A stretch of DNA of 48,251 nt from Aeropyrum sp. (GTDB lineage Archaea > Thermoproteota > Thermoprotei_A > Sulfolobales > Acidilobaceae): contig WANT01000061.1 of the NCBI GenBank assembly GCA_015521685.1, positions 1-48,251 on the forward strand. The letters are read 5' to 3'. Below the pieces are notes generated by a model. The model worked only from the letters and a program-made list of their open reading frames with translations. It was not told the origin of the DNA and did no database searches. Position 1 is the first letter of the stretch, and the number at the start of each line of letters is the position of its first letter. The position numbers were made by a program, and so were the translations under genes. This document shows positions 1-48,251 of this stretch, in pieces.

Positions 1-1
1 T

Positions 2-892
2 ATGGGGCCCCTGCACCTCGAGATAGCTCTAACTATGCTGAAGGAGAAGTACGGTATAGAGGTGAAGGCCAGCCCGCCAATAGTCGTGTATAGAGAGACC
101 GTTAGGAGCACCAGCCAAGTGTTCGAGGGCAAGAGCCCCAACAAACACAACAAGCTATATATAAGCGTCGAGCCCCTCAACGAGGAGACAATAACCCTCA
201 TACAGACTGGAGCCATAACCGAGGATCAGGACGCTAAGGAGAGGGCCAGGCTACTGGCGGACAAGGCTGGGTGGGACTATAACGAGGCTAGGAGGATCTG
301 GGCTATCGACGAGAACATAAACGTGTTTGTTGACAAGACTGCGGGAGTGCAGTATCTTAGGGAAGTAAAGGACACAATAATAGCAGGCTTCAGGCTAGCC
401 CTCAAAGAAGGGCCTCTAGCCGCAGAGCCCGTCAGAGGAGTTAAGGTTGTTCTACATGACGCCGTAATCCACGAGGACCCGGTCCACAGGGGCCCCGGCC
501 AGCTATACCCTGCCGTCAGGAACGCTATCTGGGCTGGAATACTGGACGGCAGGCCAACACTCCTCGAGCCCCTCCAGAAGCTAGACATAAGGGCGCCAAT
601 GGACTATATGAGCAACGTTACGTCGGTAATCACGAGGAAGAGAGGGAGGATAATTAATGTGGAGACAACTGGAGTGATGTCGAGGATCGTTGCGGCCATA
701 CCAGTAGCTGAGAGCTTTGACCTTGCTGGCGAGCTTAGAAGTGCGACCGCTGGTAGGGCCTTCTGGGGCGTCGAGTTCTACGGCTGGGCGCCAGTGCCGG
801 ATCAGATGTTGCAGGAGCTTATATCTAAGATAAGGCAGAGAAAGGGCCTCCCGCCGAACCCACCGAAGATAAACGACTTGATAGGGCCCTAG
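2..892 (+). CDS. fusA: Elongation factor 2 (aEF-2), C-terminal part; 5' end outside window
   Basis: This is the C-terminal 296 residues of the translocation GTPase EF-2, which moves tRNAs and mRNA through the ribosome. The visible part covers domains III to V; the GTPase domain lies upstream of the window, so the first visible Met is internal. The domain IV tip motif [11 protein letters not shown] (visible residues 157-167) contains the His (162) that archaea and eukaryotes modify to diphthamide. The C-terminus has the [13 protein letters not shown] segment typical of archaeal EF-2. The family is about 730-740 residues long, so roughly 60 percent of the protein is missing here. Identification is secure. 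Confidence 0.97.
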
Positions 893-903
893 CATCCATA
901 GGC

Positions 904-926
904 GGCCGAAGGCCCGGGGGCTTTTA
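904..926 (+). terminator. Possible EF-2 terminator
   Basis: A short GGCC-GAA-GGCC hairpin (904-914) lies 12 nt after the EF-2 stop and is followed by a G run and TTTT. The stem is only 4 bp. Archaeal termination depends mainly on T-runs, so this is tentative. Confidence 0.25.
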
Positions 927-987
927 GACTAATCGTCATACATTCTCGGCTCTTCTCCACACAATTTTCCACCCCGATATATTCGAT

Positions 988-1000
988 CCATATTTTAGTC
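988..1000 (+). promoter_or_regulatory. Candidate TATA box for the nuo operon
   Basis: An AT-rich element (CCATATTTTAGTC) sits about 40-50 nt upstream of the nuoA TTG start. With the usual 25-nt spacing, transcription would begin near 1020 and give a short leader. A second AT-rich element at 977-985 is an alternative. Position and composition are the only evidence. Confidence 0.35.
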
Positions 1001-1036
1001 TTACACGTGAGACGACTACCCTTATGGGTATAGGTA

Positions 1037-1453
1037 TTGGCGCTTGTAGAGGCGCTGTACGATCCAGCCGTAATGCTACTAGTAGGCCTAGTAGTGATTC
1101 CTCTAGTCGTTGTTGGGTTGACAATAGGTGCTGTTGTGTTCCTTAAGGCGATAACTCAGGGTAGGCGGGATGTGGAGGAGGCTGAAGCGAGAAAGTACCT
1201 TAGATATGACGCTGGTAACCCGCCTAGAATGGGAGACTTCAGGCGGAAGATAAGCATGCAGTACCTGGGCTACTTGATCATGTTCTTAGCTGTCGAGCCC
1301 GTGGTAATACTCATGATAGTTATGCTAGTTGTCCCTCAGGAGCTCCTGGTGAGAGCTCTAGCTCTATACTTGTTGATATTGCTAGTATACGCTCCCCTAC
1401 TATACTATGGAATTAAGGAGTCCAGGAGAATAGAAGCCTGGGCGCTCGAGTAG
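1037..1453 (+). CDS. nuoA: NADH-quinone oxidoreductase-like complex I subunit A
   Basis: This is the small membrane subunit NuoA (ND3-like) of respiratory complex I. It has three predicted transmembrane helices, at about residues 12-38, 75-100 and 104-125. The cytosolic loop after helix 1 carries the family's short conserved stretch (KYLRYDAGNPP). The 138-residue length is normal. It is the first gene of an eleven-gene operon, followed 15 nt later by nuoB. The start is a TTG; an ATG at 1024 is in another frame. Identification rests on topology, loop motif and position. Confidence 0.9.
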   Translation: MALVEALYDPAVMLLVGLVVIPLVVVGLTIGAVVFLKAITQGRRDVEEAEARKYLRYDAGNPPRMGDFRRKISMQYLGYLIMFLAVEPVVILMIVMLVVPQELLVRALALYLLILLVYAPLLYYGIKESRRIEAWALE

Positions 1454-1468
1454 AGGTGGTGGCAGGAG

Positions 1469-2059
1469 ATGCAAGAGGGAAAGGCTTATGTCGGCAACTT
1501 GGACGTCACCGCAAAGAGAGCTAGGGACATCCTCCTAGGCAAGGTACCTCTCGACAAAGTTGTTGACTGGGCTACGAGCTTCAGCCTGTGGCCTGTACAC
1601 TTGACCACAAGCTGCTGTAGCACAGAATTCGCCGCGACCTTCTCGCCACGCGTAGATGGAGAGCAGTTTGGAGCACTACCCTGGGTTGGGCCGAGGCAGA
1701 CTAACCTTATAATCATCGAAGGTACTGTCACGAAGAAGATGGCCTGCGCTGTGAGACTGACTTGGGAGCAGATGCCAGCCCCTAAGTTCGCCATTGCCAT
1801 GGGAGCATGTGCTCTCGACGGCGGCCTCTTCTACAATAGCTACAACATAGTCAAACCCTGGCAGGTGATACCTATAGACATATACCTACCCGGCTGCCCA
1901 CCCAGGCCCGAGACCCTAGCGAGGGCAATAGTAACACTACAAAGGAAGATTAGGAGCAAGAAGGTGGCCAGCACGTGGGTGAGGGAGGGCTGGAGAGGAG
2001 ACATAGAGCCCGTTATACCTAAAGAGGATCTATGTGGGTGGGCTGCGAAATCTATCTAG
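1469..2059 (+). CDS. nuoB: Complex I subunit B, N2 iron-sulfur cluster protein
   Basis: NuoB (PSST) binds the terminal 4Fe-4S cluster N2, which passes electrons to quinone at the interface with NuoD. The four expected ligands are visible: the tandem Cys49-Cys50 in TTSCCSTEF, Cys114 in MGACAL, and Cys143 in PGCPPRPE. The 196-residue length is usual for archaeal NuoB. The ATG start has a GGAG just upstream. It belongs to the hydrophilic arm with NuoC, D and I. All key residues are intact. Confidence 0.97.
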   Translation: MQEGKAYVGNLDVTAKRARDILLGKVPLDKVVDWATSFSLWPVHLTTSCCSTEFAATFSPRVDGEQFGALPWVGPRQTNLIIIEGTVTKKMACAVRLTWEQMPAPKFAIAMGACALDGGLFYNSYNIVKPWQVIPIDIYLPGCPPRPETLARAIVTLQRKIRSKKVASTWVREGWRGDIEPVIPKEDLCGWAAKSI

Positions 2060-2076
2060 CTTTGCGGTGGTGATCC

Positions 2077-2622
2077 ATGGGTGAAGAGCAGGTGCTGCAA
2101 GCCCCAAGTAGGGATTATTCATCAGTCCTTGGACTTGCCTTAGAGAAGGCTAAAAACGCGCTTTCCTCTAAGGGGATAGTGTTCTCGGTTGAAGAGGGGA
2201 AAGGATTTTATGACATTATAGTTGAGAGAGAGTATTTAGTTGCAGGAGCGACAGCCTTAAAGGAGGCTGGATTCGACCACGTAGTCAGCCTCACAGTCAC
2301 AGATTACCCCAAGGAGAAGAAGTTCCGCCTCGTATACCATCTGACCAGTTATCTGGACTATGAGATTGCTGGGGCCATTATAGGGCTGGGTGTGGAGGTA
2401 CCGAGATCTGACAGACCCTCAGTGCCAAGCCTGACCCAGGTGTGGCGGAGTGCTGAGTTCCAGGAAAGAGAGGTATATGAGTTCTTCGGGATAGAGTTTG
2501 AGGGCCACCCAGACCTGAGACCGCTACTCCTCACACCGCCGGTGGCGGAGTTGAGGCCGCTTAGGAAGGACTTCGTGGTTAGGGAGGAGAACATATACGA
2601 GGGGGTGCCAAAGAGTGGTTGA
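2077..2622 (+). CDS. nuoC: Complex I 30-kDa subunit C
   Basis: NuoC is a structural subunit of the hydrophilic arm that packs against NuoD. The family signature runs from residue 128 to 150 ([18 protein letters not shown] followed by LRPLLL). The first 50 residues are less conserved. It is a stand-alone protein here, not fused to NuoD as in E. coli. The stop overlaps the nuoD start by 8 nt, which suggests translational coupling. Confidence 0.95.
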
Positions 2623-3859
2623 GGATGTTAGGATCTACGGTGGCTGGAAGGACGAGCTGGGCCTGAAGGTGGTGCCCTCCAAGAAGATAGGGAAGGACCT
2701 ATATGAGGTGTTCATAGGTCCGCAGCACCCGGGCTCCGGCCACATGAGGATAACTGTGAGGCTCGACGGCGACATCATTGTTGAGGCGGACCCCGATATA
2801 GGCTATGTACACAGGACTATGGAGAAGCTGGGAGAGATTAGGGGTTGGATAAAGCCGATACCTCTATTCGAGAGGATGGCTATACATGACGCGTGCAATA
2901 TAACAATGCCCTACGTCCTAGCCGTCGAGAAGCTCATGGGTGTGGAGCCCCCGCTCAGAGCGAAGTATTTGAGGAGCCTGCTATGCGAGATAAATAGGAT
3001 CGGTGCCCACCTCTACGGGTTCGCCATATTCGGTGTGTTCCTCGGGCACAGCACTATGTACATGTGGGCTATGGGTGATAGAGAGGTCTTCATAGAGCTG
3101 GCAGAGGCCCTCACCGGAGCGAGGCTAACCCACTCCTACCCTCTACCTGGGGGGGCTAGGAGGGACATACCAGCAGACTTCCCAGACATGGCTAGGAGGG
3201 CAGTTAACTATATGAGGAAGAGGCTGAAAGAGTACGAGAAGATATTCCTAAACAACCCGGTCATAAGGTCTAGGCTTGAGGGTGTGGGAGTCATCAGCAA
3301 GGGTCTAGCCGCAGAGCTTGGCATAGTAGGGCCTAACGCTAGGGCAAGCGGGATAGGCTACGACGTAAGGATTGTCGAGCCTTACGACGCTTACCCCGAG
3401 CTTGACTTTGAGGTACCCGTGTTTAGGGAGGGCGACGCCCTGGCTAGGACGATGGTTAGGGTAGAGGAGATTAAGCAAAGCCTCAGGATAATAGAGCAAG
3501 CTGTAGAGTGGCTTGAGAAGAATCCTAGGGAGCCCATTGTAGATAAATATCTCTATGGCAAGTATCCACCTCTACATAAGAAGATAATGGAGAGCGAGGG
3601 CCGGGCGAAACTCCTCCCAATATCTGCTGCCATGAAGGTTCCCAAAGGTAGGGCTATAGGTAGGGCTGAGACCGGGCGGGGAGAGACGATATACTATGTG
3701 GAGAGCGATGGAGGAGTTAACCCCTACAGGGTGAGGATAGTGACTGCCAGCGCAAGGAATGCGATTGCATTCAAATACGTTCTCCCAGGCCATAAGATCA
3801 TGGATCTCCCCGCAATATATGGGAGCCTCGACTACTTCCCTCCCGAATCGGATAGATAG
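2615..3859 (+). CDS. nuoD: Complex I 49-kDa subunit D
   Basis: NuoD (Nqo4, 49 kDa) forms the quinone-reduction site with NuoB and is homologous to the large subunit of NiFe hydrogenases. The [12 protein letters not shown] motif (residues 34-45) contains the conserved His region that lines the quinone headgroup pocket. The hydrogenase nickel-binding cysteines are absent, as expected for a quinone-reducing complex rather than a hydrogenase. At 414 residues it is of normal length. It starts with GTG inside the end of nuoC. Confidence 0.96.
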
Positions 3860-3883
3860 CCTTGCTTGGGGGTGTTGGCTTCT

Positions 3884-4918
3884 ATGTCCGTGTTAGATAC
3901 CGTAGCTTCCTTAATCTTCTACCCACCTATATGGCAGCTCCTCATACTAGGATTTGGCGGCGCCTTAGTCGTGGCTATGGTTGCCGTCTGGTTCGAGAGA
4001 AAGGCAGCGGCTAGAGTCCAGAGGAGGATAGGGCCCTACTGGGCCAGCCCTAGGCTAGGCGGTCTAATGCATCTCATGGCGGACATGCTCAGGTACGCTT
4101 TCCAGCAAGTAGTCATTCCTAGGACCGTCGACTTCTGGCCCTTCATAGCTGCGCCTATATTCGGCATGGCTCTATCCATACTACCCTTCGCAGTAACCCC
4201 ACTAACATCCAATCCCAACTTTTGGCCTCTGCCGCCTGCGCTCATGGAGTACAGTCTCTTGGTGGCTCTGGCCATAACGACTCTACCCCCCATATTCATT
4301 ATTGTCTCGGGATGGGCCGCGAACAACCCCTTCACGATCATAGGCGGGGTTAGGGAGGCGTTCATAATACTCTCGTACGAGCTCATAGCTATACTCTCCC
4401 TCTTCGCGCCAGCGGTGGCCGTGGGCAGCTTAAACATAGTTGACATCGTTCAGGCTCAGGGCTTGGTTAAGTGGTTTATCGTTCTAAACCCACTGGCATT
4501 CCTGGCTGCTATACTTGCAGTTGCGATGTCAACTTCTGCCTTCCCCTTCGAAATACCAGAGAGCGAACCCGAAGTAGTCGCTGGCCCCTTCACAGAGTAT
4601 TCTGGCATACTCTACGCACTGAATATGGGTGGAGCCTACATGAGGAGGTTCGTCTTTGGGCTATTGATAAGCCTGATGTTCCTAGGAGGCTGGTACCCCA
4701 TTGTGCCTGGAGAAGGCTTCATTCTTGGCTATGCCCTGCCCAGCCTAGTGGTCGTCGTAAAAGCCGTTGTAGTAGTTCTGGCGATCAGCTTTCTACGAGC
4801 TATATATGGCAGGTATAGGCTCGACCAGGCGCTTGACATGGCCTGGAGGCTAGTATTACCTCTAACCCTGGCTGGCATACTACTAGCGCTAGTTGAGGCC
4901 TATCTCGGCATCTTTTGA
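3884..4918 (+). CDS. nuoH: Complex I membrane subunit H
   Basis: NuoH (ND1) is the membrane subunit that anchors the hydrophilic arm and completes the quinone chamber. About eight hydrophobic helices are visible. Diagnostic segments are ERKAAARVQRRIGP near the N-terminus and PFEIPESEPEVVAGPFTEYSG, the acidic loop facing the quinone tunnel. The frame opens at a TTG at 3866. The ATG at 3884 is preferred because a GGGGGTG ribosome binding site (3868-3874) lies 9 nt before it. A 99-nt gap separates it from nuoI. Confidence 0.95.
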   Translation: MSVLDTVASLIFYPPIWQLLILGFGGALVVAMVAVWFERKAAARVQRRIGPYWASPRLGGLMHLMADMLRYAFQQVVIPRTVDFWPFIAAPIFGMALSILPFAVTPLTSNPNFWPLPPALMEYSLLVALAITTLPPIFIIVSGWAANNPFTIIGGVREAFIILSYELIAILSLFAPAVAVGSLNIVDIVQAQGLVKWFIVLNPLAFLAAILAVAMSTSAFPFEIPESEPEVVAGPFTEYSGILYALNMGGAYMRRFVFGLLISLMFLGGWYPIVPGEGFILGYALPSLVVVVKAVVVVLAISFLRAIYGRYRLDQALDMAWRLVLPLTLAGILLALVEAYLGIF

Positions 4919-4942
4919 ATGCACCCCCGTCTCGACACTCTA

Positions 4943-4953
4943 CTATATTAATA
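4943..4953 (+). promoter_or_regulatory. Possible internal promoter before nuoI
   Basis: The nuoH-nuoI gap is the largest in an otherwise compact operon. It contains a good TATA-like element (CTATATTAATA) about 65-75 nt upstream of the nuoI ATG. This would allow separate transcription of nuoIJKMLN. No transcript data are available. Confidence 0.35.
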
Positions 4954-5017
4954 TTCTCTCCCTAACAACACCCGGTTGATTGGAGATATGTAGTCTAGCC
5001 CAACGAGGGTGTATGGG

Positions 5018-5569
5018 ATGCCTCCGAAAGTCGCTGTGAAGCCTCTACCCAAGAGGGGCGGCCTTCTCGCAGGTGTCAGCGACAACCTAGCGGCTCTTAT
5101 GATAGGGATTAAGTACTTCCTAAACCCGAAGAGATTCTCAATATACTATCCCAAGGAGTATCCCGAGCTCAGGAAGGGGTACAGGGGGTTTATCATACTA
5201 AACAAGCAGAAGTGCATAAGCTGCGCAGCCTGCGCCAGGATATGTCCCAGCGCAGCTATGAAGATGATCAGAGTGCCCGTACCCCATCCCAAAGAACCTG
5301 AAAAGACTGTTATGAAGCAATTCCCCGTCATAAACTATCAGAGATGCATCTTCTGCGGTTACTGCGTTGACATATGCCCGACTGAAGCCCTATACCACGT
5401 GAACTACCACGACATAGTATATGAGAACCTAGCAGAGATGTTCTGGGATCTTGACACGTTCCAGAAGGAGCCGGAGTATCCGACCGCAGAGGAGGGCATC
5501 CCGGTTAGGCTCATGATACACGAGGAGTATGGACTCCTTAAGGTGCCTGCCAGAGAGAAGCAAGGGTGA
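5018..5569 (+). CDS. nuoI: Complex I subunit I, 2x[4Fe-4S] ferredoxin-like
   Basis: NuoI carries clusters N6a and N6b, which wire incoming electrons to NuoB. Two complete CxxCxxCxxxCP motifs are visible: CISCAACARICP and CIFCGYCVDICP. Counted from an upstream GTG at 5009 their cysteines are 69, 72, 75, 79 and 113, 116, 119, 123. The ATG at 5018 is chosen because GAGGGTG lies 6 nt before it. With nuoE/F/G absent from the operon, NuoI is the likely point where an unidentified electron donor docks. The stop overlaps nuoJ by 4 nt. Confidence 0.96.
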   Translation: MPPKVAVKPLPKRGGLLAGVSDNLAALMIGIKYFLNPKRFSIYYPKEYPELRKGYRGFIILNKQKCISCAACARICPSAAMKMIRVPVPHPKEPEKTVMKQFPVINYQRCIFCGYCVDICPTEALYHVNYHDIVYENLAEMFWDLDTFQKEPEYPTAEEGIPVRLMIHEEYGLLKVPAREKQG

Positions 5570-6060
5570 AGCTGATGTCTTTGCCCCTCGAGGACTTGTC
5601 AGTGGTAGCCCTAGCTGGCATCTCCACCCTTCTAGCTCTCGCTGTGGTAAGGCATAAGGATATGGTGTATGCCAGTGCGTCTCTAGCCCTACTTGGGATA
5701 GCAACTGCCCTCCTCGTCGCGATACTCGGCTATCCGATCGTTGCTGTCTTCTTGGTTATAGTGTATGTTGGAGCAGCAGTCATGTTCATAATCGTATCTG
5801 TAAGCATGCTAGGCGGGGGTGGATACGAGGAGTGGGACGACTATAGGGGGCTAGCCGCTGGAGCGGCTTCTGGAGCGGCCGTGCTTATGATAGGCCTATT
5901 CGGCGGATTGTGGCAGGCGTACAGCCCTCCAGAGCCTGTGAGCCTACAGACTATAGCGAATCTTCTCGCAGGCGACTATGCCATCGTTGTTATTGTGCTG
6001 GCGGTGGGCCTTGCAGCCACCATTCTAGAGGGTATTGCTATAGCTAGGAGGGGTGGCTAG
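5566..6060 (+). CDS. nuoJ: Complex I membrane subunit J
   Basis: NuoJ (ND6) is a small membrane subunit next to NuoH and NuoK. The 164-residue protein has about five hydrophobic helices. The central VFLVIVYVGAAVMFIIVSVSM segment matches the conserved ND6 helix with the GAA-V-F pattern and its pi-bulge region. It starts at GTG overlapping the nuoI stop and ends 2 nt before nuoK. Assignment is by order, topology and that motif. Confidence 0.92.
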   Translation: MKLMSLPLEDLSVVALAGISTLLALAVVRHKDMVYASASLALLGIATALLVAILGYPIVAVFLVIVYVGAAVMFIIVSVSMLGGGGYEEWDDYRGLAAGAASGAAVLMIGLFGGLWQAYSPPEPVSLQTIANLLAGDYAIVVIVLAVGLAATILEGIAIARRGG

Positions 6061-6062
6061 CC

Positions 6063-6368
6063 GTGGATGGGGGTGCAGCGCAGGTAGTGATCATACTCGC
6101 ATCCCTGCTCGTAGGCTTGGGTGCCTACGGACTGGCAGGGTCTAGGAATCTCGTGAGGCAGCTTATCTCGGCTGAGGTAGTGTTCAACGGTATCCTACTG
6201 CTGATTATAGTGTTCCTCAGCAGATCCCCAATAGCAGCCAACATGCTTGGGATCCTCCTGACGGTAGTAGTGGCTGGCGAGATAATAATAGTGGTAGCGG
6301 TAATAGCCGCTCTCTATAGACGGATAGCATCGCTGGAAACCTCCGCCATAGAGGAGGAGGGAGTGTAG
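6063..6368 (+). CDS. nuoK: Complex I membrane subunit K
   Basis: NuoK (ND4L) is a three-helix proton-channel subunit related to MrpC. The 101-residue length is exact for the family. The second helix carries the conserved acidic residue in SAEVVFNGILL (Glu about 39). A second buried Glu is present in VVAGEIIIVVAVIAAL, matching the E. coli pair needed for proton transfer. The GTG start is two nt after the nuoJ stop. Confidence 0.93.
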   Translation: MDGGAAQVVIILASLLVGLGAYGLAGSRNLVRQLISAEVVFNGILLLIIVFLSRSPIAANMLGILLTVVVAGEIIIVVAVIAALYRRIASLETSAIEEEGV

Positions 6369-6370
6369 GG

Positions 6371-7909
6371 ATGGAGCTGGAGTTGCCGTTACTCTGGATA
6401 ACCCTGCTCGCCCCTATTGCCGTTGCTGCCGCATCGCCAGCGCTGGGTGAAAGGGCGTCTTATCTAGCATTAGCAGCCGCTCTACTACTGCCTGCTGCTA
6501 TCCTCACGCCATACGCGCTGGAGGGACAGCTATCAGAGGGTGTTATAGACCCGGTTAGAGCTGATTTCACACGGGTAGGCATAGGTAATGTTATGCTAGC
6601 CGTCGACGGGTTCTCATACCCCTTCGTGATAGGCGTTTCAATAGTTACGGCACTAGTATCGGTATACAGCTACAAGTATATGTCGATAAGGCTAGAGGAG
6701 ATGAGGGAGAAGGGCGAGGACGTACCGGGCCATATAGCGTATCTAGCTCTCTACTCGATCTTTGCAGTATCAATGCTGGGGATGGCGTACTCGACGAACT
6801 TCCTCCTATTCTTCATCTTCCTAGAGATAAGCCTGATAGCGTCATTCCTGCTGATAGCCTTTTATGGTTACGGCGACCGGAGGAGGATAGCACTACTCTA
6901 CTTCGTCTGGACCCATATAGCGGGAGCCCTCACCCTACTGGGGGGCCTGTACTACGTTGTGAATACTGGTAGCTTCGACTCAGCAGTAGTCAGCGAGGGG
7001 CGGCTAGTGTATGTGAGCGAGGCCGTGAGGGGGACCCTAGCGACGCTCGCGGGAGCCTCTCTCCTAGTGGGCCTTTTGATCAAGATGGCAGTCTTCGGCG
7101 TCCACATGTGGCTTCCCTACGCACACGCAGAGGCGCCTACCCCGATCTCAGCCCTCCTAAGCCCGAATTTAATCGGGCTCGGCGGGTACGGGCTTGTTAG
7201 ATTCGCAGTAGCCTTCTACCCAAGCTTGATGGAGAGCATCCAACCCCTGCTGGTCGGCCTATCGTTCGCGACCATACTATACGGCGGCCTAGTAGCCCTA
7301 ACCCAGCTAGACTTCAAAAGGTTCCTAGCTTACTCTAGCATAAGCCAGATGGGATACATGCTCCTAGGGATCTCAGCTTTAAACCCACTAGGCTTCACTG
7401 CTGCAAGCCTAATATTCCTGGGGCACGCCATTGGTAAGGCGGTTCTTTTCATGGTTGCAGGCGTGTTCATAGCAGAGCAGCACGGCCTGAGGAACATTGC
7501 TAGGATGGGCGGCCTCGCAAAAATCTACCCACTAATGGCTGCTACAGCGGTGATAGGCTTCCTCCACCTAGCCGGCATACCACCAGCCTTCGGATTCTGG
7601 GGAGAACTCTACCTAACGATATCAGTATTGGAATCCCCGGGATACAGTGGGTCTCTCAGCCTCGCACTGCTATCCATGCTGCTGATTGCCTCCTTCACTG
7701 TTACAGCAGCCTACTCCTTCATAACAACTAGGAGGATCTTCTTCGCCAAACCGAGATCGGATATAGACGGTGGGGAAGTTGTTGACGACTTCAAGATGTC
7801 GGTCACACTACTTGCAGTACTAGGCATATTCATGTTCCTTACGGCTGGCCTCGCTATATCAGGAGTTGTGGAGTCGAGCCAGGCTATGTTTCTGGCATAT
7901 CTTTCGTGA
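6371..7909 (+). CDS. nuoM: Complex I antiporter-like subunit M
   Basis: This is one of three antiporter-like, proton-pumping subunits. It has about 14 hydrophobic helices in 512 residues. The conserved core IKMAVFGVHMWLPYAHAEAPTP (split here around residues 235-260) has the key Lys, the H-W-LP-AH-EAPTP motif and downstream ALLSP, which fit NuoM better than NuoN. FLAYSSISQMGYMLLG is the other standard block. The ATG is 2 nt after nuoK. Gene order M before L differs from the bacterial L-M-N order. Confidence 0.92.
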   Translation: MELELPLLWITLLAPIAVAAASPALGERASYLALAAALLLPAAILTPYALEGQLSEGVIDPVRADFTRVGIGNVMLAVDGFSYPFVIGVSIVTALVSVYSYKYMSIRLEEMREKGEDVPGHIAYLALYSIFAVSMLGMAYSTNFLLFFIFLEISLIASFLLIAFYGYGDRRRIALLYFVWTHIAGALTLLGGLYYVVNTGSFDSAVVSEGRLVYVSEAVRGTLATLAGASLLVGLLIKMAVFGVHMWLPYAHAEAPTPISALLSPNLIGLGGYGLVRFAVAFYPSLMESIQPLLVGLSFATILYGGLVALTQLDFKRFLAYSSISQMGYMLLGISALNPLGFTAASLIFLGHAIGKAVLFMVAGVFIAEQHGLRNIARMGGLAKIYPLMAATAVIGFLHLAGIPPAFGFWGELYLTISVLESPGYSGSLSLALLSMLLIASFTVTAAYSFITTRRIFFAKPRSDIDGGEVVDDFKMSVTLLAVLGIFMFLTAGLAISGVVESSQAMFLAYLS

Positions 7910-7925
7910 GTAGGGGGTGGAGGTG

Positions 7926-10019
7926 ATGGCTGAGGCTGTTGTAATCCAGATGCCTCTATTGCCCTGGAGCCTTGTGTGGATGGCTCCCTATATTGCTGCA
8001 GTCGTCATAGCTGTGGGTTGGCTACTGGGCGTTAAGAGGGAGGAGTTTTACGGCTGGATCTCTGTTGCTGGCATCCTGGTCTCGGCTATCCTATCGGCTT
8101 ATCTAGCTAAGCTAGTGCTCGTCGATGGTAGTGTCGTCCATATAGGGGCGGATTCCGTTTGGATCCCTCCCCTAGGAGTAGGGTGGGGGAGTTATATTGA
8201 CGGGCTCGCGGCTGTGATGAGCCTAGTGGTCTCTTGGATAAGCCTCCTCATAGCGGTATATTCTATCAAGTATATGGAGGGAGACTTCGGCTACGGCAGA
8301 TACTTCTTCATGATATCATTCTTCGTCGGGAGCATGATGCTCCTCGTTGTGGCTGACAACTTGATACTCATGTTCGTGGGCTGGGAGGGTACCGGTATAG
8401 CGAGCTACGCCTTAATAGGCCACTGGTACACTGATGAAGAGAAGTACTGGGTGGGAAGGCCTGGGAGGAGGGTGCTAGGCACTCCCATGTTCTTCGAGCC
8501 TAGCCATAGCGCTGTTAGGGCTATACTGTTCACGAGGGTGGGCGATGTAGGCTTCCTAATAGGCATAGCCGCTCTCTACCTGACTGCGGGCACCCTATCT
8601 ATCCCCGAGCTATCATCGACAGCCGGAGTGTGGATAGCGGAACTAGCCTCCCAGGGAGTACTACCCCTCCTCCTCCTAGTCTTCACTCTGGGCGCGCTCG
8701 CGAAAAGCGCTCAGGTGCCTTTCCACGAGTGGCTCGTAACCGCAATGACTGGCCCAACACCGGTTTCAGCTCTGATACACGCCGCTACTATGGTGAAGGC
8801 GGGGGTCTACTTTGTGCTAAGATTCACCCCCATAATAGTCGCTGGTGCTCTGGCCGCAGGAAGCCCTGCGATAATAGAGGGTGTAGGCACGTACTTCTCC
8901 ATAATTGCATGGCTGGCCGTCATAACGGCTCTAGCCCTCTCCCTCATGGCCCTCGTATCTGACGAGCTCAAGTTGATACTGGCGTTCTCTACTGGAAGCC
9001 AGCTTGGTTACATGATGTTAGGTGCTGCCGCGGGAGGCGCTCTTGGAGTCCTAGCTGCAGGCGGGCTTGAAGCCGCGGGTGAGGGTGTAGCTGCAGGCCT
9101 TGGCCATCTAGTGAGTCACGCAGTTTTCAAGGCTGCACTGTTCCTTGCGGCGGGCTGGATAATACACGTAGCTCACTCTAGGTTCATAGATTCTATGGGC
9201 AACTATGCTAAGGTGATGAAGCTAACAGCAGCCGCGTTTTGGATAGCAGGTTTGAGCCTGGCGGGCTTGCCGCCCCTGAGCGGGTTCTTCACAAAAGAGC
9301 TAGTTATAGACTTGGCTTATAAGGCCTCGCCGATCATAGGCGGCTTGGCCGCTCTAACTGCCTTGATAACGGCAGCCTACACAACTAGAATGATACTTAG
9401 GGTCTTCCATCTCCCGCCCTATGAGGAGAGGGCTAAGGAGGAGCCTCACGAGGCTCCAGCATTAATGCTAGTTCCTTACACAATACTAGCTGCGGCAGCA
9501 TTGTTGCTTGGCCTGTGGTACACAGGCCTTCTGGATACTCTCTCGAGGGCAGCAGGCCTATCCCTCTCGCTGGAGCCGGTAGAGCTGAAGTTCAAGATCA
9601 GTAGCCTCACGATGTCTATAGTCGCGGGTGTGGCTCTATCTATGCTAGCAGTCTCTGGGGCATATATCGCAGCCAAGATAGACTTCAGAAAGATGCTGGC
9701 GGAGAGCTCTCTGGCCAGGGTTCTTCACGGATTCCTGTACGACCGGATGTATCTCAACCCACTGATATACATAGTCTTCGTGGGTGGGGGCTCAGCCCTA
9801 GCAGCGATAATGCTTGAGCTAGACTTGACAATAGACTTCCTATATCATTCGGGCCTTGTTGGGGTAGGTGTTGCCGCAGCCGTGCTTGCTCGGAAGATCT
9901 ACAGGGGTAGGACTGACTATATAATAGCACTTTACTTAGTATCATTCGCGTTCACACTGCTCGCAGCTCTAGCGATACTCGAGGAGAAGTTCGGCTTCAT
10001 ATCCAGGATAATTGGGTGA
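7926..10019 (+). CDS. nuoL: Complex I antiporter-like subunit L
   Basis: NuoL is the distal proton-pumping subunit. It is recognised by the WEGTGIASYALIGHWY block, AQVPFHEWLVTAMTGPTPVSALIHAATMV (family: H-WL--AM-GPTPVSALIHAATMV) and FSTGSQLGYM. About 16 hydrophobic helices are present, with a long C-terminal part expected for the lateral helix. The frame opens at a GTG at 7917. The ATG at 7926 is preferred because a GGGGGTG (7913-7919) is spaced 6 nt from it. Total length near 700 residues is normal. Confidence 0.94.
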   Translation: MAEAVVIQMPLLPWSLVWMAPYIAAVVIAVGWLLGVKREEFYGWISVAGILVSAILSAYLAKLVLVDGSVVHIGADSVWIPPLGVGWGSYIDGLAAVMSLVVSWISLLIAVYSIKYMEGDFGYGRYFFMISFFVGSMMLLVVADNLILMFVGWEGTGIASYALIGHWYTDEEKYWVGRPGRRVLGTPMFFEPSHSAVRAILFTRVGDVGFLIGIAALYLTAGTLSIPELSSTAGVWIAELASQGVLPLLLLVFTLGALAKSAQVPFHEWLVTAMTGPTPVSALIHAATMVKAGVYFVLRFTPIIVAGALAAGSPAIIEGVGTYFSIIAWLAVITALALSLMALVSDELKLILAFSTGSQLGYMMLGAAAGGALGVLAAGGLEAAGEGVAAGLGHLVSHAVFKAALFLAAGWIIHVAHSRFIDSMGNYAKVMKLTAAAFWIAGLSLAGLPPLSGFFTKELVIDLAYKASPIIGGLAALTALITAAYTTRMILRVFHLPPYEERAKEEPHEAPALMLVPYTILAAAALLLGLWYTGLLDTLSRAAGLSLSLEPVELKFKISSLTMSIVAGVALSMLAVSGAYIAAKIDFRKMLAESSLARVLHGFLYDRMYLNPLIYIVFVGGGSALAAIMLELDLTIDFLYHSGLVGVGVAAAVLARKIYRGRTDYIIALYLVSFAFTLLAALAILEEKFGFISRIIG

Positions 10020-10025
10020 TGAGCC

Positions 10026-11411
10026 GTGATAGACTCGAACCTTCCGAATCTAATCCTCGCCCTGATATACCTAGACCTAGCTATAGCCATAATAGTCCCA
10101 GCCATCCACGTCCTAAAGCCCGAGCTAAGGGGGTATGAGAGGGAGCTAGCTTCTATAGCTGTAGTGGCCTTCATACTGGCGGCTGTGGGATCGCTATTCT
10201 ACACATTCACCTACGGAAACCTCATCTATCACAATGGAATGCTAGTCCACGACAGGCTCTCCTCGGTCCTACTGCTGGCGGCCGCAATAGCTGTTGGAGC
10301 AGCATTTCTGCAATCGTACAGCAGAGTGGACGAGTGGCCTACTCACCCAGGGTATTATGGCCTACTCCCCCTTGTGCTCTACGGAGTCTTCTACCTTCTG
10401 GGCAGCCTGAACCCCTTGTTAATACTGGCGTCGTGGCTAGTCCTCTCCGTGGCTACCTACGTCGTCACAGCACTGCCTGGAGATAGGGATAGTGTCGCAG
10501 CAGCAACAAGGTACATATATGTCGGCACTTTGGCAACGCTATTCATAGCAGTCTGGATAGCCGCGATATATGCAGGCCTAAGACCTCCTCTAGCTCTAGA
10601 GGCCTTGGCTCTCGTCGCCATCATGGCAAGCATCGGGTTCAAGCTGGGCGTGTTCCCCTTCCATTGGTGGACGCCTAACGTGTATGGGCGAGCAGACGGC
10701 AGGGCCATAGCGATTGTGGCGGGGGTTGCTAAGCTAGCTTTCATCGGGCTGTTGACCAGGCTAGTCTACACGTTCTCAGGCAACCTGACTCCCTTCGAGG
10801 CAGATGCTCTAACCTTGCTACTAGCCTCCTCAGCAGTCGCGACTATGGTGGCCGGCAATCTTGCAGCTCTTAACACTAAGGACTTGAGGGTGATGCTTGC
10901 CTACAGCAGCATAGCCCATACAGGTTACATATTGGTGGGTCTGGCTGCACTATCATTCTACCAGTCGTTCGGCGCCTCGCCATCAATAGTGTTGGCTGGC
11001 ATAGGTCTGCAGGCCTTGGCCTACGCCATAGCCAAAGCACCATTATTCTCTCTGGCAGCCGAGACGGGGGGTAAGGTTAGGGGGATATTAGCGGGAGATA
11101 GGGTCTCGTCGGTTAGTGTAGCCATACTACTAGCGAGCCTTCTGGGAGTACCGCCATTGGTTGGATTCTGGGGGAAGCTCTACTTATTCCTGCCTGCTAC
11201 AGCCTACAGCGCGGTGCTTGTACTTATAGCCCTGGTTAACAGCGGTGTCAGCTCAGTGTACTATATAAGGTTCCTGAGGGATGCTATGGAGGAGAGCGGC
11301 GACGCTCCAACACTATCTAGCGAGACAAGATACTCTCTAGCGATAGCAGCATTCGTCTCACTACTACTAGGCCTTTCCGCGCCGCTGATCGTGGGGGCTT
11401 TCAACCCCTAG
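10026..11411 (+). CDS. nuoN: Complex I antiporter-like subunit N
   Basis: NuoN is the third antiporter-like subunit and the last gene of the operon. It has about 13-14 hydrophobic helices in 461 residues. The block GFKLGVFPFHWWTPNVYGRA corresponds to the NuoN motif with the channel Lys and the F-H-W-TPDVY sequence. VMLAYSSIAHTGYILVG and GVPPLVGFWGKLYLF are further family blocks. The GTG start lies 6 nt after nuoL. Its stop is 1 nt from the stop of the convergent FdhE-like gene. Confidence 0.9.
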   Translation: MIDSNLPNLILALIYLDLAIAIIVPAIHVLKPELRGYERELASIAVVAFILAAVGSLFYTFTYGNLIYHNGMLVHDRLSSVLLLAAAIAVGAAFLQSYSRVDEWPTHPGYYGLLPLVLYGVFYLLGSLNPLLILASWLVLSVATYVVTALPGDRDSVAAATRYIYVGTLATLFIAVWIAAIYAGLRPPLALEALALVAIMASIGFKLGVFPFHWWTPNVYGRADGRAIAIVAGVAKLAFIGLLTRLVYTFSGNLTPFEADALTLLLASSAVATMVAGNLAALNTKDLRVMLAYSSIAHTGYILVGLAALSFYQSFGASPSIVLAGIGLQALAYAIAKAPLFSLAAETGGKVRGILAGDRVSSVSVAILLASLLGVPPLVGFWGKLYLFLPATAYSAVLVLIALVNSGVSSVYYIRFLRDAMEESGDAPTLSSETRYSLAIAAFVSLLLGLSAPLIVGAFNP

Positions 11412-11412
11412 G

Positions 11413-12255
11413 CTAGCTATTCTCTTCTTTAAACCCCTCTTCACCACCGTCCATGCCTGAAACGTTTCTAGCTTCCTCGAGTGCTGGTCTGAAACGTTCA
11501 GCCCCGAGGGCTATGAGGGGGGCGGCGGTAGGAGGTATTTTCATGTGCTCATCCAGTATGGCTCTCCAAACATAACCACATCTCTGGCAGTGCGCTAGGC
11601 CTATCCGTCTAGACTTGTCGGTGATTATACCAACGTCGAGGGGAGAAGTAGCGCCGCATCTTGGGCACACGGGAACTCCTCTGGCTATTCTCCACTGGTA
11701 GAAGCACATATGGCACACCATATAGTACTCTGCTCCCCTCCTCTTCACCATCGTCTCGCTTGGCACTCCGCAGACCGGACATAGGTGCGTTATACCACTC
11801 CACACTATACCCCTTTCCTCTAGCGATTCAGAGTACGCTCTGAGAACGGCCTGTAATACTACGAGGAGGGGGGCGTGGGACTCTGGGTCTAAGCTTCCAT
11901 CTCTAAGCGTTGATATAACGCTACCCTGCTCGCACGAGTCAGACCTACCACCTATTAGCCGTGCAGCTTTCTGGCAGTACTCCTCTAAACTATCGCCCAG
12001 CTCTTGCAGAGCCTTTACGACGAAGCAATCCAGGTCACAGGATTCAGGGTCGGCGATGTGCTTGATCTCCTCTATAATCTCGCCTTGAAGCCTCTCCAAC
12101 TCCTTTATCCTTCCTATATCTGGCAGATCGAGCATGTGCAGGCTCTTATAGGCTGATATAGCTGTAGCAAGCTCTGCCACCCTCTTCCTTACTCTCTGGC
12201 TCCTCACTATAGGATCCAATACACTATTACCCCTTAGAATGTGTTGAGTCTCCAC
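11413..12255 (-). CDS. FdhE-like zinc-ribbon protein
   Basis: The 280-residue soluble protein has two rubredoxin/zinc-ribbon units in its second half: Cys159/162 with Cys181/184, and Cys197/200 with Cys223/226. The spacing CPVCG...C--C---WR-AR...CPRCG...C-RCGY-W matches FdhE, the accessory factor needed for formate dehydrogenase maturation. The N-terminal half is helical. No formate dehydrogenase gene is in this window; it may be encoded elsewhere, or the protein may serve another molybdo- or selenoenzyme. It starts at GTG and converges on nuoN. Family assignment is likely and function is inferred. Confidence 0.65.
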   Translation of the reverse strand: METQHILRGNSVLDPIVRSQRVRKRVAELATAISAYKSLHMLDLPDIGRIKELERLQGEIIEEIKHIADPESCDLDCFVVKALQELGDSLEEYCQKAARLIGGRSDSCEQGSVISTLRDGSLDPESHAPLLVVLQAVLRAYSESLEERGIVWSGITHLCPVCGVPSETMVKRRGAEYYMVCHMCFYQWRIARGVPVCPRCGATSPLDVGIITDKSRRIGLAHCQRCGYVWRAILDEHMKIPPTAAPLIALGAERFRPALEEARNVSGMDGGEEGFKEENS

Positions 12256-12307
12256 GAGGAAATAACTAGGCTTTCATAATCCACGGTCTGTTGAAGCAAG
12301 GTATTAC

Positions 12308-12631
12308 ATGGCTTCACACTACAGATTGACAAACCTGGGTAAGACAATCACTGGGATGCAGGAATTGCCAGGGGAGGGAAGGGTTGAGAGGTGCCTAGAG
12401 GTCCTCAGGCTAGCCTCAACTCTAGGGAGAGTCAAGAGGGATGAACTTGTCAGCGCTACCACTATTCTCGGTATACAGGCTGAAGAGGCCGGGGTGTGCA
12501 TCGAGTGGCTTGAGTCAGGTGGTCTCGCCAGGATAGACGAAAGCGAACACGTAGTCGTAACCTTGAAGGGCAAGAGGGTTCTGAGGGAGATAGCTCTGAG
12601 CATAGCTGGCTGGAGCGAGGGAGCATCCTAA
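12308..12631 (+). CDS. Small winged-helix-like protein, function unknown
   Basis: This 107-residue protein is not a family I recognise. Residues 28-85 read like a winged helix: a helix (CLEVLRLASTL), a turn-helix (RDELVSATTILGIQAEEAGVCIEWLESGG) and a beta wing (LARIDESEHVVVTLKGKRVL). This suggests DNA binding. It is divergent from the FdhE-like gene across a 52-nt gap and could regulate it. It converges with the ATPase subunit C gene, 3 nt apart. Codon use resembles its neighbours, so I consider it a real gene. Confidence 0.6.
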   Translation: MASHYRLTNLGKTITGMQELPGEGRVERCLEVLRLASTLGRVKRDELVSATTILGIQAEEAGVCIEWLESGGLARIDESEHVVVTLKGKRVLREIALSIAGWSEGAS

Positions 12632-12634
12632 CGC

Positions 12635-13681
12635 TTATCGCGTGGGCGAGGTCCTAGCGAGGGCCGCCTCCTTCCCTACCTTCAATTGTGAGGCCGCGAG
12701 GACATAGGCAATGTCCTCGAAAGCTATCCTGACAATCTCCAGACCGCCAGCTACGAAGCCTGCTTGGAACGGGTAGCTGGCAAGGGCTACCTGGCCTGCC
12801 TCGAGGCTCTTGGCTCTGCTCTTCATCCTTAGGCTCTCAAGGAGCTCTCCAATGCTAGATCCTTCCATCCTAAAGTCGGGATATAGCTGTGAGAGGCTAG
12901 CGCTCAAGCCTTCAGCGCTCGCCTCACTCTCGTATATCTGCCTAACACCCTTATCCCAGCTGAATCCACACACCTCTACTCCCGAGTACACCGTGTCTAC
13001 GCTCTTGGCGTCCATTGCTGACGCCTTAGCCTGGATTACGCCTGAGAGGAGCGAGTACAACACTCGGGGGCAGTAAACCTTCTCGACGAGCATTGCCTCG
13101 CCTCCCAGGCTAGAGACAGCCTCCTTCAAAAGCCATGACATGGCTGGTCCAGTACTTAGGAGAGCTAGTGGAGGACTAGCCCCCTCTACTAACTGGAGAA
13201 TCTGGGAATACACGCGCCTCAGGGAGGGTTTTGGGCTAGCCTCAGGGATTCTCGACAGACTTTCGAACGCCTCTGGCCCCGACTTGATGATATTGTTTAT
13301 CGTACTCCCCTCCACCATCGAGGTAGGCATCTTCTCTAGCTCACCCAGCCTCACACTACCTCGGAGCGCAGAAAATATGAAGGATAGTGTATCTTTGAGG
13401 TCTTCGAATAGGAGATTGAGCTCCACAGCCATCCTAGCCTTTGCGGGCGAGAGCTTAGAGGCCTTATTCACGATCAGGGTGTAGTCCCTCCACACGAGCC
13501 TCCCAACTTCGAAGATGTCCCCCGCCTCCCTCGCGCTCTCAAGGCTAGGGCTTGTAACAGCTGCCACGGCCTCTCCGAGGCTCGACGCCTCGATAGCCTC
13601 ACGGTATGATTCAGGCTTTGGTATCGTTGACAGAACGGCTCTAATATATGGAACTACTTTCGCGTATCCCGAGGCGGACAA
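12635..13681 (-). CDS. atpC: V/A-type ATP synthase subunit C
   Basis: Subunit C (eukaryotic d) is the socket that joins the central rotor stalk to the membrane c-ring of the archaeal A1Ao ATP synthase. The 348-residue, mostly helical protein has the length of the family. The C-terminal segment (AGQVALASYPFQAG, then EIVRIAFEDIAYVLAA) resembles the conserved P-F-------EI-n-r-I end of the V-ATPase C/AC39 family. It lies directly downstream of a stalk-type coiled-coil gene, which supports the call. It starts with TTG. The other ATPase subunits are not in this window. Confidence 0.75.
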   Translation of the reverse strand: MSASGYAKVVPYIRAVLSTIPKPESYREAIEASSLGEAVAAVTSPSLESAREAGDIFEVGRLVWRDYTLIVNKASKLSPAKARMAVELNLLFEDLKDTLSFIFSALRGSVRLGELEKMPTSMVEGSTINNIIKSGPEAFESLSRIPEASPKPSLRRVYSQILQLVEGASPPLALLSTGPAMSWLLKEAVSSLGGEAMLVEKVYCPRVLYSLLSGVIQAKASAMDAKSVDTVYSGVEVCGFSWDKGVRQIYESEASAEGLSASLSQLYPDFRMEGSSIGELLESLRMKSRAKSLEAGQVALASYPFQAGFVAGGLEIVRIAFEDIAYVLAASQLKVGKEAALARTSPTR

Positions 13682-13688
13682 CCGATGG

Positions 13689-14018
13689 CTACCCCCTCAG
13701 TATCTTCTCAAGTTCCTCAACAACGGCATTTACTGCGGCGCTCCAGTTCTTATGCGACATTTCCTCTAGCTCGTCACTAACCTCCTCTGCCCGCCTAGAG
13801 GCCTCCTCGCGAAGCACCTCCTCTATCTCCGACATCCTCTCCTCGAGCTCCCTCTCAGCTAGCTCGACAAGCTTGAAGACTTCCTCGCGTATCCGCCTAG
13901 CCTCTGCGTCGGCAACGCTGGCGATCCTGCTGGAGAGGTCCAGCGACTCCTCGTCTAGCTTTCTAGCAGTCTCGTCTATCACGTTTAGGGACTTGGCGAG
14001 CTTCTCTACTGCCGACAA
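13689..14018 (-). CDS. V/A-type ATPase peripheral stalk subunit (H/G-like)
   Basis: The 109-residue protein is almost entirely a charged coiled coil from residue 15 to 80. The Ala/Glu/Arg-rich pattern (ADAEARRIREEVFKLVELAE) is typical of the peripheral-stalk subunit H (G) of archaeal ATPases. The C-terminal AVNAVVEELEKIL fits the short terminal helix that docks to the head. The subunit C gene follows after 7 nt on the same strand, which makes this identity likely. It begins with TTG after a GGGTG sequence. Confidence 0.65.
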   Translation of the reverse strand: MSAVEKLAKSLNVIDETARKLDEESLDLSSRIASVADAEARRIREEVFKLVELAERELEERMSEIEEVLREEASRRAEEVSDELEEMSHKNWSAAVNAVVEELEKILRG

Positions 14019-14055
14019 ACACTAACACCCAGAACATGATGTGGAGGACATCCGG

Positions 14056-14072
14056 CTTAATTAATAATATTC
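14056..14072 (-). promoter_or_regulatory. Candidate promoter of the ATPase stalk operon
   Basis: A TTAATTAATAATATT stretch lies about 40-55 nt upstream (on the minus strand) of the H/G-like start, inside the only gap before that gene. It is a plausible TATA element for the two ATPase genes, separate from the acyl-CoA dehydrogenase gene upstream. Confidence 0.4.
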
Positions 14073-14088
14073 TAGGTTTGGGGTAGTG

Positions 14089-15801
14089 CTAGTATATGTT
14101 GAGGCCTCCGTCTAGCGATGTGAGCTCCTCAAGGACTCTCCCTTCAGGCCTCGGGAACTCTCCTCCCTTAACACGAGACTTGTAGTAAATAAGGGCAGCT
14201 TCGCCCATCACCTCGTCTCCATACTCCCCAGCGATCCAGTCTAAGACTATAAACGAAACTATCCTCCCCAAGGTCCTCAGCAAGTCCTTACCCCTATACT
14301 CGACCTCTGATGGATCTAGAGACGCTGCGGCTGCTAAAGCCTCTTTAGCCATTTCTACTGAGGCCCAAGCCTCTCTCCTATGCATAGCTGTTCTAGCGAG
14401 TTCGCTTAGATCTCTGAGGAGCGTTTTGTGCGCCCCTTTCTTGTGCATAGCTTCTAGCATGTCTAGAGCCTGGATGTTACTGGTACCCTCCCATATGGGG
14501 AGTATCATGGCCTCCCTGTGCAGCCTCTCGATTGGGAATTCGTGGAGGAACCCTATACCGCCCCAAAGCTCCATAGCAGTAGCTGTCACACCCTTCGCCA
14601 TCTCGGCTGTCAGGTTCTTGGCTATGTGGGTCAAAAGCCTGGCATAGTGGTATCTCTCGCTGTATGGAGGGGTGTCCTTCCAAGACTTGTCGAACTCGTG
14701 TGCAGCTTTAAGGGCCAGGGCTGTCATAGCTCTTATATCTACCTCCATCTCTAGGAGGTCTCTCCTAACTAGCTCGTGCTCGACAAGCCTCCTTCCGAAG
14801 GCCCTCCTCTCCGAGGCGTAGAGGGCGGCCTCGAGATACGCCTTCCTGGATGTCCCAGCGGCGGATATGCTATTAGCTAGCCTGGAAACCATGAGGTCCT
14901 CAAGCGTATAGTAGATTCCTTTACCCTTCTCACCAAGAAGATATCCGGCTGACTCCTTCAGCTCTACCTCTCCTGTGGGAACACTCACTGTACCACTCTT
15001 CCACTTAAGCCTGGTGACTTCAAAGTTGAGCGAACCCCCATATTCCCGCGGGACTGCAAACAGCTCCAGACCCTTGGCTCCAGGAGGCGCGCCTGGGGGT
15101 CTAGCGGTGACTAGGGCTATGTCAGCTATCCCAGCCCCGCTGGCGAAGTACTTATAGCCGGTTAGCCTCCAGATGTTGCCCGATTCGTGGCGGGCTACGG
15201 TCTCGTTGGCCCCCAAATCGCTACCTCCCTGCCTTTCGGTGAACCAAGTTGCGCCCCAGGAGGGAGGCTTTTCGATGCCAGCGAGCTTCTTGTACTCGCT
15301 CCTAATCTCTTCGGGTGCGTACTTGTAGAGGGCGTACGCTGTCTGCATAGTTATAGTTATTATGCACCCTATACCAGGATCGCTTACTAGGTAGAGAGAG
15401 GCATAGTGGTCTACCCAGCTACCCCCAGTGTATGGAAACCTGTTGACTCCCTCTACTAGAACCAGGTCCTCGAGGACCCTCCTCTCCAAGGGGTCGAGCC
15501 ATACTTTGTCGACTCTCACACCCCTATAGCCCCATGTAATTAGGTGCGGCTTGGACAGCCTGTCCACTCTATATGCAGCCTCATAGAGATCACTTCCCAC
15601 GACCCTTCCTAGGCTGGTGAAGTCTCTGGCATTGCTGCCTGCTAGGGCTCTGTAAATCTTCTGGAGGGGCCTATCCACTGTGTAGTGGTTCAGGCCGTAA
15701 GTGGGGGTTAGGTCTTCTATAGACGATAGCGGCACAACACCCCACCAAAGTATACCATGGGAGCTTTGGGGGATTTGATACCGTTTGTAATGCTGCGGCA
15801 T
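14089..15801 (-). CDS. Acyl-CoA dehydrogenase, AidB-like
   Basis: This 570-residue flavoprotein belongs to the acyl-CoA dehydrogenase superfamily. The mid-protein motif WFTERQGGSDLGANET is the FAD/substrate-binding loop in the form seen in AidB and related enzymes. The C-terminal block ELWGGIGFLHEFPIERLHREA followed by PIWEGTSNIQALD contains the Glu that corresponds to the catalytic base of short-chain members. The extended N-terminus, about 150 residues before the usual fold, is also AidB-like. Substrate cannot be told from sequence. The ATG is probably leaderless (see the promoter at 15821-15831). Confidence 0.85.
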   Translation of the reverse strand: MPQHYKRYQIPQSSHGILWWGVVPLSSIEDLTPTYGLNHYTVDRPLQKIYRALAGSNARDFTSLGRVVGSDLYEAAYRVDRLSKPHLITWGYRGVRVDKVWLDPLERRVLEDLVLVEGVNRFPYTGGSWVDHYASLYLVSDPGIGCIITITMQTAYALYKYAPEEIRSEYKKLAGIEKPPSWGATWFTERQGGSDLGANETVARHESGNIWRLTGYKYFASGAGIADIALVTARPPGAPPGAKGLELFAVPREYGGSLNFEVTRLKWKSGTVSVPTGEVELKESAGYLLGEKGKGIYYTLEDLMVSRLANSISAAGTSRKAYLEAALYASERRAFGRRLVEHELVRRDLLEMEVDIRAMTALALKAAHEFDKSWKDTPPYSERYHYARLLTHIAKNLTAEMAKGVTATAMELWGGIGFLHEFPIERLHREAMILPIWEGTSNIQALDMLEAMHKKGAHKTLLRDLSELARTAMHRREAWASVEMAKEALAAAASLDPSEVEYRGKDLLRTLGRIVSFIVLDWIAGEYGDEVMGEAALIYYKSRVKGGEFPRPEGRVLEELTSLDGGLNIY

Positions 15802-15820
15802 AGACTGGTTTAGAAGCTGG

Positions 15821-15831
15821 GGAATTTAATG
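15821..15831 (-). promoter_or_regulatory. TATA element of the acyl-CoA dehydrogenase gene
   Basis: On the minus strand CCATTAAATTCC is centred about 25 nt from the ATG at 15801. This spacing would make the transcript essentially leaderless, a common arrangement for first genes in crenarchaea. Confidence 0.45.
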
Positions 15832-15888
15832 GTGAATGCCCTAGGAGTAGCTCGTATTTTATGTGTAGATTAAACTGTCCCCGCCCGT

Positions 15889-15902
15889 AAAGCATATATA
15901 TC
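15889..15902 (+). promoter_or_regulatory. Promoter (TATA box) of the aromatic amino acid operon
   Basis: AAGCATATATATCG is a strong TATA element in the divergent region between the acyl-CoA dehydrogenase and transketolase genes. With 25-nt spacing, transcription would start near 15925-15930. A GAGAGGTG ribosome binding site and the first GTG of the operon follow at 15935-15943. Confidence 0.6.
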
Positions 15903-15940
15903 GGTTTGAGTTACATTAGCGATTGAATCGTATCTGAGAG

Positions 15941-16759
15941 GTGTATGGTGATGTCGCGCCAATACGTTTTGATCTAGACTCGCCTCCCCACTCCTCACAT
16001 CCGGCGACAGACACAATTCCAAATAGTCTAGGCTTCCCGAAACTCGGGAAATTCCTATCCATGTTGGATGAGCATTTGCTCGAGAGGGAAATAGCTAGAA
16101 GGCTAGAGAGGTACAAGTCGAAGGGGGTGAGCTGGCATTTTGAGTCATCCAAGAGCTTAGTACCTATCCTAGCTGCACTCTACGGTAGCTGGGTCAAGGA
16201 TGGTCTGGCTAGGGGGGTGCAGAGGCTAGTCCTTCTCAGCAAGGGCCATGGTAGCCTGGCGCACTATGCTCTAGCCGAAAGTCTGGGAGTAGTGGATGAA
16301 GGTATTGTTGAGCGCGAATTCCTATCACCAGGCTCCCCATTCCAGGCCCACCCAGAGGTAGGTAAATCACCCCTAACGATGGTATCGACTGGTAGCTTGG
16401 GGCAGGGGCTCTCCATTGGCGCTGGGCTTGTGCTGGCGGCACGCCTCTCTGGAGTCAGGAGGGAAGTGGCTGTTGTTCTGGGAGACGGCGAGCTAGACGA
16501 GGGGCAGGTTTGGGAGGCAGCATCCACGGCCTCCAGCATGGGGCTTGGAGAACTAGTGGCGATAATAGATCGCAATGGATTCCAGCACACAGGGCCCACT
16601 GAGTCTGTCAAGGCTAAGGAGCCGCTTGCAGATAGATGGAGGAGCTTCGGGTGGACCGCCGTAGAAGTAGGCCCTGATGCAAGATCCATAGCAGCCGCCC
16701 TCAGGTCGGGGAGGGTAGGAGGGAGGCCTCTGGCAGTGATAGTGAGGTCCTCGTGGTAG
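15941..16759 (+). CDS. Transketolase, N-terminal (TPP-binding) subunit
   Basis: This is the thiamine-diphosphate-binding half of a split transketolase. It carries the GDGELDEGQVWEA...DRNGFQHTG block that binds Mg-TPP, and the LSKGHGSLAHYALAE and STGSLGQGLSIGAG motifs. The C-terminal half is the next gene. At the head of a shikimate operon it likely makes erythrose 4-phosphate for DAHP synthase. The frame opens at GTG 15941, but residues 1-40 are poorly conserved and use unlike codons. An ATG at 16061 (MLDEHLLERE) is the alternative start, with a hairpin just before it. Confidence 0.9.
   Translation: MYGDVAPIRFDLDSPPHSSHPATDTIPNSLGFPKLGKFLSMLDEHLLEREIARRLERYKSKGVSWHFESSKSLVPILAALYGSWVKDGLARGVQRLVLLSKGHGSLAHYALAESLGVVDEGIVEREFLSPGSPFQAHPEVGKSPLTMVSTGSLGQGLSIGAGLVLAARLSGVRREVAVVLGDGELDEGQVWEAASTASSMGLGELVAIIDRNGFQHTGPTESVKAKEPLADRWRSFGWTAVEVGPDARSIAAALRSGRVGGRPLAVIVRSSW
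16034..16050 (+). promoter_or_regulatory. Perfect hairpin just before the internal ATG of transketolase N
   Basis: TTCCCGA-AAC-TCGGGAA is a perfect 7-bp inverted repeat with a 3-nt loop. It ends 10 nt before the ATG at 16061. If translation starts at 16061 it lies in a leader of about 130 nt and could control translation. If the GTG at 15941 is used it is simply coding. Confidence 0.3.
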
Positions 16760-16784
16760 CGTAATTCTCTAGGGGTGTCTGATC

Positions 16785-17735
16785 TTGAGGTTGTCCAACA
16801 CTTCTAGCTATAGGCTTGCCTACGCTAAGGCACTGGTAGACTTGGGTGAGAGACTAGAGGATCTAGTGGTTCTAGATGCTGACACATCTAAGAGCACTAT
16901 GACCATCAGGTTCTCCGAGAAGTTTGGGGAGAGGTATTTCAATGTAGGTATCAGCGAGCAGGACCTCATAGGGATTGCGGCCGGTCTGGCCGTCGGTGGT
17001 TTGAGGCCTGTGGCCTCGGCTTTCGCTGCATTCATGATGAGGGGATGGGAGCAGATAAGAAGTACTATTGACCGGGACGGGCTTAATGTTAAACTGGTTG
17101 CTACACACTCGGGGCTATCTCCACACGTCGACGGGTCAAGCCACCAGTCGCTAGAAGATGTATCTCTCATGAGATCCCTAGGGAGGACCTCGGTCTTCGT
17201 CCCAGCAGACGCTGTGTCCACGTATGAAGTCGTTGTGTGGTCTGTAGAGAAGCATAGAGGGCCAGCCTATATTAGGCTGGGAAGGGATAATGCCAGGCCA
17301 GTCTACGGTGAGGGCGAATTCGAGTTTAGGCCTGGAGGCCTGTCTATTCTCAGAGATGGCAGGGACTCTGTGATTTTCGCTATGGGACCCATGGTTGGTG
17401 TAGCACTAGAGGCTGCGAAGCTCTTAAAGGAAGAGTCCCTCGATGTAGGTGTTGTCGATGTGTATAGCATCAAGCCTCTAGGTAGGAGTGAGGTGCTGAG
17501 GATAGCCTCAGGCTACGACATCGCATTTACACTAGAGGACCACAGGGTTGTTGGCGGATTGGGAAGCTCTATTGCAGAGGTCCTCGCGGAGAGCGGAGGT
17601 GGGGTTAGGCTTGTTAGGATGGGGGTTGATGGCGGCAGGTACGGCTCTTCCGCTCGAAGCTTCGAAGAACTGCTGGCATTCATGGGTCTGGACCCTGCAA
17701 GCATTGCGAAGAGGGTTAGGGGTGTTCTGAGTTGA
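16785..17735 (+). CDS. Transketolase, C-terminal subunit
   Basis: This is the pyrimidine-binding and C-terminal part of the split transketolase. It has the catalytic Glu context in [17 protein letters not shown], where the Glu activates the TPP aminopyrimidine. The active-site His segment [19 protein letters not shown] is also clear. A C-terminal Rossmann-like domain starts near residue 190. It starts at TTG, 25 nt after the N-terminal subunit, with GGGGTG upstream. Together the halves equal a full transketolase of about 590 residues. Its stop overlaps the DAHP synthase start. Confidence 0.93.
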
Positions 17736-18535
17736 AGGGAGTCAAGCTAGCACTACGCTCTGAAGACAATCCTCCTATAGTTATTGAGGTTTCCGGCGTT
17801 AGGATCGGGGGTGGGAGGAGGGTTGTCGTTGCTGGGCCGTGTAGCGTTGAGAGCCCTCAACAGATTGAAGAGATAGCTCTGGCTTTGAAGGACATGGGTG
17901 TGGACATACTAAGAGGGGGCGTGTTCAAGCCGAGGACCTCCCCATACAGCTTTCAAGGTTTGGGCTTCGAGGCTCTTGACTGGCTAAGGAGGGCTGGGGA
18001 CAAGGCAGGCCTGCCGATAGCTACCGAGGTCCTCGATCCGAGGCATGTGGAGAAGGTCTCTAGGAAAGTCGACCTGCTGTGGATAGGGGCAAGAAATATG
18101 CAGAACTTCCCCTTGCTAAGGGAGGTCGGGAGGTCTAGGTTCCCGGTATTGCTGAAGAGGGGCTTCGGGAACACAGTCGAGGAGTGGCTAGCTGCAGCCG
18201 AGTATATACTAGCTGAGGGTAACGAGTCTGTGGGCCTTATAGAGCGGGGTATCAGGACCTTCGAGCCATCGTCTAGGTTCACTCTAGACGTGGCTGCAAT
18301 AGCTGTGGTCAAGACAATTAGTAGGCTTCCAGTGATAGTCGACCCTAGCCATCCTGCAGGGAAGAGAGAACTGGTGCCTCCCCTAGCTAAGGCTGGTTTA
18401 GCCGCTGGTGCAGACGGGATTATGGTGGAGGTTCATAGCAGGCCGGATGAGGCCCTATCTGATGCAGCACAGCAGCTCGACTTAGAGGGGTTTTCTAGAC
18501 TGCTAGGTGAGCTTAGGTGGCACAGGCTTCTCTAG
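17732..18535 (+). CDS. aroF: 3-deoxy-7-phosphoheptulonate (DAHP) synthase, type I-beta
   Basis: DAHP synthase condenses PEP with erythrose 4-phosphate, the first step of the shikimate pathway. [25 protein letters not shown] and [19 protein letters not shown] are the conserved phosphate- and metal-binding blocks of the DAHP/KDO8P synthase barrel. At 267 residues it is the short beta subtype without an N-terminal regulatory ferredoxin-like domain or fused chorismate mutase. No allosteric domain is therefore visible. The TTG start overlaps the transketolase stop by 4 nt. Confidence 0.93.
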
Positions 18536-19590
18536 ATAGGATTCCAACCGTTGTAGAGGCTGGGTGGGGCGCTCTCGCTAGGCTAGGAGAGATAGCTGGC
18601 CGTGTGGGGCCAGACTCCTATATGATTGCGGCGGACATGAACGTTCCGAGGGATATTGTAGAAGCGGTATTGAGGCAGCTTCCCAACGCTCGCGGCCCAT
18701 ACTATGGGAGAGGTGAGGAGTCGAAGAGCCTTGAGTGGGTACTAGGCCTTCTTGATGAGATGATCTCCGCCGGCCTGACGCGCAGCAGCCTCCTTCTAGC
18801 AGTAGGGGGTGGAGCTATCCTAGATGCGGCGGGGTTCGCGGCGTCGATTTACATGAGGGGTGTTAGGCTGGGGTATGTACCCACAACTAGCCTCTCGATG
18901 TTCGACGCAGCTGTCGGCGGGAAAACGGCGATAAACTATCTCGGTAGGAAGAATGTTCTAGGCACATTCTACCACCCGCACTTCGTAGTGGCCGACGCCT
19001 CCATACTAGCTAGGCTACCGAGGGAGAGGCTGGTGGAGGGGATCGCTGAGCTAGTTAAACACGCGGTGATCTCAGGCTGGAGTGGTCTAGACATGGTAGA
19101 GGGCGTTCTACCCGGGGTTCTAGATCTAGAGCCTGAGCCTCTCGTGGAAGCCGTGAAGTGGAGCCTAGAGTTCAAGCTCAGTATAGTCTCAAAGGACTTC
19201 CGCGACGAGAAGGGCATTCGCGCCGTCCTGAACTTAGGGCACACAGCCGGCCACGCAATAGAGGCCTGCTCCGGCTTCAAGGTGTCCCATGGCAGGGCGG
19301 TCTCAGTCGGCCTAGTCTGGGAGCTAGAGGCTTCAAGCATAATAGTAGGCACGCCAAGAGACCTCAAGACCCTTGTGTCTAGGCTGTTGGGAGAGGCCGG
19401 CCTCCCAATATCTCTAGAGGATCTAGGGTTGACTCCGGGGGAGGTTATACCATGCATAGCGTCAGACAAGAAGAGGCGTGGTAGAACCATGCTTTTCCCC
19501 ATAGTGGAGGACGCTGGACGGGTAGAAGTGAGAGTATTCGATATTGCCGAGTTATCGCAGCTACTCATAAAAGCCTCAGGTGGGCTTTGA
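18517..19590 (+). CDS. aroB: 3-dehydroquinate synthase
   Basis: AroB converts DAHP to 3-dehydroquinate using NAD and a divalent metal. The NAD-binding [14 protein letters not shown], the substrate-binding block [17 protein letters not shown] and the metal ligands in [14 protein letters not shown] and [12 protein letters not shown] are all present. The 357-residue length is typical. It starts at GTG and overlaps aroF by 19 nt. The classical AroB supports the canonical erythrose-4-phosphate route, not the aspartate-semialdehyde route of many euryarchaea. Confidence 0.96.
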
Positions 19591-20246
19591 TGATGCTCTG
19601 CACAGTTATCCCAGGCAGGAGTGCAGAGGAGTCTTTAGAAATGATAGAGTCCTCGAGAACTCCGTGTGTAGAGCTGCGGGCAGACTTCCTCCAAGGCGAT
19701 GTTGAATCCGCTGTGAAAAGAGTCGTTGACATAGCTGTGAGTAGGGGTAAGAGAGTTATAGTCACTCTGAGGTCTCGAAGCGAGGGAGGGCTCTGGGAGG
19801 ACAGCCGGAGCAAGGGCAGAGTGTGGGAGGCTGCACTAGATTCCGGTGCTTGGGCTGTAGACGTGGAGCTAGGTGAAGAGCCTCCGCCCTCGGGAAGGGT
19901 TATACTGTCCTCCCACCTCCTTAATCGAGCACAGGCAGAGCTAGCCGCTAGGGTATATGGAAATCTGGTGGGGGGGAGGGTGTTTACATTGAAGATTGTT
20001 TGGCCCTATAGGGATGCATTGGACTTAGATCTGGTATATCGTTTGACATGCGGTAGTTGTGGGCGAATTTCAGCCTTCAACACGGGGTCTGGAAGAAGTT
20101 CCGTCGAGTCGAGACGCATTGCAAGCTTATGTGGAGCCAGTATAGTTTACGGCCTGCATCCTCGGGCCCGCGGGAGGATAGCTGGCGTCCCCATGGTGGA
20201 TGAGATGATAGCTATGCTTGATGATCTGGGGGTGGCGTGGGATTAG
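19587..20246 (+). CDS. aroD: 3-dehydroquinate dehydratase, type I
   Basis: AroD dehydrates 3-dehydroquinate to 3-dehydroshikimate through a Schiff base. The type I barrel motifs are visible: CVELRADFL near the N-terminus, the catalytic His in LSSHLL, and the Schiff-base Lys in FTLKIVWPY. The 219-residue length suits the archaeal type I enzyme. Three possible starts follow one another (TTG 19587, ATG 19590, ATG 19593), all overlapping the aroB stop. The CGSCGR segment near residue 157 is an unremarked extra cysteine pair. Confidence 0.92.
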   Translation: MMMLCTVIPGRSAEESLEMIESSRTPCVELRADFLQGDVESAVKRVVDIAVSRGKRVIVTLRSRSEGGLWEDSRSKGRVWEAALDSGAWAVDVELGEEPPPSGRVILSSHLLNRAQAELAARVYGNLVGGRVFTLKIVWPYRDALDLDLVYRLTCGSCGRISAFNTGSGRSSVESRRIASLCGASIVYGLHPRARGRIAGVPMVDEMIAMLDDLGVAWD

Positions 20247-20247
20247 G

Positions 20248-21072
20248 ATGAGGCTGGGCCTAATAGGTCATGGCATTTCGTCTAGCCTCAGCCCTGCAAT
20301 CTATAAGTGGTTCTTCGAGTCGAGAGGTTTGGATGCGGAGTATGCCCTTATAGACCTGCATCCTAGCGAGGCTGGAAGGAATCCAGTAGAAGACTTAGGC
20401 TTGTACGGAGCAAACGTTACGAAGCCTTATAAGGTTGTCGCTAGGTCGTGGGTTTCAAGCGAGTCTAAGGAAGCTAGGAGAATTGGAGCTATAAATCTGA
20501 TTTGGAGGGATGGCGGAAAGCTATGGGGGGGTAATAGCGACTGGTCTGGGTTCCTCTATAGTTTAAAACGGTCTGGCGTGGGAGAAGTTTCCTCTGCACT
20601 TGTACTGGGCTATGGTGGTGCTGCCAGAGCAGCAATATACGCCCTAGGGGTGGAGTGGCAGCCTAGAATAATAGTAGCAGCTAGAAGGGTGGAGGCGGCC
20701 CGCAGTGCCGTCGAGTCTGTGCTAGGTTGTGGCGGCTGCTTCGAGGTCATCCCATTTATACGGGCGAGTAGCTTCGCGCCGAAGGTGGACCTTGTTGTTA
20801 ATGCAACACCCGTAGGTTGGGGGGGCTCAGGCAACCCTATAGCGGGGGCGGTTTTCGAGCCTCCATGCGTGGTCATGGATATGGTGTACAGGCCCCTAGT
20901 CACACCCCTACTCGAGACGGCCCTAGAATATGGGTGTGAGGTTGTTGATGGCCTTTGGATGTTGGCTGGCCAGGCCTCCGTTAACGTCAGAGTGTGGTTC
21001 GGCGAGTATGTTGATCCTGAAGTTCTGAGGGCTGCTGCGATTAGGGGGATTGGGGGTGACGCTGGTGTCTAA
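20248..21072 (+). CDS. aroE: Shikimate dehydrogenase
   Basis: AroE reduces 3-dehydroshikimate to shikimate with NADPH. The shikimate-binding SLSPAIYKWFF, the catalytic Lys block GANVTKPYK and the dinucleotide-binding LGYGGAARAAIYAL are present, as is DMVYRPLVTPLL. The frame is open from a TTG at 20218, but the ATG at 20248 is chosen because it gives the family's usual N-terminus (MRLGLIGHG) one base after the aroD stop. The length of 274 residues is normal. Confidence 0.95.
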   Translation: MRLGLIGHGISSSLSPAIYKWFFESRGLDAEYALIDLHPSEAGRNPVEDLGLYGANVTKPYKVVARSWVSSESKEARRIGAINLIWRDGGKLWGGNSDWSGFLYSLKRSGVGEVSSALVLGYGGAARAAIYALGVEWQPRIIVAARRVEAARSAVESVLGCGGCFEVIPFIRASSFAPKVDLVVNATPVGWGGSGNPIAGAVFEPPCVVMDMVYRPLVTPLLETALEYGCEVVDGLWMLAGQASVNVRVWFGEYVDPEVLRAAAIRGIGGDAGV

Positions 21073-21919
21073 GAGAGGTTGTGGTGAGGGGTTTGGCGGA
21101 TTAAGCGTGTTGAATGCTATAGCCACTGGTGGTGTCGGCGGTGCTGTCAGCATAGACCTCAAGACTAAGGCGTGTGTTACTCTTCCTGGTAGCTTTAGAG
21201 CAGTGTCTATAGTTAGGGGCTCTGAGGTTCGTGTAGAGAGGAGGGTGTTGGAGGCAGTTGCATCGGTGGTCGAAGACTATGATGGTAGTCGGGTCACGGG
21301 GTTTGATGCATATATTGAGAGTGATGTACCCCCTGCGTCGGGATTGAAGAGTAGCAGCGCTTTGACCGCCGCTCTTGTATCGGCTCTAACAAGCGCTCTC
21401 TCGATAAACCTGGAACCGTTAGAGCTGGCAATGCTAGCTACTCGAGTCTCTATAAACGCCGGGCTAACTGTTACTGGGGCGTTCGACGATCATGTTGCCG
21501 CAGTAATTCCTGGTGTACACATCACTGTTAACCGGGGAGTTAACAGCTTTCTTATTAAGACTATTGAGACAAGGGATCTCGAAGTAGGTGTGGCGGTGAA
21601 GGGCTCTATAGACATTAGGAGTGTGACAAGTGAGGCGTATATGGGGTTCGAGAAGCTCTACAGCACTGCATCCTCCCTAGCCATAGAGGGTAGGTGGCTA
21701 GAGGCTATGAGGCTTAACGGCCTCCTAACATCCATCATACTGGGGGCCGAAGACATAGTAGCAAAGCTATACCGCTCGGGGGCAATATCAGCAGGCGTCT
21801 CAGGAAAAGGACCCGCTATCTATTCTATCCCCCCAGGCCCGCTTGAGCCGCTGGCGAAGAGCGAAGGGTACATTTTTATAAGAACGAGGTTGAGGGGAGG
21901 AGGTGGAGTTGAGTGTTGA
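21065..21919 (+). CDS. aroK: Shikimate kinase, archaeal GHMP type
   Basis: This enzyme phosphorylates shikimate but belongs to the GHMP kinase superfamily, unrelated to bacterial AroK. The N-terminal VLNAIATGGVGGAVSIDL block and the ATP-binding PPASGLKSSSALTAALVSAL (P-loop-like GHMP motif) identify it. GVSGKGPAIYSI is the third GHMP motif. The GTG at 21065 is preferred because GGGGGTGA (21052-21059) lies 5 nt before it; a TTG at 21050 and a GTG at 21056 are also in frame. It overlaps the end of aroE by 8 nt. Confidence 0.92.
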   Translation: MSKRGCGEGFGGLSVLNAIATGGVGGAVSIDLKTKACVTLPGSFRAVSIVRGSEVRVERRVLEAVASVVEDYDGSRVTGFDAYIESDVPPASGLKSSSALTAALVSALTSALSINLEPLELAMLATRVSINAGLTVTGAFDDHVAAVIPGVHITVNRGVNSFLIKTIETRDLEVGVAVKGSIDIRSVTSEAYMGFEKLYSTASSLAIEGRWLEAMRLNGLLTSIILGAEDIVAKLYRSGAISAGVSGKGPAIYSIPPGPLEPLAKSEGYIFIRTRLRGGGGVEC

Positions 21920-23187
21920 GAATCAAAGCCTATCCCTCAATGGTTGACGGGGCGGTTAAGGCACCGCCATCTAAGAGCCACACCCACAGGGCTCTATTCT
22001 CATCACTCCTAGCCAGGGGTAGATCGCTAGTAGTGAACGCCCTCATATCTGGCGACACTAAGGCTACTCTAACTGCCGTTAAGAAGCTGGGGGCAGAAGT
22101 CAGGGTTACTGGGAGTGACGTTGAAGTCTCTTCCCCGCCTACCCTCTGGTGGCCTAAATCAATATACTGCAGAGGTTCGGCCACCACACTGCGTATCGCT
22201 ATGGCAATATCCTCTCTAGCCCCGGGAGTAACACTACTCTACGGTGACCCCACCCTTAATAGGAGGCCAGTTAAGCCTTTGGCCGACGCGCTCGAACGAC
22301 TAGGAGCGCGAGTAATCACTACAGATGGAAAGCCCCCAGTCGCTGTGTCCGGCGTCTCGCAGTCATGCTGTAGGGGCGAAGCTGTGAGTGTTGACGCCAG
22401 CCAGAGTAGCCAATATGTTACTGCTCTCCTCATGATCGCCCCCCTCCTAGGGATAGGTGTTAAGCCTCTAAACCTAGCGTCACGGCCCTATGTAGATGTC
22501 ACTAGGAGGGTGTTGGAGGGATTTGGGGTCAAGGTCTCGTGGGATAGCGAAGGGCGTTTGTGGGTGGAGGGCTCATTTAGACCCTCCAAGTATAAGGTTC
22601 CAGGAGACTATAGTAGCTCAAGCTTTCTTATGGTCGCAGGGGCTATCGGAGGAAGGGTTAGGGTGTGGGGTCTTGATTTGGATGATCCTCAGGGGGACAA
22701 GCTTATTATCGAGATCTTAAAGATGGCTGGGGCCAAAGTCAGAGTTTCCTCCAGCGGTGGGTGGGTTGAGGTCGAGGCGGGCAAGCTCGAGCCCTTCGAG
22801 GCTAATCTAGAAGACACACCAGACCTAGCTCCGCCTGTGGCGGTCCTAGCATCTTATGCTAGGGGCGAGAGTGTGCTCCGTGGTATTGGGAGGCTTGCAT
22901 TAAAGGAGTCTGACAGGAGGAAGGCGATAGCATCCAACCTATTTAGAATAGGAGTGGATGCTTCGATCTCGTGTGGCGGCGACTGCATCAAGATTAGGGG
23001 TGGTAAAGTCGAGGGTGGAAGGGTAAGCGGTTATGGGGACCACCGAATCATCATGGCATTCCTTGTCGCGGGGCTGGGCTCACATAAGGGTGTGGAGGTT
23101 GTGGGTGCGTCGCGTTACAAGGACTCGTATCCCGGCTTCGTTGAGGACCTGCAATCGCTCGGAGCTAGGCTAGAGGTGGTTGGGTGA
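21913..23187 (+). CDS. aroA: 3-phosphoshikimate 1-carboxyvinyltransferase (EPSP synthase)
   Basis: EPSP synthase transfers enolpyruvyl from PEP to shikimate 3-phosphate. The PPSKSHTHRALFSSLLARG motif near residue 20 and the C-terminal GYGDHRIIMAFLVAG and YPGFVEDLQSLGA motifs are diagnostic. PEP-loop residues in CRGSATTLRIAMA match the G-x-A-T--R pattern, with a Ser in the usual second-Gly region. The 424-residue length is typical. Either GTG 21913 or TTG 21916 starts it, behind a GGAGGTGGAG site, overlapping aroK. Confidence 0.95.
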   Translation: MLRIKAYPSMVDGAVKAPPSKSHTHRALFSSLLARGRSLVVNALISGDTKATLTAVKKLGAEVRVTGSDVEVSSPPTLWWPKSIYCRGSATTLRIAMAISSLAPGVTLLYGDPTLNRRPVKPLADALERLGARVITTDGKPPVAVSGVSQSCCRGEAVSVDASQSSQYVTALLMIAPLLGIGVKPLNLASRPYVDVTRRVLEGFGVKVSWDSEGRLWVEGSFRPSKYKVPGDYSSSSFLMVAGAIGGRVRVWGLDLDDPQGDKLIIEILKMAGAKVRVSSSGGWVEVEAGKLEPFEANLEDTPDLAPPVAVLASYARGESVLRGIGRLALKESDRRKAIASNLFRIGVDASISCGGDCIKIRGGKVEGGRVSGYGDHRIIMAFLVAGLGSHKGVEVVGASRYKDSYPGFVEDLQSLGARLEVVG

Positions 23188-24305
23188 TGGTGTTTACTAG
23201 GGTATTGAGGGTTAGTCTCTTCGGGGAAAGCCACGGTCCTGCTGTGGGAGTGGTTCTTAAGGGCGTACCGCCTGGGGTCCCTATTGATGTAGATACCATT
23301 AATAGGGCTCTAGAGAGAAGGAGGCCTGGAGGTAGGCTAGCTAGCCCTAGGAAGGAGCCCGATAGGGCTGAGATATTATCGGGCGTTTTCAGGGGTAGGA
23401 CTACTGGAGGTCCTCTCGCTATAGTTGTTAGGAATAGAGACGTGGATTCAAGCTTCTACGAGAGGATAAAGTACACGCCGAGGCCGGGGCATGGAGATCT
23501 AGTGGCCTGGTATAGGTACGGCGGATATCAAGACTATAGGGGTGGAGGGCACTTCTCTGGGAGGCGCACTGTTGGTTTGGTTGCTGCGGGCGCGGTTGCA
23601 GCTAGAATAATCGAGTTAGAATCGGGTACGAGGGTTTATGGTTACGTTAAGTCTATTGGGGGCGTTGAGGCTACTGTAAAGCCCGAAGATACTCAGGAGT
23701 TCCGTAGAGCTATAGACGAGGATCCCCTGAAATGTCCTGACCCAGATGCCAGCGAGAGAATGGCTCGCCTGGTCGAGGAGGCGAGAGAGAGTGGAGATAG
23801 CCTCGGGAGCGTTGTAGAGTCGGTAGCCTTTAACGTGCCTCCAGGACTGGGCGATCCTCCCCACTGGGGTATAGATGCATCTCTAGGAGGATCCCTATTC
23901 TCCATACCAGCTGCAAAGGCAGTTGAGATAGGTTTGGGGCTTGGCTTTGCGGGGGCTAAGGGTAGCGAGGTGGTTGACGAGATTAGGGGTGGGAGTGGAT
24001 CTCCTAGGATAGTAGGGAATAGAGCCGGTGGGATAAATGCAGGCATAACGAACGGAATGCCAATTATTGTGAGAGTAGCATTCAAGCCTCCATCAAGTAT
24101 TAGAAAGAGGGTTCGTACTGTCGATTTGCGGACTCTTGATGATGTGGAACTAGCTGGTGGTGGGAGGCATGACCCCGTTATAGGGCCTAGAGCAGCGCCT
24201 GTGGTGGAGGCTGTGATGGCTCTGGTTATAGCAGATCACATGCTGTATGCGAAGTCTCAAAGGCTGGGTGGAGTGGAATGGAGGATGCCTTGGGAGAGTG
24301 GTTGA
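23184..24305 (+). CDS. aroC: Chorismate synthase
   Basis: AroC uses reduced FMN to eliminate phosphate from EPSP and form chorismate. The three family signatures are visible: GESHGPAVGVVLKGVPPG at the N-terminus, a central GRRTVGLVAAGAVAARI block, and the C-terminal GGRHDPVIGPRAAPVVEA. The 373-residue length is normal. The GTG at 23184 and the ATG at 23187 both overlap the aroA stop. No flavin reductase domain is fused, so it is a monofunctional synthase that depends on supplied FMNH2. Confidence 0.96.
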   Translation: MMVFTRVLRVSLFGESHGPAVGVVLKGVPPGVPIDVDTINRALERRRPGGRLASPRKEPDRAEILSGVFRGRTTGGPLAIVVRNRDVDSSFYERIKYTPRPGHGDLVAWYRYGGYQDYRGGGHFSGRRTVGLVAAGAVAARIIELESGTRVYGYVKSIGGVEATVKPEDTQEFRRAIDEDPLKCPDPDASERMARLVEEARESGDSLGSVVESVAFNVPPGLGDPPHWGIDASLGGSLFSIPAAKAVEIGLGLGFAGAKGSEVVDEIRGGSGSPRIVGNRAGGINAGITNGMPIIVRVAFKPPSSIRKRVRTVDLRTLDDVELAGGGRHDPVIGPRAAPVVEAVMALVIADHMLYAKSQRLGGVEWRMPWESG

Positions 24306-24541
24306 AGAGTCTAAGGAAATCGGTGGACGCCCTTGACGAGGCTATATTGAAATTGTCAAGGGCTAGGATTGACCTATGTAGGGAGATAGGCCGGGTGAAG
24401 GGTTTGATGGGATTGGAGGTGTTCGACCCAGCTAGGGAGAAGGAAGTGCTTTCCAGGGCTTCCAGCGAGGCTGAGAGGAGGATCTTGGAGGTTCTCATAC
24501 ATGAATGTAAGAGGATTCAGTGGGAGGATAGGCTTGGGTGA
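24278..24541 (+). CDS. aroQ: Chorismate mutase, AroQ type
   Basis: This 87-residue helical protein rearranges chorismate to prephenate. The pattern is that of the AroQ fold: SLRKSVDALDEAILKLSRARIDLC (three charged residues of helix 1), IGRVKG with the active-site Lys, and DPAREKEVLSRAS. It is monofunctional, with no dehydratase or dehydrogenase fused. It starts with ATG inside the end of aroC and overlaps tyrA by 41 nt if the first tyrA start is used. Confidence 0.9.
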   Translation: MEDALGEWLKSLRKSVDALDEAILKLSRARIDLCREIGRVKGLMGLEVFDPAREKEVLSRASSEAERRILEVLIHECKRIQWEDRLG

Positions 24542-25397
24542 TCGTGGTATCTGGAGACCTGAGACCGTCGGCATTATAGGGCTCGGAAGTGTTGGAAGGG
24601 CGCTAGCTAAATTGTTATCAAGTGCTGTGGGACTAGTCTATCACGATATCCATCCTGGGAGGTGTCGTGAAGCTGCTGAATCTTATGGTGGGTATTGCTT
24701 GGGGGACCTCCACTCTGTAGTTAGAGCAGCGGATTATACTATAGTTGCAACTCCTCCCAGTCAATCGAGGAGGTTAATTCTGGAGGCAGTTAGGATAGCT
24801 AGATCTGAGGGAGCGGGCTCTCGAGTGATTTCCGATACGCTGACATTTAAAAAGCGGGTAGCCGACCTCTATACCCGCACGGGGAATCATCCGGTAGTGA
24901 TAGGTATTCACCCTCTATTTAGCTCGCGCATATCTAATCCGAGGAAGCATATGCTGGTAGTGGCTAGTTATAGTGGTGTGGAGGATTATGTTGCTGCAAT
25001 CAAAAAGCTTTTCACAGACGCTGGCCTCAACGTCATAGAGATGACACCTGATGAGCACGATATCGAGGTAGCGAGAACTATAGGCTTGTCATACCTCCTA
25101 GGCCAACTAGCTCGACACGCGATACAGAGGATGGGTGGGAGTAGCATGCTAGCCTCCACAACCTATAGGCTCGTTGAGGTCCTCTCGGGGTCAATAGCGT
25201 CGGACTCCTGCAGTCTTGTAGAAGAAATTCTCTCAGACGAGGATGTAAAACGGCTTGTTATACCAGCTGTGGAGGAGGCTTTGAAGGCCATAAAGGAGGA
25301 GTCTAGCCTGGCATGTGGTGAGGAAGGTTCGGGGTTCTACGAGAGTCTATATTGCATGGTGGAAAACTGCGTTGGTTATGATGGTAGGGGAAGTTAA
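24501..25397 (+). CDS. tyrA: Prephenate dehydrogenase
   Basis: TyrA oxidatively decarboxylates prephenate toward tyrosine. The Rossmann motif VGIIGLGSVGRALAKLL begins near residue 23. The substrate-site region contains HPLF (about residue 138) and GLSYLLGQLARHA. The ATG at 24501 has GGAGGTT upstream, while a TTG at 24534 has a closer GGGAGGA; both remain possible. It ends the operon, converging with and overlapping the peptide transporter gene by 4 nt. Specificity for prephenate versus arogenate cannot be decided. Confidence 0.88.
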   Translation: MNVRGFSGRIGLGDRGIWRPETVGIIGLGSVGRALAKLLSSAVGLVYHDIHPGRCREAAESYGGYCLGDLHSVVRAADYTIVATPPSQSRRLILEAVRIARSEGAGSRVISDTLTFKKRVADLYTRTGNHPVVIGIHPLFSSRISNPRKHMLVVASYSGVEDYVAAIKKLFTDAGLNVIEMTPDEHDIEVARTIGLSYLLGQLARHAIQRMGGSSMLASTTYRLVEVLSGSIASDSCSLVEEILSDEDVKRLVIPAVEEALKAIKEESSLACGEEGSGFYESLYCMVENCVGYDGRGS

Positions 25398-26407
25398 AGC
25401 TCTCCAGGCCTCCAGCATGCCACCCAATGGCCCCTCTCAACCTCCTCAAGGGGAGGCTCTGATAAGCACTTATCCACGGCTATTGGACACCTGGTCCTGA
25501 ACCTGCACCCGCTGGGCGGGTTGTAGGGGCTCGGAGGCTCGCCTGGAATCCGTATTCGCGCCTTAGATTTAGCAATCTTTGGGTCTGGTATTGGTATAGA
25601 TGAGAGCAGGGTCTTGGTATACGGGTGCAGCGGTTTTTCGAACAGCTCGTCGGAAGAAGCCATCTCCACTATCTTGCCGAGATACATGACAGCAATGTAG
25701 TCGCTCATGTACCTGACCACTCCTAGGTCGTGGGAAATGAAGAGGTAGGTGAGGTTGTATGTTCTTTGTAGGTCTTTGAGGAGATTTAGGATTTGGGCTT
25801 GGACGCTGACGTCTAGAGCACTTGTTGGCTCGTCTAGGACTATAAATTCTGGCCTAAGGGCTAGGACCCTAGCTATTGCGATTCTCTGCCTCTGGCCGCC
25901 GCTGAACTCGTGGGGATAACGGTAGAGATGAGTCTCGTTCAAACCCACCTGGTACAGCAACTTTATGATGTACTCTCTCGTATCCTCCACGCGAACGCCG
26001 TGAACTTTCATAGGCTCAGCTATCAGGCTGTAGACGGTCTTCCTGGGGTTGAGACTGCCATAGGGGTCTTGGAATATTATTTGGGCTCTCCTTCTAAACT
26101 CCTTAAGAGCCCGGCCCTTCAGGCGAGTAACGTCTTGGCCGTCGAATACTATCCTGCCTGAGGTAGGCTCCTCCAGTCTTAGTATGACTCTGCCTAGGGT
26201 TGTTTTGCCGCTGCCGCTCTCCCCTACGAGCCCGAGGGTTTTCCCTCTTGGTATGCCTAGGGTAACGTTGTCAACAGCCTTTACATATCCCTTAGTGAAG
26301 AGTATCCCCCTTACGGGGAAGTATTTCTTCAGGTTATGGGCTTCGAGGAGCAGCCTCTCGCCTCTAAACATCCTATCCAGACTAACACTCTCTAAAGCTC
26401 CCGACAT
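25394..26407 (-). CDS. dppF: Peptide ABC transporter ATP-binding protein (OppF/DppF)
   Basis: This is one of two ATPases of an Opp/Dpp importer. It has Walker A GESGSGKTT, the signature FSGGQRQRIAIARVLALRP, and Walker B FIVLDEPTSALD. The C-terminal oligopeptide-transporter extension with Cys residues (PSGCRFRTRCP) is present. Such extensions often bind a 4Fe-4S cluster in DppD/F proteins. It is last in the operon, 20 nt after dppD. The actual substrate (peptides, sugars or nickel) cannot be set by sequence. Confidence 0.92.
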   Translation of the reverse strand: MSGALESVSLDRMFRGERLLLEAHNLKKYFPVRGILFTKGYVKAVDNVTLGIPRGKTLGLVGESGSGKTTLGRVILRLEEPTSGRIVFDGQDVTRLKGRALKEFRRRAQIIFQDPYGSLNPRKTVYSLIAEPMKVHGVRVEDTREYIIKLLYQVGLNETHLYRYPHEFSGGQRQRIAIARVLALRPEFIVLDEPTSALDVSVQAQILNLLKDLQRTYNLTYLFISHDLGVVRYMSDYIAVMYLGKIVEMASSDELFEKPLHPYTKTLLSSIPIPDPKIAKSKARIRIPGEPPSPYNPPSGCRFRTRCPIAVDKCLSEPPLEEVERGHWVACWRPGEL

Positions 26408-26427
26408 ACTAACTCCCCACTATACCG

Positions 26428-27426
26428 TCACTCCTCGTACAGCCAACACGCAGCCTTGTGGTGATCGCTGTACTCTTTGAGCGGGGGCTTCTCCACCCTG
26501 CATCTGTCGAAGGCTTTGGGGCAGCGTGGGTGGAACCTGCAGCCCGGTGGAGGCTTTACTAGGTTTGGCACCGTGCCAGGGATGTGTTCGAGCTTCTCTA
26601 TCCTTCTTGTAGGGTTGGGAACTGCCCTTATTAGGGCTTGAGTATATGGGTGCAGCGGTTTTTCGAACAGCTCTTCCACGGGAGCTTCCTCAACTATGTT
26701 TCCAGCGTACATCACAGCTACCCTATCGCAGTACTCGGCTACTAGGCCTAGATTGTGGGTTATGAGCAGCAGGGTTAGGCCTCTCTCCCTCTTTAGATCT
26801 AGCAATAGGTCCATGAGCTGGGCCTGTATTGTGACGTCGAGGGCTGTAGTAGGCTCATCAGCTATCAGGAGCTTAGGATTGTTTGAGAGGGATATTCCTA
26901 TGACACCCCTTTGCTTCATACCGCCACTAAGCTCGTGCGGGTAGCTTGAGGCCCTCTTTTCTGGGTCTGGCATGAGTACGGTTCTCAGGACCTCGACTGC
27001 CCTCCTCATACCCTCCTTGACGGACTTGACTCTCTTGTGGGCCAGCATAGTCTCCCCCACCTGATAGCCTAGTACATAGAGCGGGTCGAGGGCTGCAGAC
27101 GGGTCTTGGAATATGTATGATATCTCCTCTCCTCTTAGCCTCCTGAGCTCGCTTTCGCTGAGCTGCATTATGTTGACCCTCTTTCCAGGCTCTGGATAGT
27201 AGTATATCTCTCCGCTTACTATCCTACCGGGAGGGTAGATCAACCTCGTTATAGCCCTGCTGGTAACGGATTTGCCGCAGCCTGTCTCGCCTACTAGGCA
27301 GTAAGTTTCTCCTCGGCATATTTTGAATGACACTCCATCAATCGCCTTAACTACGCCGGCGTAGGTGTAGAAGTATACCCTCAGATCCTTAACCTCAACT
27401 ATGGGGTCGCACTCCACCTCAATCAC
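26428..27426 (-). CDS. dppD: Peptide ABC transporter ATP-binding protein (OppD/DppD)
   Basis: This is the partner ATPase of the same importer. Visible motifs are Walker A GETGCGKSV, signature LSGGMKQRGVIGISLSNNP and Walker B LLIADEPTTALDVTIQAQ. The C-terminal PGCRFHPRCPKAFDRC block is the cysteine-rich OppD/F extension. Gln/Arg in the signature region (MKQRG) is the usual DppD variant. The GTG/ATG start overlaps the end of dppC by 4 nt. The pair of distinct ATPases is normal for this transporter class. Confidence 0.92.
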   Translation of the reverse strand: MIEVECDPIVEVKDLRVYFYTYAGVVKAIDGVSFKICRGETYCLVGETGCGKSVTSRAITRLIYPPGRIVSGEIYYYPEPGKRVNIMQLSESELRRLRGEEISYIFQDPSAALDPLYVLGYQVGETMLAHKRVKSVKEGMRRAVEVLRTVLMPDPEKRASSYPHELSGGMKQRGVIGISLSNNPKLLIADEPTTALDVTIQAQLMDLLLDLKRERGLTLLLITHNLGLVAEYCDRVAVMYAGNIVEEAPVEELFEKPLHPYTQALIRAVPNPTRRIEKLEHIPGTVPNLVKPPPGCRFHPRCPKAFDRCRVEKPPLKEYSDHHKAACWLYEE

Positions 27427-28589
27427 CTACCCTTAACCTTGAACTCTATCCTCCTTCTGGTCCTGGGATCCATGATATCCCTCAGCGCATCCCCTAGAAG
27501 GTTGAATCCAAGTACGGTTAGTAGTATTGCTAGCCCCGGGAAGAAGACTAGCCACCAAGCGTTGGGGAAGTACTGGGCTCCGTCGTAGATAATCCTGCCC
27601 CAATCTGCTATTGGAGGCACTGCTCCGAGGCCGAGGAAGCTGAGGCCAGCCTCGACTAGTATGACTGCTCCGAAGTCTAGAGTTAGATAGACTAGTACAG
27701 GGCCTAGTATGTTGGGTAGTATGTGGCCGATTAGTATTGAATGGGTTGGTATGCCTAGTGCGCGGGCGGCCTCTACGTAGGTGTTCTCCCTGGCGGAGAG
27801 CACCATTCCCCTCACGAGCCTAGCGTAGACTGGCCACCATACTATCCATAACGCTATGACCACCACCACAAGCCTGACCATGGGTAGAGCGTCGTCTGGG
27901 TTGAGCGCGAATAGCCTTAGAAGGCTGTTGAGTAGGAACTCGTTGTTTATTATTATTGGGTCGAGCCTGCTTGGGAGGACAGCGGATAATGCTATAGCCA
28001 GTATTAGGCCTGGGAATGCTAGGAAGACGTCGACGATCCTCATTATAACCTCGTCTACAAATCCGCCTCTATACCCGGCGAAGAGGCCCAAGAGAATGCC
28101 TATCCACGGGCCTACTATCATAACTAGAAGTACCACTATGAAGCTTGTCCTTGCACCGTATAGAATCCTACTCAGTAGGTCTCTGCCATACTCATCAGCC
28201 CCCAACCAGAGCTTGTAAGTCCCTGGCTCGACGCCGAGTTGTGTGCATATTGCATCCTCCTCCACGACGACAACCGTTCCGGGAGGGGCTAGCCTGACCT
28301 CGTCGAAGTCTGTCACGCAGTAGATTAGCTGGTCGTTGTAGCCTAGAGGCGCTAGGGTAGGGCCGAGTATTGCGACTATGATGAACGCCAGTACCAGAAC
28401 GACTCCTAGGAGGCCTATCGGGCTGCGGTTTAGAGCGTAGAGTGTTAGCTTTAGCTCGTCGAGCCTTGCCCTATTTCTCTCCTTCCACCCAGATAGGAAT
28501 AGGTCTATCAGTGAGGCTAGCCCATCCACTAAAGCGTCTGCCAGCCTGTCCAGAAGCTTCTTCTCGTAGACCTCTCCATCTCCCGACAT
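27423..28589 (-). CDS. dppC: Peptide ABC transporter permease (OppC/DppC)
   Basis: This is a membrane permease with the N-terminal OppC extension (NRSPIGLLGVVLVLAFIIVAILGP) and the EAA loop EAARALGIPTHSILIGHILPN. GADEYGRDLLSRILYGARTS is the standard start of the permease domain. At 388 residues it is longer than the usual 280-300. The extra length sits in an external loop around residues 80-130 with two cysteines, and in a second insertion after the LSAVLPS helix (about residues 205-240). These loops may contact the unusual binding protein. Confidence 0.92.
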   Translation of the reverse strand: MSGDGEVYEKKLLDRLADALVDGLASLIDLFLSGWKERNRARLDELKLTLYALNRSPIGLLGVVLVLAFIIVAILGPTLAPLGYNDQLIYCVTDFDEVRLAPPGTVVVVEEDAICTQLGVEPGTYKLWLGADEYGRDLLSRILYGARTSFIVVLLVMIVGPWIGILLGLFAGYRGGFVDEVIMRIVDVFLAFPGLILAIALSAVLPSRLDPIIINNEFLLNSLLRLFALNPDDALPMVRLVVVVIALWIVWWPVYARLVRGMVLSARENTYVEAARALGIPTHSILIGHILPNILGPVLVYLTLDFGAVILVEAGLSFLGLGAVPPIADWGRIIYDGAQYFPNAWWLVFFPGLAILLTVLGFNLLGDALRDIMDPRTRRRIEFKVKGR

Positions 28590-28590
28590 T

Positions 28591-29589
28591 TCAATACCTC
28601 ACCCTTGGGTCTATTATGGCGTATGTAATGTCGACTATCAGGTTGACAACTAGGTAGATTATGCCGACGAATAGGACCCCTCCCATAAGGCCCAGGTAAT
28701 CGTAGTTGTTTATGGAATCTAGGAGGAACTTGCCTATGCCCGGGAGACCGAATATAGTCTCCGTGATAGGTGCCCCAGTCAGTAGTGCTCCGAATATCAG
28801 CCCTAGAACTGTTATCACGGGTATAAATGAATTCCTGAGTATGTGGCGGTACTTCCACGAGGGAGGTAGGCCTCTGGCATCCATGAACTCAACGTAGTCG
28901 CCGCTCATGGCATCTAGAAAGCTGTTCCTGACAAGACGTGCAACAAACCCTATGCTTGGGTATGCTAGAGTGAAGGCTGGTATGGTGTATCTCTTGAGAA
29001 CGTCCACAAGGGTTCCGAAGTCCAGCATTATTATTGAGTCTATAAGTGGTATCCCTGTTATAGAGTAGGGAGGTTCTGGCGTCCCCGCGAGCGTTATTAT
29101 CCTGTATTTAGTAAAGAAGAAGAATATCAACAAGTATGCTAGCCAGAATATCGGTACAGATAGGCCAACTAGAGCCATTATCCTTATGACCGCGTCGATT
29201 ATAGTGTCCCTCTTTAGGGCCGAGATTATACCCAGTGGTATGCCTAGTATGATTATAAATATGAATGCGAGTAGGGTTAGCTGGATTGTGACTGGAAGGC
29301 GCTCCATGATCATGTCCCACACGTAGTTGCTTGTAACAGGGCTGATCATCGTGTTTGTGAGGAGCTTGTACATGAAGAAGAAGTATTGTTCCCAGAGAGG
29401 CCTGTCTAACCTGTACTCCCTTATGATCTGTTCTACGACCTCTGGGCTCGCCTTCTCTCCTCCAGCCCACAGTTTCGCAGGGTTTCCAGGTACTACTGTG
29501 GCTATGAGGAATGTCATGAAGGTGACTCCTATTAGTGTAGGGATGAATGTTGCTAGCCTCCTGACCAGGAACCGCGATAGATTTGCCAC
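28591..29589 (-). CDS. dppB: Peptide ABC transporter permease (OppB/DppB)
   Basis: This permease pairs with DppC. The N-terminal FLVRRLATFIPTLIGVTFMTF helix, PGNPAKLWAG and YRLDRPLWEQYFFF segments are family hallmarks. The EAA-like loop is the MDARGLPPSWKYRHILRNSFIPV region. Six helices are predicted in 332 residues. It starts with GTG. It is separated from the binding-protein gene upstream by 228 nt of AT-rich DNA, so it may be transcribed from its own promoter at a lower level. Confidence 0.92.
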   Translation of the reverse strand: MANLSRFLVRRLATFIPTLIGVTFMTFLIATVVPGNPAKLWAGGEKASPEVVEQIIREYRLDRPLWEQYFFFMYKLLTNTMISPVTSNYVWDMIMERLPVTIQLTLLAFIFIIILGIPLGIISALKRDTIIDAVIRIMALVGLSVPIFWLAYLLIFFFFTKYRIITLAGTPEPPYSITGIPLIDSIIMLDFGTLVDVLKRYTIPAFTLAYPSIGFVARLVRNSFLDAMSGDYVEFMDARGLPPSWKYRHILRNSFIPVITVLGLIFGALLTGAPITETIFGLPGIGKFLLDSINNYDYLGLMGGVLFVGIIYLVVNLIVDITYAIIDPRVRY

Positions 29590-29817
29590 CTAATTGCCAC
29601 CCTTGTAACCTTTTGATAATAATGCTATACATTCTGGGCTATAAGTTTTTATCAGGCGCTGTGTTTATAGTTTTTGATGTGTTTGTGAAGAATATATTTT
29701 AATGAGATTTAAATAATATTTATAGACAATATTCTATGTAGAAATAAGTTGTAAAAAGTATTTTGAAATTTATTTTATAAAAAAGATTGTTGCACGCTAG
29801 TTACTTATTCCGATATA
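29590..29817 (-). promoter_or_regulatory. AT-rich gap between binding protein and permease genes
   Basis: This stretch is far more AT-rich than the window average. On the minus strand it begins with a T6 run (29779-29784), a plausible terminator 34 nt after the binding-protein stop. It then holds several TATA-like elements (29700-29745 region) that could serve the permease-ATPase genes. No open frame or stable hairpin was seen. Confidence 0.45.
29776..29786 (-). terminator. T-run terminator after the peptide-binding protein gene
   Basis: The minus strand carries TTTTTT 34 nt after the stop at 29818. Archaeal polymerase terminates at such T-runs. Partial termination here would leave the binding protein more abundant than the permease. 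Confidence 0.4.
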
Positions 29818-32079
29818 TTATCCTTTGAAGAAGTCTTTAACGGAGTCTACAGAGTCGAACTGCTGCGTCTCCAGTACCTTGAACTTGGTTCCTCCATACA
29901 TCAAGGGGCCTGCGTAGTTGTCGGGGTCGATGTAGTCTGGAGCCCAGCCTACAATCCAGACGTCGAAGTCTCCCTTCTCAGTCCTGTCTAGTAGGGTCGG
30001 CCACTCGAGCGGTTCTACGACGACGTTGAAGCCCAGGTTGCCCCATATGGTTTTCAGCATGTTGGCTATCTTCTCTCTCTGGGTGTTGCCCTTATTGTAC
30101 CAGATCTTTATGGTGTAGTCTGATGGGTTTATGCCGCTCTCGCTTATCAGCTGTCTCGCCTTGTTGAGGTCGAAGGTGTACTTCACTACTATATCGTCGT
30201 TGTGTCCTGGGAAGCCTGCCGGGAGCACGCCATAGAGCCTCTCGATGTATCCGGCGTAGACGCTCGTCTGTATCTGGTCGAATGGAATGGCGTACATTAG
30301 CGCTTGCCTTACTAGGACGTTGTTGAATGGTTCTTTGAGTGCGTTGGGGACTATGAACACTATTGTGGGTGACAGGCCCTTCTCCTCCACGATTATCGTA
30401 TAGTCGGTGCCCGGCATCTGGTAGCCGCTAACGTCCTCCAGCCTGTCTAGTGGTATGGCTCCAGTGTCGGCCTGCCCGCTCTTCAGCGTCTCTATCCTAG
30501 CTACCGCATCGTCGTTTATTAGGAAGATTGCCCGCTCGTGCTGGGGCTTATCCTCTCCGAACATCTCCTGCCAGAGCGCCTTATTCCAGTAGTACGGGTT
30601 ATACTCTAGCACTATGTAACTCTGCTCCTTGTACTCCTTGATGTAGTATGGGCCTGTGGCTATGGGTTTCTGATGTAGTAGTATGTGGCTCGGGTCGTTC
30701 TCCCCAGTGCCTATGTAAGCCTCCCACGCGGCGGGGTTCTTTCCATAGTCGGACGCCTCAAGAGCCTCTTCATACTTGCCCTGGAGTTCCTCGACGTTGT
30801 CGAAGACATACTTCATCGGGATAACGCTCGTGAACGGGTCGGCAAATATACTCAGTATGGGAGCGTATGGGTAGTAGAGCTTTATCTTAACTACTCCAGC
30901 GGTCTCCCCATCGTAGCCGAAGACCTGTAATAGCTCCTGGAGGCTCTTGACCTCTCCGGAGAAGTCGCCGTAGGATGCATATATCCCTCCACCACTCAAC
31001 AGCTGGTCGAACTCCTCCTCACTCAATACCATGCTGTTGTTTACATCGACGAACTCTGTTATCATCCAGCTCGGGTCTAGGCCTAGCCTATTTATCCTCC
31101 AGATGGTGAAGAGTATGTCAAGAGCGCTTATCTCGTAGGTCTTATCGTTCCAGTTATCATAGGCCACGACTCCGCCTCTAATCACGAAGTACCACTCAGT
31201 CGAGTCCTCGTTGCTAGCCCAGGCTACAGCTAGCTCGGGTATCAGGTTCTTTGTGTCGTCCTTCCAGAAAGTTACGAGTGTCTGACCTATGTTATGCCAT
31301 ATATGCCATCCGAAGGTCTCGTAGTTGGCTGCGGGGTCGAATGTGGAGGGCCATCCGAAGGTGACGTCCACCCATGTGTTTGGCCCGTTCTGGTAGCCTC
31401 CAAAGCCCAGGTCTACTACTGGGGCGTCGCTGTCCTCAGTTATTAGGTCGAATCTAATGTCGAGGGTGGGATGGTAGTAAAGGCCTTCGACCCAGCTCCA
31501 ATACACGAACACTACCTTATACTGTCCAAGCCACCACAGTGGGAGTTCTTGGTTGCTAAGCTTGTATACAGCCTCGTAGATCTGCTCCCTAACGAAGGGA
31601 TCCGCTATCTTCCTGCCAGCCAGTATGAGAGCATCAGCGTACTCGTTCCTATAGAAGGAGGGGCTGGTGTCTACGAAGGCAACCGACTCCTCTAGCGGCT
31701 TGGTGTTCTCCTCGTCAACACTGAACTTGACCGCTATTATGGGCTTGCCCTTATTGTCGAAGTCCGGTACCGAAGCGCCCTCAGGGCCGACGACCACGAA
31801 GGCCTGACTTGTCTCTATCACTAGGGCTTCGGGCCCTTCCATCTCTGGGGTTGTCTCCTCCGCGGGTGTGGTTTCAGTCTCCTCCTCAGTTTCGGTTGGG
31901 GTTTCTGTCTTTTCAGGTGTTGTTTCTTCTTCTACGGGTGTGCCTGTCTCGGCTGGTGTGGTTGTCTCCTCAACTGGGGCCTCCTCCCTTGCTGCTAGGA
32001 AGAAGACCGCAGCTATCAGCACTATGATGACTATCGCAGCCCCGACTAGTAGCCGCCTGTTCTCTAGAGCCATGTGCAT
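29818..32079 (-). CDS. dppA: Peptide-binding protein (SBP family 5), apparently circularly permuted
   Basis: This extracellular solute-binding protein has an N-terminal anchor helix (about residues 10-30) without a lipobox Cys and a Thr/Glu/Pro-rich linker (33-82). The order of the fold is abnormal. Residues 140-212 (SFYRNEYADAL, VREQIYEAVYKLSNQELPLWWL, YYHPTL) match the usual C-terminal end of the family. Residues 222-753 start with the usual N-terminal part (STFDPAANYE, IPELAVAWASNEDS) and stop at DPDNYAGPLMYGG, exactly where the tail should follow. The length of 753 includes the extra linker. The second ATG (32073) has better RBS spacing. Confidence 0.88.
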   Translation of the reverse strand: MHMALENRRLLVGAAIVIIVLIAAVFFLAAREEAPVEETTTPAETGTPVEEETTPEKTETPTETEEETETTPAEETTPEMEGPEALVIETSQAFVVVGPEGASVPDFDNKGKPIIAVKFSVDEENTKPLEESVAFVDTSPSFYRNEYADALILAGRKIADPFVREQIYEAVYKLSNQELPLWWLGQYKVVFVYWSWVEGLYYHPTLDIRFDLITEDSDAPVVDLGFGGYQNGPNTWVDVTFGWPSTFDPAANYETFGWHIWHNIGQTLVTFWKDDTKNLIPELAVAWASNEDSTEWYFVIRGGVVAYDNWNDKTYEISALDILFTIWRINRLGLDPSWMITEFVDVNNSMVLSEEEFDQLLSGGGIYASYGDFSGEVKSLQELLQVFGYDGETAGVVKIKLYYPYAPILSIFADPFTSVIPMKYVFDNVEELQGKYEEALEASDYGKNPAAWEAYIGTGENDPSHILLHQKPIATGPYYIKEYKEQSYIVLEYNPYYWNKALWQEMFGEDKPQHERAIFLINDDAVARIETLKSGQADTGAIPLDRLEDVSGYQMPGTDYTIIVEEKGLSPTIVFIVPNALKEPFNNVLVRQALMYAIPFDQIQTSVYAGYIERLYGVLPAGFPGHNDDIVVKYTFDLNKARQLISESGINPSDYTIKIWYNKGNTQREKIANMLKTIWGNLGFNVVVEPLEWPTLLDRTEKGDFDVWIVGWAPDYIDPDNYAGPLMYGGTKFKVLETQQFDSVDSVKDFFKG

Positions 32080-32262
32080 GCACCTTCAGTCTCGGAATTG
32101 GGGTCATATAACTTGAGATATGTATCTTAAGCATATATAATCTTTCCCGAAGTTTGAAACACCAGAAACTATTGCCCAACTATTTAAATAATCATTACCC
32201 TGTCCGAGAGCTAACGTACATCAACGACCTCCCAACACCATGAACATATCGGTGGAGGTGTT
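32080..32262. promoter_or_regulatory. Divergent promoter region, binding protein and DUF1028 gene
   Basis: Two TATA elements are visible. On the minus strand TTATATATGC (32131-32140) would start the binding-protein transcript near 32110. On the plus strand TATTTAAATA (32181-32190) would start the DUF1028 transcript near 32212. A GGAGGTG ribosome binding site lies just before the GTG at 32263. Confidence 0.55.
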
Positions 32263-33138
32263 GTGACCTTCTCTATAGTAGCTGTAGATCCGGAGACGGG
32301 AGAGATGGGAGTTGCTGTTGCATCGAAGTTCATAGCAGCGGGCTCGATAGTCCCTTGGGTGGAGCTGGGTGTCGGCGCTGTGGCCACACAGTCATGGGCT
32401 AATGTCAAGTTCGGGCCTGCAATATTGAGGCTCCTACAGCTGGGATACACTCCTGAGAGAGCCGTCAAGATGGTATTGTTAGAGGATCCGCGGAGGGAGT
32501 TGAGGCAGGTGGCAGCTGTAAACGCTAGGGGTGAGGTTTACGCCTTCACGGGTAAGGATTGCATTGAATATGCAGGCCATATAGTAGGCGAGGGCTTCTC
32601 AGTCCAAGGTAACATACTTGCTGGAAGAGAGGTTCTAGAGAGTATGGCTAGGGCCTTTGAGTCTACGAAGGGGGAGCTGGTGGACAAGCTGTTGGCCGCG
32701 CTTGTAGCGGGCGACCAGGCTGGTGGTGATAGGCGGGGTAGGGAGAGCGCAGCAATCATAGTCTATAAGCCGTGCGGCGGTTACGGCGGGTGCGATGAGG
32801 GCGTGGGCAAGTACGTTGACCTAAGGGTGGATCATCATCCAGATGCTGTGAACGAGCTTGTAAGGTATTTCAAAATATGGGAGTTGACAATACTCGAGAG
32901 GGAGGATCCTAGAGATGTTGTTAGGGTTGAAGACGTGGCTGAGGAACTACAGGTTGCTCTCAGAAAGCTCGGGTTCTATCGTGGTGAGGTTGATGGCAGG
33001 GCTTCGAATGAGCTAATAGAGGCGCTGGAGTCGTGGATGGCGGTGAATAACTTCGAGAACAAGATGAGGAAGGACGGGTATATATGGGGGAGTGTTTATA
33101 GGTTCCTTCTTGAGGAGGCTGGGAGAAGGGGTGAATAA
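32263..33138 (+). CDS. DUF1028 family protein with C-terminal PG-binding-like domain
   Basis: The N-terminal 210 residues are the DUF1028 domain, an Ntn-hydrolase-like fold (MTFSIVAVDPETGEMGVAVASK, AVATQSWANVKFGP, GDQAGGDRRGRESAA). The last 75 residues (VEDVAEELQVALRKLGFYRGEVDG and onward) look like the small helical peptidoglycan-binding-type domain often fused to DUF1028. Function in archaea is unknown; there is no peptidoglycan here, so the second domain must bind something else. The neighbouring peptide transporter raises the possibility of peptide or amide hydrolysis. The GTG start has a strong RBS. Confidence 0.85.
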   Translation: MTFSIVAVDPETGEMGVAVASKFIAAGSIVPWVELGVGAVATQSWANVKFGPAILRLLQLGYTPERAVKMVLLEDPRRELRQVAAVNARGEVYAFTGKDCIEYAGHIVGEGFSVQGNILAGREVLESMARAFESTKGELVDKLLAALVAGDQAGGDRRGRESAAIIVYKPCGGYGGCDEGVGKYVDLRVDHHPDAVNELVRYFKIWELTILEREDPRDVVRVEDVAEELQVALRKLGFYRGEVDGRASNELIEALESWMAVNNFENKMRKDGYIWGSVYRFLLEEAGRRGE

Positions 33139-33700
33139 GGCCGTAGAGCTGGATCTCTCAATACCATACCACCTTTTCAGGGTAGGTAGTAGGATTTACG
33201 GGTTCGACGCTGCATTCTGGAATGCCGTAGAAAGGAGCTTCAGGAAGGTGCTGCTTATAGTAAATTGGAATGATGTGAGGCAGTTCGAGCAGAGTTCGCA
33301 AACGGGGTGTAGGCTTAAGGTTAGAGTGGGACATGAAGAGGTTCTAAGAGACTTAGAGAAGATAGCGCTTAGGGACGCGGGGCCGGGATATATAGAGTTC
33401 CTGAAGATCAAGATCGAGTCACTATTGATCCCGATGTTGGGGAGGAAGGCTGAGGAGCTGGGGAGGGATCGAGTGGAGGCCATTCAGGCATCATTTATCG
33501 CTAGAAACATACTGTCAGAAGGGCGATTTTCCTATCTCAGTACCGCATACTCTAGTTTGAGAGTTAGGGAGAATGGAGGTCGATTCGAAACTCTAGGGCC
33601 TCAGTTAAAGAGCTATGAAAGCCTCTATAGGCTTGACCATGGCTTCAGGTCGGGAGTGAGGAGAGCTATAGCCGAGTGTATTATGCATAACCGCAAATAG
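33131..33700 (+). CDS. Hypothetical protein, overlapping the DUF1028 gene
   Basis: I do not recognise this 189-residue protein. The frame is open from 33092, but GTG 33131 (8 nt overlap with the DUF1028 gene, GGAG upstream) is the sensible start. It is soluble, has no signal peptide or cysteine cluster, and is mixed alpha/beta. A central helical stretch (VLRDLEKIALRDAG, FLKIKIESLLIPMLGRKAEELGRDRVEAIQASFIAR) is followed by a basic C-terminus. Overlap with its neighbour suggests co-translation and a shared role. Confidence 0.6.
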   Translation: MNKAVELDLSIPYHLFRVGSRIYGFDAAFWNAVERSFRKVLLIVNWNDVRQFEQSSQTGCRLKVRVGHEEVLRDLEKIALRDAGPGYIEFLKIKIESLLIPMLGRKAEELGRDRVEAIQASFIARNILSEGRFSYLSTAYSSLRVRENGGRFETLGPQLKSYESLYRLDHGFRSGVRRAIAECIMHNRK

Positions 33701-33720
33701 ACGTAGCATCTATTCTCAGC

Positions 33721-33742
33721 CCGCTAAACCATTGTTTGGCGG
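33721..33742. terminator. Hairpin between convergent genes
   Basis: CCGCTAAA-CCATTG-TTTGGCGG forms an 8-bp stem (one G-T pair) with a 6-nt loop in the 107-nt gap between the hypothetical gene and gdhA. It may act as a two-sided terminator or transcript-end stabiliser. No strong T-run follows on either strand. Confidence 0.4.
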
Positions 33743-33807
33743 TAGGATTCTTAGTATAGACGAGAAAAGGAGATAGCACTATCGACTTTCATAGAGGGCT
33801 ATATAAA

Positions 33808-35082
33808 TTATATCCAGCCTCTAAGCTTCATAGCCTTAACCACCCTTTCTACGGCTATCATGTAGGCAGCGTCGCGGAGGTTATTCCTCCCCTGCTCAAG
33901 CTTCTTCTCCCACGTCTCGATTACTACCCGAGTGTTTTCCACCATTTTCTGTTCTAGCTTACTGAGAGCCTCCTCATCGGTTATCCAGCCTCCCATGCGG
34001 TTGTTTACCCATTCTATGTGGCTCATGATGACTCCCCCTGCATTGGCCAGAATATCTGGAAGGACGACAACGCCTTTTTCGGTCAGTATTTTCTCGGCCT
34101 TTGTGGTTGTAGGCCCGTTCGCCCCCTCCGATATAATCTTGGCCTTAATTCTTCCGGCGTTGTCTTCTGTAATAACCTCCTCTATCGCTGCCGGGACCAG
34201 TATGTCCACTGGAAGCTCTAGGACCTCCATAGTCGAGACCTTCTTTCCTCCGGGATAGTTAGCGACCGTCCCCGTCTCCCTCTTAACCTTAAGTGCATGG
34301 TCGGGGTCGACGCCCTCAGGCATGTAGACTCCTCCCCTGCTGTCGCTAACCGCAACTACTATTGCACCCATTTCTCTGAGGAACTTTGCTGCATAGTATC
34401 CTACGTTACCATAGCCTTGGACAGCGACAGTCTTTCCCTCTATCCCTCCGAGAAACTTCTTCGCAGCCTCTCTAGTGGACACCGCCACACCGTAACCAGT
34501 GGATACTACTCTAGCCCTCAAGCCTCCAAGCTCGTATGGCTTCCCTGTAACCACGCCGAAGAACTGACCCCTAGTTACCTTACTATACTCGTCTAGAAAC
34601 CAAGCCATTACCTGGGGGTCTGTGTATACGTCTGGCGCCGGGATATCTCTGTCAACACCGACGATGTCGCTTATCGCCTCGAAATACTTCCTCGAGAGCT
34701 GCTCCAGTTCCCTAGCACTCATAACCTTTGGGTTAACCCTTATCCCGCCCTTACCACCACCATAAGGCAGACCTGCCAGGCTGTTCTTCCAAGTCATCCA
34801 CATGCTTAGGGCTATTACTTCATTCATTGTAACTGAGGGATGATACCTCACTCCCCCCTTATATGGTCCTAGAGCGCTGTTATGCTGGCTCCTCCACGCG
34901 AGGAAGGTCTTGACGCTTCCGTCATCCATCTTAACAGTAACCTTAACCTGTAGAACCCGCTCAGGGCTCGCCAGGACCTCGTATGTAGAGTCGTCTAGAC
35001 CCAGCAGGTCTATAGCCCTGCGGAGCTGGGATCTAGCCTCATCGAGAGGGTCGCTAGGGCGAGCTTCCAAGTCATCCACCAA
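33808..35082 (-). CDS. gdhA: Glutamate dehydrogenase
   Basis: This hexameric enzyme interconverts glutamate and 2-oxoglutarate plus ammonia. The family blocks are complete: SALGPYKGGVRYHPSVT, LPYGGGKGGI with the catalytic Lys, the dinucleotide-binding VQGYGNVGYYAAKFL, and PDILANAGGVIMSHIEW. The 424-residue length is standard for archaeal GDH. Coenzyme preference cannot be fixed from VSDSRGG after beta-2. It starts at TTG, apparently leaderless, with an inverted repeat near its promoter. Confidence 0.96.
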   Translation of the reverse strand: MVDDLEARPSDPLDEARSQLRRAIDLLGLDDSTYEVLASPERVLQVKVTVKMDDGSVKTFLAWRSQHNSALGPYKGGVRYHPSVTMNEVIALSMWMTWKNSLAGLPYGGGKGGIRVNPKVMSARELEQLSRKYFEAISDIVGVDRDIPAPDVYTDPQVMAWFLDEYSKVTRGQFFGVVTGKPYELGGLRARVVSTGYGVAVSTREAAKKFLGGIEGKTVAVQGYGNVGYYAAKFLREMGAIVVAVSDSRGGVYMPEGVDPDHALKVKRETGTVANYPGGKKVSTMEVLELPVDILVPAAIEEVITEDNAGRIKAKIISEGANGPTTTKAEKILTEKGVVVLPDILANAGGVIMSHIEWVNNRMGGWITDEEALSKLEQKMVENTRVVIETWEKKLEQGRNNLRDAAYMIAVERVVKAMKLRGWI

Positions 35083-35109
35083 TAAGTAGAGTCTAGTCTG
35101 GAGAGATAT

Positions 35110-35153
35110 TAGGGAACCCTATTAGGTCTGATAATTACTCCTCCCACAGGAGT
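35110..35153. promoter_or_regulatory. Two inverted repeats in the gdhA-prenyltransferase promoter region
   Basis: TAGGG-AA-CCCTA (35110-35121) overlaps the likely gdhA promoter on the minus strand (CCTAATATC). ACTCCT-CCCAC-AGGAGT (35137-35153) lies just upstream. Their position suggests operators for gdhA. A TATA box for the plus-strand gene is at 35207-35216 (TTTAAATTAC region). Confidence 0.35.
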
Positions 35154-35274
35154 CCCCCGGAAGGCTGATTGAGTGGTGTTTTCTTTAATGGATTCGGAAG
35201 TATTCCCTTTAAATTACAGTCTGTATTATAAGGATCTAGTATTGATAATAGGTTAGGAGGGGTAAGGCTTAGAA

Positions 35275-35988
35275 TTGGCGTACTCTAAAAAAGGGCAATT
35301 CGCCGAAGCCTTGGGGGATGGCCAGGTTATGAAGCCGATTAGCATCGGCATAATACCGGATGGGAATAGGAGGTGGGCTTCGAAATCGGGTCTCAACTCT
35401 CTGTCAAGAGCTTACTACTATGGTTATAGGAATCTGAGGAACATACTGAACAAGATTAACGAGAGCTATGGATTCGTAAGGTCCACCTACGTTTATGTTC
35501 TGAGTAGGGATAACTGTTCGAAGAGGACCAGCCAGGAGCTGTCAATTATATTCAGTATAATGAAGAGTAGGATACTCGATGATATAAGAGAGGTCTCGGA
35601 GAAGGGTGTTTCCACACTCATAGTTGGCGATCTAAACCACCCATCAATACCCAGAGAGCTGAAATCCACCCTTACCGAGTACCATTACGACTACTACATG
35701 AGCAACGGAGGCCTTCCGCGAAGCAAGACCCTTGTGCTAGGCTTGTGCTACGATCCTCTATGGGAAATAAAAACATATCCTCCAGAGCTGATGCCAAGCT
35801 TCAACCTTAGAGAGATAGACCTGATAATAAGGACGGGCGGCGAAAAGAGGCTCAGCGGCTTCTTCCCAATACTATCAAGATACGCTGAACTCTACTTTAT
35901 CGACAAGCTATGGCCCGAGTTCGATTATGAGGACTTAAAGAACGCTTTTCACTGGTTCTCATCTAGACGGAGACCTATGGGGCGCTAA
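35275..35988 (+). CDS. uppS: cis-prenyltransferase (undecaprenyl diphosphate synthase family)
   Basis: This enzyme extends prenyl diphosphates with cis double bonds, making the dolichol-type carrier lipid used in archaeal glycosylation. IPDGNRRWASK near residue 26 is the catalytic Asp/diphosphate-binding block. YVLSRDNCSKRTSQEL and the C-terminal LIIRTGGEKRLSGFFPILSRYAELYF segment (family: IRTSGE-RLS-F--W---Y-E--F) complete it. The 237-residue length is normal. TTG is the first start; an ATG just before KPISIG (35329) is an alternative. Confidence 0.9.
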   Translation: MAYSKKGQFAEALGDGQVMKPISIGIIPDGNRRWASKSGLNSLSRAYYYGYRNLRNILNKINESYGFVRSTYVYVLSRDNCSKRTSQELSIIFSIMKSRILDDIREVSEKGVSTLIVGDLNHPSIPRELKSTLTEYHYDYYMSNGGLPRSKTLVLGLCYDPLWEIKTYPPELMPSFNLREIDLIIRTGGEKRLSGFFPILSRYAELYFIDKLWPEFDYEDLKNAFHWFSSRRRPMGR

Positions 35989-36010
35989 AGATAACTATTA
36001 ACCCGTTATC

Positions 36011-36019
36011 GTTAAAAAC
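36011..36019 (+). promoter_or_regulatory. TATA element of tRNA-Phe
   Basis: GTTAAAAAC lies about 35 nt before the mature tRNA 5' end, giving a start near 36041 and a short 5' leader for RNase P. An inverted repeat GATAAC/GTTATC (35990-36010) just upstream may mark the end of the prenyltransferase transcript. Confidence 0.5.
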
Positions 36020-36049
36020 GCCACTCTCAAAGTTTGAGATGTGGAGGGC

Positions 36050-36124
36050 GCCGCCGTAGCTCAGCGGGAGAGCGCCCGGCTGAAGACCGGGTGGTCCGGG
36101 GTTCGAATCCCCGCGGCGGCACCA
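36050..36124 (+). tRNA. tRNA-Phe (GAA)
   Basis: A full cloverleaf is visible: acceptor stem GCCGCCG/CGGCGGC, D-arm GCTC/GAGC, anticodon stem CCCGG/CCGGG with loop CTGAAGA (anticodon GAA), and T-arm CGGGG-TTCGAAT-CCCCG. The discriminator is A and the CCA end is encoded (36122-36124). No intron is present. The stems are very GC-rich, as expected in a hyperthermophile. Confidence 0.98.
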
Positions 36125-36287
36125 CCCGGTCAACGCAAACATTCGGGAGCAGATTATGAGATCCTAGAAACCTCTCTATCTAATTAGCCTTATCTTACAT
36201 AAAGTTTATAAAACGAGGAAAGGGAGGCGAAACCCTATATTAAAAAGTCTCGTGATATTGTGGAGATTAATCGTACACCGGGCTCAA
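36125..36287. other. Non-coding gap after tRNA-Phe
   Basis: No gene seen. A TATA-like element (AAGTTTATAAAACG, about 36199-36212) faces the plus strand but has no open frame behind it before the convergent permease gene. Confidence 0.4.
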
Positions 36288-37646
36288 CTAGCTATTCTCC
36301 CCCTCGCTGTACCGCAGTTTTGGCGGTGTTTTCTTTAACAGGACTGCACCAACTATCAGGCTAGTAGCTACACCCACGTACCATATTGGTCCTGATGGGA
36401 AGGGTATCCATAGCACAACATCAACCATGTCTAGGGCGAACGCCACTATGTATGATACTATGAGGCCGGTAGCTACTGCGATGGTTGTTTGCTCAATAGT
36501 AGGCTTATACGATGGGTTTGGCGGTCTCGTCAAGCCGCCTATCCAGTGGGCGGCTAACATGCCCCCTAGTATCGGGCCTAGGATTACGCCGTAGCTCGCG
36601 GCAAACAATGTTACATATTCGACGATCTGCGGTGCCTTGTCGAGAAGCCACCACGGGGCTAGAACGAAACCTAGAAGGGCGGATACTAGGCTGGCTGTAG
36701 CCCACTTCATCCTGGCTACACTCTTCAATATGTCTATCATGGGCGGTAGGTTGGCCGTCAGGTCCGTAGTCCAGGGTGCAAGGAAGGCGAAGCTGAGGCC
36801 CAGGATTATAGCGGCGAATCCGGGGGCGTACGATGTTATGATCTCCTGCGGGAGCGTCTTTCCAGTAAGTATGACAAGCTCGTAGCTGAGATAAGTACCC
36901 AGCAGCTGTCCCCCAACCATACCTACTAGGACGCCAATCCACAGAGAACTCCAACTCTTGGCGTCCTTTGAGAAGTCGCTTATGTTGACGGCCACCGTAG
37001 CCCACCAGTTAGTCTGGATAGCCAGGTATAGTAGGAAGGCTGCGCTTGTGAAGCCCACGCCCTCCGGCCTAGCAGCTGCATCTAAGGATCCAGAGCTTCT
37101 CATCCACAGCCATAGCCAGGCGAAGTAGAGTAGCATCAGAGGTCCTGCGATGGTCGCCGCCTTCCCTATTCCCTTGATTCCCAGTCTGAGGACTAGGTAC
37201 ATGGACCCAAGATAGAATACCAGTGCCAGTGGTATGAGTGTTGCTGCTGTGGAGAGCAGCCTCTCTCCGCTGAAGCCTACAACGAACAATATAATCATCA
37301 TAAGAGCTAGGGCGCCGTTATACGCCTCAACGCCGAACCATAGTGCGCCGACTATCCCTCGTAGAACTACAGCTATCTTCCCTGGTATCACTCCAAAGCT
37401 CCTTATAGCCTGCTCAGGGAAGTCAATATTGAACTTGATGCCTGGATAGCCGTTTAGAGCCATGGCGGCTGCGACGATTAGATTTCCTATGAGTGCTGCG
37501 ATTAGTGCTTCGACCAGCGATAGGCCCAGGCTGAATGCTATAGGACCTAGGAAGAATAGAGGGAGGTTTGATGCCATGCTGAACATGATGAAGGTGAATT
37601 CTAGGTGTCCCAAGGACTTTTGGCCGGGGGTATTGCCCAGACCCAT
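36288..37646 (-). CDS. NCS1-family permease (cytosine/purine/thiamine-type)
   Basis: The 452-residue membrane protein has about 12 helices and the layout of nucleobase-cation-symport-1 transporters. Family-like segments are FGVIPGKIAVVLRGIVGALWFGVEAYNGALAL (the RG-VGALWFGVQ-Y-G motif of helix 3) and TNWWATVAVNISDFSKDAKS (the N-DFSR-AK motif). These place it with the CodB-like group. The substrate is unknown; no pyrimidine or purine salvage gene is adjacent. An inverted repeat lies directly before its ATG. Confidence 0.85.
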   Translation of the reverse strand: MGLGNTPGQKSLGHLEFTFIMFSMASNLPLFFLGPIAFSLGLSLVEALIAALIGNLIVAAAMALNGYPGIKFNIDFPEQAIRSFGVIPGKIAVVLRGIVGALWFGVEAYNGALALMMIILFVVGFSGERLLSTAATLIPLALVFYLGSMYLVLRLGIKGIGKAATIAGPLMLLYFAWLWLWMRSSGSLDAAARPEGVGFTSAAFLLYLAIQTNWWATVAVNISDFSKDAKSWSSLWIGVLVGMVGGQLLGTYLSYELVILTGKTLPQEIITSYAPGFAAIILGLSFAFLAPWTTDLTANLPPMIDILKSVARMKWATASLVSALLGFVLAPWWLLDKAPQIVEYVTLFAASYGVILGPILGGMLAAHWIGGLTRPPNPSYKPTIEQTTIAVATGLIVSYIVAFALDMVDVVLWIPFPSGPIWYVGVATSLIVGAVLLKKTPPKLRYSEGENS

Positions 37647-37647
37647 A

Positions 37648-37665
37648 AACCCTGCTTATAGGGTT
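37648..37665 (-). promoter_or_regulatory. Inverted repeat before the NCS1 permease start
   Basis: AACCCT-GCTTAT-AGGGTT is a 6-bp inverted repeat ending 1 nt before the ATG at 37646. A TATA-like CACAATATAAC lies upstream at about 37685-37695. It could be an operator or an mRNA hairpin that covers the start. Confidence 0.35.
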
Positions 37666-37787
37666 GGTAGAATGTTCAGGGGTTATATTGTGTTTTCCCT
37701 AGAATCAGTGGGTTTTCCACATTTCATACAAACCAAAGTACTCGGGTAGCGTCCTACGCTTAGTATTGTCTATGGAAAATTGGCTGT

Positions 37788-38714
37788 TCATAGTTCTAGC
37801 CTTCTTATTGCCCATGTGTTTAGCGCGAAGAGGACTAGTGTTCCTATAAGCGTGCTTCCGAGGTATAGTGGCAGTACGTCTGAGGGTGTTAGGTCGAGGG
37901 TTACAGCTACTTGTGATGCACCGCCTATTGAAGGGAGTGGTATGGGTGTGAATGTATTTTCTAAGGTTATATAATAATAGAAGATTAGAGGTAGCTGTGT
38001 TCCAGCTAAGAATGGTATATATCCAGATAGAATTATGCTGCCTTCCATGTAATCTTTCCACGCTTCAATGTTAGCTATACCCTGGGATACCAGGACTATC
38101 GACATTCCAAGACTAACCGCGACACCTGTGAGGATGTATGCAGCTGCCCCTAGTATCATGCCGAGTATCGGGCTCCTAGTAAGGATGCCGAACAGGCTCG
38201 AGGCTAGGACTATGGGGTACACCCCCAAGCCGAGGAGGAAACCAAGGACCGGTGCTAGCCACCAATCCCGCTGCCAGCCACCTAGGATGAGGCCCGCTAC
38301 GAGAGTGAAAACTCCTGCAACAGCGAAGAATGATGTTAGGAATATTCCTACAGCTAGCATCTTACCGAGCACGTAATAAATCCTCCCTTTGGGCCTTAGG
38401 AAGAAAAGCTGGAGCAAGCCTTCCCTGATGTCAGACGCAAAGAGGTCGCCACCATACATTACCCCAACGAGCCAAGACCAACCCACTATGCCTATCGAGG
38501 CTATCAATCCTGTGAGGGCGCTTGAACCTAAGTCAGCTCCAAATAGTAGGGCCCATAGTCTCTCACCCCCTATCTCCCTTCCTGTAAAAAGTCTGACGAC
38601 AACTGCAGCCATAACTGGAAGGATAACAAGGACTATCATTAGCAGAAAGGCCTTCTTCCTTGCTTCTCTCTTGATTTCGAAAGCTATGACCGCGGATATG
38701 ATATTGCACGTCAA
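37788..38714 (-). CDS. ABC-2 type transporter permease
   Basis: The 308-residue membrane protein has six or more helices and the topology of ABC-2 permeases: a cytosolic N-terminus (AFEIKREARKKAFLLMIV), a large loop after helix 1, and a helix cluster. The segment LFASDIREGLLQLFFLRPKGRIYYVLGKMLA is the typical coupling region of NatB/CcmB-like exporters. It overlaps the ATPase gene by 4 nt. The exported substrate is unknown. Confidence 0.82.
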   Translation of the reverse strand: MTCNIISAVIAFEIKREARKKAFLLMIVLVILPVMAAVVVRLFTGREIGGERLWALLFGADLGSSALTGLIASIGIVGWSWLVGVMYGGDLFASDIREGLLQLFFLRPKGRIYYVLGKMLAVGIFLTSFFAVAGVFTLVAGLILGGWQRDWWLAPVLGFLLGLGVYPIVLASSLFGILTRSPILGMILGAAAYILTGVAVSLGMSIVLVSQGIANIEAWKDYMEGSIILSGYIPFLAGTQLPLIFYYYITLENTFTPIPLPSIGGASQVAVTLDLTPSDVLPLYLGSTLIGTLVLFALNTWAIRRLEL

Positions 38715-39637
38715 TGCTTCTCACCCCCGACAAGGGCGAGGTAGGCCTCTTCTAGCGACATTTCGTGAAGCCTTACCTCCCTCACAACAAACCCCGAATC
38801 CCTCAGGAGTCCTGCAGCCTCGAAAGCCTTATCAGGATCCTTCAACACGACCGCACCTTTACCCTTTGAAGAGTCTATAACCGCCTGGTATCCCAGACGC
38901 CTTAGATATTCTAACGCCTCCTCAGGCCTGTCAACAATAATGACGGCTACCTTGGAGGGGGATAGCTTAGCCTTAAGCTCTTGCATGCTGCCCACGAACC
39001 TAACTTGAGTCTTCAGCACGAGAATCCTGTCTGCTAGGTCCTCCACCTCTCTAAGAATATGGCTCGATATAACTATTGTAGCCCCTGCCCTAGCTCTCTC
39101 TAACAGCAGATTTCTAAACGTCGATACCCATTCAGGGTCTAGACCGGCGTACGGCTCGTCTAGTACATAGAGCTCGCGCTCTCTCATAAATGCCTGAGCT
39201 ATAAGAATCCTCTTCCTAACCCCCTTGCTTAGCCTGCCTATCCTAGTCTCGCAGTCCTCGTCCAATCCCATCAGGGAAGCGGCCTCTCGTGCAACCCTGC
39301 GTGCGTCGAGGGAGTCAATCCCCTCTAGGCGAGCAAGTGTTTCGAGGAGCTCGCACGGCGTAGGCCATGCTGGGAGGTCGGGAGTCTCAGGAACATACCC
39401 TATTTTCGAGAGTAGCCTATCGAAGAGGGGGGACGAGACATCAACACCTTCGACTTTAACAAGGCCCTTGCTGGGCCTGTAGAGCCCAACCAGTGTTTTT
39501 AGGAGGGTTGTCTTTCCCGCCCCATTAGGACCTATAACTGCAAGAATACCAGAGTCCGCTTCAAAGGATACTTGGTCGTAGGCTATCTTAAATCCAAACC
39601 TCTTCGAGGCATCCCTAACCTCTACCCTTAGGCCCAT
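38711..39637 (-). CDS. ABC transporter ATP-binding protein (CcmA/NatA-like)
   Basis: This is the ATPase of a two-gene export system. Walker A is GPNGAGKTT (residues 35-43), Walker B YVLDEPYAGLDPEW, and the H-loop SSHILREVEDLADR. The signature reads RLSKGVRKR rather than LSGGQ, a common variation in ABC-2-linked ATPases. Residues after 215 form a C-terminal domain typical of this family. The ATG overlaps nothing upstream; reverse gyrase ends 85 nt before it on the same strand. Confidence 0.88.
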   Translation of the reverse strand: MGLRVEVRDASKRFGFKIAYDQVSFEADSGILAVIGPNGAGKTTLLKTLVGLYRPSKGLVKVEGVDVSSPLFDRLLSKIGYVPETPDLPAWPTPCELLETLARLEGIDSLDARRVAREAASLMGLDEDCETRIGRLSKGVRKRILIAQAFMRERELYVLDEPYAGLDPEWVSTFRNLLLERARAGATIVISSHILREVEDLADRILVLKTQVRFVGSMQELKAKLSPSKVAVIIVDRPEEALEYLRRLGYQAVIDSSKGKGAVVLKDPDKAFEAAGLLRDSGFVVREVRLHEMSLEEAYLALVGGEKH

Positions 39638-39722
39638 TAACTGCTACCCATTTCATGGTATGTGGTATCTTCAGAAGGTTTTTGCTAATAGACTACTAAG
39701 ACTAGGTTTCGCGCTCTCATAG

Positions 39723-42700
39723 CTAGCCGCCAACCTCAGCGCTAGTGATTAATGATGAGGCCTTCTGGACTGCCTGCTCTATAGATGTCCACACCTCCTC
39801 TAAGATCGTCGGAGCCTCGATATATCCTCTTTCTAGTTTGTCGAGGAGCTGTTCTAGCCTTCTGCTGGTCTCGACGGAAACGAGGCGGCTAAAAGAGTTT
39901 GAGAGATACCCGTATATCTCAATACCGGTCTTGGTTGGTATTAGATACTTCATCCTCTTACTCTCAATAATATAGCCGTGCCTCCTGTTCTGTTCAACAG
40001 CCTTAGCATAAGTGCTCGGCCTGCCAATGCCGTGTTGCTTCATTAATTGAATAACATCTCCAGCCTTGTACAGCTTGTACATGCTGGACCTCACAATCCT
40101 TACTTCCGCGACTCTGATATGGGCGCCCGGCTTGAGGTTCTTCAGCCATTTATCTATACGCGGCTGCAGGACTGTAGCGAAGCCTCCATCTAGATCTACC
40201 ACGGCATTGTGCTCAATCCTCAACCCGCCTATCTCGAAGAGTGCTTGGGCTGTAGTTACCTTGCTAGGTGTCATCTGGCTCGCAATAAACCTCCTAAATA
40301 TCATATCGTATATCTTAAAGTGTAGCCTGGTAAGCCTTATCGGCGCCCGCACTGAACCCGTATTAACAGCAACCTCCAGCTGAGACCTGTCCAATGGTCT
40401 TGTGGGTCGTATAGCCTCGTGAGCACCTCCCTCACCCCAAGTTCTAGGCTTATACTCTTCCTCCATCCCAACGAATGAGAGGTATTCTTTCGCGATCCGC
40501 ATCCCAATAGGGCTAACCCTGGTTGAGTCAGTCCTGTGGTATGTTATGAGGCCAGACTCGAAGAGGTCTTGGGCTATCCTCATTGCTAGCCGCGCACTCA
40601 CCCCTACTCTACTAGCCTCGTACAATAGCGTGTCTGTTGTAAATGGTGGTGGTGGACTCTTCTCTTCCACACGCTTCTCAACCTTAAGCACAACAGCTTC
40701 ACTCGATTCCTCGAGCCTCTGGGCCTCCTCTCTTTCGCTTGTGAAGTGGTATAGCTTCCCCCCGCCTTCTAATTCTAGGATGATAAGATATCCTTTATGC
40801 TCCTTCCACTTGTTATATCTCTCCACTATCCAACCCAGAACTGGCGTTTGGACCCTACCTGCGCCTAACCATGGCTTCGAGAACTTTAGCTTGAGGTGGC
40901 TGGATAGGTGGAAGCCGATCCACCTATCGACGATTCTCCTAACCTTCTGGGCCTCAACCAGCATCCTATCAAGCTGGGACGCTGATCTGAGCGCCTCTAG
41001 CACCGCTTGTGGCGATACCTCGTGGAACCTACCTCTCTTGACATTGGGGTTGTATGGTTTTACAGCTAGGTAGACGTCCCAGGCTATCTTCTCCCCCTCC
41101 CTGTCAGGGTCTGTAGCTATTATGACCTCGTCGACCTCGGATGCAAGCTTTCTTAGAATGTCGACTACTCCCTTTGAATCCAGAACCCTTGGGCTCCCGC
41201 ATCTTGGGCAGGTTAATGAAGAGGAGGAGTACTGGTGCCCGCAGTCTAGGCACTTCTTGATTGTCGAGAAGTAGGCCTTATACCTCTTACCTTCCTCCTC
41301 GACCCCGTACTTTGTTCCGATGGGGTCTGTCGTTAGGTCTGTTATGTGTCCCCTAGTGGCGGTTATCTGCAATATGTATACGTTGCCGCTCTCAGGGTCA
41401 CCCACGCTGGCTTCATAGACTATATTCCTACCAACTCTTCGTTTGCCTGGCCGGCCCCAGAACCACGCTATGGTACGTGCCTTCGTAGGAGATTCGACTA
41501 CTAGTAGCGAGGTTTTTACCTTTACCTTTCTCCCCTTACCCTTGCGAGTGTCCTCTATCTCTCTTTTGAGCTTTTTTAGATCTATGGTATCGAGTTTGTG
41601 CAGGTCGAAAGATGTTATCCACCGGAGCCTATCGCCTAGCGCGTCTATATATTCCTTTGACCTGTCTATTATGACGCTTAGACCTCTAGTCATAACCCCT
41701 CTATGGAGTCTGCTGACCCTTCCTGAGGCTTGTATGTATGTCGGAGGGTCTGGTATTACCAAGGAAGGACCGCCAGACTCAACCACAACACCCATATGCC
41801 TAAGTACTCCCCCCTTGCTCTCAGCCCTTGCAGCTAGCCACGTCGCTAGGCGTGGAACCACTTCTCTCAGCAGCTCCGCGGCTTCCCCTGCAGGGCCCTT
41901 GGCTTCCATCCTTCCGGTTGCCATGAAGTAGATAAGCGTGTGGTCCAGCACCTTCTCTACTAGTCTCTGTAGCTTTACATAATACTCTTTAGCCCACTCC
42001 TCACCCTGCTCTACCGCATATGCAAGGAATGCCAGGGCTCTCTTAGGCATGTATAGGGCGTCTTGGAGCGGTACACGGCGTGCTGGTACACCTACGAAAA
42101 CCGCATATCTACTCCTCTGAGGCAGGTCTAAGCCCCTGACGATAACACCGTATCTGCTAGCCATGCCTATGAGAACTTTCGCCTCGCCCGCAGCGAACAT
42201 CTCTACGGGCCTCTTAGCTCCTGTTAGGGCTAGAGATGCAGGTATTCCTCTTTCGCGTAGCTTTTCAGCAAGCCTCTTCGCGGCTTCCTTTCCGTACGTC
42301 TGGCTGACGAATATTAGCACGCCGTCACCCAGCATCTCTGAGACTCTCGCCGCCTCTTCTATAGGATCTGTGGCTATTCTGTAGGAGTCTGTTATATTTC
42401 TCAGATAGTCGCTGCCCCCGCCTACTTCGAAACCTAGTAGCTCCTTAAATAGTAGGTGTTTCACCCCTCTGGGCCTGCCCGTTGCACTTGCTATAACTAG
42501 CTGTCCCGGCCTTGCGCTCTCTAAACTAAGTCTTAGCTTCGACTCTAGCTCGGCAATCTCCTGCTCTAGCTTAGAAACGGTCTTATCTCCAGCGCCAGAC
42601 GACAGTAGCCTGTAGAGCTTTATTCTTGCTTTAACTAGATCGTATGCCGCCTCCACGGATTCTTCGTTAAACCCTGCTAGCAGTAGGAGCCTCTCCACGT

Positions 42701-43403
42701 TTTTGCTATTCCTCAGTAGGCTGTCTACATCATCTACTATTATCACATCGAACCTGTATCGAGGATATAGTACGTCGAACCTCCTGGAGAGGAAGCCTGT
42801 TGTGACTACTAATAGTGAGGCCTGGCCTGACTCTATTTTGCGGATACTCTCCTCTTTGGCTTTACTAGGCATCCTAGAGTAGTAGACTGTATAATTATCT
42901 ACAGCTATGCTGTCGAGTTTTGATGCTACCTGTCTTGCTAGATTCTCGGTGGGAACAAGGTAGAGCACCCTACGCCCCTTAACCTCTGAACTGTATGCAG
43001 CATAGACAGTCAGGAGAGTACTCTTGCCAACACCGGTAGGAGCTATAATCGCGAAACTATCCCCCTTGATTAGCCTCTTAGACCAGCTCCTCTGGGCGGA
43101 CCATAGGGGCGAGCCTGTCTTCTTGTGGAAGTATTTTTCGAAGGATGAGGCCTCTTTAGATACGATGTATTCCCAGTAGAAAGCCTTCAGACCACCATTA
43201 CTCTTTAGAGCCCTATAGATACTCTCGGCACTACTATTACTAGGCTCGTTAGGAAGGCATATACTGCATGGTAGACCCTTCTCAAGCCTTTCCTCCTCAA
43301 TTCTACCGCCACAATTGTGGCAGAGCCCCATATAAACGGCCTTCACGCTGGCGCTCAATCCTTGGAACCTCCGTCCGCCCAGAGGAGACACTATCACTAA
43401 CAC
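39723..43403 (-). CDS. rgy: Reverse gyrase
   Basis: Reverse gyrase adds positive supercoils to DNA and is the hallmark of hyperthermophiles. In order: an N-terminal zinc finger (Cys28/31/46/49), a helicase-like module with Walker A APTGVGKST and Walker B VDDVDSLL, then the topoisomerase I module with Toprim DPDREGE and a second zinc finger (CLDCG...CPRCG) inside it. The catalytic Tyr is in LITYHRTDSTRVSPIG. All motifs are intact in 1226 residues. The GTG at 43403 has CGGAG 4 nt upstream; an internal ATG (43331, Met25) is a possible shorter start. Confidence 0.97.
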   Translation of the reverse strand: MLVIVSPLGGRRFQGLSASVKAVYMGLCHNCGGRIEEERLEKGLPCSICLPNEPSNSSAESIYRALKSNGGLKAFYWEYIVSKEASSFEKYFHKKTGSPLWSAQRSWSKRLIKGDSFAIIAPTGVGKSTLLTVYAAYSSEVKGRRVLYLVPTENLARQVASKLDSIAVDNYTVYYSRMPSKAKEESIRKIESGQASLLVVTTGFLSRRFDVLYPRYRFDVIIVDDVDSLLRNSKNVERLLLLAGFNEESVEAAYDLVKARIKLYRLLSSGAGDKTVSKLEQEIAELESKLRLSLESARPGQLVIASATGRPRGVKHLLFKELLGFEVGGGSDYLRNITDSYRIATDPIEEAARVSEMLGDGVLIFVSQTYGKEAAKRLAEKLRERGIPASLALTGAKRPVEMFAAGEAKVLIGMASRYGVIVRGLDLPQRSRYAVFVGVPARRVPLQDALYMPKRALAFLAYAVEQGEEWAKEYYVKLQRLVEKVLDHTLIYFMATGRMEAKGPAGEAAELLREVVPRLATWLAARAESKGGVLRHMGVVVESGGPSLVIPDPPTYIQASGRVSRLHRGVMTRGLSVIIDRSKEYIDALGDRLRWITSFDLHKLDTIDLKKLKREIEDTRKGKGRKVKVKTSLLVVESPTKARTIAWFWGRPGKRRVGRNIVYEASVGDPESGNVYILQITATRGHITDLTTDPIGTKYGVEEEGKRYKAYFSTIKKCLDCGHQYSSSSLTCPRCGSPRVLDSKGVVDILRKLASEVDEVIIATDPDREGEKIAWDVYLAVKPYNPNVKRGRFHEVSPQAVLEALRSASQLDRMLVEAQKVRRIVDRWIGFHLSSHLKLKFSKPWLGAGRVQTPVLGWIVERYNKWKEHKGYLIILELEGGGKLYHFTSEREEAQRLEESSEAVVLKVEKRVEEKSPPPPFTTDTLLYEASRVGVSARLAMRIAQDLFESGLITYHRTDSTRVSPIGMRIAKEYLSFVGMEEEYKPRTWGEGGAHEAIRPTRPLDRSQLEVAVNTGSVRAPIRLTRLHFKIYDMIFRRFIASQMTPSKVTTAQALFEIGGLRIEHNAVVDLDGGFATVLQPRIDKWLKNLKPGAHIRVAEVRIVRSSMYKLYKAGDVIQLMKQHGIGRPSTYAKAVEQNRRHGYIIESKRMKYLIPTKTGIEIYGYLSNSFSRLVSVETSRRLEQLLDKLERGYIEAPTILEEVWTSIEQAVQKASSLITSAEVGG

Positions 43404-43907
43404 TACGCTCCGACTAACATGGAGGTAATGACTAGAGTTGTGGGTGTAGGGTGTGTATTACCGAGGATGATACTAAGATCACATCCCCATGACTTTATTC
43501 CAGGCTACTTGAGATGTGCTGACTCGGTGTTAGGAGGCTAAACTGGTAGTGGCAATATTGTTAGAATTGTATGTGATGGTGGGAAGCCATGATGAAAAAC
43601 CTAACCAGTCTCTATAACTCCCTAAGAATCTCGCTAATGCCTTCTGGACGTCTTTAAATACACTAGCTTGACTAATAGTTGCTAGTTCTACCGCTTATGG
43701 TTCGGTGGATTATAAGTGGCAATCCATTGTAACAATCGAGCTGTGCAGGGTTTGGAGGTTTCTGGTTGGCGGGATGCGGAACCCACTATTAATTACGTAT
43801 TATGGGACTATGGATCAACAGCGTCGTCACACTTTAAGGGGTTTTACTGAGTAAGGTGTTTTGAGGAGATGGGTATAGCGCTTGGTTAGAGCTTTAGAGG
43901 GTTTTAC
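43404..43907. other. Long non-coding stretch upstream of the HEPN-MNT pair
   Basis: No convincing gene is visible on either strand in these 504 nt. A good TATA element (CTTTAAATACACT, about 43652-43664) faces right with no open frame behind it. Two copies of a 16-nt element (CTTTA-GGGTTTTAC form, 43832-43847 and 43892-43907) occur exactly 60 nt apart. Base composition is lower in GC than the flanking genes. Confidence 0.5.
43832..43907 (+). repeat. Pair of 16-nt direct repeats, 60 nt apart
   Basis: CTTTAAGGGGTTTTAC at 43832-43847 and CTTTAGAGGGTTTTAC at 43892-43907 differ at two positions. The second copy ends directly at the GTG before the HEPN frame. They may be duplicated regulator sites or the result of local duplication. 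Only two copies were found, so this is not an array. Confidence 0.4.
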
Positions 43908-43922
43908 GTGGAGGTCGTTACA

Positions 43923-44330
43923 TTGCGAGAGCAGGTTAAGTAGCGGCTTCTAGCGGCCAAACAAGACTTAGGGAGGGCGGAGCTAAGCCTGGAGCATGGT
44001 GACAGGGCTGGAGCGGCTTTCTGGTCTCAGCAGGCCGCGGAGAAAGCCTTGAAAGCACTTCTTCTGTTCTTCAAGGGAGAGTTTCCTAAGACCCATAATA
44101 TTAAGAGGCTTTTTGCAGAGCTAGACAGTAACATAGGACTCTCTGAGGACGAGCTTGAAGATGCATATGAGTTAACCCAATACTACCACTTAGCTAGGTA
44201 TCCTGATATAGTGTAGGTGCTACCAGATGATGCTATCAGCTGGAGGAGCGCGAGGAGAGCGGTGGAGACGGCTAGAAGAGTTATTAGAGCAGCGGAAGCT
44301 GCACTGGAGGAAGCTGTTAGAGAAGGCTGA
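43923..44330 (+). pseudogene. HEPN-domain protein with two in-frame amber codons
   Basis: The frame encodes a HEPN domain of the type paired with minimal nucleotidyltransferases. Diagnostic stretches are LLAAKQDLGRAELSLEHGD, AAFWSQQAAEKALKALLL, KTHNIKRLFAEL and YYHLARYPDIV. It is interrupted by TAG at 43941-43943 (six codons after the TTG start, which has GGAGGT 8 nt upstream) and by TAG at 44214-44216. After the second TAG the frame continues (VLPDDAISWRSARRA, then a terminal helix) to TGA at 44328. Read through, its length of about 135 residues is normal. No other disruption is visible. It may be a young pseudogene, a sequencing error, or recoded. Confidence 0.75.
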
Positions 44331-44655
44331 GAAGTGGGCAGAGGAGCTCGCTGACCAGCTAGAGAGAAAGGGCGTAACAGTCGAGTATATCGTGCTCTTC
44401 GGTAGCGTGGCTCGAGGTGACCATGTAGAGGATAGCGACTTGGACTTCATTATAGTCTCCAGGAGCTGGCAGGGCATGGAAGTCGAGGAAAGGTTATCGC
44501 TACTCTACAGGCTTTGGGACAAGCCTAGGGACGCCACCTTCATCCCACTAACTCCCAGCGAGCTAGTGAGGTTAAGGGATAAGAGCATTACTGTGGCTGA
44601 AGCCCTCAGGGATGGGATAATAATCTACAAACGGGGAAGAGTCGAGAAGATATGA
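44227..44655 (+). CDS. MNT-type nucleotidyltransferase (antitoxin-like)
   Basis: This is a minimal nucleotidyltransferase of the DNA polymerase beta superfamily. It has the GSxARGD motif VLFGSVARGDHVEDSDLDF (about residues 56-74), whose two Asp residues bind Mg and NTP. In HEPN-MNT pairs the MNT partner neutralises the HEPN toxin, sometimes by AMPylating it. The N-terminal 45 residues form a charged helix. They overlap in another frame with the HEPN tail if the second HEPN TAG is passed. The ATG has AGGTG upstream, and that AGGTG includes the HEPN TAG. Confidence 0.82.
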   Translation: MMLSAGGARGERWRRLEELLEQRKLHWRKLLEKAEKWAEELADQLERKGVTVEYIVLFGSVARGDHVEDSDLDFIIVSRSWQGMEVEERLSLLYRLWDKPRDATFIPLTPSELVRLRDKSITVAEALRDGIIIYKRGRVEKI

Positions 44656-44878
44656 TGGAAGCAGTTACACTACTGTCTGGGATTAATCTGCTAGGGAAAG
44701 TTATGCAAGGATCTAGGTTATGGTCTCCATACATTATAAAACTTCCTTTAACAAGTGATGATATAGCTATTGAAGCGGATAAGGGGGTTGTTAATGTCGT
44801 AATCTGAACGGGCATTCTAGACCGTGATCTATAGGAGATTAAGGAGTGACATGCCAGCGGGCGACCAAGCCGCAGAGA

Positions 44879-45142
44879 TTACTGGTGTAGTACCCTAGTT
44901 ACTTCGAGTATTATGACCGTCTCTCTGGAGTCTCCTCTGAAGACTGGTTTTAGCGTGGAGATTTTAATCTGGATTCGAGATCTGGTCAGCTCCTGCAGGA
45001 TTCTAAGAGTATCGAACAGAGTGCATATAGCGTTGCCCGAGGCCCTTAACTTCAGTTGTTTGCCATCATTAAGTATTACAGCTAGCCGCCTGGCGAGGTT
45101 CTCTGGATTATCGTTGGAAGTAATCCTTAGTATGGCATCCAT
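44879..45142 (-). CDS. SpoVS-like (Alba-fold) small protein
   Basis: The 87-residue protein resembles Bacillus SpoVS along its whole length. The pattern starts MDAILRITSNDNPENLARRLAVIL, comparable with the SpoVS N-terminus (M-VLKVS--SNPN-VA-ALA-VLR). It goes on with a small-residue turn LRASGNAICTLFDTLRI and ends RETVIILEVTR. SpoVS has an Alba-like fold, so nucleic-acid binding is likely; an Alba paralogue is the alternative. The ATG start is clear. It stands alone, with no sporulation genes nearby. Family assignment is by remembered pattern only. Confidence 0.6.
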   Translation of the reverse strand: MDAILRITSNDNPENLARRLAVILNDGKQLKLRASGNAICTLFDTLRILQELTRSRIQIKISTLKPVFRGDSRETVIILEVTRVLHQ

Positions 45143-45223
45143 GCTTTGTCACCGAGCCCTTAGAGTCCATGTACTTATTCGGGCTAATTAAGTGTGGAAA
45201 GGCTGGTCGACTCAGAAACTCTT

Positions 45224-46567
45224 TCAGGGCGCCAATACCTTTGTACCGTAGTATAATGCTAGTAACGCAGAGGGCAGTAGGGACATAGCTATGCTGGCCC
45301 TAGCTATCTCGCGAAGTGTAGGCTTGGGCGCCCCTATTGCTCGTGCGTATAGGACTTTGTTCAGGGAGGCCCCCAAAGCCGTGCCTAGTACTCCTACTGA
45401 GAATGAGTCTGGGCCTAGGGTTGTGAGGAGGCCAGCTAGGGAGAGTAGGGTTGCGTTGGCGCTGATGAACCCCCCTATAATTGAGAGAGCTAGGACGGCT
45501 AGCTCTCCTGTATAGCCTCCAGTAGCGCCAACAGTGCTATTAATGATTAGTGTTAGTAGAAGGAAGGCGAGGGCTCCCTTAATCGCGGTGTTCCAATCCA
45601 GGGGTGCCTTAGGAGTTATGTGCTCTGCCTCTCTCTGAAGGGTTATACTCGCCATTCTGGCTGCAGCAGTTGAAGCGAGAGTCATGATCATGATGAGTAT
45701 AGGTGCTTCTCCCTCTAGGGTCAGCGGGCTTATTTTGAGATAGCCAGATATTAGGAGTGCGTATAGGGCTAGAACCGCAATGCGAGCCTGCATTACTCCT
45801 AGAATCGTGATCGTGCTATGGAATATGACGTTTGGGGTGGTGCTGGTTCGTGAGGCTATGCTGGCGACTACCGCTTCGCTGTTGACGAGGCTACCGAGGA
45901 CCATGCTGGAGACGTAGCCTTTGACTCCCCAAATTCTGGCTGCTATGTAGCCCGAGAAGCTTAGGGCTAGTATGGCGGCGAAGAAGAGATATACTTGAAA
46001 TATGTCTATTAATGTAATATAGCTCCTTAGATAGTATACGGTCGGCCCCAATACGAGGAATACCGCCGCAACCTCCATGAGCGCTATCAGCTCCTGGTAC
46101 TTGATTGCCCTGGCAATCCTGACGACAGGCTCCTTGAGGGCTAGTAGAAGGCCGCCTACTACACCTGCACTAGCACCCTCAAGAACTAGGCCCATACCAG
46201 TCATTACTCCAGCTGTAAAGGTTATGAACATGACGACATAGGTAGTGAACCCCATAGCTCCAATCTTAATCGTCCTCGCGTAGGCGTAGAGTAGTACGAT
46301 TAAGGCTATGAGTATATAACTTAGGATTATGAACCCCATAGTTCCAAAAGGACCTGTAAAGGGTAGAAGATAGACACCAATATAGCCAGTAAGGCTCCCA
46401 TAGAGCCCTATGAAACCCATTGTCCTGAAGCCAGGTATGGATACAGATTTCTTGCTCCTACTAGCTATCTGCGCCCTCTCCCTCTCAAGACCTATTAAAG
46501 CTCCTACTAGTAGCCCCGTGCCTACTCTCAATATGAAATCCTCATATCCAACAGGCTGCTCAACCAT
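45224..46567 (-). CDS. MgtC/SapB-DUF4010 family membrane protein
   Basis: The 447-residue membrane protein has about 12 helices. The N-terminal 150 residues are MgtC/SapB-like (RVGTGLLVGALIGLERER, PGFRTMGFIGLYGSL). The C-terminal part, from about residue 180, matches DUF4010, which carries the GYIAARIWGVKGYVSSMVLGSLVNSEAVV segment. MgtC proteins affect magnesium stress and ATPase activity in bacteria; the archaeal role is unknown. Its start overlaps the hypothetical gene upstream by 8 nt, so the two are co-transcribed. Confidence 0.82.
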   Translation of the reverse strand: MVEQPVGYEDFILRVGTGLLVGALIGLERERAQIASRSKKSVSIPGFRTMGFIGLYGSLTGYIGVYLLPFTGPFGTMGFIILSYILIALIVLLYAYARTIKIGAMGFTTYVVMFITFTAGVMTGMGLVLEGASAGVVGGLLLALKEPVVRIARAIKYQELIALMEVAAVFLVLGPTVYYLRSYITLIDIFQVYLFFAAILALSFSGYIAARIWGVKGYVSSMVLGSLVNSEAVVASIASRTSTTPNVIFHSTITILGVMQARIAVLALYALLISGYLKISPLTLEGEAPILIMIMTLASTAAARMASITLQREAEHITPKAPLDWNTAIKGALAFLLLTLIINSTVGATGGYTGELAVLALSIIGGFISANATLLSLAGLLTTLGPDSFSVGVLGTALGASLNKVLYARAIGAPKPTLREIARASIAMSLLPSALLALYYGTKVLAP

Positions 46568-47072
46568 CTTTCACCAACTCTAGAGCCTCGGCTAGCGAGT
46601 GCCTGAAAGCTCCCTGAGGTGGTACCCCCCTTATCTTAGAGCTGTGGGGCTTTCCCAATTTCAATATGAGCCTCTTATTCTTAAGTTCTACTTCTACAAT
46701 TCTGCCCTCGATAATGCAGTATGCGACGACAACATCAGCCTTCGGGCTCTTCTGTAGGTAGCATGCTTCCAAGTCTTTCAGAGCTTCGGTCGGAACGGTC
46801 TTCGCGGGGCAGGAAGCCTTTACTTCGAAGGAAGAGGCCGCTTGGTACTCCTTAATCTTTTCTGAAAACGCTAGAAATTCTTTCAAACCGATCTTGAAAA
46901 CGAGTTTCCTCTCGGCCTCATCAACGAAGTGGAGTATCCCGCCGAGGCTTTTTAAGTCTCTTACGAATCTGGTGAGGATCTTGTCAGGCCTGATGTAAAC
47001 TGTTCCAATAATGTACTTGTTGCATTTAATTGAATGTACTCTTGTAATCCTCTCGATAACAATGCCAAGCAT
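46560..47072 (-). CDS. Hypothetical protein, first gene of the MgtC-like operon
   Basis: I do not recognise this 170-residue protein. It is soluble, with an N-terminal beta-rich part (IGTVYIRPDKILTRFVRDLKSLGG), a Lys-rich middle, and a beta-strand pair near residue 128 (RIVEVELKNKRLILKLGK). It has three Cys residues (88, 104, 119) without a zinc-finger spacing. Codon use fits the neighbourhood. It overlaps the MgtC-like gene by 8 nt, so it may work with that membrane protein. A TATA-like CATTATAGACC lies about 20-30 nt upstream. Confidence 0.6.
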   Translation of the reverse strand: MLGIVIERITRVHSIKCNKYIIGTVYIRPDKILTRFVRDLKSLGGILHFVDEAERKLVFKIGLKEFLAFSEKIKEYQAASSFEVKASCPAKTVPTEALKDLEACYLQKSPKADVVVAYCIIEGRIVEVELKNKRLILKLGKPHSSKIRGVPPQGAFRHSLAEALELVKDG

Positions 47073-47414
47073 CGTGTTGCCACCTCTGTTGGTCTATAAT
47101 GTTAGCCCTTCAGTGCGATCTCAGGGCCTCCCCTACAATTTGAATAGCCAAGCATTTTCATGTAATGGTCAGCCGGGGATAACATCTTCACACTGGCCTC
47201 AGTCTACCTCAATAACATCATCCCACATAAATCCAACATGGCTATTAGCCGAGCGGGCCCTCAGCAACACAGGCCCTCCTCATATCACCAGGCTGTGGTA
47301 TCTCGGGGTGCGAGCTCCCTTCACAGGGCCCCTGATAGATAGAGCGGTTTAGCTTCACGTCAAATATCTTTAATTCTATAAGCTGTCGTGGCGCTTGGAA
47401 AATATTAGTGGAGC
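47073..47414. other. 342-nt region between the hypothetical gene and tRNA-Ser
   Basis: No protein gene is seen. It holds the minus-strand C/D box sRNA at 47166-47225, a TATA-like element for the minus-strand hypothetical gene near 47090, and a possible tRNA promoter (TCTTTAATTCT, about 47367-47377). A plus-strand open frame here is antisense to the sRNA and not protein-like. Confidence 0.5.
47166..47225 (-). ncRNA. C/D box guide RNA (2'-O-methylation), targeting 23S rRNA
   Basis: On the minus strand the boxes occur in the right order. C box ATGATGT is at 47221-47215. Guide 1 (12 nt) is followed by D' CTGA, an 8-nt spacer and C' TGAAGA. Guide 2, TGTTATCCCCGG, is followed by D box CTGA at 47172-47169. 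Length and spacing suit archaeal C/D sRNAs. Guide 2 is perfectly antisense to CCGGGGAUAACA, the universal 23S rRNA segment at the peptidyl-transferase centre. By the D+5 rule the methylated base is the third G of GGGG, near E. coli position 2446. The guide 1 target was not identified. Confidence 0.8.
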
Positions 47415-47504
47415 GCCGGGGTGGCCGAGCGGCCCAAGGCGGCGGGCTTGAGACCCGTTGCCCCGGCGAGGGGCGCGCGGGTTCGAATCCCGCCCCCGGC
47501 GCCA
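47415..47504 (+). tRNA. tRNA-Ser (TGA)
   Basis: This is a class II tRNA with a long variable arm. Acceptor stem GCCGGGG/CCCCGGC, anticodon stem GCGGG/CCCGT with loop CTTGAGA (anticodon TGA), T-arm GCGGG-TTCGAAT-CCCGC. The discriminator is G73, which marks Ser rather than Leu. The CCA end is encoded (47502-47504). The variable arm is the stretch GTTGCCCCGGCGAGGGGCGC. No intron is seen. Confidence 0.96.
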
Positions 47505-47538
47505 TCCTAGCAAGCTTTAAAAGATGTGTGGACGAGTT

Positions 47539-48251
47539 TTAGCCTAGGGATAGTTTCTTCAGCTCTCTCGCCATCCTCTCGTAACGTATTATATCCTCCC
47601 TCGTCAGGCTTGGTTGCACCTTCTTAAGTGCTTGCAGGAAGTGTCTCATCTCAACTTTTCCCACCTCCAGCTTTTCTCTCAGCTTAAGCATGACTGCCTC
47701 CCTAACGACGGCTTCTATATCAGCGCCGGTATAGCCTTCAGTTAGTTCGGCTAGCTTGTCGAAGTCTACGTCTTCTGCTAGAGGAACTTTTCTTGTGTGT
47801 ATCTTGAAGATTTCCTTCCTCGTCTCCTTGTCCGGGGGTGGGACGTAGATTATCCTATCAAACCTACCGGGCCTGAGCAGGGCGGGATCTAGAATGTCTG
47901 GCCTGTTGGTTGCTCCTATGACTACAACGTTGGAGAGTGGCTGTATGCCGTCCATCTCGGCTAGCATCTGGTTGACTATCCTATCTGTCACTCCGCTCGT
48001 GTCGAACCTAGCGCCTCTTGCAGGGGCTATCGAGTCTATCTCGTCGAAGAACACAACAGTCGGTGCTGCCTGCCTTGCCCTCTCAAATATCTTCCTTATA
48101 GCCTTCTCGCTTTCGCCTACCCATTTGCTTAGTATTTCTGGTCCTCGTACTGCTATGAAGTTGGCTCCGCTCTCGGTGGCGACGGCCTTGGCCAGCAGCG
48201 TCTTACCGGTGCCTGGAGGACCAAACAACAAAACACCCTTAGGAGGCCTAA
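47539..48251 (-). CDS. Cdc48/VCP-like AAA+ ATPase, C-terminal (D2) domain; 5' end outside window
   Basis: The last 237 codons of an AAA+ unfoldase are visible; the frame stays open to the window edge. Walker A GPPGTGKT, Walker [11 protein letters not shown], sensor [21 protein letters not shown] and the arginine-finger region are intact. The terminal segment [32 protein letters not shown] is like the end of archaeal Cdc48 (VAT). Full-length proteins have an N-domain and two AAA modules; those would be outside the window. A single-AAA proteasome-activating nucleotidase is less likely, because the C-terminus lacks the HbYX ending. Confidence 0.92.

Follow-up and report, generated by a model that had tools for sequence, protein, structure and literature searches.

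What is encoded beside a tRNA-Ser gene on an archaeal contig, and which RNA bases would it act on? The window (the whole 48,251-nt stretch of DNA that was analysed) comes from a 1.44-Mb MAG of a heat-loving archaeon in 68 contigs, and our comparison sample consists of 229 genomes of the class, 122 of them good. At gathering score, Rfam recovers only two tRNAs in the window, while the six matches in 47100-47400 that score well under threshold all belong to CD-box families. A plus-strand ORF of 113 aa (47011-47352) overlaps the locus and is taken as chance. Elsewhere in the window, a minus-strand ORF of 87 aa (44879-45142) is Alba-like, under the Pfam cut-off (22.9 vs 25 bits).

Architecture and distribution of sRNA1

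The first-pass annotation described C, D′, C′ and D boxes with archaeal spacing on the minus strand, and this description holds: the element, which we call sRNA1, is complete (Table 1), with terminal C/D boxes, internal C′/D′ boxes, a 7-nt spacer between the D′ and C′ boxes, and guides of about 12 nt whose complementarity adjoins the D or D′ box and includes a paired fifth base on the 23S rRNAs of relatives. A strict scan of both strands (C and C′ at least 6/7 with the first TGA intact, D′ and D exactly CTGA, guides of 10-13 nt, spacer of 3-15) finds sRNA1 as the only element in the window and no element in 60 first-order Markov simulations of the window with equal dinucleotide make-up. The sequence thus confirms sRNA1 as an archaeal C/D-box sRNA that is complete and carries two guides. 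Contrary to the earlier proposal, the surrounding gap is not otherwise empty: it holds a second C/D-box sRNA, sRNA2, upstream of the first. Membership in three Rfam families was considered and rejected: over sRNA1, sR36 (RF01124) scores 15.8 bits against a gathering score of 55 and snoPyro_CD (RF00095) 16.3 bits against 45, while sR5 (RF01304) reaches 15.4 bits on part of sRNA2, with gathering scores of 40-55 bits across the three families.

Table 1. Positions of the sRNA features and the adjoining tRNA gene in the window.
Feature	Position	Strand	Remark
sRNA1, C/D-box sRNA, C box to D box	47169..47221	-	Sole strict-scan match in window
sRNA1 terminal stem, 5′ side GTGG	47223..47226	-	4 pairs in kink-turn register, window copy
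sRNA1 C box ATGATGT	47215..47221	-	6/7 to RUGAUGA; position kept in 25 aligned copies
sRNA1 D′ guide TATTGAGGTAGA, 12 nt	47203..47214	-	Antisense to 23S around E. coli C2498 (predicted D′+5)
sRNA1 D′ box CTGA	47199..47202	-	Read from sequence
sRNA1 C′ box GTGAAGA	47185..47191	-	6/7 to RUGAUGA
sRNA1 D guide TGTTATCCCCGG, 12 nt	47173..47184	-	Complementary to 23S CCGGGGAUAACA; predicted D+5 = E. coli G2446
sRNA1 D box CTGA	47169..47172	-	Read from sequence
sRNA1 terminal stem, 3′ side CCAT	47165..47168	-	Partner of GTGG; covariation over 25 copies
sRNA2, second C/D-box sRNA	47261..47324	-	Just upstream of sRNA1
sRNA2 C box GTGAAGG	5′ part of 47324-47261	-	Weak, 5/7
sRNA2 D′ guide GAGCTCGCACC, then D′ box CCGA	guide 47317-47307	-	Read from sequence
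sRNA2 C′ box ATGAGGA	47283-47277	-	Read from sequence
sRNA2 D guide GGGCCTGTGTTG	47276-47265	-	Read from sequence
sRNA2 D box CTGA	47264-47261	-	Read from sequence
tRNA-Ser(UGA) gene	47415-47504	+	Adjoins sRNA pair

The 25 aligned copies were chosen via both guide cores and include close relatives, and core conservation among them is a product of this selection. The terminal stem of these copies covaries: its mean is 2.72 pairs, which drops to 1.30 if each copy is given the 3′ flank of another; none of 2000 swaps reaches the native mean, and the best register is the one required by a kink-turn. Two of the 25 copies have zero pairs in this register. The spacers between the D′ box and the D guide range from 11 to 29 bases.

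The D guide with its D box (GTTATCCCCGNCYGA) occurs in 72/229 class genomes and in 34/122 good ones, compared to 2 genomes for the reversed control. None of the 31 genomes of family f11 contains this motif, and the matches in G081 and G150, both without a C′ box, are probably due to chance. In G000, TCTACCTCAATA has a single exact match, which is the sRNA locus itself, and 16 more with one mismatch (17 in total vs 12 for the control). In 24/72 of these stretches, the D guide is preceded by a GAGGTA-type guide and D′ box; the same arrangement is found in 0/72 reversed stretches and averages 0.085, with a maximum of 1, over 200 shuffles. Including seven further carriers with slightly divergent boxes or guides (G004, G050 at C1:240758-240771, G134, G136, G017, G025 and G085), the double guide is present in 31 genomes from 12 genera and five families (f1, f4, f6, f7 and f10). 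Scanning named genomes for the double guide yields 15 records (10 Acidilobaceae, 3 other Desulfurococcales, 1 Pyrolobus and 1 Thermoproteota MAG), all of them pattern matches in a count from which the window's own record may be absent. Many relatives retain the D guide with a different D′ partner. Two observations concern individual loci: the sRNA1 copy of the congener G001 (L094) has lost an intact D′ box and adjoins several GGTTGAGG-like repeats, and an identical stretch of about 100 bases is found in two genomes of different families (L211 in G125 and L219 in G038), reflecting either contamination or transfer.

Complementarity of the two guides to 23S rRNA

Searches of the MAG for its own LSU and SSU rRNAs returned no match, nor did a search with the helix-89 pattern. 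Because its own 23S rRNA is missing, we took target sequences from the congeners G003 and G005 and from other relatives. The LSU search is imperfectly sensitive, as it missed G018 and G038, in which the helix-89 pattern located a 23S stretch.

The D guide forms 12/12 Watson-Crick pairs with 23S CCGGGGAUAACA, and on G005 rRNA 1/1000 shuffled guides equals the window guide. The perfect 12-nt antisense match to CCGGGGATAACA that was originally reported is found in 5/6 relatives with a retrieved 23S, the exception being G042, which has AACG at the far end; CCGGGGATAAC is present in all six retrieved LSU genes, with the final A in five. In an annotated E. coli 23S sequence (2902 nt), this match begins at base 2440, which we take to be 2442 in standard numbering, the annotated copy being two bases shorter. 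With this shift, the placement fits the earlier assignment of D+5 to G2446.

For the D′ guide, the first-pass annotation had recognised no target and suggested an unknown RNA. We find instead that it pairs with the crenarchaeal 23S stretch CUACCUCGAUG, such that D′+5 falls on C2498. The duplex with GCTACCTCGATG covers positions 2-12 with 9 Watson-Crick and 2 G-U pairs, and 11/1000 shuffles match the window guide on G005 rRNA. A target search guided by the E. coli 23S fails because E. coli has TTTGGCACCTCGATG where several relatives have TTTGCTACCTCGATGTCGGC. The D′ and D targets start 52 nt apart, with the C2498 site downstream, and each is the best 23S duplex of its guide; the two stretches, at about 2442-2453 and 2495-2505, flank helix 89 of the peptidyl-transferase centre. 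A position-10 mismatch breaks the native D′ duplex of the congeners G003 and G005, for which 63 and 60 of 1000 shuffles, respectively, are as good. In G013, another 23S site outscores the C2498 site (24.2 vs 20.8). Among lineages without the C2498 guide, the D′ guides of G043 and G042 were scanned and score at shuffle level (532 and 801/1000). A tRNA target, for which a search had also been proposed, finds no support in the 30 of 40 own-genome tRNA loci covered, none of which has any of the exact D′ target cores tried nearby.

Guide-target co-occurrence at base 2499 and alternative readings

The relevant 23S pattern is readable in 87/229 genomes. Bases 2497-2499 are ACC in 17 of these, ACT in 1 and GCT in 2, the last of which could pair via two G-U, while A occupies 2499 in 67 (63 ACA, 2 ATA and 2 TCA). 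Every D′ guide-pattern match was checked in its C/D context. Using patterns that can detect only ACC-fitting guides, we observe the C2498 guide in 10/20 genomes without A2499 (9/17 ACC, 1/1 ACT and 0/2 GCT) and in 0/67 with A2499, or, counted by genus, in 8/15 versus 0/31. Fisher tests give 4.6e-8 for genomes and 2.5e-5 for genera, both of which ignore shared ancestry, and the association is present in families f1, f4, f6 and f7. Within the readable-23S genomes, the guide that had seemed to be without a target is found only where the stretch can pair. By pattern search, eight ACC genomes have no C2498 guide, five of them from f15. Guides tracking the common ACA target were sought and set aside: since TCGATGTAG with a D′ box gives only 10 matches (10/229 genomes) compared to 20 for the reversed pattern, compensatory guides of this exact form are not seen. 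Separately, bacterial-type 23S stretches (TTTGGCACCTCG) occur in the archaeal assemblies G068 (C59) and G174 (C44 and C45), probably as contamination.

The two guides are also found apart. G016 has both, each in a separate sRNA, and in G008 (two copies, L193 and L194), G027 (L192) and G016 (L195) the C2498 guide has a different D guide as its partner, roughly ATGGAGGACCTCT, in which one base varies. An exact-substring search of the retrieved rRNAs gave no full match to ATGGAGGACCTCT, only GGTCCTCC in the 16S of G003 and G005.

These data bear on whether both guides are functional. If the D guide were real but the D′ guide no longer directed methylation of C2498 and served only as a structural half, one could account for the window D′ duplex having three positions that are G-U or unpaired, for the weaker duplexes of G003, G005 and G013, and for the relatives in which a different D′ guide accompanies the D guide. 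We consider this unlikely, as GAGGTA-type D′ guides occur in 31 genomes, the three bases past the D′ core, which the search left unconstrained, fit the target among the 25 copies (C 96%, T 88% and A 80%), and the C2498 guide is missing from every one of the 67 genomes with A2499.

A second ambiguity concerns the D guide, whose ten-base core also pairs with 16S ACGGGGAUAACC, a fit absent from the first-pass annotation, placing D+5 at about E. coli 16S G147, so that the guide might act mainly there, or on both rRNAs, rather than on 23S G2446. In 3/5 relatives with both rRNAs (G003, G005 and G051), each scored with its native guide, the two sites tie at 29.0. The 23S site, however, is favoured over the 16S site by the guides of G043 (28.0 vs 25.0) and G042 (26.8 vs 25.8) and by the window guide on G005 (31 vs 26), and a D′ target 52 nt away in the 23S is typical of archaeal double guides (PMC7994747). 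Action on the 16S thus appears improbable, and we favour G2446. Finally, it is highly improbable that sRNA1 is a chance resemblance or a dead, unexpressed relic, as although the G001 copy is degraded in its D′ box, the conservation of sRNA1 lies well over control, its stem covaries and the simulations yield zero elements.

The predicted particle, its counterparts and its neighbours

Our preferred reading rests on the observed architecture, conservation, complementarity, covarying terminal stem and guide-target co-occurrence, together with a fibrillarin gene that lies beside a Nop5 gene in the genome. On these grounds, sRNA1 is very probably a double-guide archaeal C/D-box sRNA gene directing methylation at G2446 and C2498. 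Support for the initial proposal of a C/D sRNA whose D guide targets G2446 comes from the architecture, order-wide conservation, covarying stem and genomic fibrillarin and Nop5. We infer that sRNA1 would be transcribed from the minus strand, probably jointly with the upstream sRNA2, and that binding of L7Ae, Nop5 and fibrillarin would give an ordinary sRNP in which the D and D′ guides direct 2′-O-methylation of 23S G2446 and C2498, respectively. Because the two targets sit on opposite sides of helix 89, a single particle could hold both strands apart, and it may do so during folding and release them after both methylations. In bacterial ribosomes, the C2498-G2454 and U2500-A2453 pairs extend helix 89 (PMC4690841). 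Dennis et al. proposed chaperoning for other dual guides and described the re-pairing of guide modules between sRNAs (PMC4644070). That the sRNP clamps both helix 89 strands in folding, that the C2498 guide is gained and lost with base 2499, and that modules are re-paired is a tentative picture, which we regard as possible rather than probable. If true, the system would document, in nature, how guides and their targets have co-evolved at the catalytic centre.

When compared to known archaeal dual-guide C/D sRNAs (PMC4644070; PMC7994747), sRNA1 is alike in its boxes and guide length, in having two guides whose 23S targets lie within 100 nt of each other, in the fibrillarin and Nop5 of its host, in clustering with another C/D sRNA and in its tRNA-Ser neighbour, and its predicted mechanism does not differ. 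Well built and widely inherited, it belongs to a known class and is no new type of molecule. The pair of sites G2446 and C2498 is unnamed in the main text searched, although the supplementary site lists may include the likely orthologue in G050. What the reading adds is a concrete predicted job for an unannotated RNA gene, namely two ribose marks flanking helix 89 in the active centre of the ribosome, of which yeast makes one with a guide RNA and E. coli the other with a protein. From the numbering offset and the sequence, we take yeast Gm2815 to be the ribose of G2446. In yeast, snR38 guides 25S Gm2815, which is classed as PTC (PMC8307265). snR38 is a eukaryotic single-site guide and sRNA1 an archaeal double guide; the predicted site that they share may be convergent. 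In PMC11542601, the Gm2815/G2446 row of a plant-centred table has no Pyrococcus abyssi entry, and the ribose of E. coli C2498 is methylated by RlmM. RlmM is a stand-alone protein enzyme that uses no guide RNA, whereas the same ribose is the predicted site of the sRNA1 D′ guide, which, if this is true, would be the RNA-guided counterpart of the RlmM mark. Base 2499 differs among members of the order and provides a natural experiment in how guide RNAs follow or lose their targets.

The neighbourhood of sRNA1 is partly shared among relatives. In 54/72 genomes, the D guide motif of sRNA2 is found no more than 400 nt upstream of sRNA1, and the 23S stretch that it fits, AAACACGGGCC, is present in 6/6 retrieved LSU genes. 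When relatives' own sRNA2 guides are scanned, the AAACACGGGCC duplex ranks first in 4/5 and second in G042; for the window guide, 395/1000 shuffles are as good. We consider AAACACGGGCC the likely target of the sRNA2 D guide, while the target scan of its D′ guide gave no convincing candidate. The tRNA-Ser(UGA) gene adjoins the sRNA pair in the window, G003, G004 and G005 and is more distant in G018 (5/10 loci scanned; L002, L004, L005 and L006); it is divergent from the pair except in G004 (L005), where it is co-directional and upstream. In Ignicoccus hospitalis, a C/D sRNA lies directly downstream of tRNA-Ser (PMC7994747). A sigma-70 promoter scan was set aside as unsuited to archaea; by eye, TATA-like stretches can be seen upstream of sRNA2 in G005 and G003.
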